Shown: piece after piece, positions 1 to 64,000 of the stretch
Numbering within the stretch: position 1 is the first letter of the stretch
Layout: each line of letters begins with the position of its first letter
Assembly (NCBI GenBank): GCA_019359155.1
Contig: JAHHHV010000081.1
Coordinates: 1-64,000, forward strand
Source of the DNA: Pegethrix bostrychoides GSE-TBD4-15B
Lineage (GTDB): Bacteria; Cyanobacteriota; Cyanobacteriia; Elainellales; Elainellaceae
DNA length: 64,000 nucleotides
Direction: 5' to 3'
Notes under the pieces: generated by a model
Database searches by the model: none
Seen by the model: only the letters and a program-made list of their open reading frames with translations
Told to the model about the DNA's origin: nothing
Made by a program: the position numbers and the translations under genes

Positions 1-396
1 TGGAACCACACAACCCTCCATGCTCGCAGTGTTGACCCTGGCCTCACCTATTTACAGACCTTGTTTCCAGCCGATCCTGAGCTGAAGCTGCTGGAGCAGA
101 TGTATCACCATTTTGGCAATGAAGTGATGATGCACCTGGAATATATCCGGGTAAACGGCAGAGTAGTTCCAGCGGCACTACAAATTGTGCGGTATAGCAC
201 GCCGGAAAGGCTGCAAGAAATCATTCGATATCACGAAGCAGCGGGCGCATTTATCGCCAATCCACACACCTATATTTTGGAGGATGGCGGACGCAAAACT
301 GTTGATCCCGTGCAGCTCGCCTTTAAGCAGAACGTCGATCCCTATGGCTTGCTCAACCCTGGCAAAATGAAGGCTTGGCAGGAGTCGAGCCTCTAA
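1..396 (+). CDS. FAD-binding oxidoreductase, C-terminal part (cut by window edge)
   Basis: The frame is open from base 1 to the TAA ending at 396, so only about the last 131 residues are present. The tail carries DPYGLLNPGKM, the usual end of FAD-linked oxidases of the GlcD/vanillyl-alcohol-oxidase superfamily, where the enzyme oxidises a hydroxyl substrate with FAD. The FAD-binding half lies outside the window, so the substrate cannot be inferred. A first start at TTG 61 would give 111 residues, but the reading runs without a stop through the left edge (WNHTTLHARSVDPG), so this is a truncated view of a longer gene. It ends about 100 bases before a tRNA-Phe remnant on the other strand. Confidence 0.75.
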   Translation, partial: WNHTTLHARSVDPGLTYLQTLFPADPELKLLEQMYHHFGNEVMMHLEYIRVNGRVVPAALQIVRYSTPERLQEIIRYHEAAGAFIANPHTYILEDGGRKTVDPVQLAFKQNVDPYGLLNPGKMKAWQESSL

Positions 397-497
397 TATA
401 GTCAGACCTTCTACTTCACCTCAAATCCGAGGCTCCATAAAACAGGAGCAAGAGCGCAAAACTCTTGCTCCTCAGAGCTTTTGCAAATTTCAAAATA

Positions 498-543
498 TGC
501 CAGGAACCAGACTTGAACTGGTGACACGAGGATTTTCAGTCCT
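498..543 (-). pseudogene. 3' half of a tRNA-Phe(GAA) gene
   Basis: Read on the minus strand, these 46 bases match the 3' part of a bacterial tRNA-Phe: anticodon stem-loop with CTGAAAA, variable loop, T arm with GTTCAAG, acceptor strand TCCTGGC and discriminator A. The match stops inside the 5' strand of the anticodon stem. The D arm and the 5' acceptor strand are missing, so it cannot fold into a tRNA. No complete tRNA-Phe is visible in the window. A 3' tRNA half is what integrases that use tRNA genes leave at the far end of an inserted element; damage by the neighbouring insertion sequence is the other explanation. Confidence 0.8.
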
Positions 544-583
544 ATAAGAAGCTTTATCTTTATATAGAAGGGTTTTCAGCGTT

Positions 584-1490
584 TTAACCTCCAGATTTCA
601 CTATCTTTCCACCAATCTGCTTGAGCAACTGGAACCAAACAACAGAAGGAAATAAAACGGACAAAGCCAAATCGCTGGCAACTTTCCAATCCAGTAGCGG
701 CGGTAATGACCATTGGTCAATCCAATCTACGAGTAAATAAGCAATCCACGACAGAATCAGCCAGCGGTAGACACCCAGTCTTGTAGATTGACCAAAACAA
801 TGTAGACCAAAGCGATGCTTGATAATCTTGAAAAATCCTTCTATCGCCCAGCGTCTACGTCCTAAACGCACCAAAGATGCGCCTGAGTAAGGATAGCTCG
901 ATACGACAAAGCGCAATTCTCGCTTGCCTTCTGCTCGTTTGAGCCAGAACCAAGAAACGGTCAATGGCATAGCAATGCCTTCGAGAATGACTTGCTGTCC
1001 ACGCTTGCCGTGGCGATACAACGTCTGCCTGGACAATCACCGTTCGCCCTTGAGTCAGACAATCTGGAACAGTTGCCAGCAACTTGACAGCTATTTGACA
1101 AGGACTGGAATGCCCCTTACCTCGCCAGACTCTAAAACTCTAGGGCATCCGCCAGTTGCCAAGCTCTAGATACAACACGACGATATGAAGCCCCCCTTTG
1201 CCATTGAGCATCCGCACCCAGGGGTCAGGTTGGTCTGGATCATCAGTTGGACTGCTCAAATGCAGAAACTTGCCGCACTTGACTAACGTGGTTAGGTCAA
1301 TCAAAACCCGAATTGGGGCGTCTTTGCGAACAGGATGCTGGGCAAGAGTAACGCAAAATAGCTTGACGAGCGGTGCGAATCACCGAGCGAGCTGACCAAG
1401 AGTAGTGGTTGAGGAATCGACTTAGAGAGCTAGCTGGTTTGATTACGCCCTTTCTTTCATATTTTCTCTCTTTTGGCAAGCCCTACTGAA
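584..1490 (-). pseudogene. Decayed IS4-like transposase (insertion sequence remnant)
   Basis: Pieces of one DDE transposase occur in order on the minus strand in different frames. An N-terminal piece (about 1479-1297) contains SRFLNHYSWSARSVIR. A middle piece continues with VLIDLTTLVKCGKF and GGLHIVVLYLELGNW, then an in-frame TAG where Trp is expected. The C-terminal piece (1036-584) contains YRHGKRGQQVILEG, the family's last catalytic region RRWAIEGFFKIIKHRFG, and a hydrophobic end. At least one frameshift, one stop and a deletion of several dozen codons near 1036 inactivate it. TTTTCAG at 573-579 and its inverse at 1486-1492 could be the terminal repeats but are too short to be sure. No target duplication was found. 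Confidence 0.8.
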
Positions 1491-1581
1491 AATGCTGCAA
1501 GATCTGAGTTATCCAATATGACCTAAATAGACCTAAATTAATACAGGTGAACTAGCCCCGTAAAGAAGAAGCACATTATTG

Positions 1582-1602
1582 AAAAAGCCACCTAGAGGCA
1601 GC
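1582..1602 (-). terminator. Terminator behind tRNA-Val(CAC)
   Basis: On the minus strand a six-pair stem (GCTGCC/GGTGGC with two G-T pairs, loop TCTA, bases 1602-1587) is followed by five T residues. It lies about 30 bases beyond the 3' end of the tRNA gene. Confidence 0.5.
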
Positions 1603-1632
1603 TTCCAACATTGAATCAAGACTTTTTTTGAT

Positions 1633-1703
<71 letters not shown>

Positions 1704-1839
1704 GACTCGGTATGCTACTTATTGAGCTTATCGATTCTAGCACTCTGCTTTCTAGAGTCGCAACCGTGAACGCAGACCGTCAGGCAAGCCAATTTGAGAT
1801 TCAGCCCATTCTTCTCCTGGGCTATCTTCCAAAGAGGAC

Positions 1840-1869
1840 TTGACTGATTTCCGACAGTTTTGCTACAGT
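1840..1869 (+). promoter_or_regulatory. Candidate promoter of the aroF leader region
   Basis: TTGACT at 1840-1845 matches the -35 consensus at five of six positions. TACAGT at 1864-1869, 18 bases later, matches the -10 consensus at four of six. Transcription would begin near 1876, placing the first leader ORF about 35 bases into the RNA. Spacing and position fit, but this is prediction by eye. Confidence 0.45.
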
Positions 1870-1909
1870 CGTATGCATTGCAGCAAAAATTCCGTTGCGC
1901 CCTATCTAT

Positions 1910-1966
1910 ATGCAGTCAACTCAACAATACTTCTATTGGTTTTTTACGAAGGTTCACCAGGGGTGA
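1910..1966 (+). CDS. Aromatic-rich leader peptide 1 upstream of DAHP synthase
   Basis: An 18-codon ORF encodes MQSTQQYFYWFFTKVHQG. It has six aromatic codons in a row (Tyr, Phe, Tyr, Trp, Phe, Phe) at 1928-1945. Its TGA stop at 1964-1966 lies inside the large hairpin that begins at 1951. No Shine-Dalgarno site is visible, which is common in cyanobacteria. Its composition, size and place before a terminator and a gene of aromatic synthesis are those of an attenuator leader peptide: ribosome speed over the aromatic codons would report the supply of charged tRNA. The role is inferred by analogy with trpL and pheL of enterobacteria; the sequence itself shows only the ORF and the hairpins. Confidence 0.75.
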   Translation: MQSTQQYFYWFFTKVHQG

Positions 1967-2018
1967 GTCCATTTTGTAATGGAGCCTGGTGAACCGCAGA
2001 TTAACCTCTGCGGTTTTT
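1951..2018 (+). promoter_or_regulatory. Attenuator 1: stable hairpin followed by intrinsic terminator
   Basis: Two structures follow the first leader ORF. The first pairs GGTTCACCAGG (1951-1961) perfectly with CCTGGTGAACC (1985-1995) and has an inner stem TCCATT/AATGGA (1968-1973 with 1978-1983). The leader stop codon lies in the internal loop. The second is a terminator, AACCGCAGA (1992-2000) with TCTGCGGTT (2007-2015) followed by a T-run and a further T-run at 2022-2026. They share 1992-1995, so full formation of one weakens the base of the other, though exclusion is only partial. Expected behaviour: a ribosome at the stop codon melts the first hairpin and favours termination; a ribosome stalled on early aromatic codons leaves it free to form. 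Confidence 0.65.
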
Positions 2019-2081
2019 GCGTTTTTAGCCCAGACTTCTAGCTCCCTCTATTCAGTCCAGTTTCTCTCTATTCAGTCCGCC

Positions 2082-2159
2082 ATGATCTCTAACTCCGTTC
2101 GCTGCTTTGGCTCTTACTTTTTTGGATTTTACTTTTGGCTCAGGAGATGCTCCGGGTGA
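2082..2159 (+). CDS. Aromatic-rich leader peptide 2 upstream of DAHP synthase
   Basis: A second short ORF of 25 codons has eight aromatic residues, with the cluster SYFFGFYFW encoded at 2112-2138 (two Tyr, five Phe, one Trp including both flanks). It ends in TGA at 2157-2159, inside the 5' arm of a hairpin that competes with a terminator. The start ATG has no clear Shine-Dalgarno site. A 13-base duplication, CTCTATTCAGTCC, at 2045-2057 and 2065-2077 precedes it. The ORF has no sequence similarity to leader 1 beyond aromatic richness and the shared placement of the stop codon, which argues that both are selected leaders rather than a simple recent duplication. Confidence 0.75.
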   Translation: MISNSVRCFGSYFFGFYFWLRRCSG

Positions 2160-2212
2160 ACTGGTCATGCTGCAACGCAACCACCCCGGAACCGCAAGGA
2201 ACCGGGTTTTTT
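2152..2212 (+). promoter_or_regulatory. Attenuator 2: antiterminator and terminator sharing one arm
   Basis: CCGGGTG at 2152-2158, covering the end of leader 2, can pair with CACCCCGG at 2182-2189 with one bulged C. The same bases 2185-2189 (CCCGG) form the 5' arm of a terminator with CCGGG at 2202-2206, followed by six T residues (2207-2212). The two folds are mutually exclusive. A ribosome waiting on the aromatic codons up to 2138 would leave 2152-2158 free and allow read-through. A ribosome reaching the stop codon would cover it and allow termination. The terminator stem is short but all G-C. The DAHP synthase start is 57 bases further on. Confidence 0.7.
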
Positions 2213-2269
2213 AATGGCCTGCTGCTTTTCTAAAACTATTCATCTAAAACCACTCAACAGGATAAACCC

Positions 2270-3130
2270 ATGCAAAAAGCTCAGCTCGCGCTCAAAGCTC
2301 ATCCCAGCCACAAGAGTCTGGTTCAAGTTTCGGAAACCGTCACTGTCGGCGGCGCAGATTTGCTAATTGTGGCTGGCCCTTGCACCGTCGAATCGCAGGC
2401 GCAGATGGAAGCTGTGGCCAGCCGCATGGCGCTGGCTCCCGTGCAGGCGCTCCGAGGCGGGGTCTATAAGCCTCGGACTTCTCCCTATGATTTCCAGGGA
2501 CTAGGGCTGGAGGGACTAAAAATTCTGGCCGCCGTGCGCGAACGCTCTGGACTACCTGTGATTACGGAAGTCATGGCGATTTCGCAGATTGCCGAAATTG
2601 CGACCTATGCGGATGTGCTGCAAGTCGGTAGCCGCAATATGCAAAACTTCGATCTGCTAAAGGCGCTGGGTAGCGTCAAGCGACCAATTTTGCTAAAGCG
2701 CGGTCTCTCTGCCACACTCGAAGAATTTGTGATGGCGGCCGAATATATCCTCAGTGCTGGCAATTCCAACGTAATCCTCTGCGAGCGCGGCATTCGCAGC
2801 TTTGACTCCTACACCCGCAACGTGCTGGATCTCGGTGCAGTGGTGGCGCTAAAGCAGATTACCCATCTGCCCGTGATTGTCGATCCCAGTCATGCGACTG
2901 GCAAGCGCGAGCTGGTAGCCGATCTCGCGCGCGGAGCAATTGCCTGCGGAGCCGATGGCCTGATTGTCGAATGCCACCCGCAGCCTGAGCAGTCAGTGTC
3001 TGATGCGCGTCAGGCGCTCTCGCTAGAAGCAATGGTAGAACTTGCCGAAAGCCTAGCTCCAATTGCCGCCGCCGTAGGCCGCAGTCTGCCTTCAACAGCC
3101 GGGATAGCGCCCCGGCTTTCGCTTGTTTAG
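2270..3130 (+). CDS. aroF: 3-deoxy-7-phosphoheptulonate (DAHP) synthase, core-only type I-beta
   Basis: The enzyme condenses phosphoenolpyruvate and erythrose 4-phosphate in the first step of the shikimate pathway to Phe, Tyr, Trp and chorismate products. Its 286 residues form one TIM-barrel domain of the DAHP/KDO8P synthase superfamily. GPCTVE (residues 36-41), KPRTSPYDFQG (67-77) and DPSHATGKRE are the substrate and metal-binding motifs; SHATGKR is typical of the I-beta branch. Many I-beta enzymes carry an N-terminal ferredoxin-like or a chorismate-mutase domain for feedback inhibition; this one has only about 30 residues before the barrel and no room for either. AGGA seven bases before the ATG supports the start. 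The two attenuators upstream suggest that control is at transcription. Confidence 0.93.
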   Translation: MQKAQLALKAHPSHKSLVQVSETVTVGGADLLIVAGPCTVESQAQMEAVASRMALAPVQALRGGVYKPRTSPYDFQGLGLEGLKILAAVRERSGLPVITEVMAISQIAEIATYADVLQVGSRNMQNFDLLKALGSVKRPILLKRGLSATLEEFVMAAEYILSAGNSNVILCERGIRSFDSYTRNVLDLGAVVALKQITHLPVIVDPSHATGKRELVADLARGAIACGADGLIVECHPQPEQSVSDARQALSLEAMVELAESLAPIAAAVGRSLPSTAGIAPRLSLV

Positions 3131-3276
3131 GGGCAGTTGTTTAGCGAGTCAACGGCTCAGGTTCGTGCCTCAGACGACAGCCGGAGTCGGCAAGGCTCGC
3201 TAGAATTGACAAATTAATCTGCCGTAGCTATCTCTGCCGTAGCTGCCTACCGCTCATCTCACTGCCCAACAGCCCG

Positions 3277-4107
3277 ATGCCAGATTCCCAAATAGATTCC
3301 TGCGTAAATTCCCAAGCATGTTCTGAATCAGGTTCTCAAACAGATTCTCAGCTAGATCCGCTGGTTCAAAAAGCCGCTCAGACTACAGCCGCTATTGCCG
3401 ACCATTTGGAAGAGCAGCCGCTGCCTGGATCACAGGCTGATCTGGCCGATCAGATCGAGAAATCGCTGAAGGACATCTATTTGGTCAGCGGACTGGGTGC
3501 AGACGAGCGCGTCTTTCAGATGCTAAAGCTGGAAGGCTATCGCCCCGTGCATGTCCGCTGGCTGAAGCCGGAGCGCGGCGAATCATTGGCAGACTATGCT
3601 CAGCGACTCACGGCGCAGATTCCGGCAGCGGAGCCAGTTCTAGTGGGTCTGTCGTTTGGCGGGATAGTTGCAGTGGAGATTGCTAAGCAGATAGCCGTCA
3701 AGCAGGTTGTGCTAATCTCTAGCGTCAAGGATCGCTCTGAGGTGCCGTTTTACTTCAAGCTGTTTCGCTGGCTGCCAATTCACCGGATTCTTCCGTTCAA
3801 AAGCTTACTTTGGGCAGGATATTTAATCGCCTACTGGCTGTTTAGCATTGAGTGTCTGGAGGAACGCCGCCTGCTCAAAAGCATTTTGCTCGACACCGAT
3901 CCGCATTTTTTAAAGTGGGCGCTGCATCGGGTCGTGATTTGGGACAACGAGGTTCACCCTGCCCACCTGCACCAAATCCACGGCAGCAGCGACCGAATTT
4001 TCCCAATTCGCTATATTGATCCAGAATTTGTGCTAGAGGGCGGGCATCTAATGGTGGTGAACCGAGCCAGCCAGGTTTCAACGCTGATTGAAAGGATTGT
4101 TGGCTAG
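3277..4107 (+). CDS. Alpha/beta hydrolase
   Basis: This 276-residue protein has an alpha/beta-hydrolase core from about residue 65. The nucleophile elbow is GLSFGG (Ser in GxSxG), the acid is probably the Asp of GSSDRIFP, and the base is the His of GGHLMV near the C-terminus, which together complete the triad in the usual order. A hydrophobic lid-like part (FRWLPIHRILPFKSLLWAGY) lies in the middle. The first 60 residues are Ser/Gln/Asp-rich and look disordered; a later start is possible, but the ATG at 3277 is the first in frame. The substrate is unknown; such enzymes are usually esterases or lipases. No signal peptide is seen. The neighbouring genes give no clue. Confidence 0.8.
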   Translation: MPDSQIDSCVNSQACSESGSQTDSQLDPLVQKAAQTTAAIADHLEEQPLPGSQADLADQIEKSLKDIYLVSGLGADERVFQMLKLEGYRPVHVRWLKPERGESLADYAQRLTAQIPAAEPVLVGLSFGGIVAVEIAKQIAVKQVVLISSVKDRSEVPFYFKLFRWLPIHRILPFKSLLWAGYLIAYWLFSIECLEERRLLKSILLDTDPHFLKWALHRVVIWDNEVHPAHLHQIHGSSDRIFPIRYIDPEFVLEGGHLMVVNRASQVSTLIERIVG

Positions 4108-4133
4108 AGCGCTAGAACAACTAACAACTTAGC

Positions 4134-5066
4134 CTATGCCGTAACTCCATCAAGGCAGAACCGCCGACAGAACAGCACCGGTGAGTCGGGATTGCCTTGC
4201 ATGGTGCAGCCTGCGGTCGCGCAATGCAGACAGTTGGCCTGGACGGGCAGCGCAATTTCGGTGGCGGCATAGATGCTGATGCCTTGACTGATAAAGCCGC
4301 GCGTCTCTAGGTCTGAAATCTGGTCGCAGATCAGCAGCGCCTGCTCGATCCCTAGCTGCTGCCTCGCCAGATTGATTTTGGCTAGCGTGGTCGCAAACTG
4401 ATGTGAAGCAGGCAAAATTTCGACCAGCACCTTAACGCTGCGGCTCTTAAAGCAGGGCGGCGGCTCCTGAGCAAAAAAGTCTTTATATTGCAGCGTCAAA
4501 CTGCCATCTGGGTAGCGGCGACAGCGAATCAGCCGCAAAAACGGCACAGTAAACTGCTCTGCCTCGTCTGCCTGATACCACCAGGATTTATGCCAGCCAT
4601 CCTGCGGCAAATTCAGGATATCCCGGCTTGCCTCAGCGCTAAACCCAACTTCGGCCAGCAGGGAAATAGCGCTGGGCAGCGAGAGCATCTGCCCCAAGGT
4701 TTGGCTGTCGGCCTCGCAGCGAATTAGATCTAGATAGCCGCGTCGGTTGCCTTTGAGTCGGCTGTATTCCGCAACATCTTGCTCTAGCACCTCAGGCGAA
4801 TCGGCTAGGACACAGTGCTGTAGTTCAAACTCGATCAGGCCATCTGCGGCACCTGCGGCTGGGATGCCCGCGACCGGAATGCCGATAGATGAGCGCAGGT
4901 TGCCGATGCGATGAGACTGAGCGATCGGCGGCGTGCAGTCTGTCAGCAAAGACTTCAAAACGGGCTGGTCGGCAATTGCCAGCGCAATCTGCACGTGGTC
5001 ATGCCAATTGACACGGTCGGCAGCAGCGAGACTAGCTAGCGTTGAGTCAGCTGTAGAGTTAGCCAT
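4134..5066 (-). CDS. Conserved-looking protein with C-terminal cysteine cluster, function unknown
   Basis: I do not recognise this 310-residue protein. It has no signal peptide or membrane segment. The last 45 residues hold five cysteines in CLHCATAGC and LFCRRFC, which resembles a small metal-binding or Fe-S site. The rest looks like a mixed alpha/beta soluble domain with clear strands (KVLVEILPA, EQALLICDQI). It faces the alpha/beta hydrolase gene tail to tail with a 26-base gap and is transcribed away from plsY. Codon use resembles its neighbours, so there is no sign of recent transfer. Confidence 0.7.
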   Translation of the reverse strand: MANSTADSTLASLAAADRVNWHDHVQIALAIADQPVLKSLLTDCTPPIAQSHRIGNLRSSIGIPVAGIPAAGAADGLIEFELQHCVLADSPEVLEQDVAEYSRLKGNRRGYLDLIRCEADSQTLGQMLSLPSAISLLAEVGFSAEASRDILNLPQDGWHKSWWYQADEAEQFTVPFLRLIRCRRYPDGSLTLQYKDFFAQEPPPCFKSRSVKVLVEILPASHQFATTLAKINLARQQLGIEQALLICDQISDLETRGFISQGISIYAATEIALPVQANCLHCATAGCTMQGNPDSPVLFCRRFCLDGVTA

Positions 5067-5293
5067 ACTCTATATCTTGAATCGCCTCTCTCAAAACTGC
5101 TGACTTCCGTTGCTTTTCTTTGCATTGTTCTTGGCAGCATTTGGGATAGCAGCATTCGGGATAGCAGCATTTAGATATTTTTTGATCCTAACAGCGACTC
5201 AGCTAGGCCAGCTAGATCCGGATTAGACCTGGATTCAGACCTGATAGACTGAGGCTGTCTCAGTAAGGCAACTGCAAGGCATGAGGGGATGAT

Positions 5294-5953
5294 ATGGCGA
5301 TTTGGATCGCAGGTTTAAGTCTAGTTGTTTTGGTGGCTTATCTATTTGGCTCAATCCCAACTGGCTACTGGGCTGGACTACTGCTCAAAGGCATCGACAT
5401 TCGAGAGCATGGCTCCAAATCGACGGGAGCCACCAACGTACTGCGGACGTTAGGCAAAGCTCCGGCTCTGTTGGTGCTGCTAATCGACGTGCTTAAAGGC
5501 GCGGCGGCAGTGATCTTCGCCCGCTGGTTTTATAGCCTGCCCAGCGCTATGCTGCCTCCGGGCGATCTTGACTGGCTGCCCTGGGTAGTCACGCTAGCGG
5601 CGCTGATGGCGGTTGTTGGCCATAGCCGCTCTGTCTGGATTCAGTTTACGGGCGGCAAGTCGGCGGCAACTGGGCTGGGCGTGCTGCTGGCGATGTGCTG
5701 GCAGGTGGGACTAGGCATTCTGCTGGTGTTTGGGCTGGTGCTAGCGATCTCGCGGGTGGTATCGCTGGGATCAATGGCGGCAGCAGTGGCCGCAGCGGTG
5801 CTGATGTGGGCGTTTGGTCAGCCCTTAGCGTTCCAGCTGGCGGCTCTGCTGGGCGGGCTGTTTGTAATCTGGCGACATCAGGCGAATATTCAGCGGCTGC
5901 TGGCTGGCACGGAACCGCGATTGGGACAGCAGTCGGGAGACGCGCCGGGATAG
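5294..5953 (+). CDS. plsY: Glycerol-3-phosphate acyltransferase PlsY
   Basis: PlsY transfers an acyl group from acyl-phosphate to glycerol 3-phosphate, the first step of membrane phospholipid synthesis, in the cytoplasmic membrane. The 219 residues match the family length. They contain its signature GSIPTGYW near the N-terminus, DIREHGSKSTGATNVLRTLGK with the conserved Gly/Asn/Ser set, and the later GGKSAATGLG loop, between five or more hydrophobic segments. GAGGGGATGAT directly before the ATG gives a ribosome site. The C-terminal 20 residues after RWHQANI-type sequence are polar and probably cytoplasmic. Confidence 0.93.
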   Translation: MAIWIAGLSLVVLVAYLFGSIPTGYWAGLLLKGIDIREHGSKSTGATNVLRTLGKAPALLVLLIDVLKGAAAVIFARWFYSLPSAMLPPGDLDWLPWVVTLAALMAVVGHSRSVWIQFTGGKSAATGLGVLLAMCWQVGLGILLVFGLVLAISRVVSLGSMAAAVAAAVLMWAFGQPLAFQLAALLGGLFVIWRHQANIQRLLAGTEPRLGQQSGDAPG

Positions 5954-5958
5954 TTTAT

Positions 5959-6012
5959 GAAGCAGAATAACTTTCCGGGTAACCTGAAGCAGAATAACTT
6001 TCCGGGTAACCT
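5959..6012 (+). repeat. 27-bp tandem duplication, two copies
   Basis: Two perfect adjacent copies (5959-5985 and 5986-6012) of a 27-base unit beginning GAAGCAGAATAACTTTCC follow the plsY stop codon. No coding function is seen. It is one of many short tandem duplications in the spacers of this window. Confidence 0.9.
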
Positions 6013-6101
6013 AGATTAACTTCGGGAATCAACTGTAGCCTGCGTGTAGCCATGTCATACAGAATACCTTGAAGTCGTTAATCTCACCCTCTGAATCCTC
6101 C

Positions 6102-6917
6102 ATGTCACAGCACCGTTCTTTTTCTGCTTTTCTGGCGCTGATGGCGCTTAGCACTTCGACTACTGCGATTGCTGGCGCAATCATGGTTAGCACAGCGCCA
6201 GTCAGCCGTGCCGCTGAGGTTGATTCGTTACAGGTAGCTCAGGCGGCTCAGCCATCCTCCAGCGATTCAAGCCGAACTCTCTACGTTACGGGTACAGGTC
6301 AGACCTCAATACCAGCCGATCAGGCAGTGCTGATTCTCTCGTTCTATCCCAACAGTTACTACAGCGGCATCGACTCTTCCGACCCCAATGCCACCCCTGC
6401 CCAACCGCAGGTAACGTCCAGCGACATCAGCGCTGCAATTAGTGCCGCAAACAGCGCGGGCGTGAGCGACGCAACGGCCTACCCCAACTACGGCTCGCCG
6501 GGGACAATGCAGGTGCGGCTCGTGATCAATCAGCCCACTCAGTCCAAGATTGAGCAAGCAGTTGAGTCAGTCAATACAGCCATTGTCAAATCAAATCGCT
6601 ACATGACTTCAGGAGCCGCCGTTGGCTATGGACTCCGGGACTGCAATGCGGCTGAAAATACGGCGCGACAGGCAGCTATGTCCGATGCCAATCGCCGCGC
6701 GGCGCTGCTGGCAGAAGTCTCTGGCAATCAGGTGGGCGAGGTGGTTTCGCTATCTGAATCGATTACCTGGGGCACGAACTATACCGGCACCTGTCCCGTT
6801 GCTGACGAGCCTAGCTCCTACACGGATATCTCCGCAGGCTACCCCTACTACGACCCGGCAGTGCCGCCACTGGTGCGCTTGGTCTACAGCCTCAGCGTCA
6901 CTTACGGCCTGCGCTAG
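6102..6917 (+). CDS. SIMPL-domain (DUF541) exported protein
   Basis: The protein has about 271 residues from the chosen ATG. A signal peptide (SFSAFLALMALSTSTTAIAG, then cleavage near SRAAEVDS) is followed by a SIMPL/DUF541 domain. Its typical opening is LYVTGTGQTSIPADQAVL, and DANRRAALLAEVSGNQVGEVVSLSE lies in the second half. Family members are periplasmic or outer-membrane associated; their molecular role is poorly known, and the mouse member binds a kinase partner. The TTG at 6069 would add 11 polar residues before the signal peptide, so ATG 6102 is preferred. Four cysteines (RDCN, TCPV and others) could form disulfides outside the cytoplasm. The gene overlaps the end of murF by four bases, tail to tail. 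Confidence 0.8.
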   Translation: MSQHRSFSAFLALMALSTSTTAIAGAIMVSTAPVSRAAEVDSLQVAQAAQPSSSDSSRTLYVTGTGQTSIPADQAVLILSFYPNSYYSGIDSSDPNATPAQPQVTSSDISAAISAANSAGVSDATAYPNYGSPGTMQVRLVINQPTQSKIEQAVESVNTAIVKSNRYMTSGAAVGYGLRDCNAAENTARQAAMSDANRRAALLAEVSGNQVGEVVSLSESITWGTNYTGTCPVADEPSSYTDISAGYPYYDPAVPPLVRLVYSLSVTYGLR

Positions 6918-8299
6918 AGCGTTGGGGCTACTTGCAACCGTTGAACAACCTGATCTAGCCCCACTGCCCGCGAGGCTTTAAATAGAATTCGATCGCCTGG
7001 AGCCATGAGGGTTCGCAGGCGATTGATCAACTCAGCCTGATTGGAAAACTGCTCGGCCACCAGCGGCAGCGCCCCTTCAGCCATCGCTATCGCCTCAGCC
7101 GGATCTGCCAAAATCAGCAGTGCGTCCAGCTTCAGCTTTTGTGCCATTGCTCCAACTCGCTTGTGCAGCTCCTGCGACTGTTCGCCTAGCTCTTTCATCG
7201 TCCCCAGCACCGCGATCCGGCGGGTGGCAGGGGTATCGGCCAGCATTTGCAGCGCTGCCAGCATTGACTCTAGCCCTGCATTGTAGGTTTCATCCAGCAG
7301 CAGCAGGTCGTTGGGCAGCTGAATGCGGCGGGCGCGTCCTTGTGGCAGCTCCACGCTCAGCGCTGGCGCATTAGCCAATAGAGCAGACCAGTCGATTTGC
7401 AGCAGCTCGGCCACCGCAATGGCAGCTAGATAGTTAGAGGCGTTGTGGCGACCGGGCAACGGCAGTTTAATCTGATTCCCCCTGACCACAAGCGTTTCGG
7501 CATCTAGCAGCTCACCACGCAGGTTGCCCGCCTCTAGGCCATAGGTGAGGACTGGTCCCGGCCAGACCTGAGCTGCCGTCTGCATCAGCCGCAGGTTATC
7601 GGCATTTAGCACTGCAGTTCCGGAGGCTGGCATGGCTTGCAGCAGCTCGCATTTGGCATCTGCAATCGCCTGCTCTGATCCGAGTCGGCCAATATGGGCG
7701 GTACCGACGTTGGTAATCACGGCAATATCAGGGCAGGCAATCTGGCTGAGCAGGGCGATTTCTCCAGCGGCTCGCATTCCCATTTCCACCACGGCAAAAT
7801 CATGCTCCGGGCGCAGTTCCAGCAGCGTTTTGGGCAGACCAATCTCGTTGTTGTAGTTGGCCTGAGTTTTCAAGACCTGCCCCTGAGTCGCCAGCAGTGC
7901 CGCAATCAGCTCTTTGGTCGTGGTTTTGCCCACCGAACCTGTGACGGCGATCACCGGGATCTGTACCTGTTTGCGCCACCATTGTCCAATCTGCTGGTAA
8001 GCTTGCAGCGTATCTGCAACGGGCAGCAGACAGAGCTGAGCAGGCCAGCCAGGCTGTCGATTAACCTGCCGATTAACAATTGCCGCTAACGCTCCTTGCT
8101 GTTGTGCTACATCGAGAAAAGCATGGCCGTCGTAGCGCTCGCCCCGCAAGGCCACAAACAGCGATCCGGGCTGAATGGTGCGGCTGTCAGTGCTAATTTG
8201 GCAGAGCTGCTGATCGAGCTGTACTGCGGGAATCGCCCCGTCAGGAAAGTCCAGAGACAAGAGCTGAATCAGCTTGCGGAGCGTCAGGGGATAAGCCAT
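6914..8299 (-). CDS. murF: UDP-N-acetylmuramoyl-tripeptide--D-alanyl-D-alanine ligase
   Basis: MurF adds D-Ala-D-Ala to the UDP-MurNAc-tripeptide with ATP, the last cytoplasmic step of peptidoglycan precursor synthesis. The 461 residues follow the Mur ligase plan. An N-terminal substrate domain holds STDSRTIQPGSLFVALRGERYDG, near residues 33-55. The central ATPase has the P-loop TGSVGKTTTKE and LKTQANYNNEIGLP, which is specific to MurF, and the C-terminal domain has LLLDETYNAGLESM and AVLGTMKELGE. The length is normal and all core motifs are intact. It stands alone on this strand. Confidence 0.95.
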   Translation of the reverse strand: MAYPLTLRKLIQLLSLDFPDGAIPAVQLDQQLCQISTDSRTIQPGSLFVALRGERYDGHAFLDVAQQQGALAAIVNRQVNRQPGWPAQLCLLPVADTLQAYQQIGQWWRKQVQIPVIAVTGSVGKTTTKELIAALLATQGQVLKTQANYNNEIGLPKTLLELRPEHDFAVVEMGMRAAGEIALLSQIACPDIAVITNVGTAHIGRLGSEQAIADAKCELLQAMPASGTAVLNADNLRLMQTAAQVWPGPVLTYGLEAGNLRGELLDAETLVVRGNQIKLPLPGRHNASNYLAAIAVAELLQIDWSALLANAPALSVELPQGRARRIQLPNDLLLLDETYNAGLESMLAALQMLADTPATRRIAVLGTMKELGEQSQELHKRVGAMAQKLKLDALLILADPAEAIAMAEGALPLVAEQFSNQAELINRLRTLMAPGDRILFKASRAVGLDQVVQRLQVAPTL

Positions 8300-8717
8300 A
8301 GCAAATTTTGCGGAAAAGAGCTAGCAGACATCATACCGCCATCTCTCCTGCAAGTAATGCGGTAGGCTCAGGCAAGACGGAACATCAGTAGGTCAGTCCT
8401 GGCAGCAGCTGAGCCGTTTTTAACGGAGCAGGAAATTCATATTTTTTGTGAGGTGGAGCTAGCGGACAGCACCGGGATAACTTCTCCGGGGAACTGCTGT
8501 GTTCTTCCAGACCGAGTGCAAAAACTTAATCGAAACTTTAAAGCACAGCTCGCCGATTTCACAGTTTTGGCCAGTTTTGGCTAGCGAACCCTAGGTATGA
8601 TTAGATACATGGGTTGGCAAAGCCAGAATCACTGCGAAAGTCAGCTAGACTGCGACTCACGGTGCGAACCCACAGCGCGACACCTACCGCGACACCTACC
8701 GCGAAGGACTTGATCCC
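8300..8717. other. Intergenic region between murF and the next gene
   Basis: This divergent spacer of 418 bases must hold promoters for murF and for the gene starting at 8718. I see no clear promoter pair. From 8649 to 8717 it is open in frame with the next gene but has no ATG or GTG. This part holds a 12-base direct repeat, GCGACACCTACC, twice near 8677-8700. Confidence 0.5.
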
Positions 8718-10028
8718 TTGGACAGCCAGCATTCCCAACAGCCGGGCAGCAAAGCCCAGAGGCTCCACAGCTACTATCGTCCGATCACGCCTAGCGAGCA
8801 AAAGCTCTACGACTATCTGCTGTACTGGATTGAACGCGAATCCCCCACCGAAATGCTGGCTCGGTTTCAGGCGCTGTTGATCACTGGCGCTAGCCCTGCC
8901 GAGCCTGAGGTGAGGGCTGCACTCAAAGCGGTGATTGCCTCCAAGCTCGCTGCCGAAGAGTTCCGCTACGTGCTCAACCGCTGCTGTCACATTTTGATCA
9001 ACCGCTGGCAGGCCAATCCTCAGACAAGGCCAGCAATCCTAGAGCTGATTAAGCTGTTTGAAACGCCGCCGCGCCGCCTCAGCGCCAACGCCGCCCAGTC
9101 CGCCTCGGTGCGCCGTCTGCACCAGCTCAATCGGCAGTTTACCCAAACTGACCAATATCAGACCCTGACACGACTCTCACAGGTGCTCAGCGTGGCCGAA
9201 GCGCCGCCCAAGCAGTTGGGCACGCTAATTCGACGCTATCCGTACCTCTATCAGCACTGCCTGCTAAGCGAAGACAGCACCCAAGAGCAGCAGCAGACCA
9301 TCCAGCAGATCCAGACTGCCCGCCAGCGACAGTTTGAACTTGACTTGAATCAGTATGTCACCGACCGAATTCGCCGTCGGCCAGCTGCTAGCGGTGGCTT
9401 AGACAGCCGTTTAGCCAGCAGCAGCATTCGCTCTGCTCAAAACCCAACGCTGCTTGACGATGCCACGCTGGCTCAGGCGCTGCGTCACTACGTGGGCAAA
9501 ATCGATGGTCGGCGCACCTGCCGCGATCAGGCGCTCAGTCTGCTGGCTGGCGCGCCCGCCTCGTTTGGTGGCTTCAAAGATGATCTCTACGAGTATCTGA
9601 CGGCCTCAATCGACTCTGGCTACGGCAAACGCTGCTTCAACCAGCATCTGCACCAGCAGCTTCAGACGTTGCTGCCGGACAGCAACGCGCAGCCGCTCAA
9701 TGATTTTCTGCTGGTCAGAACTTGCAGCCAGATGCTTAGCTTTTTAGTCGTGGATTCCTCTCAGCAGGCCAACCACTATATATTTGTCGATTTGATGACT
9801 AACTTGGGCGCGATCACCACAACCGGACTGCTGCTGAAAGTTGTGCTGCTCTGCCGCAAGGTGATTCCGGGGCTAGAAAAACGCTTCTCAATTCTGTTTA
9901 GTCACTACGAAGCCCATCAGCATGAGGCTGTGCAGTGGCTAGTGCAGGCGCTAGAAAACCTGAATCTGGCGCTGACCACCAATTTTGGCAGCGTCACCCT
10001 GCCGCTCTTTACTGCGACTAGAGGCTAG
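8718..10028 (+). CDS. Uncharacterised mostly helical protein, 436 residues
   Basis: I cannot assign a family. The sequence is soluble and predicted mostly helical, with many Gln, Leu and Arg residues. Its parts are an N-terminal region with ITPSEQKLYDYLLYWIERE, a middle Gln-rich stretch (QEQQQTIQQIQTARQRQ), a possible flexible link (RRRPAASGGLDSR), and a C-terminal half containing ASFGGFKDDLYEYLT and hydrophobic NLGAITTTGLLLKVVLL. The first Met is at residue 46, so TTG 8718 is taken as the start; a stop at 8646-8648 bounds the frame. It is followed by the nitrilase gene on the same strand after 78 bases. It is probably a conserved cyanobacterial protein, as codon use matches the neighbours, but this was not tested. 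Confidence 0.75.
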   Translation: MDSQHSQQPGSKAQRLHSYYRPITPSEQKLYDYLLYWIERESPTEMLARFQALLITGASPAEPEVRAALKAVIASKLAAEEFRYVLNRCCHILINRWQANPQTRPAILELIKLFETPPRRLSANAAQSASVRRLHQLNRQFTQTDQYQTLTRLSQVLSVAEAPPKQLGTLIRRYPYLYQHCLLSEDSTQEQQQTIQQIQTARQRQFELDLNQYVTDRIRRRPAASGGLDSRLASSSIRSAQNPTLLDDATLAQALRHYVGKIDGRRTCRDQALSLLAGAPASFGGFKDDLYEYLTASIDSGYGKRCFNQHLHQQLQTLLPDSNAQPLNDFLLVRTCSQMLSFLVVDSSQQANHYIFVDLMTNLGAITTTGLLLKVVLLCRKVIPGLEKRFSILFSHYEAHQHEAVQWLVQALENLNLALTTNFGSVTLPLFTATRG

Positions 10029-10106
10029 ACCAGAGGCGAGGCGCTAATCGGGGCAGCGCTCCCAATTAGTGGCAAGATGTTAAAACCACTCCTCTTCTAA
10101 TTCTCT

Positions 10107-10919
10107 ATGAAGTCTTATCTCGCTGCTGCGGTGCAAATGAATAGCCTGCCGAATCTTGAGCAAAACTTGGCGCAGGCCGAAGACTTGATTGATTTGGCGG
10201 TGCGGCGCGGCGCGGCTCTCGTTTGCTTGCCGGAAAACTTCTCGTTTTTGGGCGACGAGACCGCCAAAATTGCCCAGGCTGAGACCATTGCCGACCGCAG
10301 CGAAAAATTTCTGAAGACGATGGCGCAGCGCTACCAAATCACCTTGCTGGGCGGCGGTTTTCCTGTGCCTACTCAGGCAGGGAAAGTTCACAACACGGCA
10401 TTGCTGGTGGGCAGCAGCGGTGAAGAGCTAGCCCGCTATGAGAAAGTGCATCTGTTTGATGTCAACTTGCCAGATGGCAACACCTACCAAGAATCGCAGA
10501 GCGTCGTAGCTGGCCTCGATCTGCCGCCAGTTCATCCCTCTAAAGATCTGGGGCATCTAGGTCTGTCCGTCTGCTATGACGTGCGCTTTCCCGAACTCTA
10601 TCGTCACCTGTCGCAGATGGGAGCTGAGGTACTGATTATTCCTGCGGCTTTTACGGCCTATACCGGCAAAGACCACTGGCAAATCTTGCTGCGCTCCCGC
10701 GCGATTGAAAATACCTGCTACGTCATCGCCCCAGCCCAGACCGGACGGCACAACGCTAGACGGCAATCTCATGGACATGCGCTGATTGTTGATCCCTGGG
10801 GTATGGTTCTGGCCGATGCGGGTGAACAGCCCGGTCTAGCCATTGCCTCCGTTGAGCCATCGCGGCTAGAGCAGGTACGCCGTCAGATGCCTAGCCTTCA
10901 GCACCGAGTATTTATCTAA
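10107..10919 (+). CDS. Carbon-nitrogen hydrolase, Nit1/Nit2-like (deaminated glutathione amidase type)
   Basis: The 270-residue protein is a complete nitrilase-superfamily amidase. The Glu-Lys-Cys triad is visible as E43 (LPENFSFLG), K113 (YEKVHLFDV) and C156 (SVCYDVRFPE). The CYDVRFPE motif and the short length fit the Nit/omega-amidase branch, whose members hydrolyse deaminated glutathione as metabolite repair. An ATG at 10107 fits the usual N-terminus (AAVQMNS). Its stop codon lies within a perfect hairpin (10906-10930). It may share a transcript with the gene upstream. Confidence 0.87.
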   Translation: MKSYLAAAVQMNSLPNLEQNLAQAEDLIDLAVRRGAALVCLPENFSFLGDETAKIAQAETIADRSEKFLKTMAQRYQITLLGGGFPVPTQAGKVHNTALLVGSSGEELARYEKVHLFDVNLPDGNTYQESQSVVAGLDLPPVHPSKDLGHLGLSVCYDVRFPELYRHLSQMGAEVLIIPAAFTAYTGKDHWQILLRSRAIENTCYVIAPAQTGRHNARRQSHGHALIVDPWGMVLADAGEQPGLAIASVEPSRLEQVRRQMPSLQHRVFI

Positions 10920-10930
10920 GATAAATACTC
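10906..10930 (+). repeat. Perfect 11-bp palindrome spanning the nitrilase stop codon
   Basis: GAGTATTTATC (10906-10916) and GATAAATACTC (10920-10930) pair perfectly around a three-base loop. The TAA stop lies in the loop region. It is AT-rich and has no T-run, so it is not a classical terminator; it may end or stabilise the mRNA 3' end. Confidence 0.7.
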
Positions 10931-11005
10931 TCTCTAAGCAATTTCATTCAGATCTGCTCTAATGACTACTCCTTATGGTGTTAAGAACCATGTAGAGTAA
11001 ACAAG

Positions 11006-12424
11006 ATGAGTTTTGCGATCGGCATGGTCAATCTGATCCACTGGAACGCCCTGGTTTCCCCTAATGCTTTTAAGTTACCGCCCATCGTGAACGTTCTGGC
11101 TCAATCGCCTGAGCCTAGCACCGTCCAGACTGGGCCAATTTTGTTGGCGGGCACACTGTTAAGTCTGGTCATTATCTATATGGCCTCCAAGCTAGTGGGC
11201 GAAATCTGCGCCCGGATCAATCTGCCGACTGTGCTGGGTGAACTGGTCGGCGGCGTGATTATCGGCATCTCAGCGCTCAACCTGCTGGTGTTTACTGAGG
11301 GCGGCGGTGGCAGTGCAGCCTGGGTGCTGCAACTTTTGCAAAGCACAGCTGGACTTACGCCCGAACTCACGCCCAGCGTCGCTGAATCGCTAAGCGAAGT
11401 CATCTCAATTTTGTCGGAGCTAGGAGTCATTATTCTGCTGTTTGAGATTGGACTTGAGTCTAATTTGAACGAGCTGATTCGAGTCGGGCCACAGGCAGCA
11501 GTTGTGGCGATCGTGGGCGTAGTTGTCCCTTTTGCAGCGGGCACGGCTGGGCTGATTGCTCTATTCCATGTGGCGACTGTGCCAGCAGTATTTGCGGGCG
11601 CAGCGCTAACCGCAACCAGCATCGGCATCACGGCTAAAGTGCTAGCTGAACTCCAGCAGCTCAGCTCCTCTGAAGGCCAGATTATTATTGGAGCTGCGGT
11701 ACTAGACGACATTTTGGGGATCATCGTGCTGGCGGTCGTAGCAAACCTGGCCAAAACAGGCGAGGTCGAGCTGAGCAACGTGCTCTATCTCGTTGTGGGC
11801 GCTGCGGTATTTCTAGTCGGATCAATTCTGATTGGCCGTTTTCTGAGCCCTTATTTTGTGTCTATGGTGAATCGGATGCAGACGCGCGGACAGCTGCTGA
11901 TTGCCTCATTGATCTTCGCTTTCATCCTGGCTTACATTGGAGCTGTGATCCAGCTTGAGGCAATTTTGGGTGCATTTGCGGCAGGGCTGGTGCTGGCCGA
12001 AACCGAAAAGCATAAGGAGATAGAAGAGCAGCTGCTGCCCGTTGCCGATATGCTCGTGCCCATTTTCTTTGTGGTGGTAGGCGCTAAAACAGACGTTAGC
12101 GTTTTGAATCCATTCGATCCAGCCAACCGCGAAGGGCTGATCATTGCGGCGTTTTTGGTCGTAGTAGCGATTGTTGGTAAGGTCGTGACGGGTCTAACGG
12201 TGTTTGGGCAGCCTGATCTGAATCGGCTGGCGATTGGCGTGGGCATGGTACCGCGGGGCGAGGTGGGACTCGTGTTTGCGGGAGTCGGCTCGGCGACTGG
12301 AATTCTGCCAAAGTCGCTGGAGGCCGCGATTATCGTCATGGTAATTTTCACCACATTTATTGCTCCGCCGCTGCTGCGGGTTGTGTTCCAGAAAGCTCCG
12401 GCTTCAGTGCCAGAATCCACCTAG
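11006..12424 (+). CDS. CPA2-type cation:proton antiporter
   Basis: A 472-residue membrane protein with about 12 hydrophobic segments of the Na+/H+ exchanger (PF00999) fold. Family marks include INLPTVLGELVGGVIIG after the first helices, LLFEIGLESNLNEL, FAGAALTATSIGITAKVL and AAVLDDILGIIVLA, which contains the paired Asp residues of the ion-binding site. VPRGEVGLVFAGVG is near the C-terminus. There is no C-terminal TrkA-N/RCK domain, unlike KefB/C. Cyanobacteria carry several such exchangers (NhaS/NapA types) at the plasma or thylakoid membrane; which one this is cannot be told here. It would exchange Na+ or K+ for H+ in ion and pH balance. Confidence 0.87.
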   Translation: MSFAIGMVNLIHWNALVSPNAFKLPPIVNVLAQSPEPSTVQTGPILLAGTLLSLVIIYMASKLVGEICARINLPTVLGELVGGVIIGISALNLLVFTEGGGGSAAWVLQLLQSTAGLTPELTPSVAESLSEVISILSELGVIILLFEIGLESNLNELIRVGPQAAVVAIVGVVVPFAAGTAGLIALFHVATVPAVFAGAALTATSIGITAKVLAELQQLSSSEGQIIIGAAVLDDILGIIVLAVVANLAKTGEVELSNVLYLVVGAAVFLVGSILIGRFLSPYFVSMVNRMQTRGQLLIASLIFAFILAYIGAVIQLEAILGAFAAGLVLAETEKHKEIEEQLLPVADMLVPIFFVVVGAKTDVSVLNPFDPANREGLIIAAFLVVVAIVGKVVTGLTVFGQPDLNRLAIGVGMVPRGEVGLVFAGVGSATGILPKSLEAAIIVMVIFTTFIAPPLLRVVFQKAPASVPEST

Positions 12425-12552
12425 CCCAACCGCTATTCGCGTTTGACCCACAGCCTGTCGGGAGTTCCTAGCGAGCCGCAAAATTCTTCCAAGTCCTGTT
12501 CCAGAATTGAAATTAGACAGTACGATGAGCAGACTTTTGAGGAGTGTTCGCT

Positions 12553-12639
12553 ATGACTACCGTCTGGATCAGGTTCGATCGATCGCGTCTCCATAACTCG
12601 ACAGCTGGCAATTTGACGATGCTCAGGCGAGCCGTTTAG
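12553..12639 (+). CDS. Possible 28-residue ORF upstream of murI
   Basis: GAGGAG eight bases before an ATG is one of the better ribosome sites in the window. The ORF of 28 codons begins MTTVWIRFDR and ends in TAG at 12637-12639, 68 bases before murI. It has no membrane segment or recognised domain. It could be a short leader or chance, since the spacer is only 283 bases and no conservation data are at hand. Confidence 0.25.
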   Translation: MTTVWIRFDRSRLHNSTAGNLTMLRRAV

Positions 12640-12707
12640 CCAGCCTCAGCATTTCAGCCCTCTTGCGATTGTGCGATCGATATCCAGATTCTCTCATTTG
12701 ACTTTAT

Positions 12708-13601
12708 ATGAATTCACCTTTTCTAGATCCGATTCGGCTGGCCGTCAGCGAACCCCAGCGCGCCAAAATCGGCGTTTTTGACAGCGGAGCTGGGGGGCTA
12801 ACCGTGCTGCGAGAGCTGTATCGCCAGCTGCCAAACGAATCGGTGATCTACTTTGGCGATACGGCTCGACTCCCCTACGGCATTCGCTCAAAGGCCGAAA
12901 TTCTGCAATATGTGCGCGAGATTTTACACTGGATGCTGCTGCAAAACGTCAAGATGGTGATCATGGCTTGCAGCACTGGTTCGGCACTGGCGCTAGAGCA
13001 GGTTCGCTCTGAGTTTGATCTGCCGATTTTAGGCGTGCTGCTGCCGGGAGCCAGAGCCTCAGTCCGATTGGGCAAGCGGATTGGCGTGATTGCCACACCT
13101 GCCACAGCCGCCAGCCATGCCTATCGTCATGCTATTCAGGAAATTGATCCCAGCGCCCAGGTCTGGCAGGTCGGCTGTCCAGAGTTTGTGCCGCTCGTCG
13201 AAACCAACCGTATTGAGGATGACTACACCCGTCAGGTCGCCAAAGAATATTTGAAGCCACTGCTAGAGCGCCAGATTGACACCTTGATCTATGGCTGCAC
13301 GCACTATCCGCACCTGGCTCCGGTGATCAAGTCCATTGTGCCAAGCTCAGTGCGGCTGATCGATCCGGCGGTCTATGTTGTGCAGGCCGCAGCTCAGGAG
13401 CTAGAAATGCTGGGGCTAAGAAGTACGCGCACGGCAGTCCCGACCGAGTTTTGGGTCAGCGGCAGCCCTGAGACTTTTACGCAGCTCTCGGTGCAGTGGC
13501 TGGGCTGCGCGCCGCTGGTGCGTCAGGTGAATGTGGCTCAAGCTGCTGCCCCCTATTTGCATGCTCGCAGCCAAGAGTCAAGCCTCAGAAGCCAGAGCTA
13601 G
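12708..13601 (+). CDS. murI: Glutamate racemase
   Basis: MurI makes D-glutamate for peptidoglycan. The 297 residues show the two half-sites of the family: GVFDSGAGGLTVLREL with the catalytic-region Asp (D25), GDTARLPYG, C88 in MACSTGS, and C197 with H199 in GCTHYPHL. The usual first Cys motif is ACNTxS; here Asn is replaced by Ser (ACSTGS), an uncommon change next to the catalytic cysteine. Everything else looks normal, so the enzyme is probably active. As in many cyanobacteria it lies near sds, though on this genome a small minus-strand ORF intervenes. A long inverted repeat follows its stop. Confidence 0.92.
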   Translation: MNSPFLDPIRLAVSEPQRAKIGVFDSGAGGLTVLRELYRQLPNESVIYFGDTARLPYGIRSKAEILQYVREILHWMLLQNVKMVIMACSTGSALALEQVRSEFDLPILGVLLPGARASVRLGKRIGVIATPATAASHAYRHAIQEIDPSAQVWQVGCPEFVPLVETNRIEDDYTRQVAKEYLKPLLERQIDTLIYGCTHYPHLAPVIKSIVPSSVRLIDPAVYVVQAAAQELEMLGLRSTRTAVPTEFWVSGSPETFTQLSVQWLGCAPLVRQVNVAQAAAPYLHARSQESSLRSQS

Positions 13602-13606
13602 CGCCC

Positions 13607-13656
13607 GATGCAAAAGTGGCCACCCGAACCTGAATCCTGGCAGCCACTTTTGCATC
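13607..13656. terminator. Long inverted repeat, likely bidirectional terminator
   Basis: GATGCAAAAGTGGC (13607-13620) and GCCACTTTTGCATC (13643-13656) pair perfectly over 14 bases around a 22-base loop. Each strand has a GC part followed by a TTTT tract within the stem. It starts six bases after murI and lies between murI and a convergent small ORF, as expected of a shared terminator. Confidence 0.6.
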
Positions 13657-13718
13657 GGTCAGTTTAAATAACCCCAGGCCAATTCAGCCTAAGATTACAG
13701 ATATAGATGCACATACCG

Positions 13719-13752
13719 TTAGCTACTAGAGGCCATTAGCTACTAGAGGCCA
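13719..13752 (+). repeat. 17-bp tandem duplication, two copies
   Basis: TTAGCTACTAGAGGCCA occurs twice without a gap (13719-13735, 13736-13752) between the terminator and the small ORF at 13781. Confidence 0.9.
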
Positions 13753-13780
13753 TTAGAATGCAAAGCCAGACAGCCTGCAA

Positions 13781-13882
13781 TTAAGCCTGCGAACGCTCTG
13801 CTAGCTTCAGCAAGACGTATATGGTCAACAGGTAGCCAGTCGCCAGAATCGGAATGATCAGCGGAATTGTGTCATACGCCAT
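13781..13882 (-). CDS. Candidate 33-residue single-span membrane protein
   Basis: On the minus strand an ATG-to-TAA frame of 33 codons begins MAYDTIPLIIPILATG and continues with a hydrophobic stretch to YVLLKL, ending in the polar tail AERSQA. This is one transmembrane helix with a short charged end, the layout of the tiny subunits of photosystems, cytochrome b6f and NDH-1 complexes. I cannot match it to a named subunit from memory. The ORF is convergent with murI, with a shared terminator between them, which supports transcription. No strong ribosome site is visible before the ATG. Confidence 0.5.
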   Translation of the reverse strand: MAYDTIPLIIPILATGYLLTIYVLLKLAERSQA

Positions 13883-14444
13883 GATTAAACTCAACAATAA
13901 TAGTCAGGACAGGTTAGGCATCCAGCCTTGTACAGATGCAGTATTGTCAGCGTCAGCAGCGATTTTTAGTAAACCCTGCCGCTACAGAAGATTTCTAGAG
14001 TCTGGTCGACACTGCATAGAGTCCAGTTTGAGGCGACAGCCATCTGTCTCATAAACTCTGCCCTGCCAACAAGGCAACGCCTCACCAGCAGGAACTCTAT
14101 TCAGCTATCAGGGCGATGAGCTGGCTCTTCCAATTGAGTTCAACCGAAAGAGATGAAGCCCTATGCGACCTCTGAGGATTACATCGCAGACCCAGGAAAA
14201 CCTGTATCACTTTGACTGAATTTATATAATTTTGAAATGCTTACAAGTTAATCTAACATAGTCATACGGCTGTTTTGGGGCAATTCTCTCAGAAAGTTTA
14301 CATTTTTTGATGCTGGCTACAGGCAGGATGCAAGGCAGGAATTTTTGCGGAAATCTTGCAGATTTTGTTAAGTCACAGAAGGGTTAGCTTAAAATAAAGG
14401 TAAGATATGTAAAATTTCGTAACTAAAGTCAGCGTCAGCTATCC
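13883..14444. other. Intergenic region upstream of sds
   Basis: 562 bases without a convincing gene. The right half is AT-rich and probably holds the sds promoter: TAAAAT near 14390 is a plausible -10 without a good -35. A TATAAT also occurs near 14223, with only seven bases to the preceding TTGACT, which is too close for a standard promoter. A 66-codon plus-strand frame at 13854-14054 overlaps the small minus-strand ORF and looks like chance. Confidence 0.5.
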
Positions 14445-15416
14445 ATGACCTCAGCTACCTCCCTTTTCTCGCCCGTTGAAGCAGATTTAAGTCTCTTAAC
14501 TGACAATCTGAAGCAGTTAGTGGGTGCGCGTCACCCGATTCTCTATGCGGCAGCGGAGCATCTGTTTGGGGCAGGCGGCAAGCGAGTGAGACCTGCGATT
14601 GTGCTGCTGATGTCGCGAGCCACCATGCCAGATCAGGGCATTACGCCCAAGCATCGGCGGCTGGCCGAAATTACCGAAATGATTCACACAGCCAGCTTGG
14701 TGCATGACGATGTCATTGACGAATCAGAGCTGCGCCGGGGCGTGCCCACCGTTCACAGCAACTTCGGTAACCGGATTGCAGTCTTGGCAGGCGACTTCCT
14801 GTTTGCTCAATCCTCCTGGTATCTGGCTAATCTAGACAATCTAACGGTCGTTAAGCTGCTGTCAGAAGTGATTCGAGACTTTGCGGAGGGCGAGATCCAG
14901 CAGGGGCTGAACCGCTTTGACACCAGCCTCTCTATCGAAGCCTATTTGGAAAAAAGCTACTACAAGACAGCTTCGCTGATGGCCAACAGCTCTGAGGCGG
15001 CGGGGATTCTCAGCGGCATCTCGCCTGAACTAGCCAAAAACCTCTACGGCTATGGCCGTCACTTTGGGCTAGCTTTCCAAATAGTTGACGATATTCTGGA
15101 CTTTACCAGCTCTAGCGAAGCACTCGGCAAACCGGTGGGATCTGATCTCAAGAGCGGCAATCTGACTGCGCCCGTGCTGTATGCGCTGGAAGAGAAGCCC
15201 TACCTAGAAGGACTGATTGAGCGCGAGTTTGCTGAGGAGGACGACCTCGAACAGGCGCTGGCGCTGATTGCCGACAGTCGCGGCATTGAGCGTTCGCGGG
15301 AGCTGGCGACCTATCACGCCCAGGCGGCAGTCCGGCAGCTAGCAGATCTGCCGCCCTCTGATTCTCTCCAGGCGATGATTGAGCTAGCTGAGTACCAGTT
15401 AAGCCGACTGTACTGA
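14445..15416 (+). CDS. sds: Solanesyl diphosphate synthase (long-chain polyprenyl synthase)
   Basis: This 323-residue trans-prenyltransferase elongates allylic diphosphates with isopentenyl diphosphate to make the side chain of plastoquinone. Both Asp-rich motifs are intact: DDVIDESELRRG (D88, D89, D92) and DDILDFTSSSEALGKPVGSDLKSG. The GGKRVRP substrate motif (residues 45-51) is also present. The LVHDDVIDES region without bulky residues just before the first motif fits a long-chain product such as C45, but chain length is inferred. Location next to murI matches many cyanobacterial genomes. Confidence 0.92.
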   Translation: MTSATSLFSPVEADLSLLTDNLKQLVGARHPILYAAAEHLFGAGGKRVRPAIVLLMSRATMPDQGITPKHRRLAEITEMIHTASLVHDDVIDESELRRGVPTVHSNFGNRIAVLAGDFLFAQSSWYLANLDNLTVVKLLSEVIRDFAEGEIQQGLNRFDTSLSIEAYLEKSYYKTASLMANSSEAAGILSGISPELAKNLYGYGRHFGLAFQIVDDILDFTSSSEALGKPVGSDLKSGNLTAPVLYALEEKPYLEGLIEREFAEEDDLEQALALIADSRGIERSRELATYHAQAAVRQLADLPPSDSLQAMIELAEYQLSRLY

Positions 15417-15450
15417 TGCTTGGATCGCGTGGGCAGCAATACAGCTTGAG

Positions 15451-15891
15451 CTAGGCCATCTCAATCGGCGGCTGAAGCTGCTGGGCGATCAGGCTCTGCA
15501 ACAGCTGACGGCTGATTTCGATGCCAGGAGGCTGACTTTGATCTAGAAAAATCAGGCTGTCGATTGGCTTAATAGCCAAGAGTTGGAATAGCAGCTGCAC
15601 CGTGGGGATTGGCAGCGCCATCAGCTGCGGGTCTGGATTGGGCTGAGCCATGCTGACCGCCTCCAGTGAAGGATAAGCATAGATCACGGTCTTGGTCAGA
15701 TCGGGCTGGCCTCGGTGCTGGAGCTGGGTCATCACCCAGCGCTGCTCTAGATCTTGCAGCAGATAATAGTCTAAATGCTGGAGTCGCTTCGCCAGAGCCT
15801 TGAGGACTGGCGCAATCACTTGCAGATCGGCTTTCGCTTCGTCAGTTGGAGCCTGCTGGATGAGCTGCTGGAGTTGCTGATCGATGGTCAT
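15451..15891 (-). CDS. Conserved-looking protein of unknown function, 146 residues
   Basis: I do not recognise a family. The protein is soluble, Leu- and Gln-rich and probably helical, starting MTIDQQLQQLIQQAP, with a central YYLLQDLEQRWVMTQL and a strand-like IDSLIFLD. It is convergent with sds (35-base gap) and divergent from hetZ. There is no signal peptide, membrane segment or metal site. It may be a small regulatory or chaperone-like protein, but nothing in the sequence shows it. Confidence 0.65.
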   Translation of the reverse strand: MTIDQQLQQLIQQAPTDEAKADLQVIAPVLKALAKRLQHLDYYLLQDLEQRWVMTQLQHRGQPDLTKTVIYAYPSLEAVSMAQPNPDPQLMALPIPTVQLLFQLLAIKPIDSLIFLDQSQPPGIEISRQLLQSLIAQQLQPPIEMA

Positions 15892-16203
15892 TTGTGGAAA
15901 GCTTAAGTGATCGACTTGATCTGACTATATATATAGTACTGAATATTGCTTATCGAACCGAACGACGGGCTAGCGGAGTAACGCGCCAGATCAAAGCCAG
16001 CCGAAAATGTTGTCTAAATCACAACTGCGGCTCCATCAGGGTAAATTCATCCAATCTGCACAAATTTTCAATCAATTTTGTTGGCGCAAACTCCGGAATA
16101 TGCGAGGGTTTGATGAATGATGGACTTATGCAAAGCCACCTGGAGTCGGGTATGCTAATTTGGTAGCCGAGACGACATCATCAGGGAGGCAGGCAGAATC
16201 AGC
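15892..16203. other. hetZ upstream region
   Basis: 312 bases between the divergent genes at 15891 and hetZ. It is AT-rich in the middle. GGGAGG near 16184-16189 is the only Shine-Dalgarno-like site, about 15 bases before the hetZ GTG, which is long. No clear -10/-35 pair was found. Confidence 0.4.
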
Positions 16204-17340
16204 GTGGAGCCCGTCTATCAGCTCATTTTTGACGACCTAAAACAGGCAACTCGCGCTTCCGAATCGAAGTGCCAGACGGTGGCTTCGCGCATTTTTGACG
16301 AAGTGAGCCGCATCTGCACTGAAAGCCAGCGAATTCAGGCTTCAGGCGATATCGAGGCTTGGGGCATTAGCTTGGCGCGGCATCGCTTGACGCAGTGCCT
16401 CAAATATTACGACCTGGGTTCACAGCAAGGCCGAATTGAGCTGCACAGCAGTCTCAGCGCCGTGATCTATCGCTATATTACGCCCCCCCAGGTGCAGTCG
16501 AGCTACCAGGCACGTCTGACGCTGATCGAAGATTTTTTGCAGGGATTCTACATTGAGGCCCTGAACGCCTTCCGGCGCGAAAATCAAATGCCGCAGACCT
16601 ATTGCCCTCGCTCGCTGCTGGAGCTGGCCGAATATATGGCCTTCACCGAGCGCTATGGCAAACGTCGGATTCCGCTGCCCGGTCGCCGCACTCAGCAGCT
16701 GATTATTCTGCGCGCCCAGACTTTTTCGCAGCAGCAACCGCCCGAAACACTGGTGGATATTGAGCAGGCCGCTGAGGGCGGTGGCGACAGCGATGGCCGC
16801 AATGCCGTTTCGATTCCGCAGGTGCGCGAGCAGATGCTGGCGCTAGAGCCAGAGCTACCCGACGATGCCCTGCGGAAAACCGTGATCAAAGAGCTGATGC
16901 AGTATCTCGAAGATCGCCAGCAGCAGGACTGTGCCGACTACTTTGCCCTGCGGCTGCAAGATCTGCCGACTGGCGAAATCGAAACCCTGCTGGGACTCAA
17001 CCCTCGCCAGCGCGACTACTTGCAGCAGCGGTTTAAGTATCACCTGATTCGCTTTGCTCTCTCGCACAACTGGGAGCTGGTGCATCAGTGGCTCGAAGCC
17101 GATCTAGAGCGCAATCTCGGTCTGACCTCTCAGGAGTGGCAGTCCTTTTGGGATCAGCTGAATGGTCAGCAGCAGCAGCTATTGCGCCAGAAGCAGGCAG
17201 GCACCGAGGAGCAAGAGATTGCTCAGATGCTGGGCTGCACGCCCACTCAGGTGCAAAAGCAGTGGACAAAGCTGCTGGAGCAAGCCTGGGAAATTCGCAA
17301 CAATTTAATCTCCGGAGCAGCTGCCTCAACCGATGAATAG
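16204..17340 (+). CDS. hetZ: HetZ family transcriptional regulator
   Basis: The 378 residues resemble HetZ, a DNA-binding regulator needed for early heterocyst differentiation in Anabaena and also kept in filamentous strains that make no heterocysts. Recognisable stretches are RICTESQRIQASG, HSSLSAVIYRYI, LLELAEYMAFTERYGKRRIP, and the C-terminal QRDYLQQRFKYHLIRFALSHNWELVHQWL in two parts; the last third looks like sigma-factor-type helix-turn-helix. GTG 16204 is the only usable start, because a stop at 16156 bounds the frame. It overlaps the following gene by eight bases, so the two are translationally coupled. The identification is from memory of the family and its fixed pairing with patU. 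Confidence 0.8.
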   Translation: MEPVYQLIFDDLKQATRASESKCQTVASRIFDEVSRICTESQRIQASGDIEAWGISLARHRLTQCLKYYDLGSQQGRIELHSSLSAVIYRYITPPQVQSSYQARLTLIEDFLQGFYIEALNAFRRENQMPQTYCPRSLLELAEYMAFTERYGKRRIPLPGRRTQQLIILRAQTFSQQQPPETLVDIEQAAEGGGDSDGRNAVSIPQVREQMLALEPELPDDALRKTVIKELMQYLEDRQQQDCADYFALRLQDLPTGEIETLLGLNPRQRDYLQQRFKYHLIRFALSHNWELVHQWLEADLERNLGLTSQEWQSFWDQLNGQQQQLLRQKQAGTEEQEIAQMLGCTPTQVQKQWTKLLEQAWEIRNNLISGAAASTDE

Positions 17341-18310
17341 AGATTCAGAAGCCATCAATCAATTCTTGGCTTGGCTAACGCAATCGCCAGACCCAGCTAC
17401 ACCGTCAGGGCAGCCCTCCAATCCGTTCGCGGATCTGGAGCTATCTGGGTCGCATTGGCAACCTGATCGTGATCCGCTGGATTCGGAAGTAGAGGCCATG
17501 CAGGCCGAACTGCCCGAATTCGACTTTTATGTTGAGGACGTCTCATCATTGGAACTTGGAGAGATACCTGCTGTGCAAGACCGTTTTCAGACTATTATTA
17601 AGCGCCGACTGCGCGCCGAGATCGAACGCAATCCGCCGCTGTTTCCCTGGGAGACAACGCTGCTAGACTACGAGGATCAGCCCGCTGCCAGCGCCTGGGC
17701 CGCTCAGCTACAGGTTTTAAAGCTGCCTGTGGCCATGCCCGAACCGCTGATGCTGCAAATTTTTGCCGAATGCCGCAAGCTGGCCGACAGCTCACTGAAG
17801 CAGGGGGTGAAGCTGGTGCGAGCTGTCGAAACGCTCTTTCCCACTGACCTGACCAACCTCAACTACTGGGCCTCTCAAGTGCTGATGGAGCCTGCCCGCA
17901 GCAGCGCTACCCTCTCTGCCGCTGAGCTGCCAACCTCCTATGAGCAGGCTAATCCCACCCAGCAAATGGTGCTGTCGCTGCTAGCCGCTCAGCAGGTATT
18001 GAATGCTATGACGTTAGAACTGTCGGCTGATTGTCCACAGATCGAGCGGCGGTGGCTCACCGCATCGGGCGAGCTAGTGATTGAGGCGACTTATCAGGCG
18101 AGCCGCCTGCGGATACAGACGCAGATGCCGACAGCAGGCCGACTAATGTTAAAGGGTGAAGCCAATCGGGCTGAAGCAGTCTGCGCCGAAGCCGAAATCC
18201 TGACCGTTGAGCTGGGCTGGCTGCCGGGACAGAGCTACAGCCTGAAAATTGCGCTGGATGACTCAGATAGCCTAGCTTTTGTAATTGCGCTCAGCGACGA
18301 TTCGATCTAA
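17333..18310 (+). CDS. patU: PatU-like protein, unsplit form
   Basis: This 325-residue protein follows hetZ with an eight-base overlap, the position of patU. In Anabaena PCC 7120 the locus is split into patU5 and patU3, which affect heterocyst pattern; here it is one ORF. A low-complexity acidic N-terminus (residues 1-80) leads to RFQTIIKRRLRAEIERNPPLFPWET, the most conserved part. Mainly helical sequence follows, and then a C-terminal beta-rich part (about 235-325). No DNA-binding motif or membrane segment is seen. Function outside heterocyst strains is not established. A strong terminator follows. Confidence 0.72.
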   Translation: MNRDSEAINQFLAWLTQSPDPATPSGQPSNPFADLELSGSHWQPDRDPLDSEVEAMQAELPEFDFYVEDVSSLELGEIPAVQDRFQTIIKRRLRAEIERNPPLFPWETTLLDYEDQPAASAWAAQLQVLKLPVAMPEPLMLQIFAECRKLADSSLKQGVKLVRAVETLFPTDLTNLNYWASQVLMEPARSSATLSAAELPTSYEQANPTQQMVLSLLAAQQVLNAMTLELSADCPQIERRWLTASGELVIEATYQASRLRIQTQMPTAGRLMLKGEANRAEAVCAEAEILTVELGWLPGQSYSLKIALDDSDSLAFVIALSDDSI

Positions 18311-18384
18311 CTGCGGCGACTTGAGTCGGGACTGGCCGGTTCTGATTTGATCTCTGACTTGGCTATTTGATTTGGTTAAAGTAA

Positions 18385-18407
18385 GGGGGAAGCTTTCCCC
18401 CTTTTTT
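18385..18407 (+). terminator. Terminator of the hetZ-patU operon
   Basis: GGGGGAA (18385-18391) and TTCCCCC (18395-18401) form a seven-pair stem with a three-base loop, followed by six T residues. It ends seven bases before the next ATG, so the following gene needs its own start signal or read-through. Confidence 0.85.
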
Positions 18408-18413
18408 AGCTGC

Positions 18414-20750
18414 ATGGCTCGCTCAACTGCCCCGCGCCCGGATACTCCTGCACCCAAGCCCATCTGGCAACGCCTGCGAGAGCAGATTAGGAATCAGCCG
18501 CGCCCGGAACCCGAAGAATCTATCCCGCTGAGAATTTTGGTGCAGGCACTGGTTACTGTCGGCATCTTAGCGACCGATTTAGCGGCGGCTGACAGTGCTG
18601 ACAGTCTAAATATCAGCATTTGGGCAGTGCCTGCGAGCTGGATTGGCGCGGTCTGGAGCTGGCGGCAGCGTCGCAAGCCTAATATTCCGGTACAGTTTGG
18701 CATTGCGCTGGCGATGCTAGTGGCGCTGGGCTTGTTTTTCATGCGGCTCTGGGGGGAGCGCAACGATACGCGGCTGGCGCTGGCGACACTGCTGATTCAC
18801 CTGCAAGTGCTGCATAGCTTTGATTTGCCGCGCCGCAAAGATCTGGGCTATTCGATGGTGATTGGCCTAATTTTGCTGGGCGTGGCTGCTACCTTGAGCC
18901 AAACCATCAGCTTTGCACCGCTGCTGCTAGCTTTTTTTGTGATTGCCCTGCCGGTGCTGGTGCTGGACTATCGCTCGCGCCTAGGGCTTTCGGCTCAGGG
19001 CTTTCGACAGATTGGCCTGGATTTAACGCCCAAACGGCTCTGGCGATTCTTGGCACTGGCGCTGGGGCTAGGGCTGACGATTTTTTTGGCGCTGCCCCGA
19101 TTCCCCGGCTATCAGCTACGCTCGTTTCCAGTCAGCGCCCCGATTCAGCTTCAGCAGCAGTTTGACAGCAGCGCGGTGGTGAATCCAGGCTATGTGCAGG
19201 ACGGCAAACCCCAAGCGGGCGGCGGTCAGGGACTCAACCCCACGACTGGTCCAGGTGAGCTGAACCAGCAGTTTTACTATGGCTTCAACAGCAAGATTAA
19301 CCAAAACCTGCGCGGCTCGTTAAAGCCGCGTACCGTGATGCGGGTGCGGTCGCAGGCTCCGGGATTCTGGCGAGTGCTGGCCTTCGATCGCTATACGGGG
19401 CAGGGCTGGGAGGTGTCGCGCAATGACGAAGCCGAAAAGCTGGAGCGCCCGCAGTGGTCGTTTCGTTTCAATTTGCCTTGGTCAGTGACGCTAAACCGTA
19501 CCCGCAGCGTGATTCAGTCCTATACGGTCGTTTCTGATCTGCCAAATCTGGTTCCGGCGCTCTATGAACCCAAAGAGCTGTACTTCCCGACCAATCAGGT
19601 GGCGATAGACAGCGAAGGCGGGCTGCGTTCTCCTGTGCCGCTCTCAGAGGGTCTGACCTACACCGTGATTTCGGAGGTGCCTTACCGCAACCGCAGCCTG
19701 CTCAACCAGGCTACGTCATCACCTAGCGCCATTCGCTCAGCCTATCTGCAAGTTCCAGAGGGCGTGGCCGAGCCAATTCGGCAACAGACGGAAGCAATCT
19801 TGTCTAAGTCGCCCAAGCCGATTACCGCCGACTATGAAGCCGCGCTCTATCTAGCTCAGTATCTCAAGCAAAACTACCAGATCCAGCCAGAACTGCCTTT
19901 TTTCGAGGCCAACGAAGATATTGCCACCGCTTTTCTCAACACCTATCAAGGCGGCTATCCTGACCATTTCGCTACGACGCTGACCGTGATGCTGCGCTCG
20001 ATCGGCATCCCAGCAAGGCTTGCCATGGGCTTTTCGACGGGTAAGTTCAACCCGTTTACCGGATTCTACGTGGTGCAGAACACGGATGCTCATGCCATTA
20101 CCGAGGTCTATTTTCACAAGTACGGCTGGTTTAGCTTTGATCCAATTCCGGGACATGCGCTGTTTCCACCTTCGATTGAGGAGTCCAGCGCTTTTGGGGT
20201 GCTGCAACAGTTCTGGAACTGGGTCGCGGGCTGGTTGCCTTCGCCGCTGCGTGGCTGGTTAAACCAGATCTTTGGCGGATTGGCTGCTGGGTTGAGCTGG
20301 CTACTGGGCTGGCTAGTGCGGCTGAGCCAAAGCTGGCTGGGATTATTGCTGGGTCTGGGGCTATTGACCGGACTGGCATTTTTGGGTTGGCTAATCTGGG
20401 CTAGCTTTAAGAACTGGCGCTATCGTCGCTGGTTGGCCAAATTACCGCCGATGGAGGCGCTGTACCAGAAAATGTTGAAGACTCTAGCTGCCGCCGGACT
20501 CACCAAACGCGCTGCCCAAACTCCACTCGAATATGCATCTGACTGCCGGGAGCATTTGGGCGACCGAGCAATAGAAGCTGAGGCAGTTGAGGCGATTTCG
20601 CAGGCTTATGTGCAGTGGCGCTATGGCCAGAGCGCGCCTGATTTGAGAGCGCTGGAGCAGCACTTGAAACAGCTGCAACTCCCCAAAAGATCTCGCACAG
20701 TGTTATTTGCTAAAGCGTTATCTGCTAAAGCGTCATCTGCCAGAGTCTAA
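18414..20750 (+). CDS. Membrane transglutaminase-like protein (TgpA family)
   Basis: About 778 residues. The N-terminal part has six or so membrane helices of the DUF3488 type. An extracytoplasmic region follows, with a transglutaminase-core domain: its Cys motif is replaced by GGYPDHFATTLTVMLRSIGIPARLAMGFSTG, where the usual Cys (YCEHFA in TgpA) is Asp. Next comes the conserved TDAHAITEVYFHKYGWFSFDPIPG with the His and Asp. Then come further membrane segments and a DUF4129-like tail (YASDCREHLG). A TTG start 42 bases earlier would run through the patU terminator, so ATG 18414 is preferred. The last 18 bases overlap the next gene tail to tail. The missing Cys suggests it may not be a catalytic transglutaminase. 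Confidence 0.8.
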   Translation: MARSTAPRPDTPAPKPIWQRLREQIRNQPRPEPEESIPLRILVQALVTVGILATDLAAADSADSLNISIWAVPASWIGAVWSWRQRRKPNIPVQFGIALAMLVALGLFFMRLWGERNDTRLALATLLIHLQVLHSFDLPRRKDLGYSMVIGLILLGVAATLSQTISFAPLLLAFFVIALPVLVLDYRSRLGLSAQGFRQIGLDLTPKRLWRFLALALGLGLTIFLALPRFPGYQLRSFPVSAPIQLQQQFDSSAVVNPGYVQDGKPQAGGGQGLNPTTGPGELNQQFYYGFNSKINQNLRGSLKPRTVMRVRSQAPGFWRVLAFDRYTGQGWEVSRNDEAEKLERPQWSFRFNLPWSVTLNRTRSVIQSYTVVSDLPNLVPALYEPKELYFPTNQVAIDSEGGLRSPVPLSEGLTYTVISEVPYRNRSLLNQATSSPSAIRSAYLQVPEGVAEPIRQQTEAILSKSPKPITADYEAALYLAQYLKQNYQIQPELPFFEANEDIATAFLNTYQGGYPDHFATTLTVMLRSIGIPARLAMGFSTGKFNPFTGFYVVQNTDAHAITEVYFHKYGWFSFDPIPGHALFPPSIEESSAFGVLQQFWNWVAGWLPSPLRGWLNQIFGGLAAGLSWLLGWLVRLSQSWLGLLLGLGLLTGLAFLGWLIWASFKNWRYRRWLAKLPPMEALYQKMLKTLAAAGLTKRAAQTPLEYASDCREHLGDRAIEAEAVEAISQAYVQWRYGQSAPDLRALEQHLKQLQLPKRSRTVLFAKALSAKASSARV

Positions 20751-21578
20751 ACCAGTCGGCTTACGAAACTCCATGTGGTAGCGATAGAGTGCTACGGGAC
20801 GCGGATCACTCAGAGAGCCGTTGAGCGTCTTGAAGTAGTCAGCATCTTGCGGCGAAAGATATATGGCAGTGATCTGGTCGGCGCTGATCGGCTGGCTCGC
20901 GTCGGGCTGATGCTGGTAGGCTGTGGTGTTCTCGACCTCGTTGAAGTAAATTTGGGAGCCGCCGCGAAACTCCTGCTGGAAAAACTCGCTGGTGATAAAT
21001 CTGTCGGGATGGAGGGCTTCGGTGGCGCGGGCGGTGATGGTAGAAACGAGCTGCCGATCGCCTTTAAGCAGCGTGATTTGCCGATTCGGATTTTTGGGAT
21101 CTAGCTTGACGGCCAGCAAGCTGCGCTCTCCCAGATAGGCTTTAGCTAGCTGTGCGCCGTTGTAGGCTCGATCAGACACTAGCTTGCCTGGATTGGACTG
21201 ACTGGCAGGCTGATTGGCGGGCTGGCTAGCTGGCTGCTCGACAAACCGCACGTCAAACTGAATCGGCTGATTGAGAAACTGTCGGTTGCCTTCAAAGCCA
21301 GGGGTGACGATTGGAGCCAGTGGTGCGGCCAAATCTACCAGCGTCGTCACCACCTGCCAATCACCCCGAAACCAGTCAGGATAGCCCAAGTCTTCGCTGC
21401 GGACAGGCTGAAGCAACGGCTTGTGCCAGTCGGGGTAGCGAGCGATCCGGTCTGCCAAGCGGTCTGCCAATGGGTTAGAGCGCGTAGCGGGAACCGCAAA
21501 GGCCACGCCACTACATAGCAGCCACAGCGCCAGAACGCTGAACCAGAACAGGCGAGATTTCCATTTCGTCAGATTCAT
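20733..21578 (-). CDS. DUF6816-like exported protein
   Basis: 281 residues with a clear signal peptide: RLFWFSVLALWLLCSGVAFA, then cleavage near VPATRSN. The mature part begins with NPLADRLADRIARYPDWHKP and PDWFRGDWQVVTTLVDLAAPLAPIVTPGF (in two parts), a pattern I associate with a cyanobacterium-plant family of thylakoid or periplasmic proteins of unknown function. A linker of QPASQPANQPASQ repeats lies near residue 115. The end is strand-rich. It is immediately downstream of aspS on the same strand (70-base gap), perhaps cotranscribed. Confidence 0.65.
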   Translation of the reverse strand: MNLTKWKSRLFWFSVLALWLLCSGVAFAVPATRSNPLADRLADRIARYPDWHKPLLQPVRSEDLGYPDWFRGDWQVVTTLVDLAAPLAPIVTPGFEGNRQFLNQPIQFDVRFVEQPASQPANQPASQSNPGKLVSDRAYNGAQLAKAYLGERSLLAVKLDPKNPNRQITLLKGDRQLVSTITARATEALHPDRFITSEFFQQEFRGGSQIYFNEVENTTAYQHQPDASQPISADQITAIYLSPQDADYFKTLNGSLSDPRPVALYRYHMEFRKPTGLDSGR

Positions 21579-21601
21579 ACGCAGTTCTCGGATCTTTTGC
21601 T

Positions 21602-21627
21602 TTAGATTGTGGCTTTAGATTGTGGCT
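21602..21627 (+). repeat. 13-bp tandem duplication, two copies
   Basis: TTAGATTGTGGCT occurs twice without a gap between aspS and the exported-protein gene; a third partial copy (TTAGATTT) follows. Confidence 0.85.
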
Positions 21628-21648
21628 TTAGATTTTTATTTCTAAACT

Positions 21649-23433
21649 CTAAACTTTGGGCTTCTGCACCAGCCCAATATGCAGCTCTTTCAGCTGCTTG
21701 GCATCCACCTCTGAGGGCGCGTTGGTCAGCTGACAGCGAGCCTGCTGGGTTTTTGGGAAGGCAATCACGTCGCGGATTGACTCTTCGCCAGCCAGCAGCA
21801 TCACCAGCCGATCTAGGCCATAGGCGATGCCGCCATGCGGAGGCGTACCATACTGGAAGGCTTCTAGCAAAAAGCCAAACTTGTTGAGGGCTTCGTCATC
21901 GCTGAGGCCAATCGTTTGGAATACCTGAGCTTGCAGATCCGGCTGATAGATCCGCAGGCTACCGCCACCGATTTCAAAGCCGTTGAAGACGATATCGTAA
22001 GCCTGAGCGCGGGCAGTTTTTAGATCCTGGGCATCTTCGGGAAAAGGCGCAGTAAACGGATGGTGTAGCGCCTCTAGCCGCTGTTCGTCGGCGTTCCATT
22101 CAAACATCGGAAACTCGACAATCCAGAGCAGGTTGATTTTCTCTGGGTCGATCAGGTTAAACTCGCGGGCTGTCACCTGCCGCAGCCGATCCAGCGTTTT
22201 GTTCACCGTCGGAGCATCGCCTGCGCCAAACAGCAGCAAATGGCCGGGTTTCGCGCCCGTGCGGTTGAGCAACTCCTGCTTTTGGGCGGCGCTGAGGTTG
22301 TCTTTGATTGCGCCAATCGTGTCAATTTCGCCGTCATCCCGCACCCGCACGTAGGCTAAGCCTTTCGCACCCATTTCGGCAGCTTCTCTAAACAGATCGC
22401 CACCCGGCTTGATCCGCACGTTGGAGATCGCGTCGTTGCCGTTGGGTAGCGGCAGAACTTTGACAATCCCGCCGCTCGCTACTGCGCCAGAAAATACCTT
22501 GAAGCCAGAATCGGCCATCAGGTCAGAGACATCCACGAGTTCGAGGCCGTAGCGCGTGTCGGGTTTGTCGCAGCCGTAGCGGCTGATCGCCTCAGCGTAG
22601 GTCAGTCGCGGAAACGGGCGGGGTAGCTCAATCCCCTTGATGTGCTGAAAAATATGGCAGATCAAGCCTTCGTTGAGATCGAGAATCTCATCCAGCGACA
22701 GGAAGCTCATTTCCAAATCCAGCTGGGTAAATTCGGGCTGACGGTCGGCGCGCAGATCCTCATCGCGAAAGCAGCGCGCTACCTGATAGTAGCGGTCTAG
22801 CCCTGACACCATCAGCAGCTGCTTGAACAGCTGCGGCGACTGGGGCAGCGCAAAGAATTCGCCCGGATTGACACGGCTGGGCACCAGAAAGTCTCTGGCT
22901 CCTTCCGGCGTGGAGCGAGTCAGCATCGGCGTTTCGACCTCAATGAAGCCTTCTGTATCTTCCAGGTAGCGCCGCACCGCTTTGATCACCTGATGCCGCA
23001 GCTTCAGATTGCGGCTCATCCGCTCTCGCCGCAGATCCAGGTAGCGATATTTGAGGCGAGCCTCTTCGCGCACCGTAGCTGATTCGGCAACCGAGACCTG
23101 AAACGGCAGAGGCTGGGCTTCGCTGAGCAACTCAATTTCGTCCGCATAGACCTCGACCTCGCCCGTCTGAATGCGCGGATTGTAGGAATCGGCTGGCCGC
23201 TGGGTGACGCGCCCGACGATCCGAACGACATCTTCGTTGCCCAGCTGCTCCGCCGTTGGAAATGAGTCAGGCGTACGCCCTAGATCGCTGACGATTTGGG
23301 TAATCCCGCTGCGGTCGCGCAGATCGACAAATACCACGCCGCCCTGATCGCGCTGTCGATCCACCCAGCCAAAAAGCGTCACGGTCTGTCCAATATGTTC
23401 GGCGCGGAGCTGTCCGCAGTAGTGAGTACGCAT
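21649..23433 (-). CDS. aspS: Aspartyl-tRNA synthetase
   Basis: This class II synthetase charges tRNA-Asp. Its 594 residues match the bacterial type. The N-terminal OB-fold anticodon domain has [29 protein letters not shown] (in pieces). The catalytic core has motif 2 around [19 protein letters not shown], the bacterial GAD insertion follows, and motif 3 is [15 protein letters not shown]. Start ATG 23433 fits the usual [10 protein letters not shown]. Whether it also charges tRNA-Asn cannot be read from these motifs alone. Confidence 0.96.
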
Positions 23434-23549
23434 ATCAATAAGAAGGGCGATAAGAGGGCTAATGGCCTGAAAACCCCTCCATTATCCAGTATGAGCGCAA
23501 CTCCTGCCCAGAAAAGCCGCAGCAAAACCGGGGCGAAACCCTTTAGCTA

Positions 23550-23978
23550 TTAGCTATCAGGCGGCTGGTTTAGCTTCTCCCAGGCCGCTTTGGCTGCTTC
23601 CGAGAGTCGGTCGCTCAGTCCGCCCATCTCTTGCACTAGGCTCTGCCAATTCTTCTCGGCCTCCTGCTGAAGCTTTTGAGCCGACTGCTCGATCCGCTGC
23701 AAGTCAAGAATTCTGCCCTGCTCGACAGACTCTCTGGCTTCCCGCACCAGCTTCAGATAGCTCTCGCGAGTATAGTCGGTGGCGGTTCTGGCTAGGTTTT
23801 CAGCAGAGCGCACCTCAGTCTGAGCCCGCAGCTTCAGCGCATCGATCAAAGCTTTAGTTTCGCGCTTTATCTCATCCGACTGGTCAGCTAGCTCCGTATC
23901 CACGAGGGCGTTGGTTTGAGCAACCTCAATTGCAGAACCTGGCGCAGAATCTGGCGTGAACTTTGGATCAGAAGTCAT
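23550..23978 (-). CDS. Amphipathic helical (phasin- or apolipoprotein-like) protein
   Basis: About 142 residues from ATG 23978, chosen because GGAGG lies six bases upstream; an upstream start would add ten residues. After 35 disordered residues the chain is one long charged helix, from IKRETKALIDALKLRAQ to AAWEKLNQPP, with heptad-like spacing and no Cys. Such proteins coat surfaces or form coiled coils; I cannot name a family. It lies between aspS and htpX, all on the minus strand. Confidence 0.65.
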   Translation of the reverse strand: MTSDPKFTPDSAPGSAIEVAQTNALVDTELADQSDEIKRETKALIDALKLRAQTEVRSAENLARTATDYTRESYLKLVREARESVEQGRILDLQRIEQSAQKLQQEAEKNWQSLVQEMGGLSDRLSEAAKAAWEKLNQPPDS

Positions 23979-24061
23979 ATCAACCTCCAAAATAATGAAC
24001 GGTAGCAATTACCTACAATTACCTATTAGTCTAGACGAGCTGATTCAGAAGTTCAGTTGAG

Positions 24062-24937
24062 CTAGCCCAAAGGCTGTAAACCTTGCCCGGTTCCCAACTC
24101 CTGCTCCAGCTTCAGCAGGTTTTGAATCCGAGCTTCGGTGGAGGGATGCGTCGCGAACAGACCGCTGAGAAACTGACCCGAAAAGGGATTGATAATCAGC
24201 AGCGGCTCAAAAGACGGATTGGCCTGCATCGGCATCTGGCGTGCCCCGGCTTCGAGGCGTTGCAGCGCGCTGGCTAGGGCCCGCGGATTTTGGGTGAGGC
24301 GAGCCGCGCCCGCATCAGCCTCAAACTCGCGGGTACGCGAAATCGCCATCTGGATGACTGAAGCCGCCATCGGAGCCAAAATAATTGCGGCGATGGCTCC
24401 AATAGGGTTACCGCCCTGACGATCGCGCGAGCCGCCGCCAAACATTAGGCCAAACTGCATCACCTGAGCCATGTAGGAAATGCCGCCAGCAACCGTAGCA
24501 GCCACCGCCTGGGTTAGCGTATCTCGGTTTTTGACATGGGTTAGCTCATGGGCGATCACGGCCTCTAGCTCTTCAGGCGAGAGCAGATCCACAATGCCTT
24601 GGGTCATGGCAACTGCGGCATGTTGCGGGTCGCGCCCCGTGGCAAAGGCATTCGCGCCGTTGCTAGGCACAAGGTAGAGTCCCGGCATGGGCAGATCGGC
24701 TCGCTGACAGAGGCGCTCAACCATGCTGTAGAGTTCTGGAGCCTGACTCTGCTTGAGTGGCTGCGCTTTGTAGGCGGCCAGGGCAATTTTGTCGGAGGAG
24801 TACCAGGAAACCAGATTGGTGACTGCTGCAAAAATGAGGCCAATCAGCGCCCCGCCTGAGCCGCCCAGCGTATAGCCGATGGTTACCAGCAGGCCGCTCA
24901 GCAGCGCCAATAGACCCAGCGTTTTGACTTGATTCAT
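24062..24937 (-). CDS. htpX: Zinc metalloprotease HtpX-type (M48B)
   Basis: A 291-residue membrane protease of the M48 family that degrades damaged membrane proteins. Two hydrophobic N-terminal segments (about residues 5-48) are followed by the zinc site HELTH (H130, E131, H134) and the third ligand in TREFEADAGAARL. A further hydrophobic pair lies between them. ATG 24937 is chosen because GAGAGG precedes it at about ten bases; a TTG six codons earlier is possible. The gap to the next minus-strand gene on its left holds the helical protein's start. Confidence 0.9.
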   Translation of the reverse strand: MNQVKTLGLLALLSGLLVTIGYTLGGSGGALIGLIFAAVTNLVSWYSSDKIALAAYKAQPLKQSQAPELYSMVERLCQRADLPMPGLYLVPSNGANAFATGRDPQHAAVAMTQGIVDLLSPEELEAVIAHELTHVKNRDTLTQAVAATVAGGISYMAQVMQFGLMFGGGSRDRQGGNPIGAIAAIILAPMAASVIQMAISRTREFEADAGAARLTQNPRALASALQRLEAGARQMPMQANPSFEPLLIINPFSGQFLSGLFATHPSTEARIQNLLKLEQELGTGQGLQPLG

Positions 24938-25110
24938 CTGCCGTAATCCTCTCAATTACGCGAATGGTTGCCTCTCGATCGTATCAGCATCCTACCTGCC
25001 CGCGATAGTTCACCCATAACCAGCCCGTTTGGTTCATGGTTGATTCACGACTCTAGCAGTGCAAATTCAGCCTGATCCCAGCCTGATTCCAGGCTCATTC
25101 TCCAGCAGAT

Positions 25111-25386
25111 TTACTCCACAGATTCGACAGATTCAATATACTGGGCATCCATCAAGAACGCGCCTCTGGCAAACCGGATGCCCCAAAAGCCACCCGGTCG
25201 CTGATCGAGCACCACACCCTCTTCGCCCAGCTGCACCAGATGGGGTGGACGCAGCATTGGCATCGGTTCGGCAGTCTTAATGTAGGGCGGCAGCGCCACA
25301 ATCCGCACTCGATCTCCCACGTTAAATGACTTGGAATCAGCCATATTCAAATCAGTGGTGTTTGGTTGATTTTGATCTTGATTCAA
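25111..25386 (-). CDS. sipA: SipA family regulator (DUF3148)
   Basis: 91 residues from TTG 25386 (GGAG eight bases upstream) or 77 from ATG 25344. The conserved core FNVGDRVRIVALPPYIKTAEPMP, then GEEGVVLDQRPGGFWGIRF and GAFLMDAQYIESVE, is that of SipA. SipA is a small SH3-like cyanobacterial and plastid protein that binds the ATP domain of the NblS/Hik33 histidine kinase and stimulates it in high-light and stress control. The kinase is not in this window. It follows yvcK on the same strand with a 14-base gap, so both probably share a transcript. Confidence 0.85.
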   Translation of the reverse strand: MNQDQNQPNTTDLNMADSKSFNVGDRVRIVALPPYIKTAEPMPMLRPPHLVQLGEEGVVLDQRPGGFWGIRFARGAFLMDAQYIESVESVE

Positions 25387-25400
25387 TGCTACAACTCCAG

Positions 25401-26759
25401 CTACCCTCGGACTCGGCCATACCAGCGCAGCAGCGTCCGAGCCAGGCGTTCAGAGCTGTGATGTAGATAGCCCGTCTCGGCATCTTCATCCATCACGTTG
25501 GCCACCAAGGCTCTGCGCCCCAGTCGCCCCACCTCTTCGCGATCGAAAAAGACGGGATAGGCGCCTTCTTGCGCGTAGCGAATCAGCGACTGAGCGGAGG
25601 GCGAGGTCTTCTGCACCAGCACCGAGTCAAACAGCTGGTGCCCCGTCATCCGGTCAATGGCGCGGATATGGTCTGAAACACTGTAGCCGTCGGTTTCTCC
25701 AGGCTGGGTCATGATGTTGCAGACATAGAGCCGCAGCGCTTTAGATTCAGCAATTGACACCGTGATTTCGGGCACGAGCAGATTCGGGATAATGCTGGTG
25801 TAGAGCGACCCTGGCCCTATGATCAAATAGTCGGCCTCCTGAATCGCCTGGACAGCTTTGGGCAGGGCAGGTGGATTGGCAGGCGTACAACCCACTCTGA
25901 CGATTTTGCCCTTGGCCTCGGTGATGTTCGACTCTCCTTCAATCCGCCGTCCGTCTGCCAGCTCTGCCCAGAGATGCACGTCGCTCAGCGTGGCCGGCAG
26001 CACCTGTCCGCGAATCGCTAGCACCTTGGAGCTAGCCGCAATCGCCTGCTCCAGATCGCCGGTGATTTCGCTCATGACGGTCAAAAACAGATTGCCAAAG
26101 CTATGCCCCGCCAGCCCATCTCCCAGCCGAAATCGATATTGAAACAGTTCGGTTAGCAGCTGCTCTTCGTCAGCCAGAGCCGCCAGACAGTTGCGGATAT
26201 CGCCGGGCGGCAGCACGCCAATTTCACGCCGTAGCCGACCCGAAGAACCCCCATCATCTGCCACCGTCACAATCGCTGTAATATTGGCGCTATAGAGCTT
26301 GAGACCCCGCAGCAGGGTGGCTAGCCCTGTACCGCCGCCAACCACGACGATTTTAGGGCCGCGATTTAGCCGCCGATGCGTCATCAGCACATCCACTAGC
26401 TCTCCGTTGCCCTGCGGCATCAGCACTTCGGTAATCGAACCGAGGCTGCGCGTCTGCCCCCAGAGAATCAGCAGAATGCCGCTGAGCAGCACCAGCGGGC
26501 CACTGACATAGCTGGGGACGATCTGGGTCAGGGTTCGCAAGAAGTCGCGAGAAAACTCGCCAATATAGTAAACCGGGGTCAGATTAGACCAGATGGCTAG
26601 CCCCAGCGCTACAAACAGCACACCCGCCGCACTCATCAATAGCCAGCGCTTGACCAACAGCCCCGGAGCCAGCCACTTAAACCACTGGCTGACCCGCGTT
26701 GGGGTACGATGACGCGATTCTTGCTTCAAGACTTGAACCGCTTGCTTCAGAAAACCCAT
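25401..26759 (-). CDS. yvcK: YvcK/CofD-like gluconeogenesis factor
   Basis: 452 residues. Two membrane helices at the N-terminus (about 35-60 and 85-112) precede the YvcK domain, which starts [19 protein letters not shown] and continues with [22 protein letters not shown] and GHSFGNLFL. In Bacillus and others YvcK binds UDP-sugars and coordinates cell-wall precursor supply during growth on gluconeogenic carbon. The membrane-anchored form is seen in cyanobacteria. Both ends look complete. It is transcribed toward sipA. Confidence 0.88.
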
Positions 26760-27106
26760 ATCTATAACCAGAAGGCAACCAGAAGGCCAAAGAATTAGCA
26801 GGCCAGAGAATTAGCAGGCCAGAGACTAAGACTAAAAAGACTGAGACTAAAAATTGATTAAAATCGAACTGCCAGCAGCGACTCGCAGGGTTTAACCACA
26901 AAGCTAACCCCCTAGATCGATGCAAACAATCAGGCTGCATCCCTGAGTAACTTTAGCAACTCTGCCATCAATTCGGAATAAAGTTAGATTGCTGTTGGGA
27001 CAGGAGCAGGCCGAAGATTTAGATAATTCCTGAGAAAGATTATGATCGGGGTTGAATCCAGCCTGCCCGTCGAGCTACCCGTCGAGATCAGCCAATCCAG
27101 AACACT
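26760..27106. other. Divergent spacer between yvcK and the lipid-transport ATPase gene
   Basis: 347 bases with no gene. It holds a 16-bp tandem duplication (AGAATTAGCAGGCCAG, 26791-26806 and 26807-26822) and a short duplication, CCCGTCGAG, twice near 27066-27085. Promoters for both genes must lie here; none is clear. Confidence 0.6.
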
Positions 27107-27922
27107 ATGAACGATGCGGTCAATCAGCCAGACAGCTCAGCTCAAACTGAACCGCTGATCGAGCTAAGAGGGGTGTCTAAGGCCTATGACGGTCGGGTGA
27201 TTTTAGATGAAATCGACCTGACCATCTATCGAGGCGATGCGATTGCGATCATTGGGCCATCGGGGACGGGCAAGTCCACCACGCTGCGGCTGATTTCGGG
27301 ACTGGAGATGCCGGATGCTGGCGAAATTTATATTCAGGGGCAGCGGCGCGTTGGTCTAGTCGAAGATAGCAAAGACCCGATTGGCATCACGATGGTGTTT
27401 CAAAATACGGCGCTGTTTGACTCGCTCACCGTGGATGAAAATGTCGGGTTTTCGCTCTATCAGCATTCGCGCCTGCCGCGCCGCAAAATCCGCGATCTGG
27501 TGGCGCAAAAGCTGGAAATGGTGGGACTGCCTGGAATCAGCGATCTCTACCCGGCGGCGCTCTCAGGCGGGATGCGAAAGCGAGTCAGCTTCGCGCGGGC
27601 GATCATGGAAAATCCAGAAAATCCAGCCAGCAACCCGGAGGTGATTCTCTACGACGAGCCGACGGCTGGACTCGATCCAATTGCCTCAACTCTGATTGAA
27701 GATCTGATCACGACGTTGCGCTGCGACGGCGGCTGTAGCAGCTACGCGATTGTCACCCATCAGGACAGCACGATTCGCCGAACTGCCCAGCGCATCTTAT
27801 TTATCTATCATGGCAAAGTGCAGTGGGAAGGCGGCGCTGACCAAATCGACCAGACTGATCACCCAATGGTGCGACAATTCTTTAGCGGCCAGACCACCGG
27901 ACCGATTCAGGCCGCAAGCTAG
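27107..27922 (+). CDS. mlaF: ABC transporter ATPase, MlaF/TGD3 type
   Basis: 271 residues with all ABC ATPase motifs: Walker A GPSGTGKST, Q-loop VFQNTALFD, signature LSGGMRKR, Walker B VILYDEPTAGLD, and the switch His in VTHQD. The LSGGMRKRV form and the following MCE gene place it in the Mla/TGD family, which moves phospholipids between membranes (TGD1-3 in chloroplasts). The permease (MlaE/TGD1) is not adjacent, as is usual in cyanobacteria. It is 85 bases ahead of the MCE gene. Confidence 0.9.
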   Translation: MNDAVNQPDSSAQTEPLIELRGVSKAYDGRVILDEIDLTIYRGDAIAIIGPSGTGKSTTLRLISGLEMPDAGEIYIQGQRRVGLVEDSKDPIGITMVFQNTALFDSLTVDENVGFSLYQHSRLPRRKIRDLVAQKLEMVGLPGISDLYPAALSGGMRKRVSFARAIMENPENPASNPEVILYDEPTAGLDPIASTLIEDLITTLRCDGGCSSYAIVTHQDSTIRRTAQRILFIYHGKVQWEGGADQIDQTDHPMVRQFFSGQTTGPIQAAS

Positions 27923-28007
27923 TTCAGACCGCAAGCTACCCTAGAGATATTCTGGAGAGAGATTCTGGGTCTGGCCTATGCTCTCTATCCATCGCTGAGG
28001 AGCCATC

Positions 28008-29417
28008 ATGCGTTCGAGAACTGTTCGAGAAGGATCTGTAGGTCTGCTGATTTTGCTGGGTTTCGGCGTTTTGGGCGGACTCTATATCTGGCTTCAGAGA
28101 CTCAATCCCGGTCAGCGCAGCTTTCAAACGACCATCCGCTTTCCCAATATTGAAGGGATGCAGATTGGTGCGCCGGTGCGCTATCGAGGCGTGGTAGCGG
28201 GCAGAATTACGGCCATTCGCGTCAGCGCCAACTATGCCGAAGTGGATGTGAGAATTACGCCAGCGACAGTGATCATTCCTAAAGACATCACGATTGAGTC
28301 AAAGCAGTCGGGGCTGGTGGGCGAGACTTTCATTGATATCACGCCGAATCAGGAACTGCCCGAAGCCGCCCTAGCGCAAAAGCCACTGGCGGCAAGCTGC
28401 GATGAGTCGCTGATTGTCTGCAATGGCAGCTATTTGCAAGGCTCCGCCAGCATCACTTTCACCGAACTGCTCAGTTCCATGATCCGCTTTACCGATCTGT
28501 TTTCCAGCCCTGAGTTTTTTGGCAATGTCCAGACCCTGACTAAAAACTTTGCCGCAGCTGCCGAGGGCGTAGATACGCTCTCAGGCGAGGTGACCGTGCT
28601 CTCCAAGTCGGTGCGCGGCGAACTCAGCACGCTCTCAGGCTCTGCCCGCCAGTCTTCTGAGTCAATCGGTCGGGCTGCTGATCAGATTAGCGTGACGGCA
28701 AATCAGTTCGGCCTAACGGCGGGTGAACTGCAAGGGCTAATTGCCGAAAACCGCAGCACGCTGGTCAGAACGCTGGACGATATTGACCAGACGGTGCTGG
28801 GCGTACAGTCGATTGTCTCAGCGCTCTCGCCTGCCTTTGAGGACGGCGAGTTTGCGCATAATTTGCAGGCACTCTCAACCAATGCCGCCGAAGCATCAGC
28901 CAACCTCCGCAATTTCTCAACCGCAGTTGGCAGCTCTGAAAACCTGTTGCTGCTCCAGCAAACGCTGGACTCGGCGCGCTCAACGTTTCAAAACGCTCAA
29001 AAAATTACTGCCGATCTCGACGAGCTAACCGGCGATCCGAACTTCCGCCAAAATATTCAGCGCTTGGTCAACGGTTTGGGCGGCCTAGTTTCCTCCGCCG
29101 AAGATCTGCGCCAGCAGACCCAGATGGCACAGCTGCTCGCCCCTGCCGCTGCAGGACTCCAGCAAGCCGAAACTGCCGAAACTGCTGACTCAGCAGCCAC
29201 GTCAGAGGCCGCTTCAGAGCCAGCACAGGCTGCTGAGCGGACGGCTCATCCATCTGCGAACAAATCACTTCCTCCGCTCAGCAACGCCGCAGCTCCGATC
29301 ACCGAAGCCAGCCTGCAAACGCCAGAAGCCAAGCTGCGTGCCCAGCTTAGAGCGGCAGAAGCTCTGCAAAGCTGGTCGCGTCAGTCGCTGCCTTCCCCGC
29401 TGCCGGAGCGCCGCTGA
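28008..29417 (+). CDS. MCE-domain protein, MlaD/TGD2 type
   Basis: 469 residues. One N-terminal membrane helix (about 10-30) is followed by the MCE domain (TIRFPNIEGMQIGAPVRYRGVVAGRI, in pieces) up to about residue 120. A long helical region then runs to about 390 and a low-complexity Ala/Glu/Ser tail ends the chain. MCE proteins bind and pass lipids and form hexamers; the long helix region is common in cyanobacterial and plant TGD2 relatives. It follows the ATPase in the same operon. Confidence 0.87.
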   Translation: MRSRTVREGSVGLLILLGFGVLGGLYIWLQRLNPGQRSFQTTIRFPNIEGMQIGAPVRYRGVVAGRITAIRVSANYAEVDVRITPATVIIPKDITIESKQSGLVGETFIDITPNQELPEAALAQKPLAASCDESLIVCNGSYLQGSASITFTELLSSMIRFTDLFSSPEFFGNVQTLTKNFAAAAEGVDTLSGEVTVLSKSVRGELSTLSGSARQSSESIGRAADQISVTANQFGLTAGELQGLIAENRSTLVRTLDDIDQTVLGVQSIVSALSPAFEDGEFAHNLQALSTNAAEASANLRNFSTAVGSSENLLLLQQTLDSARSTFQNAQKITADLDELTGDPNFRQNIQRLVNGLGGLVSSAEDLRQQTQMAQLLAPAAAGLQQAETAETADSAATSEAASEPAQAAERTAHPSANKSLPPLSNAAAPITEASLQTPEAKLRAQLRAAEALQSWSRQSLPSPLPERR

Positions 29418-29472
29418 TCGGGATGTTGATCGAGATCAAGCCAATCAGCACATTCACATCAAGATATTCACA

Positions 29473-30168
29473 TCAAGCCGCAACGGCAGCCTGCAATAGC
29501 CCTTTAAACAGGTGAATTCCGTCCGTGCAGCCCAGCGCCGGATCTGAAGCTCGCTCAGGATGGGGCATCATGCCAAAAACGTTGCCGCGACGGTTGCAGA
29601 TTCCGGCAATTGCATTCAGCGAGCCGTTCGGGTTGGCCGTATGGGTAATCTCACCGCCGGGATCGCAGTAGCGCAGCAGCACCTGCTGGTGAGCCTCTAG
29701 CTCGGCCAGCGTTTCGGCAGCGGCATAGTAGCAGCCCTCGCCGTGGGCAATCGGTAGTGTGATCACCTGATTGGCCTGATACTCAGAAGTCCAGGGCAAA
29801 TTAGAATGCTCAACGCGCAGCGTCACGCGATCGCAAATAAAGTGCAGATCACGGTTGCGGACGAGCGCTCCCGGCAGCAGACCCGATTCAGTCAAAACCT
29901 GAAAGCCATTGCAGATGCCCAGCACAAATTTTCCCTGCTCGGCCTGCTGCACCGTCGCCTGAACGGCAGGCGAGAACTGAGCGATTGCGCCACAGCGCAG
30001 GTAGTCGCCGTAGCTAAATCCTCCCGGCAAGATAATCAGATCAAGGTCGCTCAGGTCGCTTTCCTGATGCCAGACCATGCGGGTTGGCTGGTGCAGCAGC
30101 TCGCGTACCACCATGGCAACATCGCGGTCGCAGTTGGAGCCGGGAAAGACAATCACGCCCACGTTCAT
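29473..30168 (-). CDS. purQ: Phosphoribosylformylglycinamidine synthase, glutaminase subunit
   Basis: PurQ supplies ammonia from glutamine to PurL in step four of purine synthesis, together with PurS. The 231 residues form a class I glutamine amidotransferase: opening [12 protein letters not shown], oxyanion site [13 protein letters not shown], nucleophile C86 in GICNGFQVL, and the His/Glu pair in [10 protein letters not shown]. Length and motifs are normal. The other subunits are not in the window. Confidence 0.95.
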
Positions 30169-30305
30169 CTGATCTACTCCTGCGCTGGCTCTAGGCTTGC
30201 TGCTCCTATTATCACTGAATTTACAGCTAAATTTAGCGCTGACCTCGCCGCTGCTGGGGTTTAGAGTAATGTGACCATCTCGCTGAATGGCTTTTAGCGG
30301 GGTAT

Positions 30306-32240
30306 CTAGCGGGGCATCTGGTCAAGATTGGGACGCACTTTCAGCCGTACTGCAATCGCCGTAATGTTGTCATGACCATTGTACTGGTTAGCCAAGTCAA
30401 TCAGCTGGCGGACGCTCTGCTCCAGATTGGTTGAGGCGTTGAGCATCGGTTCAAGATGGCTCTGCCAGTGGATCTCGAGCAGATCATTGTCTGAGAGGCC
30501 ATCCGAGCATAGCAGCAGCACGCCGTCTTCGTTAAGTTCTAAAAACTTGACATCCGGGCTGAGGAAGTTTTCGTCGCGGGGGCCGAGCGCTTGGGTGAGC
30601 TGATAGGCATCGGGTCGGGCATAGGCAATCGCTGGCTCTACGCCTCGCTGAATTTCACGCTGCCCTACCTCGTGATCGGTGGTGAGCTGCTGGAGGCCGC
30701 GGCGGCGGCTGATCCGGTAGAGCCGACTGTCGCCAACATGGGCAATCACCGCTTCAGCATCCTGCACCATCAGCAGCACCAGCGTTGTCCCCATCCGACC
30801 GCTGCCAGCGCTAGCGTTGGTTTGATTCTGGTCAAAAATCGCTCGGTTGGCCTGTTGAATTGCGTCTCGAATCAGCTCTTCGCTGGGCAGCTTATCTTGC
30901 CAATGCTCCGCAAAATACTGCTGTAGGGTTTCGACAGCTAAGGCGCTCGCCACTTCACCGCCCGCATGGCCACCCATGCCGTCACAGAGAATATATAGTC
31001 CTTTAGCCTGCAAGACCCGCCCCCGGGGTGTCTCCTGTTTTTTGAGATCAATCTGGAGACTAAAGCAGTCTTCGTTGTGGCTGCGCTGACGACCAATATC
31101 GGTCTGACCAGCATCTTCCAGGCTGACGAGCTGCATTCCCAACACAACCGTCGGCAAATCGTCACTGCCTTCATCGTCTTGGTCGAGGGCTGCATCCTGA
31201 TGCGTCTCCGCCCGCAAATCCTGCGTTATCTCCTGTCGCACCTCTGGGGTAGACCGTAGGGTCGCTGGCTGTTGTAGGGCAAAGGCAACTGCCTCAACCC
31301 GGTTGCGGAGCGAGTCGAGCGAGTCGATCCGACCTGACTCCAAATCAACAGCAAGCTGAAAGATCTCGGCGTTCTGCGTCCGCTGCGAACTCTCACAGAG
31401 CTGCTGCCAGAGTGCACCAAGCTGCGCCAAGCTCGCAGGCTGACGAGCGCTGTCCAAGTAGAGGCGCTGAAGACAGATCAGATGATCTTCATCCACGAGT
31501 AGATTGCTCAAGTCGAGCAGACTACGGCAGCAGTCCTGAGTTTCCAGCGCCGCCCATAGCTCGGCCATCTGATGCAGCCAGTGCAAAATTTGCAGTGGTT
31601 CCATCACCTCATCTGGCCAGAGATCGACGAGCAGCGGCAGATGGGAGCGATCTTCGAGTAGAATCACCTGCAAATCCTGCTGCTGCCAGGCATCTTGTAG
31701 ATAGGGCAACGGCAGCAGGGGGAACTGTTCTTGCAGCGCTACATAGGGCGCAGCCACAGGCGGCAGGAGAGCTTCGCCAGAGTTCATCATGACTCGGCTG
31801 GGCTGTAGCGGCTGGTGGTCTAGGACTCGCACCTCAACCTCGGCGCTCTGGCCAATCTGCTGCGGCATCGGATCGAGGATCTGGTATCGCGCTTGAACGT
31901 CCAAAAACTTACCAGCTGGCAGCTTCACGGGAGCAGCTTCGGCCAGATCAGGTAGCTCTGGGAGGCTAGGTAAATTTGAGGCAATTGGAGCGGACTCTGG
32001 AGATTCTAAAGCTGGAGCAGATGGGTGCATCTCCTCAGCCGCAACCTCCTCAGCCGCAACAGATAAAATCGCTTTCCAGGTTGTTCCAGTCACCGCACCA
32101 CATTGTAGACAGTATTCTGCATCAAACGAGACCAGCGCTCCACAAAACTCGCATATTTTCTCGGTCAGAGATGCGCCGCAGCGTTGACAGAATTTGTGAG
32201 TATCTGGGTTTTCAAACTGACAGTCTGGACAAGCTAACAT
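30306..32240 (-). CDS. Zinc-ribbon protein with C-terminal PP2C Ser/Thr phosphatase domain
   Basis: 644 residues. The N-terminus is a double zinc ribbon with four CxxC pairs (C4/C7, C18/C21, C30/C33, C44/C47). A disordered link, a Leu-rich middle domain of about 150-340 and the catalytic domain (about 380-630) follow. The PP2C motifs are visible: RSHNEDCFSL, LCDGMGGHAGGEVASA, SGRMGTTLVLLM, VIAHVGDSRLYR, and LLLCSDGLSDNDLL with GHDNITAIAV. The Asp residues that bind the two metals are in place. Phosphatases of this kind reverse Ser/Thr kinase signalling in cyanobacteria. The middle domain could be a kinase-like or sensing relic, but no kinase motif is complete. Confidence 0.87.
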   Translation of the reverse strand: MLACPDCQFENPDTHKFCQRCGASLTEKICEFCGALVSFDAEYCLQCGAVTGTTWKAILSVAAEEVAAEEMHPSAPALESPESAPIASNLPSLPELPDLAEAAPVKLPAGKFLDVQARYQILDPMPQQIGQSAEVEVRVLDHQPLQPSRVMMNSGEALLPPVAAPYVALQEQFPLLPLPYLQDAWQQQDLQVILLEDRSHLPLLVDLWPDEVMEPLQILHWLHQMAELWAALETQDCCRSLLDLSNLLVDEDHLICLQRLYLDSARQPASLAQLGALWQQLCESSQRTQNAEIFQLAVDLESGRIDSLDSLRNRVEAVAFALQQPATLRSTPEVRQEITQDLRAETHQDAALDQDDEGSDDLPTVVLGMQLVSLEDAGQTDIGRQRSHNEDCFSLQIDLKKQETPRGRVLQAKGLYILCDGMGGHAGGEVASALAVETLQQYFAEHWQDKLPSEELIRDAIQQANRAIFDQNQTNASAGSGRMGTTLVLLMVQDAEAVIAHVGDSRLYRISRRRGLQQLTTDHEVGQREIQRGVEPAIAYARPDAYQLTQALGPRDENFLSPDVKFLELNEDGVLLLCSDGLSDNDLLEIHWQSHLEPMLNASTNLEQSVRQLIDLANQYNGHDNITAIAVRLKVRPNLDQMPR

Positions 32241-32496
32241 CTAGCAACTCCCTCAACTTCGGCTGAGCTGGAGGATCGACTCTCCGCGCCCAGCTCCGCA
32301 TCAGGTCTGGTGCCGCCAAGACTCTAGTCCCTGTATAGGGTACCTGATCAGCCTGCAAGTTTGCTATCGGTCATATCCCCCTCAGCTTACCCAAAAATAC
32401 TGGGCAGAGCGCAGTAGCTTGCCCAAGATTACGCTCTACATCACGCCTCATATCCGACCCAACTTCCGACCCAACTAGAACTCCAGCAAAGCTGTT

Positions 32497-34395
32497 TCAG
32501 GGCGCAGGAGCATCGCCATCTGCTGAAGGCTCGGTTTCGCTATACCCAGCCGGTGCGGCTTCTGAGTCTGCGCCATTATTTGAGTCATAGTTGCTGTCTG
32601 CGTCATAGTTGCTCTCAGCAGGCAGCGCCTCTGGGATATTGTCCGGCGCGGCAGCTTCGGGGGCTGTGGGAGCAGCAGGAACCAGATTTTGCGGAGCCTG
32701 CTGCATGGGTGCTGTGGCAGCGCCAGGGACAGTTGTGGTGCCTGGGACGGCACCCGGCACGACCGTTGGCACTGCACCCGGAGCCATACCAGGTGTGACC
32801 ACGCCGGGCTGACCCGGTACAACACCGGGTGCAAGCTGAGCCGGGGGAGCCGCTACAGGGCTAGGAGCCAGGGTTGGCTTACCGCCAAAATGCTCGTAGA
32901 TCACCGCCGCAGTTTGCCGGATTAGATCCTGCGCCCGACCGTCGTTGTGGGGGCGCTTCACCATTAGAGAAACTGCATAGCGGCGACCGCTAGAGAGATC
33001 GACGACACCGACATCGCCCACCAGCGAGCCAATATCACCAGTTTTGTGAGCCACCGTTGTACCGGGCGCAATCACGCTGGGCAGCAGCGTATCAGTAACG
33101 GTGCGTCGCATGATGTCAAAGGCACGGTCGCGGGACTTCATGGAGACAAGTTTGCCTTCGTTGAGCAGCGCCATCAGGCTGACCAGCTCTTTGGGCGAGG
33201 TGGTGTTGAGTCCTTCGAGATCGGGGAGCGGCTTGCGGAGCAGTGTTTGCTGCAATCCCCACTGCTGAAACCGCTGATTCAGAGTTGCATTGCCGCCCAA
33301 GCGCCGCACAATCATATTTGTGGCCGTGTTGTCACTGTGGATGATCATGTTAGTGGCGGTGTCCAGCGCTGTATACTGGCTGCCTACTGCGGCATACTGC
33401 ATGTCGCCTGAGCCTTCGGCAACATCGGCCTGCTGCATCGATAGCACTTCATCCAGCTTGATTTTGCCAGAGTCCACATCCTGCAAGAAGGCAATCAAAA
33501 TCGGCACTTTGATCATGCTCGCCGCAGAGAATGCCGTGCTGCCGTTGAAGCTAAGGTAGTCGCCGTTGTCGAGGTCGAGCAAGAAGACACCCGGTACTAA
33601 GTCGGTCAAGTTTTGGGTCAGGGGCGTGACTTTGGCGACTAGATCGGTCATTTCGCGCCCCATCCGCACGCTCGAAACGGTCGCCAGTGTGCCCGGAATA
33701 TTGCCGACTCGATTGGGAGTAAGCGGCTGAATGGCACTCGGATCGCTGGTTCGACTCGCTGTGGCCGGGTTGCGGAGAGCCGGATTCCAGACCGAGAGAC
33801 TCGTTCCGACAATTGCCCCAACGCCGACTCCCAAGATCAGCAGCCGACAGAGATGCACCAGCGGCGAGGCAGGCCGTGAAGCACCGCGAGATTTTAAATT
33901 GCGCGCGCCACCTGCAGCTAGTCCAGCTGTTGCCGCCGCCGCTCGATTCCGCCTGCTGGGGTTGGGCTTGCCTATGGGTTTATCAGTGGGTTTGCCAGCC
34001 AGATTTCTACCCGTCGTGCCTCTCTGGGGCGACGACGCCCCTAAGCGCGGATTGGCTGGCCGCAGCCTGCCATTGGGTTGCCTGCTCATATCTGGATCAT
34101 TGCGGCGGCTAGGCAGGTCAGAAGGGCTAGCGGACGGACGGACGGCGGACGGCGGACGGAGAGCATCGGGACGAGGCTGACCTGAGCCAGACTGGCTCAG
34201 CTTGCGGCGGAGTCGTCTGGAGCCTGAGCCAGCCGCATCTGCCTGCGAGCGCATCGCCTGCCTGCCGTCCATCTCACGTCGCGCCCGGTCAGCGCCTGCT
34301 TGACCTGATTTGACTGGGGCTTTAGATCCGGACTGAGCCAGCTTACGAGCTAGGCGACGCTGCATTCCTTTGGGGCGATTGGTATGATCCAACAC
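32497..34395 (-). CDS. Membrane-anchored serine hydrolase of the class A beta-lactamase fold
   Basis: 632 residues from GTG 34395, with GAGG eight bases upstream. The first 175 residues are basic and disordered; one membrane helix follows (about 182-203). The hydrolase domain (about 245-500) has SMIK (S293, K296), SDN (354-356) and KTG (451-453), which are the three catalytic motifs of class A beta-lactamases and related D,D-peptidases; E394 in EGLN is near the expected general base. A Pro/Gly/Val-rich tail ends the protein. The basic cytoplasmic head and the long tail are unlike secreted resistance enzymes, so a role in cell-wall metabolism is as likely as drug inactivation. Confidence 0.82.
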   Translation of the reverse strand: MLDHTNRPKGMQRRLARKLAQSGSKAPVKSGQAGADRARREMDGRQAMRSQADAAGSGSRRLRRKLSQSGSGQPRPDALRPPSAVRPSASPSDLPSRRNDPDMSRQPNGRLRPANPRLGASSPQRGTTGRNLAGKPTDKPIGKPNPSRRNRAAAATAGLAAGGARNLKSRGASRPASPLVHLCRLLILGVGVGAIVGTSLSVWNPALRNPATASRTSDPSAIQPLTPNRVGNIPGTLATVSSVRMGREMTDLVAKVTPLTQNLTDLVPGVFLLDLDNGDYLSFNGSTAFSAASMIKVPILIAFLQDVDSGKIKLDEVLSMQQADVAEGSGDMQYAAVGSQYTALDTATNMIIHSDNTATNMIVRRLGGNATLNQRFQQWGLQQTLLRKPLPDLEGLNTTSPKELVSLMALLNEGKLVSMKSRDRAFDIMRRTVTDTLLPSVIAPGTTVAHKTGDIGSLVGDVGVVDLSSGRRYAVSLMVKRPHNDGRAQDLIRQTAAVIYEHFGGKPTLAPSPVAAPPAQLAPGVVPGQPGVVTPGMAPGAVPTVVPGAVPGTTTVPGAATAPMQQAPQNLVPAAPTAPEAAAPDNIPEALPAESNYDADSNYDSNNGADSEAAPAGYSETEPSADGDAPAP

Positions 34396-34641
34396 AATTC
34401 AAACCTCTAAACCAACTGGATAAGTTATCAGGACACCAATGCTGAGCTGCTGTTCAAACCGTGGCTTGGGTGAGCAGGCTGACTTATTTTAATCACTCTG
34501 GTCAAAACGGCAGAAAATCGCTCAAATTTAGTCAGGCGTTCAATTGTTCTGAGCTTTTATGTCATGCCACCGCTCAACGACGATTCTTGTGCAGCAAGGC
34601 TAGCGGATTAAATTTTAAGCGAAGGGTTTGGTTGCAAATCT

Positions 34642-35493
34642 TTACGCTTCTGGATCGACTGCCCCTGTATCTAGCCCTGTATCTAGCCCTATATCTAGAT
34701 CTACAGCATCTACAGCCTGTTCTGATCGAGATGCCTGCTGGAGCGCCCAGTTAGTCTGCCTCAAAATACCACGACAGAGTGCCACTTCAGCCTCAGAGGG
34801 CTGGGCACGTCCCAACAGCAGCCGAAATTTTTCCATGCGGCTCGCGGCTGTATGCGGATAGAGATAGCCAATTTTTAGCAACAGGTGCTCAAGCTGCTGG
34901 TAATAGCCTTCTAGCGAAGCTAAATCGGCGCGAGGGTTAGGCAGCGGATCTGGTTCTAGATCAGCCTGCTCAGCTTGCAGCCAGATTTGAGAGAGTTCAT
35001 AGCAGCAGATGGCGACCGCCTGGGCTAGATTCAGCGAGCCGTAGTCAGGGCTGGTGGGAATCCGAATCCAGCGCTGAGCGTAGCTGAGTTCATGTTTGGT
35101 TAGCCCCCGATCCTCGCGGCCAAAAATCAGAGCCGCCTGGATCTGAGACTGAATCTGAGATTTAACCAGCCAAGGCAGCACGGTGCGCGGTGACTCTAAC
35201 TTCACCTCTAGCGCCGTGTGATCTAGTCCAGTCGTTGCCACCGCAATCTGACAACCTGCTAGCGCCTCAGGGAGACTCTGTACCAGCTGTGCCGCCTCCA
35301 GTAGATCGCCCGCGTGAACCGCCATTTGACGGGCTTCTGCGCTGAGCGGATCGCACTGTGGGTTCACCAACACCAGCTGCTTTAGCCCCATATTTTTGAG
35401 CACGCGCGCCACGGATCCAACGTTGAGCGCTCCCGCAGGCTCAACGAGCACCACACGAATCAGCTGGGCAGGATGAATAATTGCTTCAGTCAT
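34642..35493 (-). CDS. SpoU/TrmH-superfamily RNA 2'-O-methyltransferase, TrmJ-like
   Basis: 283 residues. The SPOUT domain reads VVLVEPAGALNVGSVARVLKNMG near the N-terminus, then ALIFGREDRGLT and IPTSPDYGSLNLAQAVAICCYEL, the knot that binds S-adenosylmethionine. The C-terminal half has YYQQLEHLLLKIGYLYP as in TrmJ, which methylates position 32 of tRNAs; the exact target here is inferred. The last residues (GLDTGLDTG) come from a 12-base duplication in the gene's end. It stands between the beta-lactamase-fold gene and the DUF2256 gene. Confidence 0.85.
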   Translation of the reverse strand: MTEAIIHPAQLIRVVLVEPAGALNVGSVARVLKNMGLKQLVLVNPQCDPLSAEARQMAVHAGDLLEAAQLVQSLPEALAGCQIAVATTGLDHTALEVKLESPRTVLPWLVKSQIQSQIQAALIFGREDRGLTKHELSYAQRWIRIPTSPDYGSLNLAQAVAICCYELSQIWLQAEQADLEPDPLPNPRADLASLEGYYQQLEHLLLKIGYLYPHTAASRMEKFRLLLGRAQPSEAEVALCRGILRQTNWALQQASRSEQAVDAVDLDIGLDTGLDTGAVDPEA

Positions 35494-35629
35494 GGTTAGC
35501 CTGGGCTTCTGGCTCGATTCTGGCTCAATTCTGGCTCGATTCAGCGGGCTAGATTTTTCGTAGGATCAATCAATCATCAATCAATTTATAAAATAGTCTA
35601 AGCCTCTATCTGAGTGAATTTGAGTGACT

Positions 35630-35833
35630 ATGCCACGTTCTAAGTCAAAATCTCAGGCTGGCTCAGGTGGACGAGTCCGTTCCAAATCCGATCTGCCGAC
35701 GAAGCTCTGCCCAGTCTGTGAGCGCCCGTTTAGCTGGCGGAAGAAATGGGAAAATTGCTGGGATGAGGTGAAATATTGTTCTGAGCGCTGTCGTCGTCAC
35801 CGAGCCGATGCCGCCAGCGAGCCGCCAGCATAA
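35630..35833 (+). CDS. DUF2256 small zinc-binding protein
   Basis: 67 residues from ATG 35630; a GTG six bases earlier is also possible. The core [19 protein letters not shown], then YCSERCRR, is the DUF2256 signature. Its Cys residues (CxxC, then CxxxC) probably bind zinc. The Trp-rich [12 protein letters not shown] is invariant in the family, whose function is unknown. The N-terminal 25 residues are basic and disordered. Confidence 0.87.
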
Positions 35834-36169
35834 GTTTCATCACCTGTTCATCACCAGACTACCGCTCGAACCTTATATAAAAACTGGACAAAAAGATTTG
35901 CTCTTAGAGATATTGTCTAGGGATACTGTCAAATCAGCTACTCCAGTGATCCAGAGATTTCGGTTCTACTCAGAACAGTGGTTCAATTTCTACAAGTGAT
36001 TTGCAGAGCTAAACTCCTGAGCAGACCTGTTTCCCGAATGATGCTGTGGCTGGATGAGCGCTATTTTTTAGAGCGAGGCTCTAGAACGAGGCTTTAGAGT
36101 AAGGCAGACGGCATTCCGCAAAAACGGCATTCCGCAAAATAGGTATTAGTCACAAGGTATTTAGTCACT
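35834..36169. other. Intergenic region upstream of the isoaspartyl peptidase gene
   Basis: 336 bases with no convincing gene. CGGCATTCCGCAAAA occurs twice, 16 bases apart (36109-36123 and 36125-36139), next to a duplicated TTAGTCAC. No clear promoter or structure was found. Confidence 0.6.
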
Positions 36170-37138
36170 ATGTCAGGCATCTCAAGTTTTACGCAGCCCA
36201 AGCTAATCATTCACGGCGGCGCAGGCAGTTCGCTCAAGGGCAAAGAAGGCGCAGACGCAGTGCGTAAGTCGCTCTACGCTATCTTGAGCGAAGTCTATGA
36301 TCTGCTCTTAAGCGGACTGGATGCCGCCTCAGCAGCGGTACGCTGCTGCGAGCTGTTAGAAGACGACCCGCGCTTTAACGCCGGAACTGGCTCTGTGCTA
36401 CAGTCAGACGGCCAGATTCGCATGAGTGCAGCGCTAATGAACGGAGTGAGCCAGCGCTTCAGCGGCGTGATCAACGCCTCACGCGTCAAAAATCCGATTC
36501 AGCTCGCTCAGTTTTTGCAAGACTCAGACGACCGCGTGCTCTCTGATATTGGCGCGCAAGAGCTGATGCGGGAGCTACAGCTGCCCTACTACGACCCGCT
36601 GACTAAAATTCGCCTGCAAGAGTGGCTGCTGGAGCGCGAGGGCAATTTCGACCGGGCGATGGCCGGCGTGGTGGCTGAGCGCGAACTGGTTACAGAGATG
36701 GCCAGCGAGGCAGGACGCGGCACCATCGGCGTGGTGGTGCTGGACTCGCAGGGGCAAATCGCGGCGGGCACTTCAACGGGCGGCAAAGGTTTTGAGCGGA
36801 TTGGGCGGGTGAGCGACTCGGCCATGCCGGCTGGAAACTACGCGAACGCGCGGGCTGGCGTGAGCTGTACCGGGATTGGCGAACATATTATTGAGGAATG
36901 TTTGGCTCCGCGCATCGTGATTCGCACAACGGACGGGTTGCCGCTGAGCCAAGCCTTCGAGCGCTCGTTTCAAGAGGCCGACTTGCGGCAGCGTGACTTT
37001 GGGGCGATTGGGATTGCCGCAGACGGCACAATTGCCTGGGGCAAGACCAGCGAAGTGCTGCTGGCAGCCTACCACGATGGCGAAAAAATGGCGGATTCGC
37101 TGGAGATGGGCACAGGCACGCAGACCAGCTCGGTCTAG
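36170..37138 (+). CDS. Isoaspartyl peptidase / L-asparaginase (plant type)
   Basis: This 322-residue N-terminal nucleophile hydrolase cuts isoaspartyl dipeptides and asparagine after self-cleavage. The motifs are IIHGGAGS near the N-terminus, RFNAGTGSVLQ, the cleavage site and nucleophile T185 in GRGTIGVV, and STGGKGFERIGRVSDSAMPAG (in pieces). Cleavage would give subunits of about 184 and 138 residues. It removes damaged peptides and cyanobacteria use related enzymes to break down cyanophycin dipeptides; which substrate applies here is open. Confidence 0.92.
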   Translation: MSGISSFTQPKLIIHGGAGSSLKGKEGADAVRKSLYAILSEVYDLLLSGLDAASAAVRCCELLEDDPRFNAGTGSVLQSDGQIRMSAALMNGVSQRFSGVINASRVKNPIQLAQFLQDSDDRVLSDIGAQELMRELQLPYYDPLTKIRLQEWLLEREGNFDRAMAGVVAERELVTEMASEAGRGTIGVVVLDSQGQIAAGTSTGGKGFERIGRVSDSAMPAGNYANARAGVSCTGIGEHIIEECLAPRIVIRTTDGLPLSQAFERSFQEADLRQRDFGAIGIAADGTIAWGKTSEVLLAAYHDGEKMADSLEMGTGTQTSSV

Positions 37139-37214
37139 CTGAGAGCTGAGCAACTCGCCCTGCTAGCCCCCAAATTCACTGCTATCTTGTAGTCTGTATC
37201 TTGGCGAGCTCACG

Positions 37215-37472
37215 ATGAAAGTTTGGCTAGTCTGCGTGGTTCTGTTCTTTGGCCTCGCAGAATTGTATGAATGGGCTGATCACTGGGTCGCGCAAACCGC
37301 CCTGGCTATGCCGCTCTACGGACTGGCTGGGCTACTGCTGGCCGTCTCGTCAAATTCTCAGCGCTGGCGAAGTTTTTTGTCTGCTGGCTCTAGTCAGGCT
37401 GGCTCTAGTCAAGCCTCTGACTCGTCTCAAGTCTCTGATGCCTCTCAGGCAAGCAGTCCGCCCAAACGCTAG
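37215..37472 (+). CDS. Small membrane protein with Ser-rich repeat tail
   Basis: 85 residues. Two hydrophobic segments ([31 protein letters not shown]) are followed by a tail of repeated (G/A)SSQ(A/V)(G/S)D units, such as [17 protein letters not shown] do not recognise a family. It is followed by gltX after 122 bases. Tandem codon duplications build the tail, so its length may vary between strains. Confidence 0.6.
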
Positions 37473-37594
37473 TTGCGCCAGTCCAGTGCTCATCTACCGC
37501 TAGAATTGAGAAGTGCATTGACATCGAAGCCACGCCTGAGTCCCGATGCTTCAGGCCCGACTTTTGCCGATTGTCCTTAGTTTTTGAGAACTCT

Positions 37595-39040
37595 ATGTCT
37601 GTTCGCGTTCGGATTGCCCCAAGCCCCACAGGAAAGCTGCATATTGGTACAGCGCGCACTGCCGTCTTTAACTGGCTGTTTGCGCAGCATCACGGCGGGA
37701 CGTTTGTGCTGCGGATCGAGGACACGGATCTAGAGCGTTCCAAGCCAGAATATACCGAGAATATTATGCAGGGCTTGCGCTGGCTGGGCATGAGCTGGGA
37801 TGAAGGCCCCAGCTATCAGACTGAGCGGCTGGCGCTCTATCAGCAGCAGGTGCAGAAGCTGCTGGATCAAGGGCTGGCCTACCGCGCCTACGACACGCCC
37901 GCCGAACTCGACGCAATGCGGGAAGACCAGAAGGCTCAAAACCAGGCTCCGCGCTACGATAACCGCCACCGCCATCTCACCCCTGAACAGGAAGCCGCCT
38001 TCCAAGCTGAAGGCCGTCAGCCCGTGGTGCGGTTCAAGATAGACGACGACCGTGAAATTGTCTGGAACGACATGGTGCGCGATGCGGTGACCTGGAAAGG
38101 CCGCGATTTGGGTGGAGACATGGTGATTGCGCGGGCGGCGGCAGCAGATCAAATTGGCCCACCCCTCTACAACTTCGTGGTAGTCGTCGATGACATCGAC
38201 ATGCAGATTAGCCATGTGATTCGCGGCGAAGATCATATTGGCAATACGCCGAAGCAGATTTTGCTCTATGAGGCGCTTGGAGCCAGCCTGCCGCAGTTTG
38301 GCCATACGCCGCTAATTTTGAATCAGGCGGGTGCAAAGCTTTCTAAGCGCGATGGGGTCACCTCGATTTCTGAGTTCCAGGCGATGGGCTATACGGCAGC
38401 AGGTCTGGTCAACTACATGACGCTGCTGGGCTGGTCGCCGCCGGAATCCTTGGGCGAGATTTTTACGCTGGATGCGGCGGCGGCGCAGTTTGACTTTGAG
38501 CGGGTTAACCGGGCTGGCGCTAAGTTTGACTGGGATAAGCTCAACTGGATCAACAGTCAGTATTTGCATCACATGCCCCCCGCCCAACTCACCGACCTGT
38601 TGCTGCCCTACTGGCAAGAAGCGGGCTATCCGGTGGAGAGTCTGGAGCGCAGCTGGCTGGAGCAAGTCTCGGCCTTAATCGCCACAGATCTGGTGCGGCT
38701 AGATGAAGCGGCGACGAAGACTCGCTATTTGTTTGTCTCAGATGTTGGCTTTAGCGAAGCAGCAACCGCCCAGCTTCAGCTCGAAAAAGTTGGGACGGCC
38801 TTGCAGGCTGTGGCTGAAGCGCTGGAGCAGCAGCCGCTGAGTGCTGAGACTGTGCAGAGCGTAATTCAGGCAGGGGTCGATGGGGCCAAAGTCAAGAAGG
38901 GACTGGTGATGAAATCGCTGCGGGCGGCGCTGACTGGCGATTTGCAAGGCCCAGATCTGGTGCAGTCTTGGCTGTTGCTCAATCAGCAGCAGATGGACTT
39001 GCCGCGACTCAAGCAGGCGCTAACCCTCGCAGTCAGTTGA
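37595..39040 (+). CDS. gltX: Glutamyl-tRNA synthetase
   Basis: 481 residues from ATG 37595. The class I signature appears as [12 protein letters not shown] and the KMSKS loop as KLSKRDGV. The N-terminus [14 protein letters not shown] is diagnostic. In organisms with GatCAB this enzyme also charges tRNA-Gln with glutamate, a trait common in cyanobacteria but not decided here. The product also feeds tetrapyrrole synthesis through glutamyl-tRNA reductase. TTG 37571 would add eight residues without family support. Confidence 0.96.
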
Positions 39041-39059
39041 ACCTCTTAAGCAGAAACCT

Positions 39060-39653
39060 ATGAACAGGCTAATCATTCTGGGGTGGCTAGGACAGCAAGC
39101 CGTGGTGCTCGCCCTGAGCAGCCTGTCTGCGGTTGCTCAAACCTCAGTCCCCTTTCCGCCCAGCCCTGCACCCAGCCCTGTACCCAGCCCCACAGCCAAC
39201 CCGCTGCCAAATCTGCTGCCCGATCCAATCTCGCCACCCAGCGGCTTCAGCGACCCGTCAGCGACGATCTTTGAAAACGTGACGCTAACCCCCGCTTTCC
39301 CTGAGCCAGAAATTCTGCGCGGCATCAGCGGCGGCACCGAAGCTGCCAGCGACCTGAGCGGACGATCGGATACAGCAACGGGGCCATGCAGCGGCTTCAT
39401 CGATCAGCAGCCCGACCATCGAGTCCTGCTCACTCAGTATTTTGCCTTCTTGAGCATTCAAGTCCAAAGCTCAGACGATACGACGCTGATGGTGCGGGGG
39501 CCAGGGGGAACTTGGTGTAACGACGACTATTCAGGCAAAAACCCCGGCATTGTGGGTCAGTGGCTCTCTGGTACCTACGATATTTGGGTGGGTTCACCCA
39601 GCGAAAATGCTTATCACCCCTATATCATTCGCCTAAGCGAACAGAAAGAATAA
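39060..39653 (+). CDS. Exported protein with PPC-like C-terminal domain
   Basis: 197 residues. A hydrophobic N-terminus (IILGWLGQQAVVLALSSLSA) looks like a signal peptide and is followed by a Pro/Ser-rich repeat (PSPAPSPVPSPTANPLP). The C-terminal 90 residues, with LLTQYFAFLSIQVQSSDDTTLMVRGPGG (in part), CNDDYSGKNPGI and SGTYDIWVGS, resemble the bacterial pre-peptidase C-terminal (PPC) beta-sandwich. Two Cys residues may form a disulfide. It lies 19 bases behind gltX and has no known function. Confidence 0.68.
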   Translation: MNRLIILGWLGQQAVVLALSSLSAVAQTSVPFPPSPAPSPVPSPTANPLPNLLPDPISPPSGFSDPSATIFENVTLTPAFPEPEILRGISGGTEAASDLSGRSDTATGPCSGFIDQQPDHRVLLTQYFAFLSIQVQSSDDTTLMVRGPGGTWCNDDYSGKNPGIVGQWLSGTYDIWVGSPSENAYHPYIIRLSEQKE

Positions 39654-39708
39654 CGAAAGCTGCCAGCCTAACTCGGCGACACAAACGTCAAGATAGAGAA
39701 GTCAATAT

Positions 39709-39780
<72 letters not shown>

Positions 39781-40339
39781 TTGTTGTGCATAACACGTTA
39801 CGCATAACAATATTAGCAGCTGAGCAGCGGTTTGACACGGCTGCTGCCTCCCAATTTGCCAGCCGTTCATCCCTGCCCCAATTGCCATACGGATCGAGAT
39901 CACGGCTGATCATTGATTCAGCACCTGAATTGAGTGCCAAACAGAAGCAGTTGAATATATCAGCGTGAATTAATTTAGCTGTAAGATTGACATCCTAAAA
40001 ATATTCGGGTAGAGTCAGTAGCCGGGTAGAGTCAACGGTATACTGGACTAATCACGTTAAATTCAAGTCAAATTTTTAAGTTGAATTTAAGTCGCGTCGA
40101 AATTGACTGGATTCAACACCAGGATGTTCCTCTGGGAGTAGCTGATACAATCGTTGAGGCAACATTAGCCTGAGTAAATTGGAATAAGCTTCAGCAAGCG
40201 AAATTCAGCACCAAGACTCGGTATTTAACCGCTTGATTTGGAGCTTTTGGGAACTTTTGACTCAAGGGTTTTCAACTGGTCGGCAACCTAGTGGCTGAGT
40301 CGGTCGCTTCCCGGGTTACGCAGCTGGCCACTGATTGGA
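39781..40339. other. Intergenic region before the glycosyltransferase pseudogene
   Basis: 559 bases, AT-rich in the middle, without a gene. TTGACA at 39987-39992 and TAGAGT at 40010-40015 with a 17-base gap form a plausible promoter on the plus strand, perhaps left over from the pseudogene. A duplicated GGGTAGAGTCA lies near 40008 and 40024. Confidence 0.5.
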
Positions 40340-41017
40340 CATCTTGGCATCACACTTTTTCTGGCGCAGCAGCTCAATATCTGGATTGACGAAGCCTATT
40401 CGTTGGATACAACCTCCCCAACCCTAAGCTATGCCCTAGACGCAGCTTAAACTACGAGATTCAACCGCCGTTCTATTTTATCCTGCTGACGCTCTGGCGT
40501 TCTTTAAACGATTCAATTTTCTGGGCGCGACTGTTCTCGGTTATCTGTATGGCGGTGGCTCTACATCTTTCCGCAGGCTTAGCGTCTCGCTATCCCAAAA
40601 ATACGCCTCCGGTTTGGCTCGTTGCGGCGCTAGCCTTCCATCCCTTTAGCATCTGGGCCGCTGTCGAGCTGCGCACCTATGCCTTCTGTATCTTGCTTTC
40701 GGTGCTGCTGCTGCTGTTCTTTGATGCGTATCTAGCCGAAACTGCGAGTCGAAGCGCCAGGTGGGGCTATGCCATCGTGGCGCTGGCCGCGCTCTACAGC
40801 CACTATTTTCTGGCCTGTTTGATAGCGGGGCAAGGCGCGGTTCTGTTACTCAGGCGCGGGGCGGGGCTGCGATGCTATCTAATCAGCATGATCGCGGTTA
40901 GCCTTGGGTTTCTACCGCTAGTTTCATCACTTGGAGCAGTTTGTCCAAAAGCACTACAGGGTCGAGTTGAGCAAAGACTTCTATGGCTCTAGGGTGAGGT
41001 TGCTGCGCCAGAAGTAG
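40340..41017 (+). pseudogene. Decayed membrane glycosyltransferase (GT39-like) with internal deletion
   Basis: Translation near 40350 reads LGITLFLAQQLNIWIDEAYSLDTT, matching the start of the intact gene at 50286-51908 (IPLAAILSIWFDEAYTLNTT region). A stop after LDAA and a frameshift follow. Another frame continues with FYFILLTLWRSLNDSIFWARLFS, WAAVELRTYAFCILLS and YSHYFLACL, each with its counterpart in the intact paralogue. After SLGFLPL the frame shifts again to LEQFVQKHYRVELSKDFYGS, which matches the extreme C-terminus of the paralogue (LEDFVNQHTVMQSRQDFYGT). About half the protein is therefore missing in the middle. The end overlaps the xylanase gene by 29 bases. A 147-codon ORF here is a fragment, not a gene. 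Confidence 0.85.
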
Positions 41018-42185
41018 CCGATTGCTTCGTCCTGACGGGGGCTTGATCAAACGCTTGGGCGATGGCCTGCCAAGCCAGCTTGCGCTGGAGATGTTGATCC
41101 AACGGCAGCGGTCGCACGGCAGCACTATCGGAGCGCGGCGCGAACTCAGCCAGCCAGCTATAGCGATCACTTAGCCCCCAGGTGAGGACGGCAATCACGG
41201 CGGGTTGCTCCAGCAGCACGGCCAGATAGTCGGCATAGGCTCCGGCCACGATTTGATCCCGTATCGCTAGGTCTTGCGGCAAGGGCTGGTCGGTGACATC
41301 GAGTTCGGTGACGAGAATTTTCAGACCGAGGCTGGCAACTTGCTCCAGCCAGCTGCTCAGCTTTGCGGCGTTAAATCGCGTTTCGCCGCCCCAGAGATGA
41401 GCCTGCATCCCTATCGCCTGAATGGGCACATCACGCTGCTTCAGCCGTTCGAGCAGCCGCAGCAGCGCCATGCGTTTGGCCTGGTCTTGTGGTCGGTCAT
41501 AGTCGAGTTCGAAGTCATTGTAGACCAGCAGCGCTGCTGGATCAGCTTCAGCAGCCGTGCGAAACGCCAGCTCAATATAGTCTGTGCCAATCAGCTCCAG
41601 CCAGGGCGTTTGACGCAGACCGTCGGCACGACCGTCAGCAGGCAGCAGCGCCTCGTTGACCACATCCCAGGAATGCATTCGTCCGGCGTAGCGACCCACC
41701 ACGGTTTGAATGTGATTCACCAGAATCTGCCGTGCTGTTTGCGGTGTTGCGGTGGTTTTGAACCAGTCTGGCAGGGAGTTGTGCCAGACCAGATTATGGC
41801 CGCGCAACAGCAGTTGATGCATTTGGGCAAACTCGGCCAGCCCATCAGCCGCCGCAAAGTCAAACCGCTCTGGATCTGGATGCACCTGATTCCACTGTAA
41901 GTCGTTTTCGGTCACTAGCATCTGGCATTCGCGCAGCACCGCCTCAGCGAACTCTGGATCGTTGGCCAGCAGATGATGCTGGGTGGCAGCACCATAGATC
42001 AAGCCTTTAGCGGCAGCTCGTTCAGCCAGAGACGGCTCTAGAGAACTGAGCGCGAAGCTGCGGGGCTGGCTGGCCAGACGGTTGATCTGGTAGCCGTGAT
42101 AAGCAGTGCGGCTCAGGGGCACCGCCGCTGCGCCCATGCCCCCTCCCATGCCCCAGAGAAACTGACGGCGGGTTAAGCGCACCAT
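40989..42185 (-). CDS. GH10 endo-1,4-beta-xylanase family enzyme, Tat-exported
   Basis: About 398 residues from ATG 42185. The start TRRQFLWGMGGGMGAAAVP is a twin-arginine signal peptide (with a further possible start ten codons earlier, overlapping the upstream gene). The GH10 barrel carries GHNLVWHNSLPDW, the acid/base Glu in WDVVNEALL and the nucleophile Glu in ILVTELDVTD. It would cut beta-1,4-xylose-type linkages outside the cytoplasm. It is the last gene of the exopolysaccharide cluster, four bases behind the WecG-type gene, so it may trim or release the cell's own polymer instead of digesting plant xylan. Confidence 0.88.
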   Translation of the reverse strand: MVRLTRRQFLWGMGGGMGAAAVPLSRTAYHGYQINRLASQPRSFALSSLEPSLAERAAAKGLIYGAATQHHLLANDPEFAEAVLRECQMLVTENDLQWNQVHPDPERFDFAAADGLAEFAQMHQLLLRGHNLVWHNSLPDWFKTTATPQTARQILVNHIQTVVGRYAGRMHSWDVVNEALLPADGRADGLRQTPWLELIGTDYIELAFRTAAEADPAALLVYNDFELDYDRPQDQAKRMALLRLLERLKQRDVPIQAIGMQAHLWGGETRFNAAKLSSWLEQVASLGLKILVTELDVTDQPLPQDLAIRDQIVAGAYADYLAVLLEQPAVIAVLTWGLSDRYSWLAEFAPRSDSAAVRPLPLDQHLQRKLAWQAIAQAFDQAPVRTKQSATSGAATSP

Positions 42186-42189
42186 CGGC

Positions 42190-42988
42190 TCAGCCAAACG
42201 ACTCGACTGGCTCATCGCCCTGCGGCATCTGCGACGGAAATGGCTTCAGCCGCAAATATTGCAGGCCAATGTTCCAGAGGTAGAGCGGATTCAGCACCAG
42301 ATAGCGCTGCCACAGCCTTTTGGGTTCCTGTATCAGCCGAAACAGCCATTCGAGGCTGTAGTCCTGCAAGATTTTGGGAGCCTGCGGCAGATTTCCGGCA
42401 AAGAAATCAAAGGCCGCACCCACCGCCAAAATCGGCAGATTCAGCCGATCGCGGTATTCATAGGCCCAGACTTCCTGACGCGGACAGCCCAGCCCTAGCA
42501 GAACGCAGTCAGCCCCAGAGCGGTGAATCCGCTCCACGAGCTCAGAGCGCTCTAGCTCACTCAGCCGCCGAAACTTGGAAGGCTCCTGTCCCGCAATCTT
42601 GAGCGTTGGAAAGCGCCGCTTTAGGTTGGCGACGAGATCGGCCAATACCTCTGGCCGACTGCCGTAGAGATAGAGGCTGAGGTTGCGCTCGGCGATGGCC
42701 TCAGCCACCTTTAGCGTCAGGTTAGGGCCATAGACCCGATCAGGAAGTTGCTTGCCATGCAGAAACCAAAGTGCTCCCCGCACTGGCTGGCCGTCTGGCA
42801 CAACGAGATCCAACCCGTTTAACCGACGGGCGTGAACCGGATCGAACAGTCCCGTCATCACGCCATGCACCGCCAGGGCGCTCACGGCACAGGGTCGATG
42901 CTGCTCGGCGGCTGCGAGCACGGTCGAAACCGCAAAGTCGTAGTCTACGGCGTGAACGTTAATTCCCAATACTGAATGCTTACCCTGA

Positions 42989-42996
<8 letters not shown>
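42190..42996 (-). CDS. WecG/TagA/CpsF family glycosyltransferase
   Basis: 268 residues. Family motifs include the opening [53 protein letters not shown], and [14 protein letters not shown] with [11 protein letters not shown]. Members add N-acetylmannosamine-type sugars to lipid-linked intermediates of surface polymers. The start overlaps the epimerase gene by eight bases, showing tight coupling. Confidence 0.9.
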
Positions 42997-44056
<1,060 letters not shown>

Positions 44057-44108
44057 AAGTCGTTCTCCTTCTCATTTATATTCAGTATTTTTCTCTGCCT
44101 CTAGCCTG

Positions 44109-45260
44109 TCAGACCTCTAGCCCGTCACAGTCCAATTCCGGCTTGGGCTCGACACCAGCCAGACAGTCGCGATACAGCTGCTCTAGCTCGACCACATAGC
44201 GCTGCACATCCAGCGGCATCACGACCTGTCGGGCAGCCTGCCCCAATGACTGCCGCAGCGCCGCATCATCCATCAGCCGCCGCAGCGCCTGCGAAAGCTG
44301 ATCAATATCGCCGGGTGGCACTAACAACCCACTTTGGCCAGAACACACAAACTCGGCAATCCCACCCACTGGGCAGCTGACAACGGGTAAGCCCCAAGCC
44401 ATTGCTTCGAGCATGGCCATCGGCAGGGCTTCGTTGTGGGAGGGCAAGACAAAAATATCGGCGGCGGCCAGCATTTGGCGGCGCTGCTCGGCGTTAATCC
44501 AGCCCAAAATCTGAACGCGATCGGTTAAGTTGAGCTGCGTCACCAGCGCTTTGGCCCGCTCAAGTTCGCCGTCTCCCGCCAGCCAGAGCTGCGCCGCCGG
44601 ATCTGGCAGCCGAGCGAAGGCTTGGATTAAGTCAAATGCGCCTTTGCGAGAGCCAATTTTGCCCATGAACAGCAGCGTCAGACCGGGGTGACCCTGGCGG
44701 TCTGGGATGCGCTCAGGTAGCTCGATGGGATTGGGTAGAATCACCACTCGCCGCTTCGCGAGATCTAGCTCATCTCGGTAGAAATTCTGCCAGCTTTTGG
44801 AAAGCGTGATAAACCGACAGCAGCGCTGAAACAGGCGGCGCAATAGCCAGCGTCCAGCAGCAGGCATGGCCTGGTAGCTAAGGTGAAACTCGCCGCCGTG
44901 GGCATGCATCACCACGGGCTTTCGAAACAGCAGCGCAATCAGCATCGCTATGGCCTTGCGCGGAATGCTGCCCCAGTCGGCTAGGTGAATATGCACCAGA
45001 TCGACGGGATGGCTCAGCAGGCAGCGGATGAACTGCACCAGCCCCAGCCCGAAGATCTTCAGCCGATGCGCCACCGAGCCGCTCTCATGGGTCGCAATAT
45101 GATGAACTGCAACAGTGGAGAGACTATAGCGCAGAATCAATTTTTCAACGCTGGTAATTCCGCCGTTATGAGTTAAGCTATCGCCCAGCATCACGATTTG
45201 TAAGCTATCTTGACGTTTATGCGGCTGTCCGGAGGTTTGCCGAGAATTTTTTGGAGACAT
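44109..45260 (-). CDS. Glycosyltransferase family 4
   Basis: 383 residues with the GT-B fold. The N-terminal acceptor half contains VDLVHIHLADWGS and VVMHAHGGEFH. The C-terminal donor half has LLFMGKIGSRKGAFDLIQAF, VQILGWINAEQRR, and the E-x7-E motif in PSHNEALPMAMLEAMAWGLPVV. It probably adds one sugar of the exopolysaccharide repeat on the cytoplasmic face. It lies 52 bases ahead of the epimerase gene on the same strand. Confidence 0.9.
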   Translation of the reverse strand: MSPKNSRQTSGQPHKRQDSLQIVMLGDSLTHNGGITSVEKLILRYSLSTVAVHHIATHESGSVAHRLKIFGLGLVQFIRCLLSHPVDLVHIHLADWGSIPRKAIAMLIALLFRKPVVMHAHGGEFHLSYQAMPAAGRWLLRRLFQRCCRFITLSKSWQNFYRDELDLAKRRVVILPNPIELPERIPDRQGHPGLTLLFMGKIGSRKGAFDLIQAFARLPDPAAQLWLAGDGELERAKALVTQLNLTDRVQILGWINAEQRRQMLAAADIFVLPSHNEALPMAMLEAMAWGLPVVSCPVGGIAEFVCSGQSGLLVPPGDIDQLSQALRRLMDDAALRQSLGQAARQVVMPLDVQRYVVELEQLYRDCLAGVEPKPELDCDGLEV

Positions 45261-45296
45261 GGCGTATATATAATTCTAGGAACTCAAACCGCCGCT

Positions 45297-46577
45297 TTAT
45301 GAATGCTGAAACTCGGAGGTTGGATGATCGCTCAGGGCAAAGCTGACAGCTCGGCGCTCCAACGACTTGATCACCGTCAGCGTCAGCGAAATATAAAGCA
45401 GCCAGGGAAAAGCATTGGAAGAGAACAACGCGCTTTCAGTCAGGTTTGAGGTGATCAGAAAGAATAGACTGGCGACCGGCAGAAAAGCGGCAGCTGTAGT
45501 TTCTAGGCGAGCAAGCAGTAGCGCTCGGTGAAAGCTCTGCACCAAAGCCACCAGAAATATGATCAGACCCACAGCACCCAGATCGATCAGCAGCGCCAGA
45601 AACCCATTGTGCGGGTGATTCATCTTCCAGCCAGTTGCCAGCCAGATTGACGTGACTTCTGATTTAGCATTCCAAAACCCGCCATAGCCGTAGCCAAACC
45701 AGGGCTGCTGCTGCACCACATCCCAAACGGCTGACCATAAAACCGTTCGCCCCGTCAAGGTCAGGTCTTTGCCCAAGGCATTGGCGAGCGTTTGGGCATA
45801 GGTGACAAAGCCCAGAGTAAAGACTTCTAACAGCAACAGTAAGGTCATAAAGGCTGCCATTTTGGAGCGATAGCGCCAGCGAATCATCTGAAGAATTATG
45901 ATTGCGACCGTAATAAAAACGGCATTTATTAAAGATGATGTCGATTTAGAGAACAGAATTAGAATCATAGAGAGCAGAATCATCGTCCAAGCTAGCCAGC
46001 GCCAGCGTTGATGGTCAAAGCTCAGAATTAAGAATGCCATAACGCTAGTCACCATGCTGGCTCCGAGACCATTTTTGTGGGTAAAAATCCCCCGCCAAGA
46101 ACCCGTATGAATCCCGCCCATCTGGCCATATTGCGGTAGAGCCACCGCAAACGGAAAGCTGAGCAGTACCGCAATCCCGAATGTCCAGCAGATTAGCTCA
46201 AGCTGCTGCTTCAAGCTGTAGCGGGTGGCCAGATAAACCCCAAATAGACTAGAGCCAATCAGCTGGATATTCTCTTTGAATGTGTCCTCAGGTGCCGATG
46301 ACCAGAATCCTGAAACCACAGCCAGCATCAGTAACGCCACAATGAGCGGCGAGCGAGACAGCGTGTAAAGCGCCTGCTTCCAGCGCAGCAGCAGTAAAAA
46401 GATAGTGATGACATAGAGCAAAATAAAGCTGAGGCGATAGAGCGAGGTGTCATAGCTGAGGCCAATATCAGCCTCATTGGCTCCGCCAGAGAGTACCAGC
46501 AGCAGAATGCCGCCGATATAGAGCAGCAGCGCCACAACCGTAAAGCCATATTCCAGTCTGGACAGAACTCTTGCCAT
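45297..46577 (-). CDS. O-antigen ligase / polymerase family membrane protein (Wzy or WaaL type)
   Basis: 426 residues with about ten to eleven membrane helices. A large external loop holds GGIHTGSWRGIFTHKNGLGA, and FGYGYGGFWNAKSEV with MNHPHNGFLALLIDLGAVGL is the mark of the Wzy_C/O-antigen ligase family. With a flippase two genes upstream it most likely polymerises lipid-linked repeats. Ligases and polymerases of this family are hard to tell apart by sequence. Confidence 0.87.
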   Translation of the reverse strand: MARVLSRLEYGFTVVALLLYIGGILLLVLSGGANEADIGLSYDTSLYRLSFILLYVITIFLLLLRWKQALYTLSRSPLIVALLMLAVVSGFWSSAPEDTFKENIQLIGSSLFGVYLATRYSLKQQLELICWTFGIAVLLSFPFAVALPQYGQMGGIHTGSWRGIFTHKNGLGASMVTSVMAFLILSFDHQRWRWLAWTMILLSMILILFSKSTSSLINAVFITVAIIILQMIRWRYRSKMAAFMTLLLLLEVFTLGFVTYAQTLANALGKDLTLTGRTVLWSAVWDVVQQQPWFGYGYGGFWNAKSEVTSIWLATGWKMNHPHNGFLALLIDLGAVGLIIFLVALVQSFHRALLLARLETTAAAFLPVASLFFLITSNLTESALFSSNAFPWLLYISLTLTVIKSLERRAVSFALSDHPTSEFQHS

Positions 46578-46579
46578 GT

Positions 46580-47710
46580 TTAACAGCCCTGAGCCACGGA
46601 TCGACTGCGCTGAGCGACCCGCTGATACAGCTCAACCGTCTGCTTTGCGATCAAGTCCCAGCTGAGGTCGCTTTGAGCGCGCTGCTGAGCCGCTGCCTGC
46701 ATCTGAGCCTGTCGGGTCGGATCGCTCAAGATTGACAGGATCGCAGTAGCCAAAGCCTCGGCGCTGCGGGGCGTCACCAGCAGACCGTCTGAGCCGTCAC
46801 GCACCATTTCGCGCAGCCCGTCAACATCAGAGGCAATGACCGGTCGCCCCATGCCGTAGGAGAGCGCCGCCACGCCGCTTTGCGAAGCCTCGATGTAAGG
46901 CAAAATCGTCAAGGCGCTACGCTGAAATAGTCCTGCCACAGCTTCAGTGGGGATAAACTCGTTGAGAATCTCATAGCGATTGGGATCAACAGCTGCCAAA
47001 TCACCCTCTGAAAAATAAGACTGCAAGTCTTCGCCGCGTCCAGCAATGATCAGCTTCACGTCTGGGATCTGTGCCGCCACAGCTGGCAGGGCTGCGAGCA
47101 GATATTTCAGCCCTTTGTAAGCCCAGATACGGCCAAAAAACAGCAGCGTATGCGGCTCTTGCGGCAGGGGCGCGGCCTGACTGCGCTGTTGATAGAGGCT
47201 GCCGAGTTCGCCATGCGCCAGCACGTTCACCCGCTGCGCTGGCACCCGAAACCGCTTGACTAGCATCTGCTGCATCTGCTGAGAATGCACAATAATCTGG
47301 CGCGAGCGGTAGAAGGCAATCGGGCGGGTATATTCAGCGCCGGGGGTCGTCTGCCGATCTCCGGGATGCCGGAATACATCGTGGATGGTGGTGACGAGCG
47401 GCGGCATGGCGTTGAAGAGCAGCGTCAGGTCGTACCAGAACTCGTTGGTTTCTTGGACATGCAGTAAATCCGGCTGGAGGCTGCGGATAATCTGCATCAT
47501 TTCGATCATGGAGGCCAGATTGCGCGGGTTGCGAATTCGGGGTTTATGAAACGGATAAACTGCAATGCGCGGGTCGAGGGCCTCCTGACAGGCAGCGGCA
47601 ACTCGATGCGGCTGAATCAGCGTCAGCTCGACCCGTTGAGCCAGCGCGTTCGCCAGCTGAATGCTGTAGTCCTCGAAGCAAAAGTGCAGTAGCGCCACCC
47701 GCAGTCCCAT
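46580..47710 (-). CDS. Glycosyltransferase family 4
   Basis: 376 residues, GT-B fold. Motifs include DLLHVQETNEFWY, VTTIHDVFRHPGDR, HTLLFFGRIWAYKGLKYLL, and LPYIEASQSGVAALSYGMGRPVIASDV. The donor-site E-x7-E shows as EASQSGVAA with a changed second position. It is two bases from the ligase gene, so the two are coupled. The sugar transferred is unknown. Confidence 0.9.
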   Translation of the reverse strand: MGLRVALLHFCFEDYSIQLANALAQRVELTLIQPHRVAAACQEALDPRIAVYPFHKPRIRNPRNLASMIEMMQIIRSLQPDLLHVQETNEFWYDLTLLFNAMPPLVTTIHDVFRHPGDRQTTPGAEYTRPIAFYRSRQIIVHSQQMQQMLVKRFRVPAQRVNVLAHGELGSLYQQRSQAAPLPQEPHTLLFFGRIWAYKGLKYLLAALPAVAAQIPDVKLIIAGRGEDLQSYFSEGDLAAVDPNRYEILNEFIPTEAVAGLFQRSALTILPYIEASQSGVAALSYGMGRPVIASDVDGLREMVRDGSDGLLVTPRSAEALATAILSILSDPTRQAQMQAAAQQRAQSDLSWDLIAKQTVELYQRVAQRSRSVAQGC

Positions 47711-47764
47711 CGTTCCCTCCTTCTTATACTTGCTTATACTTGCCGCTTACTTACCGCTTACGCA

Positions 47765-49186
47765 CTATTTACGGACTGTGAGCTTCACCCAAAGCTGATG
47801 CCCGCCCAAACTCTGAAATCCAACGGCTGCTGCCAGCAGGCTGTAGACCGTAATTGAAACCAACAGGATTAGCCAGAGCTGCTGATTTTGCAGCAGCAGG
47901 AACAAGAGTGCCATCAGGCTAGTGACAATCATTGGTCGGTAGAGCACCTGCCGGAAACGCAACGGAAAGATGCGGCGATGCACGATAAAGGTGAACTGAC
48001 AAAACGTCAAGATGTTAATAGCTAGATCGGTCATGGCTGCTCCCACCAGTTGATAGCGGGAGATCAAAAACACGCCTAGAATACTGCCAATAGCCGTCGT
48101 GACGATCACCTCAATCAAGTTCAGTCGCTCTAGCCCACTGGATACGGTCACATAGCTAAGAGCGCGGCTAAAGGGCAGGAACATCAACATTGCAGCCGCG
48201 ATTTGCAAAGGTTGCCGCACCTCCGCAAATTCTGCTCCATAGACCCACTGACAGAGGTCGCTGCCGATAAACCATAGCCCAACCATAAACGGTAGAGCAA
48301 TGCAGAGCAGGATCTCCAGGATATTTTCGCCGATCTGCTGCTTATGCCGCGAGTCAATTGCCTGCGACAGTTTTGGGAAGCTAGCCAGAATGATGCTGTT
48401 TGCGATGATCCAGAAGGGCTGCATCAGTTGAATAATACCGCCGTAGATGCCGATCAGGGTTTCGTTGGCCAGCAGCGACAGCAGCAGAATTTGCAGTCGA
48501 TTGCTGATAATTGCGATACCGCCAATCACCACAAAAGTGCGGCAGGCTAAAAACAGCTGCCACATCAAGTCAGGCTTGATCCGCCATCTGAGCTGGACGG
48601 TAGGCAAAATCAGCAGCCATTCAATCACCAGGATCAGCAGCTCTGAGACGACGAACAAGCCGCAGATCGCAGGGATACCATAGCCCCAAGTCATCATTCC
48701 GATCATCAGCCCCAGTCGCGCCAGATAAATCGGCACGGTAGAGATCGCGATCCAGTGCATTCGCTCCTGGGCTTGAAATACGGCCTCGGTAATATTAGAG
48801 AGCGAAAACGGAATCACGGCTAGCCCCATGATCAGGCAGGCTCTTGTCGCTTCAGGGCTGTAGGGCAGCACCAGAACCACAGAAAACAGCATGGCATAGC
48901 CAACTAGACTCAGCAGCAGTTGCAGCAGTGAGCCGCTGACTAAAAAGGCAGGCGTTTCGGCGGGGCTACGACTCAGCTCGCGCGTAAATAGAGTTTTGGC
49001 TCCCTCTGAGACAATGCCGACAAAAATAAAGTAGTAGCTAAAAGCCAGCAGATATTGCCCCAGCGCTTCCGGCCCCAGCAGTCGCCCAATGGCGGCAGTC
49101 AGGATGAAAGTCACAATACTCTGCGTCAGCCGATTGCTGAGCATAGCGAATGAATTTCCGATCAGCTTGCGCCGTCCCAATCCCAA
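47765..49186 (-). CDS. Wzx-type polysaccharide flippase
   Basis: 473 residues with about 12 to 14 membrane helices of the MOP/RfbX family: LIGNSFAMLSNRLTQSIVTF at the start, GRLLGPEALGQYLLAFSYYF, and GAEFAEVRQPLQIAAAMLMF in the second half. It would flip lipid-linked repeat units across the membrane. TTG start 49186 is supported by GAGGAGAA just upstream. The neighbouring ligase and transferases complete a Wzx/Wzy-type pathway, but the initiating phosphosugar transferase and the export proteins are not in this window. Confidence 0.88.
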   Translation of the reverse strand: MGLGRRKLIGNSFAMLSNRLTQSIVTFILTAAIGRLLGPEALGQYLLAFSYYFIFVGIVSEGAKTLFTRELSRSPAETPAFLVSGSLLQLLLSLVGYAMLFSVVLVLPYSPEATRACLIMGLAVIPFSLSNITEAVFQAQERMHWIAISTVPIYLARLGLMIGMMTWGYGIPAICGLFVVSELLILVIEWLLILPTVQLRWRIKPDLMWQLFLACRTFVVIGGIAIISNRLQILLLSLLANETLIGIYGGIIQLMQPFWIIANSIILASFPKLSQAIDSRHKQQIGENILEILLCIALPFMVGLWFIGSDLCQWVYGAEFAEVRQPLQIAAAMLMFLPFSRALSYVTVSSGLERLNLIEVIVTTAIGSILGVFLISRYQLVGAAMTDLAINILTFCQFTFIVHRRIFPLRFRQVLYRPMIVTSLMALLFLLLQNQQLWLILLVSITVYSLLAAAVGFQSLGGHQLWVKLTVRK

Positions 49187-49277
49187 AGTATTCTCCTCAA
49201 CTTAATTGCAGTGGCTCTAGTTAGCTGTGAGCTATTCTGCTCAAACTTATTGCCAAACTTATTTCCGAACCGACTCT

Positions 49278-50207
49278 CTAGATCTTCTGAGCTACCAAAA
49301 AAATGTTGTCTCGAAAAACTAGCAGCCGACGCAGGGCCTTAGCGACAGTTCGGCGCAGGGACAGCACTGGGATGAGAGCCAGCAGCGCTTCTAAGCCCAG
49401 CATTAGCTGCAAATAGGCTTCTCCCCAGCGCTGCGGCTGAAGTCCAAATTGAGTCAATCGCTGAACAACGGGGGGCAATGGGCAACAGATCTGGCGATAT
49501 CCAACTTGCTTGAGAGCAGCCACTAGTTCCGAGTAGCGGTATTCTTTCAGATGCATTCCTTGCGCTAAGTCATATTTGAAGACCGCCGAAATATCATGTG
49601 GCCCAGTAAACCGATGCGGAGTGCTAAAAATGTAGCGTCCCTTCGGCTCTAAGATTGCAGCACAGCCTCGCAGATGCGCCTGCAAATCCTCTGGGTGCAG
49701 ATGCTCGATGACCTGACAGGAAATCACGACGTTGTAGTGAGCCGCTGGCTCAAACTGCTGGAGGTGGATGCCGTCGGAATTTCCCCAGCTCAGATTCGGC
49801 TGGTTGACGACATGCTGTTCGCCGCGTTCGCGCGTGATTTCAGTGCCCTTACAGTCAAACCCTTGCTTAGATAGGTAGGCAATCAAATCACCTTTGCCGG
49901 AACCAATTTCGTAAATTGTCTGAGGCGGTAACCCGATGGCCGCAGTCCAGATTGCGAACTGCCAGGTTGGGTCTGATCTCGTTTGTTTAGTTAGGTCGTT
50001 GAGCCAGTTAAGGTCACGATAGAGCTGAGAATAGCTCTGCTCAAAAATTTCCCAACGCTTCTCTGGGTTTGATTCCAGCAACTTTTGAGTCAACTCTTTT
50101 TCTAGCTGCCAGTGCGTCAAAATCATATCCTCCGTGATTTCAGCTTCGGGCCGAATCATATAGTTAGACTTGTATCGAGCGATGAGCTCTGCTCCCCTGA
50201 CTTCCAT
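49278..50207 (-). CDS. Class I SAM-dependent methyltransferase
   Basis: About 309 residues from ATG 50207, which follows GGAGAT at eight bases. The methyltransferase core has the SAM-binding motif IYEIGSGKGDLIAYL, then GTEITRERGEQHV, NVVISCQVIEHLHPEDLQAHL and GRYIFSTPHRFTGPHD. It resembles enzymes that methylate sugars or lipid carriers in surface-polymer clusters. The N-terminal 90 residues are charged and helical. The target cannot be read from the sequence. Confidence 0.87.
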   Translation of the reverse strand: MEVRGAELIARYKSNYMIRPEAEITEDMILTHWQLEKELTQKLLESNPEKRWEIFEQSYSQLYRDLNWLNDLTKQTRSDPTWQFAIWTAAIGLPPQTIYEIGSGKGDLIAYLSKQGFDCKGTEITRERGEQHVVNQPNLSWGNSDGIHLQQFEPAAHYNVVISCQVIEHLHPEDLQAHLRGCAAILEPKGRYIFSTPHRFTGPHDISAVFKYDLAQGMHLKEYRYSELVAALKQVGYRQICCPLPPVVQRLTQFGLQPQRWGEAYLQLMLGLEALLALIPVLSLRRTVAKALRRLLVFRDNIFLVAQKI

Positions 50208-50285
50208 CAATTCATCTCCGCTTAAAGCTGCTAGGACAATGGCTTATCTGTACTGAAAATCTGTAGGCAATCTGGAGCATCTCAA

Positions 50286-51908
50286 CTAAAAATCGGTGAG
50301 ATGGAGCAGCTTCACGGTTGTTCCATAAAAATCTTGACGGGACTGCATGACAGTATGCTGATTCACGAAATCCTCTAAGATTTGGTAGCTCTGCTGATAG
50401 TCTGACTGGATTTTGAGCGAGCCTGTATCAGTCACCAGCCAAATTGATTCGGGCTGCTGAGCCTTCGAGACTGCAAGTGAGACGGCATCAAAAATCTCCT
50501 GCTCACGCTTTAGTAACAGGCTGCTCAGCTCATAAGTCTGGAATGCCTCTGGTTTCGGTAGCGCAATCAGCTGATTTACCCCATGGTAATAGTGGCTCAA
50601 TGCCATTTCCACCTCTGGATTAAAGACTAAGACAGGCTGATTTTTCTGCTCCTGCTCTCTTAAATAAGCGGCAACCCGAATATAGTCTCCAGGTTTGGCC
50701 AATGGCGAAAACGTGAGATACAGCGAGCTGAAATAGAGCAGCAGCAGGCTGCTCAACCAAGCGGTAAGCAGTCGCCTGCGGTCTGGCAGCTGCACCAGCG
50801 CAAAGCAGGCGACAGAGGAGAATAGTGCTGGAACCAGCAGTGAAGTAGTATGGCGAAAATGCTGAATTGAGTCGTTAAGGCCGAATAGACTGAATAGCTC
50901 AAACGCGGTAAAAAATAACGTCGCTAGCGCTGCCGTAAAGATCCAAACTGTCATAGTCTGCAGCCGGATTGCCCGACGATGAACCCAGCTCAGCCCTAGC
51001 AAAGCCACCAGAAACAGCAGCCGCAGCAGTCGCCACGCGACGGGCGAGAACTCTCCAACCTGTGCGGGCAACAGATAGAGCAGGGCCGCGCCAAAGGATA
51101 TTCTCAGGTTTTCAAGCAGCGAAAGGTTTTCAAGCAGCGAAAAACTGTAGCTAGCTGTGGTTGGATTGCCAGACCAAGTGGAAACCTGATTTATCAAGAT
51201 CACACTCAGCATGGGCAGAAAGCTAATTCCTGCAAACGTCATGAATCCGCAGTAGCACCAAAGCTCACGGTGCTTCCGCAAACAGAGCAGCGTTATGCCG
51301 TAGGCAACGAGCGAAAATCCCAGAAAATAGTGGGTATAGAGCGAGATAACAGCAACTCCCAGATGCAGCCAGCGCGCCGCTGCGGAGTTGTCTAGATAGC
51401 CCTTGAGAAAACAGAGCAGGAGCAGAGACGAGAGCAAAATGGACAGCGCAAACAGCCGCATTTCCACAGCTGCCCAAATCATGAATGGATTTAGCGCTAG
51501 TGCGGCCACGACCCAGCCAGGATGAATCTGTTTAAACAATTTTCGAGATATCAAACCGACAATATAGAGCGTTGCTGAAATCGAAAAAGTTGAGAACAGT
51601 CTGGCAAAAAATATGGAGCTATTTAGCTTACGCCACAGCGCCATTAGCACAAAATAGAGGGGAGCCTGTTCCTCAAAGTAAATGGCCTGACGCAGAGCAT
51701 AGCCTACGGTTTTGCCGGTGGTATTGAGCGTATAGGCTTCATCAAACCAGATACTCAGGATGGCAGCTAGCGGTATTGCAATGCAGAGATTAATAAGAAT
51801 AATGCTCAGAATTAGCTTCTGAGGAGATTGAAATACCTGAGTGAATGAATCTATCCAGTCTCGAAACCATCCGATTGGTTTAATTGGTCTACAAGTTGAA
51901 GTACCCAT
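50286..51908 (-). CDS. Membrane glycosyltransferase, GT39/ArnT-like
   Basis: 540 residues with about ten membrane helices. The first external loop has the acid motif IWFDEAYTLNTT, typical of GT-C enzymes that use polyprenyl-phosphate sugars, followed by YFEEQAPLYFVLM. A soluble C-terminal domain (about 420-540) ends LEDFVNQHTVMQ and DFYGTTVKLLH. It is the first gene of the exopolysaccharide operon. A decayed, internally deleted copy lies at the other end of the cluster (40340-41017), showing that the gene has been duplicated in this lineage. Confidence 0.87.
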   Translation of the reverse strand: MGTSTCRPIKPIGWFRDWIDSFTQVFQSPQKLILSIILINLCIAIPLAAILSIWFDEAYTLNTTGKTVGYALRQAIYFEEQAPLYFVLMALWRKLNSSIFFARLFSTFSISATLYIVGLISRKLFKQIHPGWVVAALALNPFMIWAAVEMRLFALSILLSSLLLLCFLKGYLDNSAAARWLHLGVAVISLYTHYFLGFSLVAYGITLLCLRKHRELWCYCGFMTFAGISFLPMLSVILINQVSTWSGNPTTASYSFSLLENLSLLENLRISFGAALLYLLPAQVGEFSPVAWRLLRLLFLVALLGLSWVHRRAIRLQTMTVWIFTAALATLFFTAFELFSLFGLNDSIQHFRHTTSLLVPALFSSVACFALVQLPDRRRLLTAWLSSLLLLYFSSLYLTFSPLAKPGDYIRVAAYLREQEQKNQPVLVFNPEVEMALSHYYHGVNQLIALPKPEAFQTYELSSLLLKREQEIFDAVSLAVSKAQQPESIWLVTDTGSLKIQSDYQQSYQILEDFVNQHTVMQSRQDFYGTTVKLLHLTDF

Positions 51909-52695
51909 AGGCTACTGCTCTTCTCCAACATGACTTAAATAGGACAGCTTAACTGGGTGAGTTGCCTCTCTGCCCATTCAAACCAAGCCCACCCAGAAGC
52001 TTGCTCGCTTTTGGGTAAAATTCCCGATTTTCACCTCAAATTGGCATCATCGGCTGCTGACTCAAGCCTGCGTGGCTCAGGGATCTATAAAATAGGGATC
52101 TACAAAGACTCAGGGATTTTTAGGGTGAATGGCGACCAATTGCAGCCACACAGCTTGCTTTAGCTCGCTCTATCTTTTCGGCTCTATCTTTTCGGCTCTA
52201 TCTTTTCAACAGTGGGGTTTAGCTCTACCTGATCTATAAAGATCTTGCTGTTTGTCTGGCAAACGTTAAGGAACACATTTAGAGCCAGTTCTGAACACAC
52301 GCAGCTGGATATCTCTAGTTCTCAGTAGGAGCCAGCTGTTAAGCTAACTTTATCTGATAGATGCTCTCGGCCAATTGGTTCTAGCCGCTTGCCTCTAGTT
52401 AACCAATCTCAGGGCCAACATCTCAAATCCTGCTCTAGTCAAAATCTGATGCGGTCGAGGCTTGGTATTCAAGAGCAATATAGCACAGAGTTTCGCAACG
52501 GTGAATATACTCATAAGCTCTGATTTAATCTTTCCTAGATCTGCCGCCAACTGGTTACTGCGACCAATTCGCACCTTCACAGCATCGGTTGACCGTTGAT
52601 TAGCCTGTTAGCGCTTGTGCTTAACTCTGTGAATTTTCTGTGAAGATTGTCTGAAATAGGCAGAAATTAGGCGCAAGCTAGCGAACTCTGCGGGT
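51909..52695. other. Large spacer upstream of the exopolysaccharide operon
   Basis: 787 bases without a supported gene, AT-rich. It holds a 14-base unit, GCTCTATCTTTTCG, three times without gaps (52167-52208, the last unit imperfect). A seven-pair inverted repeat CTGGGTG/CACCCAG lies near 51954-51994. The operon promoter should be near 51910-51960 on the minus strand but no clear -10/-35 pair is visible. Confidence 0.6.
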
Positions 52696-54441
52696 CTAGC
52701 GCCTGAAATCAGCTGCTGTTATTTGACTGGCGCGGCAGTTTAGCAGATCTGCCAAGGTTGTTTCTCCCAGCTTAATCAGCGTATCGTTCCCCCGTTGCTC
52801 GATGGTCAGGCTGCTGAATCGCAGTCCGCCCACTAGCTGAATTCGGTCGTAGCGATCTTTGAAGTCTTGAATCGTATCTTGCAAGTCGTCGCGCCCCAGC
52901 ACAAAAATATCTGCGCCTTGGCCGCCGTTTAAACTGTCATTGCCTAGACCGCCCATCAGTCGGTCGTTGCCGACACCGCCCATCAAAATGTCGTTGCCGA
53001 CACCGCCGCTGAGCCAATCGCTGCCCGAATTACCCACGAGCGCATCGTTGCCGCCGCCCCCATCAATCCGGTCGTTGCCACCTTTGCCGTCAATGCTGTC
53101 ATCCTGGGCTGTCCCCCTGATTTGCTCAGAGCGGGTCGTGCCGCTGATCACGTTGAGCAGAGCGTCGGGAGCCAAACTAGGGGGTGAATTGGTCGCAGGG
53201 GAAATTTGCCGTTCAATTGCGCCGAGATCGACACCGGAACCTTGGGGACGCGACAGTTTGAAGAAATCAGTCGTGACGAGTCCAGATGCGCCTTTATCGA
53301 GCGCGGCACTGCTAGCTTGCAACGAAAAGTCTCCAGCTGCGGGATTGGTAAACAGCGGATCGAGGCCGATAATGTTGTGGGCTGAGCTGGTTGTGAATTC
53401 TGTGGTGTTGTAGACCAGATTATAGTCATAGATCACATTGCTGGCCTCTAAGACTGTGTTTCCCGGCAGACCGGGTGAGGCATAGATAATATTATTCAAG
53501 ACTTTGATATCGCTGGCTTCAATCGAGGTGATCTCTCCGCCTGTAATCTCAGGATGGGCTGAGTTCATGTAGGTTGTATTGTTGATCACATCAATGTGAT
53601 CACTCAAGAACGCATGGATGCCGCGCCCGCCGTTGGTATAGACCAGGTTATTCTCAATCAGCGTTCGGCCTTTGTAGGCTCCGTTTGCGCCTGTGTCGGT
53701 GTTAAAGATATCTTTGTTGCGCGTGGTGTCGATAATAATGCCATTGCCATCTGTGACCGTCCCCGTCTGAAACCAGGGCACAAGCTGCTGGTTGCCAGAG
53801 ACCTGGTTGTTGCGGATGATCAGCTTGTAGCCAGTGTTGCCATCCGAGTTCCAGCCGCCCAGCACCGAAATACCGCTGTTAGCATAGGGTGAAAACCAGG
53901 CGTTGCCATAGACTCGATTGCCTTCGATGGTGATATAGTCTGCGCCAAGGGTGCTAATCCCGCCGCCGCCAAACTTAGAAACCGAGTTGTTGCGGATCAC
54001 GATATGGTGCGGATTGCTGCCGTTCTTGGCGTTAATCAAAATGCCGTTGCCGGAGGTGGTTGGATTGTTGAGATTATTTTTTTGCGACAGGGCATAGTCC
54101 AGCGTCACGCTATCGTTATTGCCAACTAGCTCGAAGCCTTCGATGGTGATGTAGTCTGCACCTTGAATTTCGATGCCTGTCCAGCCCGTTGAGGCAATTC
54201 TGGGCTGGTGGCCGGGATAGGCTTTGTAGGTAATCCAAGCGTTGGCGGTGCCGGAGTTGCGAACAGTAAGGACATTGCCGTTGGAGTCAGGAGGCTGAGT
54301 GTAGGTGCCGTTCATCACCAAAACGGTGTCGCCGGGCTGGGTTTGGTTAGCGGCTTTTTGAAGGGTTGCAAAGGCATTCTGAGTGCTGAAGCCGTCGTTT
54401 TTATCGCTGCCGTTTGCAGACACGTAGTAGGTCTTTGCCAT
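52696..54441 (-). CDS. Beta-helix protein with RTX calcium-binding repeats
   Basis: About 581 residues from ATG 54441; an upstream frame would add 29 residues of unsupported sequence. The N-terminus [16 protein letters not shown] is DUF1565-like. A right-handed parallel beta-helix follows, with repeats such as [12 protein letters not shown] and [17 protein letters not shown], to about residue 400. At about 475-535 stand GGxGxDxLxGGxGxD repeats ([33 protein letters not shown]), which bind calcium and mark type I secretion. There is no N-terminal signal peptide, as expected for that route. Beta-helix enzymes often act on polysaccharides; position next to the exopolysaccharide operon fits, but the catalytic residues are not evident. 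Confidence 0.88.
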
Positions 54442-54827
54442 GGGAGGAATACCTTGTGACTGAGAGGGTTGAGTCAATCCCTCTTTACTAAAATTATGGA
54501 TGCGATCAGGATGGCAGGTCGGAGTCAAAACACAGCTCAGATATCTGCTCCTCGTAGAGCGGTATAGTACTGAAAAATAGTCGAAACCCAGCTGGCAGGG
54601 TGATCTCGACCGCAGCAGGGAAGGTTATTTTCGGTTAAAAAACAGCATGCAGGAAACTTCGGTGATACAGCTTACGGAGTCTTTGTGAGTAGAATCACAA
54701 TATTAGAGAGTAATTATCACAAGGCTGAAGCTTGAACTATAGACAGAACATTAGCGAACTTCTGGCAGACTTCTAGCGAACTGATGGATCAGAACGCAGT
54801 AAAACTTCAGCGAGACTAATCTGAGCG
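54442..54827. other. Spacer upstream of the beta-helix gene
   Basis: 386 bases without a gene or clear structure. It should hold the promoter of the beta-helix protein on the minus strand; no good pair was found. Part of it is AT-rich. Confidence 0.4.
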
Positions 54828-56489
54828 TCAATCTGAGCTTCGTAGAATCGTCACAATTAGCCACAGCCCCAAAAAGCTGGCCACCGCGAACAAAATATTG
54901 CTCAGGATTCGCAGGTGCGGCGTTTGCTGACCGACTGAGATAATGGCCGCGCCAATGATCAGCGCCCCCACCACCGTGCTAAACGAGCGGCGGTTTGCGC
55001 CATCTTCCAGCGTTTTGCGAACCGCATTCAAATCTTGCAGCGCCAGATTTAGGGTCAGAGTCTCAGAGGTCAGGCGGTTCAGTAAAAAGCCCACCTGTCG
55101 GGGTGAATCGAGCGAAAGCTGCTTGAATTCGAGCGCTGTCCTCAGGGCGACTTGCCCCAAGTCATTGCCAACAAGCTGCTGCCGAAACAGGTCGATCATC
55201 AGCGGACGCACCTCATCCATAATGTTGATGCTAGGATCAAACTCGCGTCCGGCTCCTTCCAGATTCGCCAGCGATTTGGTCAGCAGGCCAATATTGCTCG
55301 GCCAGCGCAAATTGTTCGAGCGCGCCGCCTCAATGATCTGGCTGAATGCCTCGCTGACGTTGACATTTGAGAGGCTGGTGCTGTGGTATTTTTGCAGCAG
55401 CCGATCGTAGTCCGCTTCCAGCTGAGCCAGATTAATTGGCTGGGCAATATCCATCGGCTCAGCCAGCTGGAGCGTCAGCTGGGCGCAGCGATTCGAGTCA
55501 AAATCGACAATCGCCAGCACCAGCTCCACCATCACCGACTGCATCCGGGGGTTGAGCGTCCCCATCATGCCGCAATCCAAAATGCCGAGCCGTCCGTCGT
55601 TCAGGTAAAACAGGTTGCCGGGATGCGGATCGGCATGAAAAAAGCCGTCAATCAGATACTGCTGCAAAAAGACGCGAAACGCCAGCGACGTGAAGGCATG
55701 TCGGGTCGCCAGTCCGGCAGTGGAGCTATCCACCGCAATAGCCGCCTTTAAAAGCGGCAGACCCTCTAACCATTCAATTACCAAAATCTTGCGGCTCGAC
55801 AGATCGTGATAGACCTGCGGCACGACGACCTGGTTCGGCTCAAACCAACGGCTCTGACTGAGGCTCTGGCGCAGCCGCTCGGTATAGCTGGCCTCCTGCG
55901 TAAAGTCTAGTTCGCTGCGTAGCGAGTTGCCAAACTCCTCGGCCAGATTGACAATGCTGTAGCGTTTGCCAAAATCGGTGGAGGAGAGCAGTCCGGCGAT
56001 CTGCTTAAACAGGCCAATATCCTGATTGACAATCACCTCAATACCAGGTCGCTGGATCTTCACGGCCACGGACTGACCGTTTTTTAGCTGGGCTCGATAG
56101 ATCTGGGCAATCGAACCTGCGGCAATCGCCGTCTGGTCAAAAGTTTCAAACAAGGCTTCCGGGCTTTGGCCTAGCTCGCGCAGCAGTACCGCCTCCATCC
56201 GCTCCCAGTCTAGCGGCGGCACGTCGGCTTGTAGCGTGCTGAGCGCCTCGATGTAGCGGGGCGGCAGCAGATCAGGGCGCGTGCTCAAAAGCTGACCCAG
56301 CTTGACATAGACAGGTCCCAAATCGGTAAGGATTTTGCAGAGAACTTCTGGAGCAGGCAGGTCTGGCTCATCGCCTTTCCCCAAGGTCAAGAGCTGCCGC
56401 ATGTAGTCCCAGCCGTGCCGAATAAATACCTCAACGATTTCTCGCTGACGAGCAGCAGAGCTGACAAGCGCAATCACGGGAGCTTTCAT
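54828..56489 (-). CDS. ABC1/AarF (UbiB-like) kinase family protein
   Basis: 553 residues. The family's N-terminal KxGQ motif (GPVYVKLGQLLSTRPDLLP) is followed by the Ala-rich loop that replaces the usual P-loop (TAIAAGSIAQIYRA), the Lys in VAVKIQRPG, the catalytic FFHADPHPGNLFYL and the metal site GRLGILDCGMMG. Two C-terminal membrane helices close the chain (about 505-550). Relatives support quinone synthesis and, in plastids, prenyl-lipid metabolism and stress tolerance. Cyanobacteria usually have several copies. Confidence 0.9.
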   Translation of the reverse strand: MKAPVIALVSSAARQREIVEVFIRHGWDYMRQLLTLGKGDEPDLPAPEVLCKILTDLGPVYVKLGQLLSTRPDLLPPRYIEALSTLQADVPPLDWERMEAVLLRELGQSPEALFETFDQTAIAAGSIAQIYRAQLKNGQSVAVKIQRPGIEVIVNQDIGLFKQIAGLLSSTDFGKRYSIVNLAEEFGNSLRSELDFTQEASYTERLRQSLSQSRWFEPNQVVVPQVYHDLSSRKILVIEWLEGLPLLKAAIAVDSSTAGLATRHAFTSLAFRVFLQQYLIDGFFHADPHPGNLFYLNDGRLGILDCGMMGTLNPRMQSVMVELVLAIVDFDSNRCAQLTLQLAEPMDIAQPINLAQLEADYDRLLQKYHSTSLSNVNVSEAFSQIIEAARSNNLRWPSNIGLLTKSLANLEGAGREFDPSINIMDEVRPLMIDLFRQQLVGNDLGQVALRTALEFKQLSLDSPRQVGFLLNRLTSETLTLNLALQDLNAVRKTLEDGANRRSFSTVVGALIIGAAIISVGQQTPHLRILSNILFAVASFLGLWLIVTILRSSD

Positions 56490-56567
56490 AGAGGTTGTGG
56501 CAGCGGTAAGGACAGGGCTAGCGAGGCCAGATATACCGTAACAAATTTGAACCGGGGCTAGCGAGCC

Positions 56568-56604
56568 AAAAAACTCGGCGGCTCCTCATATCAGAACCGC
56601 CGAG
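56568..56604 (-). terminator. Terminator behind the RPxxAS-repeat gene
   Basis: On the minus strand CTCGGCGG and CCGCCGAG form an eight-pair stem (56604-56597 with 56581-56574), followed by six T residues (56573-56568). It is 28 bases beyond the stop of the gene at 56632. Confidence 0.85.
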
Positions 56605-56631
56605 CTAAATTAAGGGGGGAGCCTGGAGCGA

Positions 56632-57315
56632 CTAGTCGAGATAGCCCATCAGCGCGTCGCCCTCACCCATTTCGTTCGAGGCAATAGGCCGACCGCCTGT
56701 AATCAAGCTGGCTTCCATCAGACGCGCATCGCTGGCCACAATCGGGCGACCACCGGGTAGCGTTAGATCATCGCAAATCACAATCTCGCTGGCAAACACC
56801 GGACGACTGCCGACATATTCAACGACTTGCAGCTGGCTGGCCGAAACGGGGCGATTGTTGAAGATCATGCTATAGACTTCAAGATGGCTCACTTCAATCG
56901 GACGGACTCCAGCCTCGCTGTAGCTTTCGGCCACCTCTAGCTCACCAGATGCATGGACGGCTAGCCCGGTTTCGGCGGCGGCTGGCTCGGGTTTGGTAGC
57001 CAGCTCTAACTTGCCGGCTTTGGGCGAACTAGCTCCACCATTTGCCGCCTTTTCTGTTTCTGACATTTTATCCTCCGGTTTCACTGCATGATCCACTGCA
57101 TTATTCTCCACTACAACTTGTTCAGTCGCCTTGCTCCGACTGCGACTCGCTCTGCGACTCGTTGAACTATCCGCCTTGGCAGCTGCGCTGGCCGCTTTGC
57201 TAGCTCCGTTCACGCTATCGTTACTAAGATTTTCAGCCGTCTCGTTAGCTGTGTGATTAGCTATGCTGCTATTTTCGCTCTTCTCTGCGCCGCCATTCAC
57301 CATATTAGCCGCCAT
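56632..57315 (-). CDS. Uncharacterised protein with RPxxAS repeats
   Basis: About 227 residues from ATG 57315. The first 130 are low-complexity: Ala, Asn, Ser, Lys and Glu, with a basic patch RRASRSRSKA. The last 90 contain a repeat spaced about every 20-22 residues: RPIEVSHLEVY, RPVSASQLQVVE, RPVFASEIVICDD, RPIVASDARLME and RPIASNEMG. Each unit is followed by a short hydrophobic strand, so the units may stack. I do not know the family. A strong terminator follows the gene. Confidence 0.7.
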   Translation of the reverse strand: MAANMVNGGAEKSENSSIANHTANETAENLSNDSVNGASKAASAAAKADSSTSRRASRSRSKATEQVVVENNAVDHAVKPEDKMSETEKAANGGASSPKAGKLELATKPEPAAAETGLAVHASGELEVAESYSEAGVRPIEVSHLEVYSMIFNNRPVSASQLQVVEYVGSRPVFASEIVICDDLTLPGGRPIVASDARLMEASLITGGRPIASNEMGEGDALMGYLD

Positions 57316-57324
57316 ATCTCCCAA

Positions 57325-57671
57325 CTCCGCCCTCCGCTGCTAAACCTAATCTGTCCTATATCTGTCCTAATTTGCCCTGCCGCTGCGATCCCTGTTTGCC
57401 AAATCCCTGTTTTTCAAATCAATTTGAACTTAGTCAATTTGAACCCAGTCAATCTGAACTTAGCGAAGCCGCCAAATCCCTGATTGACAGATAGACTTTT
57501 ATTAAGCTAGGTAACCAACCGTTTTGCTGTTCGCCAAACCTGTAATCTAGCTTAAATTATAGGAGCAAACAGGCACGGTCCCATCACGGAATTTCTCAGA
57601 AATCGGCTGAAAGGCGGCTGGGGCGATAAGAATTTTTTAAGGCTCACATCAGGTTTTGCGGGGGAACTCGC
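57325..57671. other. Spacer between psb32 and the RPxxAS-repeat gene
   Basis: 347 bases. On the minus strand a perfect TATAAT lies at 57561-57556, about 240 bases before the next gene, but its -35 region is poor. A degenerate AGTCAATTTGAAC-type unit is repeated three times near 57416-57465. No gene is seen. Confidence 0.5.
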
Positions 57672-58403
57672 TCAAGACTGCATGAACTGGTAGAAATAGT
57701 AAGTCGCCATCGGAATCACGGTGGCCAGCACCAGCAGCACAACCACCACCACCGTGGCGCTGCGATCGTCGGTATCTTCAGCCCTGGCGAACGTGCCTTC
57801 AGTCTGGATGGTGTCTTCGATCACGGGCGGGCCGGGGTCGGGGTCGCCTGAGAGCACCGCCACGAGCCGATCGCTGGCATCTAAGAACGCCTGGTTGTAT
57901 TTGTTGCCATCTCGCAGCGGCACCATCATGGTTTCCTGCACCACGCTCTGAGCAGTCTCGTCGGAGAGCATCGTCTTGACCTGGCTGCCTGTCTGAATTG
58001 CGGTGGTGTTCGTGACGTTATCAAGCACTACCAAGACCTGATTAGCTTGGTCTGCGGCGGTGGGAAACCAGCGTTTGAACAGCTTCTCGGCAAAGCTCTC
58101 TACCGTCTCGCCATAGTCGAGGCGATGCACTGTCACAAACCGCACCTCTGTCCCTGTTTGATCCGCTAGCTTTTCGAGTTCGCTACCTAGCTCGCTGCGG
58201 GTGATGCGGCTGAGCGCCGTGGCCTGATCCACGACCCAGGTGGGCTGGTCTGGCTGGAGGCTGGGAATTGCAGAGATGCCCGTAGCCGCAGCCGCAGGCA
58301 TATTGCTCAGCCAGAGCTGTAGCGTCAGCAAAAGGGCAAAGCAGGCGGTCAAAGCGCTTCCAGGGGTGATCCGGTTCCAGAGTGAGGGTAGGAGTTTGAC
58401 CAT
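57672..58403 (-). CDS. psb32: Psb32-type TPM-domain photosystem II protection protein
   Basis: About 243 residues from ATG 58403; a start 13 codons earlier is less likely. A signal peptide (LTACFALLLTLQLWLSNMPAAAA) leads to the TPM domain: QPTWVVDQATALSRITRSELGSEL, VRFVTVHRLDYGET and FPTAADQANQVLVVLDNV (in pieces). A C-terminal membrane helix (ATVVVVVLLVLATVIPMATYYF) anchors the protein. This domain order is that of cyanobacterial Psb32 and plant TLP18.3, thylakoid proteins that help repair photosystem II after light damage. No phosphatase motif can be confirmed by eye. Confidence 0.82.
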   Translation of the reverse strand: MVKLLPSLWNRITPGSALTACFALLLTLQLWLSNMPAAAATGISAIPSLQPDQPTWVVDQATALSRITRSELGSELEKLADQTGTEVRFVTVHRLDYGETVESFAEKLFKRWFPTAADQANQVLVVLDNVTNTTAIQTGSQVKTMLSDETAQSVVQETMMVPLRDGNKYNQAFLDASDRLVAVLSGDPDPGPPVIEDTIQTEGTFARAEDTDDRSATVVVVVLLVLATVIPMATYYFYQFMQS

Positions 58404-58580
58404 TGTCGGCGTTCCAGTTTGGCGTTTAATATTTATCTTCAAAATACTACATAGGCTGCCCTTAACAGTAGAGACTAGAAGCAGAGACTTTTAGAGAAGC
58501 TGCCAGAATGTCACCGTACTATAATTGCCCAGATTCCCCAGAACCTTAGCCTCCGAAAAACGAGCTGCCCTGACCTACGT

Positions 58581-58655
58581 TACCAAACCTGTAGTTACCA
58601 AACCTGTAGTTACCAAACCTGTAGTTACCAAACCTGTAGTTGCCAAACCTGTAAC
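58581..58655 (+). repeat. 15-bp tandem repeat, five units
   Basis: TACCAAACCTGTAGT stands four times in direct succession (58581-58640), then a fifth, altered unit (TGCCAAACCTGTAAC, 58641-58655). It lies 40 bases before the DUF3038 gene, open in frame with it but without a start codon. There are no spacers, so it is not a CRISPR array. Confidence 0.92.
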
Positions 58656-58694
58656 AGTCCCGCCAGTTTCTGTCTGACCTTCTATTCTGGATTT

Positions 58695-59282
58695 ATGCCC
58701 TCTACCGTAAAGCCATCTCCTGAACATGCCTCTGCTTGGGCAGAGCTAGCGCTGACCCGCCAGCCTGACCCCAGGCAGCTGGATAACATCAAGGCGCAGC
58801 TTGATCTGGTGCTGCTGGCGCTGGAGACGCTGACCCAAATTAGCTCAGAGGCGATGTTGCAGGCAGCAGCAGAGCTGAACCTAAGTGATTTAGTGGCTGA
58901 CCGGGTGGCGCTCTGGCGGCTGCGGCAGTCCAGCCCCCTGCGGCGCGGGCAAGGGCGGAAGCGGATGGATGTGGAGGAGGCGAGGGCGTTGGTTCTGATT
59001 GTGCATCATTTGGCCAAACGTCACCAAGAGCTGATCCGACGTGCCGTCGCGCTGCTCGAACAGCTGACCGAGCAAAACCGAGCGCCACATGAGGCTGCCC
59101 TGCTGGGCGACTATCTCGATAATTTCAGCAATGCTTACGAGGAGCGCATGGAGTCCGACATCTTGCCCGCGCCAGCTCAGCTGAGCCATCTGGCGCTGAA
59201 GCTGCTGATTGATCTGCTGTTTTATAGCGCTCCCAGCGGCAACCGTCGCCTCTGGATGGCCTTGCTAGACCGCAGCCTTTAA
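58695..59282 (+). CDS. DUF3038 protein
   Basis: 195 residues, soluble and helical. Characteristic stretches are LDNIKAQLDLVLLALETLT, DLVADRVALWRLRQSSPLRRG and ALVLIVHHLAKRHQELIRRAV. The family is confined to cyanobacteria and is nearly always followed by a DUF4335 gene, as here (24-base gap). The function is unknown; the fixed pairing suggests that the two proteins act together. Confidence 0.85.
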   Translation: MPSTVKPSPEHASAWAELALTRQPDPRQLDNIKAQLDLVLLALETLTQISSEAMLQAAAELNLSDLVADRVALWRLRQSSPLRRGQGRKRMDVEEARALVLIVHHLAKRHQELIRRAVALLEQLTEQNRAPHEAALLGDYLDNFSNAYEERMESDILPAPAQLSHLALKLLIDLLFYSAPSGNRRLWMALLDRSL

Positions 59283-59306
59283 TGAACCCTGATTCTTCTA
59301 CTCGCT

Positions 59307-60692
59307 ATGCCTACTGCCGTTCTGCGCCGCTATACTCCCCCCACCTGCACGCTAGAAGTCGCAGCCTCTGGTTCGGCACTGTCGCGCTGGACGGATCGCC
59401 CGGTACTCAAAAATCTGCGCTTTCAGCTGAGCTTTGATGATCCCAAGCTGATGCCGGAACAGCAGGTGATGGTCAGCGGCGATCACAGCCAGCTCGAGTC
59501 ACTCTATGCCACGGTGAGCGACTACGTGCAGCAGCTGGTTGGCAGCTCTGCCGCAGCGGTAGACTGGGAGCCGTCACTGCGGTTGGATCAGCCTACTGCT
59601 CAGCTTACTGCGGCCAAGCAGTCTCCAGAAGATCTGCCAAATGCCGCAGCGACTGAAGCCGAAACTACTGAGTCAGAGATAGCTGCTCAGCCGCTTGTCC
59701 TGCAGCCAAAGGGACTGCTCACCCATGAGCTGCGGCTGGGCAGTCTGGCCAATCCCGAATCCGGGGCGACAATCCGGCTGAGTACGCTGCAACTGTTTGA
59801 CTTGGCCAACGCGCTGGAAGAGTATCACGCCGAGTCGCTGAGCCTGCCGACCGCACGCCCGGTTTGGTCGCGTCTGCCGCGCGGTGGTTCAGCCGCTGCC
59901 GCTGCTTTGCTGGCGCTGGGGGCAACTGGAGCCATTGCCAAGTTTGTGGTTGATATCTCGCAGCCTGCCGTTCAAACCGCCTCTGCACCCAGCGAACGTC
60001 AGGTGAATACAGAGCTCAACCGCGAGCTGTTTCCTCGGCTCTCACCCCCGCCCGCTTCTCCCTCGGTGACGCTTCAGCCCCTACCGCCGCCGCCCAATGG
60101 AGCTGCATCTTCAGATGTCACCAGCTTGCCGCCGATTGGCGTAACGCAGCCGCCGCCCGCTCCGCCGTCTGTGGCCAGTAAAGCTCCTGGGCAACCATCT
60201 GGACAACCATCTGGACAACCATCTGGACAACCATCTGGACAGCTAGAAATAGCCATCCTGCCCAGCGCTCCTGCACTTGCCGAAGATGCAGCGCCCCCGC
60301 GACTCAGCTCTGGAGCTGATGCCTCGGCAGAGTCAGGCTTAACGGCTCCGCAGGCAGCGAGCCGGGCCGCAGACTCAGCACCTAATCAAACCGCCTCCAC
60401 CGCCTTTGATACAATTCCGCAGGTGGCCGAGGTTCGTAACTACTTTCAGCAGCGCTGGCAGCCACCCGATGGTCTGACTCAGACTTTAGAATATCGCCTG
60501 CTCTTGAACGCAGACGGTTCATTGCAGCGGATTGTGCCGCTGGGGCAGTTTTCAGAGAACTACCTCGACCGCACGAACATGCCCTTGATGGGTGAACCAT
60601 TTGTCTCGCCAGCTAGCGGCAGCAGTCCCCAAATTCGGCTGGTGCTCAAGCCAGATGGTCAGGTGCAGTCTTTCTTGGAATATGCCAACTAG
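59307..60692 (+). CDS. DUF4335 protein with one membrane segment
   Basis: 461 residues. The N-terminal DUF4335 domain starts VLRRYTPPTCTLEV, with WTDRPVLKNLRFQLSFDDP, to about residue 190. One hydrophobic segment follows (AAAALLALGATGAIAKFVV, about 197-215), then a Pro/Ser/Gln-rich region with GQPS repeated four times. A C-terminal domain (about 370-461) has FQQRWQPPDGLTQTLEYRLLL and SFLEYAN. The layout (cytoplasmic head, one span, external tail) is typical. Its partner is the DUF3038 gene upstream. Confidence 0.85.
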   Translation: MPTAVLRRYTPPTCTLEVAASGSALSRWTDRPVLKNLRFQLSFDDPKLMPEQQVMVSGDHSQLESLYATVSDYVQQLVGSSAAAVDWEPSLRLDQPTAQLTAAKQSPEDLPNAAATEAETTESEIAAQPLVLQPKGLLTHELRLGSLANPESGATIRLSTLQLFDLANALEEYHAESLSLPTARPVWSRLPRGGSAAAAALLALGATGAIAKFVVDISQPAVQTASAPSERQVNTELNRELFPRLSPPPASPSVTLQPLPPPPNGAASSDVTSLPPIGVTQPPPAPPSVASKAPGQPSGQPSGQPSGQPSGQLEIAILPSAPALAEDAAPPRLSSGADASAESGLTAPQAASRAADSAPNQTASTAFDTIPQVAEVRNYFQQRWQPPDGLTQTLEYRLLLNADGSLQRIVPLGQFSENYLDRTNMPLMGEPFVSPASGSSPQIRLVLKPDGQVQSFLEYAN

Positions 60693-60761
60693 CGCTGCTA
60701 AATTCGCTACTCTAGTTGAGAGGTAGATCAAAGCGGGTCAAGCAATCTGGAGCAGCGCAGT

Positions 60762-62273
60762 ATGGTGGCACTCAGCAGACCAGGTTTGAATCCAGACGAG
60801 CCCCGACCGGGCGCGACCGCCGACTGGCGAAGGATTGCGCGAGAATTTGAGCGGGTGGTGGGCAAAAAACAGGTGGTGCAGCGCCGCGAAGAGCTGCTGG
60901 TCTATGAATGTGACGGCCTCACCAGCTACCGTCAGCGTCCGGCACTTGTGGTATTGCCTCGCACCACCGAGCAGGTGGCCGAACTCGTTAAAATCTGCGA
61001 TCGGCATCAGGTGCCCTTTCTGGCGCGAGGCGCAGGCACAGGACTCTCTGGTGGAGCGCTGCCAGTAGAAAACTGCGTGCTGATCGGCATGGCTTTAATG
61101 AATCAGATTCTGGAGGTGGATCTGGAGAATCAGCGCGTCGTGGTGCAGCCTGGAGTGATCAACAACTGGGTGACGCAGGCGGTGAGCGGTGCCGGATTTT
61201 ACTACGCGCCTGATCCGTCCAGCCAGATTATTTGCTCGGTGGGCGGCAACGTGGCCGAAAATTCTGGCGGCGTGCATTGCCTCAAATATGGTGTGACGAC
61301 CAATCACGTGCTGGGGCTAAAGCTGGTGCTGCCGGATGGCGCAATCGCTTCAGTTGGCGGCAAAGTGGCCGAGATGCCGGGATATGACCTGAGCGGCCTG
61401 TTTGTCGGTTCGGAAGGGACGCTGGGGATTGCCACCGAGATCACGCTGCGTATCCTTAAAACCGCTGAGTCGATTCAGGTGTTGCTGGCTGACTTTACCA
61501 GCGTGGAGGCCGCTGGACAGGCTGTCTCTGACATCATCAGCGCCGGGATCATTCCGGGTGGCCTGGAGATGATGGATAACTTTAGCCTGAACGCTGTCGA
61601 GAACGTGGTGGCGACTAACTGCTACCCGCGCGATGCCGCCGCAGTTCTGCTGATCGAAATCGACGGGCTGAGCGTAGAAGTCGAGGCCAACAGCGCCGAA
61701 GTTGCCCGCATCTGTTGCCAAAACGGGGCGCGCGCTATCCGAGTGGCCACCGATCTGCAAGAGCGGCTAACGCTTTGGAAAGGCCGTAAAGCTGCCTTCG
61801 CCGCAATGGGGCAAATCAGCCCGGACTATTACGTGCAGGACGGCGTAATTCCACGCACTCAGCTTCAGCATGTGCTGCGCGAGATTGAAGCCCTCAGCCA
61901 AAAGCATGGCTACCGCGTCGCCAATGTATTTCATGCGGGCGATGGCAATCTGCATCCGCTGATTCTGTATGACAACGCAATTCCGGGTCAGCTCGAGCAA
62001 GTTGAGGAGCTCGGCGGCGAGATTTTGAAGCTCTGCGTGGCGGTGGGCGGCAGCATTTCGGGCGAGCATGGCGTGGGTGCAGAAAAGCGCTGCTACATGC
62101 CGGAAATGTTTAGCGACAGCGACCTGGAAACCATGCTCTGGGTGCGACAGGTGTTCAACCCCAAGGGTTTGGCCAATCCTGAGAAGATCTTCCCCACGCC
62201 TCGCACCTGCGGTGAAGCGGCGCGTTCGCCAATTCCGGCGCAGGCACAGCTCCCCACAGTGGAGCGATATTAA
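60762..62273 (+). CDS. glcD: GlcD-type FAD-linked oxidase (glycolate/lactate oxidation)
   Basis: 503 residues. The FAD-binding domain has PFLARGAGTGLSGGALP, APDPSSQIICSVGGNVAENSGGVHCLKYG (in two parts) and GLFVGSEGTLGI; the C-terminal domain has NVFHAGDGNLHPLI and SGEHGVGAEKRCYMPEMF, ending in NPKGLANPEKIFP. These are the marks of GlcD, the FAD subunit that oxidises glycolate made by photorespiration, or of D-lactate dehydrogenases of the same family. GlcE and GlcF are not adjacent, so the electron acceptor is open. Confidence 0.92.
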   Translation: MVALSRPGLNPDEPRPGATADWRRIAREFERVVGKKQVVQRREELLVYECDGLTSYRQRPALVVLPRTTEQVAELVKICDRHQVPFLARGAGTGLSGGALPVENCVLIGMALMNQILEVDLENQRVVVQPGVINNWVTQAVSGAGFYYAPDPSSQIICSVGGNVAENSGGVHCLKYGVTTNHVLGLKLVLPDGAIASVGGKVAEMPGYDLSGLFVGSEGTLGIATEITLRILKTAESIQVLLADFTSVEAAGQAVSDIISAGIIPGGLEMMDNFSLNAVENVVATNCYPRDAAAVLLIEIDGLSVEVEANSAEVARICCQNGARAIRVATDLQERLTLWKGRKAAFAAMGQISPDYYVQDGVIPRTQLQHVLREIEALSQKHGYRVANVFHAGDGNLHPLILYDNAIPGQLEQVEELGGEILKLCVAVGGSISGEHGVGAEKRCYMPEMFSDSDLETMLWVRQVFNPKGLANPEKIFPTPRTCGEAARSPIPAQAQLPTVERY

Positions 62274-62315
62274 CGCCTCAGCCAACCTCAGCAAACCAGA
62301 CTCAGCGAGTCGAGA

Positions 62316-63572
62316 CTAGCTCGGCTGATTTGTCTGCCGTCGCCGCGTCTGGATCGGCAGCGCTAAGCGAACCGTTGTGCCCTGCCCTAGCAGACTGCTC
62401 ATCCAAATCTCGCCGCCCATCACCTGCGCTAGCTTTTGGCTAATCGCTAAGCCTAACCCCACACCCTGAGCACTCCGACGGCCAGCTGCCGCCTGCACAA
62501 ACGGCTCGAAAATGGCAGCCTGCTCGTCTGGGGCAATGCCCACTCCCGTATCGCGCACCTCAAAGTAAATTTTGTCGCGCACAATCAGCTTTAGCGTTAT
62601 CTTGCCGCGCTGTGTGAACTTGATGGCGTTGCTGAGCAGATTATCCAAAATCCGGCGCAGCTTCACCGGATCGGTAATGATGTACTGCGGCAGTGCCCCG
62701 TCTTGCTCTAGCAAAAATTCCAGATGCTTGCTGCGCGCCTGGACTTGAAACCGCTGCTTGAGATCTTTGAGCAGCTCATAGAGGTTGCAGGTTTGCTGCT
62801 GCGGCAGCGCCCGGTCGGCCTCCAGCTGGGCATACAGACAGATATCGTCTGTGAGCGCCATCAAATAGCGGCAGGTCTGCTCAATGCAGTCAAGCGCCTC
62901 AGCGTAGTTTTGCATCACGCCTCTGTCGCTGGCCAGCAGCTCTACAAAAGCCGCTACGCCGCTAATTGAAGCCCGCATTTCGTGGCTAACGCTAGCCCAC
63001 TGCATCAGACTGCCCGCCGGATCGAGCGGCGCTGGAACTTTAGCTGGAGCTGGAGCTTCCTGTCGGGCCGCCTGCACCCAAAATGCCGTCGGGTTGGTGA
63101 GCAGGTGATGCAGCTTGGCGGTAACTTGCTCAAGCGTCAGCACGCCGACGACTTGCTGCTGGTTGAGGACAGGCAAATATTGCACCTGATGCTCTCGAAA
63201 GCGCTGAGCCACCGCCAGCAGATCGAGCAGCTCTAGCGCCTCAATGGCTACCAGGCGTGGTTTCAGGCTGCTCACCGAGCATTCAGTCAGATCTGCCCCC
63301 GCTGCTAGCGCCTTGACGATTTCTTTAGCGGTGATCAGCCCCACAAACTGCTGCTGACAGAAAATCACCGCATAGTCAGCAGTCTGTCCCAGCGCGCGCA
63401 GCACCTGAATGGCCGGAGTGGAAGCCTCAAACTGCAAGCTCTCGCTCAGCGGAGTCATCTTGAGCAGATCGTCGGGCTGTACGGAGTTATCAGCTGAATG
63501 ATCAGTTGCGTGATCAGTTAGATTTTCAGCTGGATTGTCTGGGAAAGGGGGCATGACTGTAACAGGGCGCAT
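62316..63572 (-). CDS. Sensor histidine kinase with paired CBS domains
   Basis: 418 residues. After 35 disordered residues two CBS domains (about 38-158) end with FVGLITAKEIVKALA and VVGVLTLEQVTAKL. The dimerisation domain has the phospho-acceptor H197 in SVSHEMRASISG. The ATPase domain has the N box DNLLSNAIKFT, G1 DTGVGIAPDE, the F box IFEPFVQA and G2 GVGLGLAIS. It has no membrane segment, so it senses an internal signal; CBS pairs usually bind adenine nucleotides. No response-regulator gene is adjacent. Confidence 0.9.
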   Translation of the reverse strand: MRPVTVMPPFPDNPAENLTDHATDHSADNSVQPDDLLKMTPLSESLQFEASTPAIQVLRALGQTADYAVIFCQQQFVGLITAKEIVKALAAGADLTECSVSSLKPRLVAIEALELLDLLAVAQRFREHQVQYLPVLNQQQVVGVLTLEQVTAKLHHLLTNPTAFWVQAARQEAPAPAKVPAPLDPAGSLMQWASVSHEMRASISGVAAFVELLASDRGVMQNYAEALDCIEQTCRYLMALTDDICLYAQLEADRALPQQQTCNLYELLKDLKQRFQVQARSKHLEFLLEQDGALPQYIITDPVKLRRILDNLLSNAIKFTQRGKITLKLIVRDKIYFEVRDTGVGIAPDEQAAIFEPFVQAAAGRRSAQGVGLGLAISQKLAQVMGGEIWMSSLLGQGTTVRLALPIQTRRRQTNQPS

Positions 63573-63865
63573 CGTTAAGAGCCGGATGAGAACCAGAATT
63601 TTGAGCAGCAGGTTCGATAACCGGGTGCAGCTTGTGAATAGCCACGTTCAATTTCGCTTGAAATCAGCCGTTTAGTGCTGTTCAACCTGCGGTAAAAGTA
63701 TCCTAATGGGGTTGAAAAACGTATCTTGTTCAACAAATGCAGGTTACTTTTCTGGCGCTGATTCACCTGAGACAAATTCTCTGCTAGTCTGATACCTGAT
63801 TTGCTATCTGACGGCTGAGGACGGCTATACAACGCCTCAGGCTACATACCTCAGGCTGTGCATCC

Positions 63866-64000
63866 ATGACCCTTGAGCAAGTGATTACATTCTTGAAGGC
63901 TGTTGATCCCGGCCTAACTCCCGTACAGGAATGGGTGCTGATACAGTCTTGGAACGCCAAAACGTACAGCGAAATGGCTGCCGAGCGGCATTACCGTGTC
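63866..64000 (+). CDS. N-terminus of a large protein with vMAP-like domain (cut by window edge)
   Basis: The frame opens at ATG 63866 and runs off the window after 45 codons. The start MTLEQVITFLKAVDPG, then LIQSWNAKTYSEMAAERHYR, resembles the small helix-turn-helix-like domain at the N-terminus of many cyanobacterial STAND or AAA-like proteins, WD40 proteins and cyclases (the vMAP type, usually MTLEEAL... followed by QSWEGKTYQEIA). Such proteins are often large and may act in signalling or conflict. What follows lies outside the window. Confidence 0.6.
   Translation, partial: MTLEQVITFLKAVDPGLTPVQEWVLIQSWNAKTYSEMAAERHYRV

Follow-up and report, generated by a model that had tools for sequence, protein, structure and literature searches.

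Is the aroF gene of the cyanobacterium Pegethrix bostrychoides GSE-TBD4-15B controlled by two leader-peptide attenuators placed one behind the other? The question is raised by the start of contig JAHHHV010000081.1, of which we analysed positions 1 to 64,000 (the window). A preliminary description of this DNA had noted two short ORFs of 18 and 25 codons, rich in Tyr, Phe and Trp codons, between a candidate promoter at 1840 and a DAHP synthase gene, aroF, at 2270. Each was said to end inside a hairpin arm and to be followed by a terminator, and tandem leader-peptide attenuation was proposed. Our analysis supports this proposal as the best reading of the locus, with a probability of about 0.9; regulation in vivo is inferred, without expression data.

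Organization of the aroF leader region

The region comprises the following features, all on the forward strand.

1840..1869 (+), promoter, with a -35 element TTGACT at 1840-1845 and an extended -10 element TGCTACAGT at 1861-1869
1910..1966 (+), leader ORF LP1, MQSTQQYFYWFFTKVHQG, 18 codons plus TGA, present in 58 loci
1928..1945 (+), LP1 aromatic codon run Y-F-Y-W-F-F, read on the raw sequence
1951..1961 (+), antiterminator 1, 5' arm, formed by the last LP1 codons; 11/11 pairs with 1985-1995, with compensatory changes in relatives
1967..1983 (+), small hairpin atop antiterminator 1 (GTCCA...TGGA), seen in the fold and in many alignment rows
1985..1995 (+), antiterminator 1, 3' arm, overlapping terminator 1; 11/11 pairing with the 5' arm
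1992..2026 (+), terminator 1, whose stem 1992-2000/2007-2015 is followed by a T-run
2081..2087 (+), LP2 start-region arm A, CATGATC; own-versus-swapped z -6.4 in relatives and -5.5 on 23 further loci
2082..2159 (+), leader ORF LP2, MISNSVRCFGSYFFGFYFWLRRCSG, 25 codons plus TGA, present in 57 loci
2115..2138 (+), LP2 aromatic codon run Y-F-F-G-F-Y-F-W, from the raw sequence and the alignment
2149..2158 (+), antiterminator 2, 5' arm, formed by the LP2 end and stop; covariation z -7.2, further loci z -4.2
2163..2169 (+), arm A', GGTCATG, located after the LP2 stop and complementary to arm A
2182..2192 (+), antiterminator 2, 3' arm, overlapping terminator 2, supported by covariation
2185..2212 (+), terminator 2, whose stem 2185-2193/2198-2206 is followed by TTTTTT ending at 2212
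2270..3130 (+), aroF, a core-only type I (B. subtilis-like) DAHP synthase of 286 aa

LP1 ends inside the antiterminator arm 1951-1961. The end of LP2 lies in the arm 2149-2158, whose pairing with 2182-2192 contains one mismatch and one bulge. This anatomy is shown. Both leaders lie between the promoter and the biosynthetic gene, which meets one criterion for an attenuator, at the sequence level only. The motif TTGAC-N14-19-TGnTAnnnT is found 5' of LP1 in 51/55 relatives, and the median distance from its end to the LP1 ATG is 46 nt. It is missing both between LP1 and LP2 and between LP2 and aroF (0/55 loci in each gap), so that a transcript start 3' of the leaders is disfavoured. A tRNA gene occupies the opposite strand (1632-1703, -), just 5' of the aroF promoter.

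The fold of the LP1 region is more stable than all 200 shuffles (z -3.6). That of the LP2 region alone, in the window, is no more stable than its shuffles (z about 0), and the case for LP2 therefore depends on the comparison with relatives. The pattern TWY-TWY-TWY-TGG-TWY has four matches on both strands of the 5.7-Mb genome, one of them being the aroF leader region, and its reversed control has none. By inspection, none of the other three matches lies within a short ORF having these arms. No second LP2-like site was found in the same genome (next best E 1.0), and a search for the leader on plasmids gave no match.

Conservation of the leader ORFs

Relatives were fetched with the AroF protein as the query, and duplicates were removed. 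Among cyanobacterial aroF loci, 58 have LP1, 57 have LP2 and 55 have both under the rules that we applied; the leader-bearing genera include Nostoc, Calothrix, Scytonema, Symploca, Laspinema, Drouetiella, Leptolyngbya and others. Scytonema sp. NIES-4073 and Calothrix brevissima NIES-22 are examples of cultured strains that carry the two leaders. In these loci the consensus is approximately M(x5)YFYFWFxxVHxx for LP1 and M(x5)WFYGFYFWPRxxSG for LP2. Tyr, Phe and Trp occur together in 58/58 LP1 and 56/57 LP2 peptides. In LP1, codons -12 to -7 from the stop are aromatic in 84-100% of loci, and the window order Y-F-Y-W-F-F places the Trp codon one codon earlier than in most relatives.

Aromatic and arm codons are conserved, together with the stop, while the remainder drifts, with codons 2-6 near saturation (the difference between loci is almost as large as for random sequence). 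This conservation is shown. Codon differences at aromatic columns are aromatic-for-aromatic exchanges in 73% (LP1) and 79% (LP2) of cases, as would be expected if aromatic character, and not a fixed peptide, matters. A second criterion for an attenuator, a short ORF enriched in codons for the amino acids that the controlled pathway makes, is satisfied by both leaders.

Covariation of the RNA arms

RNAalifold applied to LP1 preferred the local small hairpin and the terminator and missed the antiterminator, and the named helices were therefore tested by comparing the pairing energy of each locus's own two arms with that of arms swapped between loci. The antiterminators reached z -8.4 for LP1 and z -7.2 for LP2, each the extreme of its scanned map. 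As sequence kinship inflates these z-scores, they were judged against the scanned maps (mean z -0.2 to -1.4). In 23 further loci, previously unused but not phylogenetically independent of the first set, the LP2 antiterminator gave z -4.2 and the helix between arms A and A' z -5.5, and 0/5000 permutations were as low.

As for individual changes, all 44 distinct arm pairs keep the LP1 arm position that follows GGTTCAC base-paired, through five pair types. In one locus (L174), CAC in LP1 has become CGT and the 3' arm has gone from GTGAACC to ACGAACC; in three others (L176, L186, L187), GGTTCGCCCGGA is paired with TCCGGGCGAACC, and in all four the 3' arm matches a His-to-Arg change in LP1. Elsewhere, the shared segment has become GGACC with the terminator 3' arm changed to match (L177, L178), or GGCTCA stands with TGAGCC (L018, L024). 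Such compensatory changes support both antiterminators. A third criterion, by which antiterminator and intrinsic terminator should exclude each other and the ORF should end within the former, is thus satisfied, on sequence and covariation only. In L182 and L187, the LP1 stop comes five codons early and excludes the VH/VR codons from the ORF, yet the RNA arm is retained outside it.

The helix joining the LP2 start region to its post-stop stretch is weak in the window (7 pairs, P 0.01), possibly because the window LP2 is five codons longer than usual. This type of helix has P>0.5 in 45/57 loci for LP2 versus 12/58 for LP1. As a candidate feature of LP1 it was rejected, because its signal did not compare with that of LP2 and the best z, -3.9, fell at scattered positions.

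The preliminary description thus holds for the ORFs, their arm-embedded ends, the terminators, the promoter and aroF. Its expectation that aromatic codons, hairpins and stops would be conserved while the rest drifts was borne out, and base pairs covary. It had named two outcomes that would refute it, an absence of conservation or covariation and a transcript start 3' of the leaders; neither was observed when examined at the sequence level.

Distribution of the leaders and class of the downstream enzyme

Genes of the window aroF type occur in 37/386 cyanobacterial genomes (E at most 1e-100). Both leaders are present in 35 of these 37, one genome having LP1 only (G150) and one LP2 only (G177). 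Covariance models built from the leader loci gave strong matches for LP1 in 38 genomes and for LP2 in 37; six LP2 matches with E 0.002-0.007, covering only about 60-70 bases, were set aside. All strong matches but those of two genomes lie directly 5' of, and in line with, a window-type aroF. In these two genomes the gene is broken: G416 (L151) has both leaders intact before a truncated aroF, and in G064 (L152) LP1 survives, running into an aroF remnant. The leaders thus occur once per genome and solely with window-type aroF or its remnants, a near-exclusive linkage. As the models were trained on such loci, the survey gauges linkage and range and is not an independent discovery.

The window AroF scores 352 bits against TIGR01361 (cut-off 268) and thus meets the criterion for a type I, B. 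subtilis-like DAHP synthase; it also matches NF006421. It has the PF00793 domain but not the ferredoxin-like domain PF18152. Enzymes with PF18152, the common cyanobacterial kind, are found in 313/386 genomes. No comparable aromatic short ORF precedes any of 12 paralogous DAHP synthase genes examined, and PF18152 is present in all three leaderless paralogues scanned in relatives (L156, L158, L162). In the genome from which the window comes, PF18152 has no match and AroF has a single homologue. The missing allosteric domain suggests a link with RNA-level feedback.

A model of two gates in series

In the proposed mechanism, one promoter would give rise to a leader RNA carrying two ribosome-mediated transcription attenuators in series, followed by aroF. 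With enough charged Tyr, Phe and Trp tRNA, the ribosome would reach the stop and cover the antiterminator 5' arm; the terminator would then form, and RNA polymerase would halt near 2016-2026 or 2212. If the ribosome were instead held at an aromatic codon, the 5' arm would stay free, so that the antiterminator would form first, capture part of the terminator 5' arm and let transcription continue. Translation of the ORFs, stalling and termination in vivo are all inferred, and coupling of transcription and translation in cyanobacteria is an assumption of the mechanism. Since both gates would have to be passed, their leakages would multiply, giving a wider control range than a single gate. This multiplication is arithmetic inferred from the series layout, as is any benefit of the doubling, and the steeper or graded response suggested in the preliminary description remains an inference.

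All loci were folded with ViennaRNA, with a modelled ribosome covering 9 nt past the A codon. The predicted LP1 antiterminator forms at stalls -12 to -9 from the stop (P 0.99-1.00) and that of LP2 at stalls -16 to -6 (0.88-0.97), and neither ever forms with the ribosome at the stop. With this footprint, a ribosome on either of the two final aromatic codons in LP1 (-8, -7) would leave the antiterminator blocked. For the full LP1 leader with a stalled ribosome, the equilibrium is near balance (P of the terminator about 0.6) and not fully antiterminated; the switch would thus need to be kinetic. Without a ribosome, the modelled antiterminator has a probability of 0.96 for LP1 and 0.47 for LP2. 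The latter forms only about half the time because the LP2 start region pairs with the post-stop stretch in most relatives. This start helix and the antiterminator would together make a pseudoknot, which is beyond the folding program, and their mutual exclusion is assumed by the method.

It is tempting to speculate that the two gates are unequal. As LP1 defaults to readthrough and LP2 more often to termination when no ribosome is present, LP1 could not separate a missing from a stalled ribosome, and LP2 could. The model thus predicts, as a possibility, a two-stage filter in which only transcripts that are both translated and starved would reach aroF. If so, gene-level control would replace the allosteric domain absent from AroF.

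Alternative explanations

LP1 and LP2 might instead encode functional small peptides, with the hairpins serving as ordinary terminators. The conservation of the peptides across many genera would fit, but it is limited to the aromatic codons and to codons within RNA arms. Furthermore, VH in LP1 changes to VR with matching changes of the 3' arm (L174, L176), and where LP1 stops before the VH motif (L182, L187) the RNA arm is still kept beyond the ORF. We consider this explanation very unlikely. Scarcely more credible is the idea that a single leader regulates and the other is a relic or insulator: the two genomes with one leader each speak for it, but both leaders are kept in 35/37 genomes, and both antiterminators covary. 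Membership in a T-box, riboswitch or Rfam leader family, which a leader with a terminator before an amino-acid gene could suggest, is all but excluded, as no match above chance was found at gathering or relaxed E-values in the window leader or in three other leaders (L003, L034, L061), whereas the same search recovers Trp_leader in a Photobacterium aroF locus (L074).

Two further possibilities concern how the leaders would act. Within tandem attenuation, labour might be divided, LP1 responding mainly to Tyr and Phe and LP2 to all three amino acids, Trp included. The folding model frees the LP1 arm only for stalls up to -9, and the LP1 Trp codon is mostly at -8, while every LP2 aromatic codon is effective. 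However, this depends on the assumed 9-nt footprint, a shift of one codon would include Trp, and the window LP1 itself has its Trp one codon earlier than most relatives; we find such a division unlikely. The terminated leader RNAs or peptides might additionally act in trans, for which the trp leader peptide of Sinorhizobium offers a precedent (PMC7298713) and for which terminated leaders of about 140 nt or more would be available. This idea rests on the precedent, without sequence evidence from our analysis, and appears very unlikely. Tandem ribosome-mediated attenuation remains the preferred reading.

Aromatic leaders outside cyanobacteria

Outside cyanobacteria, DAHP synthase genes are preceded by single aromatic short ORFs in about 19 loci, most of them from Acidobacteriota, where the ORF has the motif S[YF]RFW. 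A terminator-like hairpin, CCCACTC...GAGTGGG in Acidobacteriota, stands behind most of these ORFs. In a joint test of 18 such loci, pairing between the stretch at the stop and the terminator arm was stronger for own than for swapped partners (z -4.5), as for a covarying antiterminator. Control of DAHP synthase by aromatic leaders is possibly more widespread, the doubling being a cyanobacterial elaboration.

Loci of the Acidobacteriota type include L068, L077, L080, L082, L085, L091, L095, L100, L107, L108 and others. In the Acidobacteriota loci, the end of a TAnnnT element often lies 7-10 nt 5' of the ATG, a hint of leaderless transcripts. The Photobacterium aroF locus L074 has its Trp_leader match at 1125-1219 (49.3 bits), with the leader MLQQIHHQLCAFFSWWW...

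Relation to known systems

The trpL and pheL leaders of Escherichia coli are the classical leader-peptide attenuators. Like the aroF pair, they combine an ORF that carries regulatory codons, a terminator and an antiterminator that exclude each other, and a stop beside the switch, but have one leader for one amino acid where aroF has two for three aromatic amino acids. The window leader does not reach the gathering score of the Rfam leader families (Trp_leader and others). The preliminary description placed attenuation in proteobacteria, which held in part: it is also known in Actinobacteria, where the aromatic leader aroR acts before aroF of Corynebacterium glutamicum (Neshat et al. 2014, described in PMC11802643; PMC4046766). 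There too, an aromatic leader (Phe-Tyr-Phe in aroR) precedes a DAHP synthase gene, and stalling raises transcription. Unlike the cyanobacterial pair, aroR is a single leader in an actinobacterium, with no Trp codons mentioned, and is reportedly responsive to Phe and not Tyr (PMC11802643, PMC4046766). By analogy, the likeness is one of function only.

Also predicted before an aroF gene is the uORFC-13-1 motif, a Phe-containing uORF adjoining a terminator 5' of Acholeplasma aroF (PMC8632094); it is single, has at least one Phe codon, was proposed from sequence and is restricted to Acholeplasma and environmental sequences. A Tyr attenuator is listed for Shewanella, based on E. coli work (PMC2659441).

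That two leaders in series are unusual also held in part, as the tandem attenuators of Salmonella mgtCBR are a precedent, presented as a singular case in which the signals differ (PMC3641672). In both systems two short ORFs stand in series in one leader, each within an attenuator. The mgtCBR signals, however, are ATP and proline, no amino-acid biosynthesis gene is controlled, and its stem-loops are unlike intrinsic terminators, whereas both cyanobacterial gates have terminator-like hairpins and aromatic codons. The criterion for an mgtCBR-like system (different signals, without intrinsic terminators) is thus not met, and only the tandem layout is in common.

A 2016 comparative paper found no reliable data on attenuation in cyanobacteria (PMC4833913), and we found no later report of cyanobacterial leader-peptide attenuation in the open-access literature; the preliminary description likewise knew of no described case. 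As subscription papers and preprints were outside the scope of our search, priority is uncertain.

Significance

If confirmed, the aroF leaders would document leader-peptide attenuation in cyanobacteria, and they imply close coupling between transcription and translation in these organisms. The leader region would be an engineering target for aromatic products in cyanobacteria. With both gates predicted to read the same three tRNAs, this conserved two-gate design would be a natural test of attenuator doubling.

Follow-up and report, generated by a model that had tools for sequence, protein, structure and literature searches.

Upstream of a DAHP synthase gene in Pegethrix bostrychoides GSE-TBD4-15B lie two short open reading frames rich in aromatic codons, each followed by a hairpin that competes with an intrinsic terminator. 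We propose that this arrangement is a ribosome-mediated transcription attenuator which senses scarce charged aromatic tRNAs and does so twice in series on one transcript, and we put the probability of this reading at roughly 88%. The features that carry it can be read from the DNA itself, namely the anatomy of the region, its conservation and covariation, a single conserved promoter and an exclusive link to the gene. All positions given below refer to the first 64,000 nt of contig JAHHHV010000081.1 (henceforth the window), and all features of the attenuator are on the plus strand. At the level of sequence the region has what marks leader-peptide attenuators: a short ORF rich in codons for the pathway product, an intrinsic terminator ahead of the structural gene and an antiterminator that excludes it.

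The gene (2270-3130) encodes a type I-beta DAHP synthase, which catalyses the first step in the synthesis of aromatic amino acids, and consists here of the catalytic core only. Its product scored above the cut-offs of NF006421 and TIGR01361 and matched a 338-position profile from position 68; the closest solved chain was 1vs1, the core enzyme of Aeropyrum pernix, matched from residue 13, while Thermotoga maritima 1rzm was matched only from residue 81. The N-terminal domain missing here carries feedback inhibition in T. maritima. The nearest named matches were DAHP synthases of an uncultured cyanobacterium, Drouetiella hepatica and other filamentous cyanobacteria. The genome holds a second DAHP synthase of the same Pfam family (C6:10668; type I-alpha by sequence), at which no comparable leader was found, and no type II DAHP synthase.

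The first leader peptide, MQSTQQYFYWFFTKVHQG, is encoded at 1910-1966 by an ORF of 18 codons (ATG at 1910, TGA at 1964-1966) that is conserved in homologous loci and matched by our covariance model of leader 1 (R1) with 92.1 bits. Its product, MQSTQQ-YFYWFF-TKVHQG, includes the six consecutive aromatic codons that the initial annotation had placed directly before a hairpin, and reading the sequence bears this out: positions 1928-1945 are TAC TTC TAT TGG TTT TTT (i.e., Tyr-Phe-Tyr-Trp-Phe-Phe). At an aromatic codon frequency of 6.3%, taken from eight genes of the window, the probability of a given six-codon aromatic run is about 6e-8. In the genome (5.7 Mb) there are two copies of the codon pattern TWYTWYTWYTGGTWYTWY; the one outside leader 1 (G000:C78:104649-104666, FYFWYF-type) is an ordinary terminator's T-rich tail, located after an unrelated gene, and that run was not found in 39 relatives. 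Phe codons were TTT in 94% of cases in leader 1, 33% in the adjacent DAHP synthase genes and 75% in the window's other genes, and because of this last value we draw no conclusion from the preference in leader 1.

The ORF, hairpin and terminator were found again in 57 distinct homologous leaders. The hairpin, which we refer to as antiterminator 1 (1951-1995), comprises 11 perfect pairs between arm A (1951-1961) and arm C (1985-1995) and six more in an apical stem (1968-1973/1978-1983), with the leader stop codon in the internal loop as had been described. It is the minimum free energy fold of 1951-2026 (-32.1 kcal/mol, z -4.4), and none of 200 shuffles was as good. Terminator 1 (1991-2026) has the stem 1991-2000/2007-2016 and a U-rich tail. 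Across the 57 sequences, 98.5% of cells were paired in the core of antiterminator 1 and 97.9% in terminator 1, with 11 and 8 two-sided changes, respectively; for antiterminator and terminator alike, the values for cells paired, two-sided cells and covariation were reached by none of 500 shuffles. Most leader 1 pairs never vary, the leader and arms being highly conserved. The counts of pairing and change were made on named structures, since RNAalifold run on the leader 1 alignment picked a local hairpin together with the terminator and thereby hid the antiterminator. That weak local hairpin (A:B; 1951-1957/1963-1969, -3.8 kcal/mol) holds the stop codon in its 3' arm. Its pairing was kept in 95.2% of cells, covariation was absent, and the hairpin may engage arm A once the ribosome leaves.

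Antiterminator 1 and terminator 1 share, as had been noted, only four bases (AACC, 1992-1995), or five if the wobble G1991-U2016 is counted. From this small overlap the initial annotation concluded that mutual exclusion was incomplete and that the switch might rely on timing or stacking. That exclusion is too incomplete to work without them is not supported. The shared bases form the half of the terminator stem that adjoins the U-tract, so that once antiterminator 1 has formed only five of ten terminator pairs are left, at -6.4 instead of -15.0 kcal/mol, and this residual stem is separated from the U-run by GG. The state with antiterminator 1 is also 10.9 kcal/mol better than the apical stem combined with the terminator. 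The terminator is thus far from equally stable with and without the upstream hairpin, and the few natural changes at the shared bases respect both partners: arms A/C/D read U/G/C in two relatives, C/G/U in two and U/A/U in the rest, changes which leave both alternative pairings possible, one of them through a G-U wobble. Such changes are few (4 of 57 sequences), and the rest of the support is the overall conservation of the arms. Given that the terminator is weakened and offset from its U-run while the antiterminator is better by 10.9 kcal/mol, alternative pairing is predicted to suffice for the switch in leader 1; timing or stacking would not be required, although either may still add to the effect. 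What stands of the earlier description is the attenuator itself, with a hairpin competing with the terminator, for which both the energies and the covariation speak, and covariation supports mutual exclusivity in the second leader as well.

We modelled the ribosome by removing the RNA that it would cover and folding what remained, in 62 loci; the footprint was taken to be E. coli-like. The median probability of the antiterminator was 0.79-0.85 for a ribosome placed on the first four aromatic codons of leader 1, and the median probability of the terminator was 0.98-0.99 for one placed anywhere from the last Phe codon to the stop codon. The cusp falls at the Trp codon and shifts by one codon with the assumed footprint; in 56 of the 62 leader 1 loci the distance from this codon to arm A is 11 or 14 nt. 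In this folding model, then, ribosome position decides between the two structures of leader 1. A conserved protector stem of the trp type was sought but not found, the only candidate being the weak stop-codon hairpin A:B, and the untranslated state leans to the antiterminator (0.64 vs. 0.36; 62 loci). In the window itself, a ribosome standing before the aromatic run allows a longer-range fold that favours the terminator, while a fold begun further upstream shows the antiterminator again.

Leader 2 starts about 65 bases beyond the terminator of leader 1 and has its own antiterminator and terminator, after which the DAHP synthase gene follows. Its peptide, MISNSVRCFGSYFFGFYFWLRRCSG, is encoded at 2082-2159 with TGA as stop codon, and the model of leader 2 (R2) matched 2124-2212 with 76.4 bits. 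Antiterminator 2 (2151-2190) has the core 2151-2156/2185-2190, with 26 two-sided cells in 56 sequences; terminator 2 (2185-2212; 16 two-sided cells) consists of the stem 2185-2189/2202-2206, an inner CC/GG with a GCAA loop, and a U-run at 2207-2212. Here the overlap of the two structures takes in essentially all of the arm CCCGG(A). The spacing from the Trp codon to the matching arm is 14 nt at 49 of 54 loci with leader 2. Within the loop of antiterminator 2 (2163-2170 in the window), the leader 2 alignment shows a conserved GUCAUGC-like element. Equilibrium folding of leader 2 favoured the terminator at every ribosome position, least so at the aromatic codons. Since equilibrium folding alone gives no antitermination, the order of synthesis must matter for leader 2 in this model: antiterminator 2, which is complete before the 3' arm of the terminator is made, must act kinetically.

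Both leaders most likely share one transcript. A probable promoter (1840-1869; TTGACT-18-TACAGT, with TG before the -10) precedes leader 1, and of 58 loci 52 had the extended -10 pattern in the 200 nt ahead of leader 1, against 0.1 expected from shuffles. In none of the 53 stretches between leaders, some as short as 21 nt, was it found. A conserved promoter upstream of leader 1 and none between the leaders argues that both terminators are met on the same RNA and that two read-throughs are needed to reach the gene. Elsewhere upstream, overlapping minus-strand open frames at 584-1479 have the appearance of a putative broken transposase gene.

To assess how widely the arrangement is kept, R1, R2 and the protein were searched over 291 genomes of the cyanobacterial class. 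At a cut-off of E <= 1e-100 the enzyme was present in 106 genomes, among which 104 had leader 1, 102 had leader 2, 100 had both and none had neither. Six had a single leader (leader 1 in four genomes of one family, leader 2 in two genomes). Both models matched once per genome, beside the DAHP synthase gene, with the exception of one weak extra R2 match (E 0.005). Five genomes had a leader without a full gene at this cut-off: the gene was split over contigs in two, met a contig end in one (G153), was cut short within the sequence examined in one (G091) and was decayed in one. Locus L171 (G143:C48, about 73800-74200, minus strand), considered as a possible new target, proved to be a decayed copy of the same DAHP synthase gene, to which leader 1 is still attached while terminator 1 and leader 2 are lost. 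A scan upstream of orthologous genes likewise revealed two leaders in nearly every cyanobacterial locus. The consensus forms are M..YFYFWF.(K/E)VH(R/L)x for leader 1 and M...SWFFGFYFWxRxxSG for leader 2. Only the aromatic codons, the pair of arms and the terminator are conserved; F, Y and W make up 94.9% of leader 1 residues (372 cells) and 96.7% of leader 2 residues in the aromatic runs, and they interchange, the behaviour expected if charged tRNA is sensed and not if the peptide is fixed.

Short aromatic ORFs also precede type I-beta enzymes outside the cyanobacteria, at acidobacterial loci (L041, L048, L051, L053, L056, L062, L066, L071, L080 and others) and at Photobacterium loci L045, L047 and L050. 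There the leader ORFs (e.g., 'SFRFWFWY' or 'CAFFSWWW') are followed by a terminator in a single unit, whose acidobacterial core is CCCACTC...GAGTGGGTTTTTT, and the R1 model does not match these non-cyanobacterial leaders. The idea that leaders occur only with core-only enzymes fails outside the cyanobacteria, as acidobacterial DAHP synthase frames that extend further upstream also have them.

In the mechanism that we propose, stalling, termination, the response to starvation and the effect of the series are inferred from these features. A shortage of Tyr-, Phe- or Trp-tRNA would make the ribosome stall in the aromatic run and leave arm A free; arm A would then pair with arm C, so that the stem of terminator 1 loses its U-tract side. 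With terminator 1 disrupted, RNA polymerase would proceed to leader 2 (2082-2212), where the same logic would apply. When aromatic amino acids are plentiful, the ribosome would instead reach the stop codon and cover arm A, the terminator would form and transcription would end. The DAHP synthase gene would thus be transcribed only after both checkpoints had been passed.

Alternatively, the leader peptides might respond not to charged tRNA but to the free aromatic amino acids, through arrest of the nascent chain of the kind that tryptophan elicits in TnaC. Both leaders contain the series F-Y-F-W, and TGA is the stop codon of leader 1 in 53 of 56 sequences vs. 18 of 56 for leader 2 (Fisher p 1.7e-12), as it is in TnaC-type systems. 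We nevertheless consider arrest improbable, as each position of the run can hold F, Y or W, and a ribosome arrested at or near the stop codon would sit on arm A and promote termination under plenty, which is the effect that the ordinary mechanism has already. The TGA bias could also be accounted for by the local hairpin A:B, and at locus L009 the leader stops one codon sooner, at a TAG, but retains the GTGA element, which speaks for pairing. An RNA switch in which a bound protein or small molecule selects the hairpin (riboswitch- or TRAP-like), with the ORFs being secondary, is marginally less probable again: an antiterminator and a terminator alone would fit any such switch, but no Rfam covariance model matched at the gathering score or even at E up to 1, no aptamer-like core is conserved, and the conserved coding frame would not be needed. 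That the terminators are mere boundaries against upstream transcription and the ORFs by-products of T-rich sequence, as the genome's second aromatic run exactly is, we regard as very unlikely, because the aromatic codons are placed ahead of the terminators and not in their tails, the conserved promoter sits between the upstream minus-strand tRNA and leader 1, and leaders conserved as peptides, with their alternative pairings, occur in every enzyme genome.

Attenuation by charged tRNA thus remains our preferred reading, and the reason for doubling it can be suggested tentatively. Two attenuators for the same amino acids would multiply their read-through, so that a DAHP synthase without an allosteric domain would be expressed with little leak and would respond steeply. 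On this somewhat speculative account, a large part of the cyanobacteria has retained such a gate, and other phyla, Acidobacteria among them, came to control the enzyme by leader peptides, perhaps independently. The lineages with one unit and those with two offer a natural comparison of what the second serial attenuator contributes. The system would also imply that ribosome and RNA polymerase are coupled in cyanobacteria closely enough for attenuation, and may serve as a handle on the production of aromatic compounds in cyanobacterial engineering.

Leader-peptide attenuators are well known from the proteobacterial trp and pheA operons (Rfam Trp_leader and Phe_leader). The leaders described here resemble them in having a short peptide rich in end-product codons and an antiterminator opposed to a terminator, ahead of a pathway gene; they differ in that neither an Rfam match nor a strong protector stem was found, in covering all three aromatic amino acids, in forming two serial units and in being cyanobacterial. 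In cyanobacteria, which are without Rho (PMC13289151), reliable data on attenuation were described as lacking in 2016 (PMC4833913), and we found no report of leader-peptide attenuation in the open-licence literature, a search that may miss reports in subscription journals. The Acholeplasma motif uORFC-13-1, a predicted Phe-coding uORF with a terminator before aroF (PMC8632094), is likewise a prediction and likewise precedes a DAHP synthase gene, but it has one unit, another structure and belongs to another lineage. A published tandem case is that of the attenuators of Salmonella mgtCBR, in which two leader ORFs with attenuators also lie on one leader RNA and respond to ATP and proline, and which their authors called a singular example (PMC3641672). 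Whereas the mgtCBR units answer to different signals, those reported here carry the same kind of codons and would, judging from the sequences, make up a broadly conserved tandem variant of the leader-peptide attenuator in cyanobacteria.

Follow-up and report, generated by a model that had tools for sequence, protein, structure and literature searches.

Two probable leader-peptide attenuators arranged in series upstream of the DAHP synthase gene aroF in cyanobacteria

DAHP synthase (3-deoxy-7-phosphoheptulonate synthase) opens the shikimate pathway and is the first enzyme of aromatic synthesis. In the window, which is the whole 64,000-nt stretch of DNA analyzed here, a type I gene of this kind, aroF (2270-3130; the gene, its leaders and their promoter lie on the forward strand), is preceded by short ORFs rich in aromatic codons and by bases with two possible pairing partners. 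The question raised by this locus is whether, and through what arrangement, the supply of aromatic amino acids determines if the gene is transcribed. The product of aroF was assigned with two NCBIfam profiles that passed their cut-offs, PRK08673 (391.6 bits) and TIGR01361 (352.2 bits), and the genome carries a single copy of the gene.

The ORF nearest to aroF, termed here leader ORF 2 (MISNSVRCFGSYFFGFYFWLRRCSG, 2082-2159), runs from ATG at 2082 to the TGA stop codon at 2157-2159, and 8 of its 25 codons are aromatic. Downstream of it, CCCGG at 2185-2189 is complementary to two CCGGG segments, one at the 3' end of the ORF (2152-2156) and one (2202-2206) directly in front of six T residues (2207-2212). 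These two pairings, and their exact mutual exclusion, had been proposed by a first-pass annotation of the region; direct reading of the sequence confirms both, since all five bases at 2185-2189 are common to the two alternatives. The full antiterminator (2151-2190) joins 2151-2158 (TCCGGGTG) with 2182-2190 (CACCCCGGA), where 2157-2158 pair with 2182-2183 and C2184 is bulged, and has a predicted energy of -15.4 kcal/mol for 2150-2190. The terminator (2185-2212), formed by 2185-2189 and 2202-2206 before the T tract, has a predicted energy of -11.8 kcal/mol; its stem is broken in this genome by AA/AA mismatches (CCCGG-AA-CC GCAA GG-AA-CCGGG) and is unbroken in most relatives (CCCGGAACC/GGTTCCGGG). 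An exact search of both strands of the 64-kb window for the three-strand pattern (5-bp pairings with four or more G/C, followed by T5) returned the leader 2 site and only one other match.

By single-sequence folding, the energy of the leader 2 region is unremarkable when compared with shuffled sequence (z 0.13). Because this measure was uninformative, relatives were compared, and it is conservation that reveals the element. Two aromatic leader ORFs precede aroF in members of the family and in other cyanobacteria, in almost all relatives, and four helices, an antiterminator and a terminator for each leader, were scored in alignments of 54 leader 2 sequences (A1) and 55 leader 1 sequences (A2). 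In leader 2, 90.1% of the antiterminator cells and 92.0% of the terminator cells are paired, with 27 and 30 cells, respectively, changed on both sides, so that the covariation in homologous upstream regions which the first-pass annotation had named as a check was indeed found. The leader 1 helices are paired in 98.6% (antiterminator) and 97.7% (terminator) of cells, and changes on both sides are few there (10 and 5 cells). When the helix registers were slid by 1-3 columns, the paired cells fell to 14-58%; shuffling of partners never attained the observed paired fraction, a comparison that is inflated by the kinship of the sequences.

The same annotation had held that its reading would fall if close relatives keeping the aromatic ORF had lost either pairing. 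Such losses were looked for in the 54 relatives, and the refutation failed: none of the 54 sequences has fewer than 6 of the 8 terminator pairs, and 50 of them retain 6 or more of the 7 pairs in the core of the antiterminator. The four exceptions were L057, which keeps 5 of the 7 pairs, and three loci in which alternative arms were recognized in the alignment by eye, namely CCGGGTCAGG/CCTGACCCGG or similar in L060 and L062 and CTCCGG/CCGGAG in L059. In leader 1, at least 6 of 8 pairs are present in both helices in 55/55 sequences. The encoded peptides follow the consensus ..YFYFWF..VHxx* for leader 1 and ..WFFGFYFWxRxSG* for leader 2, and Phe, Tyr and Trp are all represented in 58/58 leader 1 loci and in 56-57 of the 57 leader 2 loci. 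Taken with aroF downstream and a geometry that suits a translating ribosome (see below), the conserved alternative pairings and their compensatory changes support the amino-acid attenuator logic that had been ascribed to leader 2.

Leader 2 does not stand by itself. Upstream of it, window positions 1910-2018 hold the first leader, the more strongly conserved of the two, with a protector, an antiterminator and a terminator of its own. Leader ORF 1 (MQSTQQYFYWFFTKVHQG, 1910-1966) contains YFYWFF in the window. A protector hairpin over its stop codon (GGTTCAC with GTGAGTC, 1951-1969) was recovered by RNAalifold, each of its seven pairs holding in 47-55 of the 55 sequences, and competes with antiterminator 1, in which 1951-1961 pair with 1985-1995 (1951-1995, -23.2 kcal/mol). 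Terminator 1, a match of the terminator scan, pairs 1991-2000 with 2007-2016 before a run of Ts (1991-2018, -14.7 kcal/mol) and shares positions 1991-1995 with the antiterminator. Further upstream, a putative sigma-70-type promoter that would serve both leaders (TTGACT-N18-TACAGT, 1840-1869) was found by scanning, and a promoter-like site of the form TTGACn-N17/18-TAnnnT lies 5' of leader 1 in most loci.

For the distribution of this arrangement, covariance models of leader 2 (R1) and leader 1 (R2) were run on genomes sampled from the class, 195 in total. Matches to leader 1 were obtained in 71 genomes and to leader 2 in 64, each with one match per genome, as was the case for leader 2 in the genome studied here. 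An aroF orthologue is present in 70 of the 195 genomes (the split gene of G012 counted), among which the models matched leader 1 in 69 and leader 2 in 63. Without exception, the matched leaders share the strand of aroF and keep one order, with leader 1 first, leader 2 second and the gene last; the median gap is 62 nt between the two leader matches and 38 nt between leader 2 and aroF. The apparent losses suggested by the models were mostly discarded, as six of the seven leader 2 misses and the sole leader 1 miss do carry the leader when read by eye; in the latter (G087) the sequence is altered and the same logic is still visible. With these misses read, leader 1 precedes 70/70 and leader 2 69/70 of the orthologues, the remaining genome (G045) having leader 1 only. 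Leader 2 nearly always follows a complete first attenuator, apparently within the same transcript. In two genomes with leader matches no aroF match was obtained: in G145 the contig ends there, and in G135 an aroF fragment lies beside a leader 1 without terminator. No strongly aromatic leader was found within about 1 kb 5' of the sampled DAHP synthase paralogues of 53-57% identity (L152-L156 and L158), and the leader pair therefore belongs to this particular aroF orthologue; one further paralogue, L157, has a single leader of this kind.

Based on these observations, we consider it highly probable that aroF is preceded by two ribosome-mediated transcription attenuators in series behind one promoter, the second of which is the element that started this analysis. 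Each module would combine a short leader ORF, in which codons for Phe, Tyr and Trp abound, with two competing RNA structures: an antiterminator that takes its 5' arm from the end of the ORF, and an intrinsic terminator that uses some of the antiterminator's bases. Given an ample supply of charged aromatic tRNAs, the ribosome would reach the stop codon and cover the antiterminator 5' arm, allowing the terminator to form; when these tRNAs are scarce, it would stall on the aromatic codons, the antiterminator would form, and RNA polymerase would pass. Only polymerases passing both gates would transcribe aroF, and for this reason the read-through probabilities would multiply and the response to starvation would be steeper than with one gate.

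The positions of the arms suit such a mechanism. In leader 2, the start of the antiterminator arm precedes the stop codon by 6 nt in 49/57 loci, and 12 nt separate the last aromatic codon from the arm in 39 of the 57; in leader 1 the corresponding distances are 13 nt in 57/58 loci and 5 nt in 46 of the 58. If the footprint extends some 12-15 nt beyond the P site (a figure quoted at second hand in PMC3641672), a ribosome at the stop codon would cover either arm. One stalled on aromatic codons would leave the leader 2 arm free; the leader 1 arm would likewise be free except during a stall at the last of these codons. In isolation, both antiterminators are predicted to be more stable than the terminators (-23.2 vs -14.7 kcal/mol in leader 1, -15.4 vs -11.8 kcal/mol in leader 2), and by this energy model termination should need an occupied stop codon.

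The serial arrangement depends on both leaders being transcribed from the same start, and separate promoters firing the two leaders would instead make the gates parallel. In the window, terminator 1 and leader 2 are separated by a spacer of 63 nt, which is room enough for a promoter, and in L006, L010, L014 and L054 the spacer promoter scores are equal or near to the upstream ones, so that an extra promoter may exist at these four loci. Across the loci, the top-scoring promoter candidates in the spacer for the most part score below those 5' of leader 1. The start codon of leader 2 follows terminator 1 after only 18-26 nt in many Nostocales, with an AGGAG ribosome-binding-site-like sequence in between. 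Given the short spacers and lower scores, both attenuators are there very probably on one transcript, and parallel gates are a very unlikely explanation. Very unlikely, too, is the alternative that a single leader acts as an attenuator and its companion is carried along as a relic or as a simple terminator. In its favor, some genomes live with a single leader (leader 1 in L064 and G045, leader 2 in L052 and L057) and the stop codon of leader 2 is lost in two Calothrix genomes; against it, 69 of the 70 orthologues keep the aromatic ORF, antiterminator and terminator in both leaders, with compensatory changes in each, and even the changed sequence of leader 1 in G087 preserves the logic. The single-leader genomes suggest that each module may be able to work alone, and they indicate that the second gate is not indispensable. 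In the two Calothrix loci (L044 and L047), the leader 2 ORF continues into the terminator.

A further alternative concerns what is sensed. TnaC is an arrest peptide that senses tryptophan, and the leaders could likewise be arrest peptides responding in the ribosome tunnel to free aromatic amino acids rather than to charged tRNA. A small residue, mostly glycine, is kept between the aromatic blocks of leader 2 (WFFGFYFW) in many loci, so the peptide is conserved somewhat beyond its composition. Loci nevertheless differ in how many aromatic residues they have and in how these are ordered, and the residues after the aromatic block are accounted for by the antiterminator arm. Moreover, high levels of aromatic amino acids should shut a biosynthetic gene, which requires the ribosome at the stop codon and not stalled on aromatic codons. 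The probability of an arrest-peptide mechanism is accordingly regarded as very small indeed, and the serial attenuators responding to charged aromatic tRNAs are retained as the preferred model.

Leader 2 has an additional conserved feature within its antiterminator loop, behind the stop codon, where a GTCATGC motif (2163-2170) is held in most columns by 48-50 of the 54 sequences. The motif is complementary to the start region of the same leader, where CATGATC (2081-2087) is a tentative partner of 2163-2169. In a free-register test, none of 1000 shuffled partners reached the pairing score, and over 19 clusters the mean z was 3.6; in a fixed-register test the result was marginal, with 33 of 500 shuffles reaching the paired fraction. 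No protector hairpin like that of leader 1 is predicted for leader 2. One idea is that pairing with the start region might block re-initiation or serve as a protector; the motif may also be a pause site for RNA polymerase. A broader model, in which the two leaders act on one transcript as a fixed serial AND gate for the same signal, one that sharpens the response to aromatic starvation and is kept in nearly all sampled lineages with this aroF, and in which leader 2 also blocks its own start codon by pairing with the motif behind its stop codon, is offered tentatively, the case for and against it being nearly balanced.

Each module is of a known kind, an ordinary amino-acid attenuator in its logic. 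Attenuators of the E. coli trp type share with it a leader peptide rich in the regulated residues, an antiterminator opposed to an intrinsic terminator, a decision made by ribosome position and a biosynthetic gene downstream, and the stop-codon hairpin of leader 1, by competing with the antiterminator, resembles the trp 1:2 hairpin. The cyanobacterial leaders differ in that their antiterminators draw the 5' arm from the leader ORF itself, at its end, that Phe, Tyr and Trp are read jointly, and that two complete attenuators are placed in series before aroF. Tandem attenuators in the Salmonella mgtCBR leader, called a singular example by the authors, likewise combine two short ORFs with two attenuators in one leader (PMC3641672). 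The signals there are ATP and proline, with additive effects, and the stem-loops are, according to the authors, unlike intrinsic terminators (PMC3641672), whereas the cyanobacterial leaders share three amino acids and have an intrinsic terminator each. The tandem riboswitches of B. clausii metE, in the account given of them in PMC3641672, are also two serial elements with their own intrinsic terminators, but in that account the RNA binds two different ligands directly and leader peptides are absent. Upstream of aroF in Acholeplasma, the uORFC-13-1 motif comprises a candidate leader ORF with a Phe codon before an intrinsic terminator (PMC8632094); it is a single element of another structure in another phylum. 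A search for T-box and other Rfam leader families returned nothing at gathering score, and the matches that appeared at E up to 10 are attributable to chance.

A description of the cyanobacterial pair was found nowhere in the open full-text literature, a scope outside which most subscription journals lie, and a study of conserved small RNAs in heterocystous cyanobacteria (PMC4734099) does not mention it. This variant, a serial pair in which both attenuators read one set of amino acids and use intrinsic terminators, was likewise not found described there. Leader-peptide attenuation seems to be little documented in cyanobacteria, and the proposed model, if right, would name the regulator of carbon entry into aromatic synthesis for a large part of the phylum. 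The relatives that have lost one leader or the other would provide a natural experiment on why cells keep two serial gates for the same signal, a physiological reason that may lie in the steeper response.

Several other loci were noted in the course of the analysis. L142 (G135:C48:72500-75500), which keeps the leader 1 ORF, has lost the terminator and retains an aroF fragment, represents a decaying attenuated gene. At L157 (G054:C15:366300-367350), a single aromatic small ORF followed by a strong terminator-like hairpin is located 5' of a DAHP synthase gene of 55% identity. In Acidobacteriota and relatives (L068, L080, L091, L098, L100 and L106), single aromatic-rich small ORFs (e.g. SFRFWFWY) precede DAHP synthase genes and are possibly single attenuators in another phylum. 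In Photobacterium (L074, L076 and L079), a small ORF with FFSWWW 5' of a related DAHP synthase gene is a candidate Phe/Trp leader. In the window itself, the remnant of an IS4/IS701-type transposase gene occupies 584-1479, 5' of a tRNA gene at 1632-1703.
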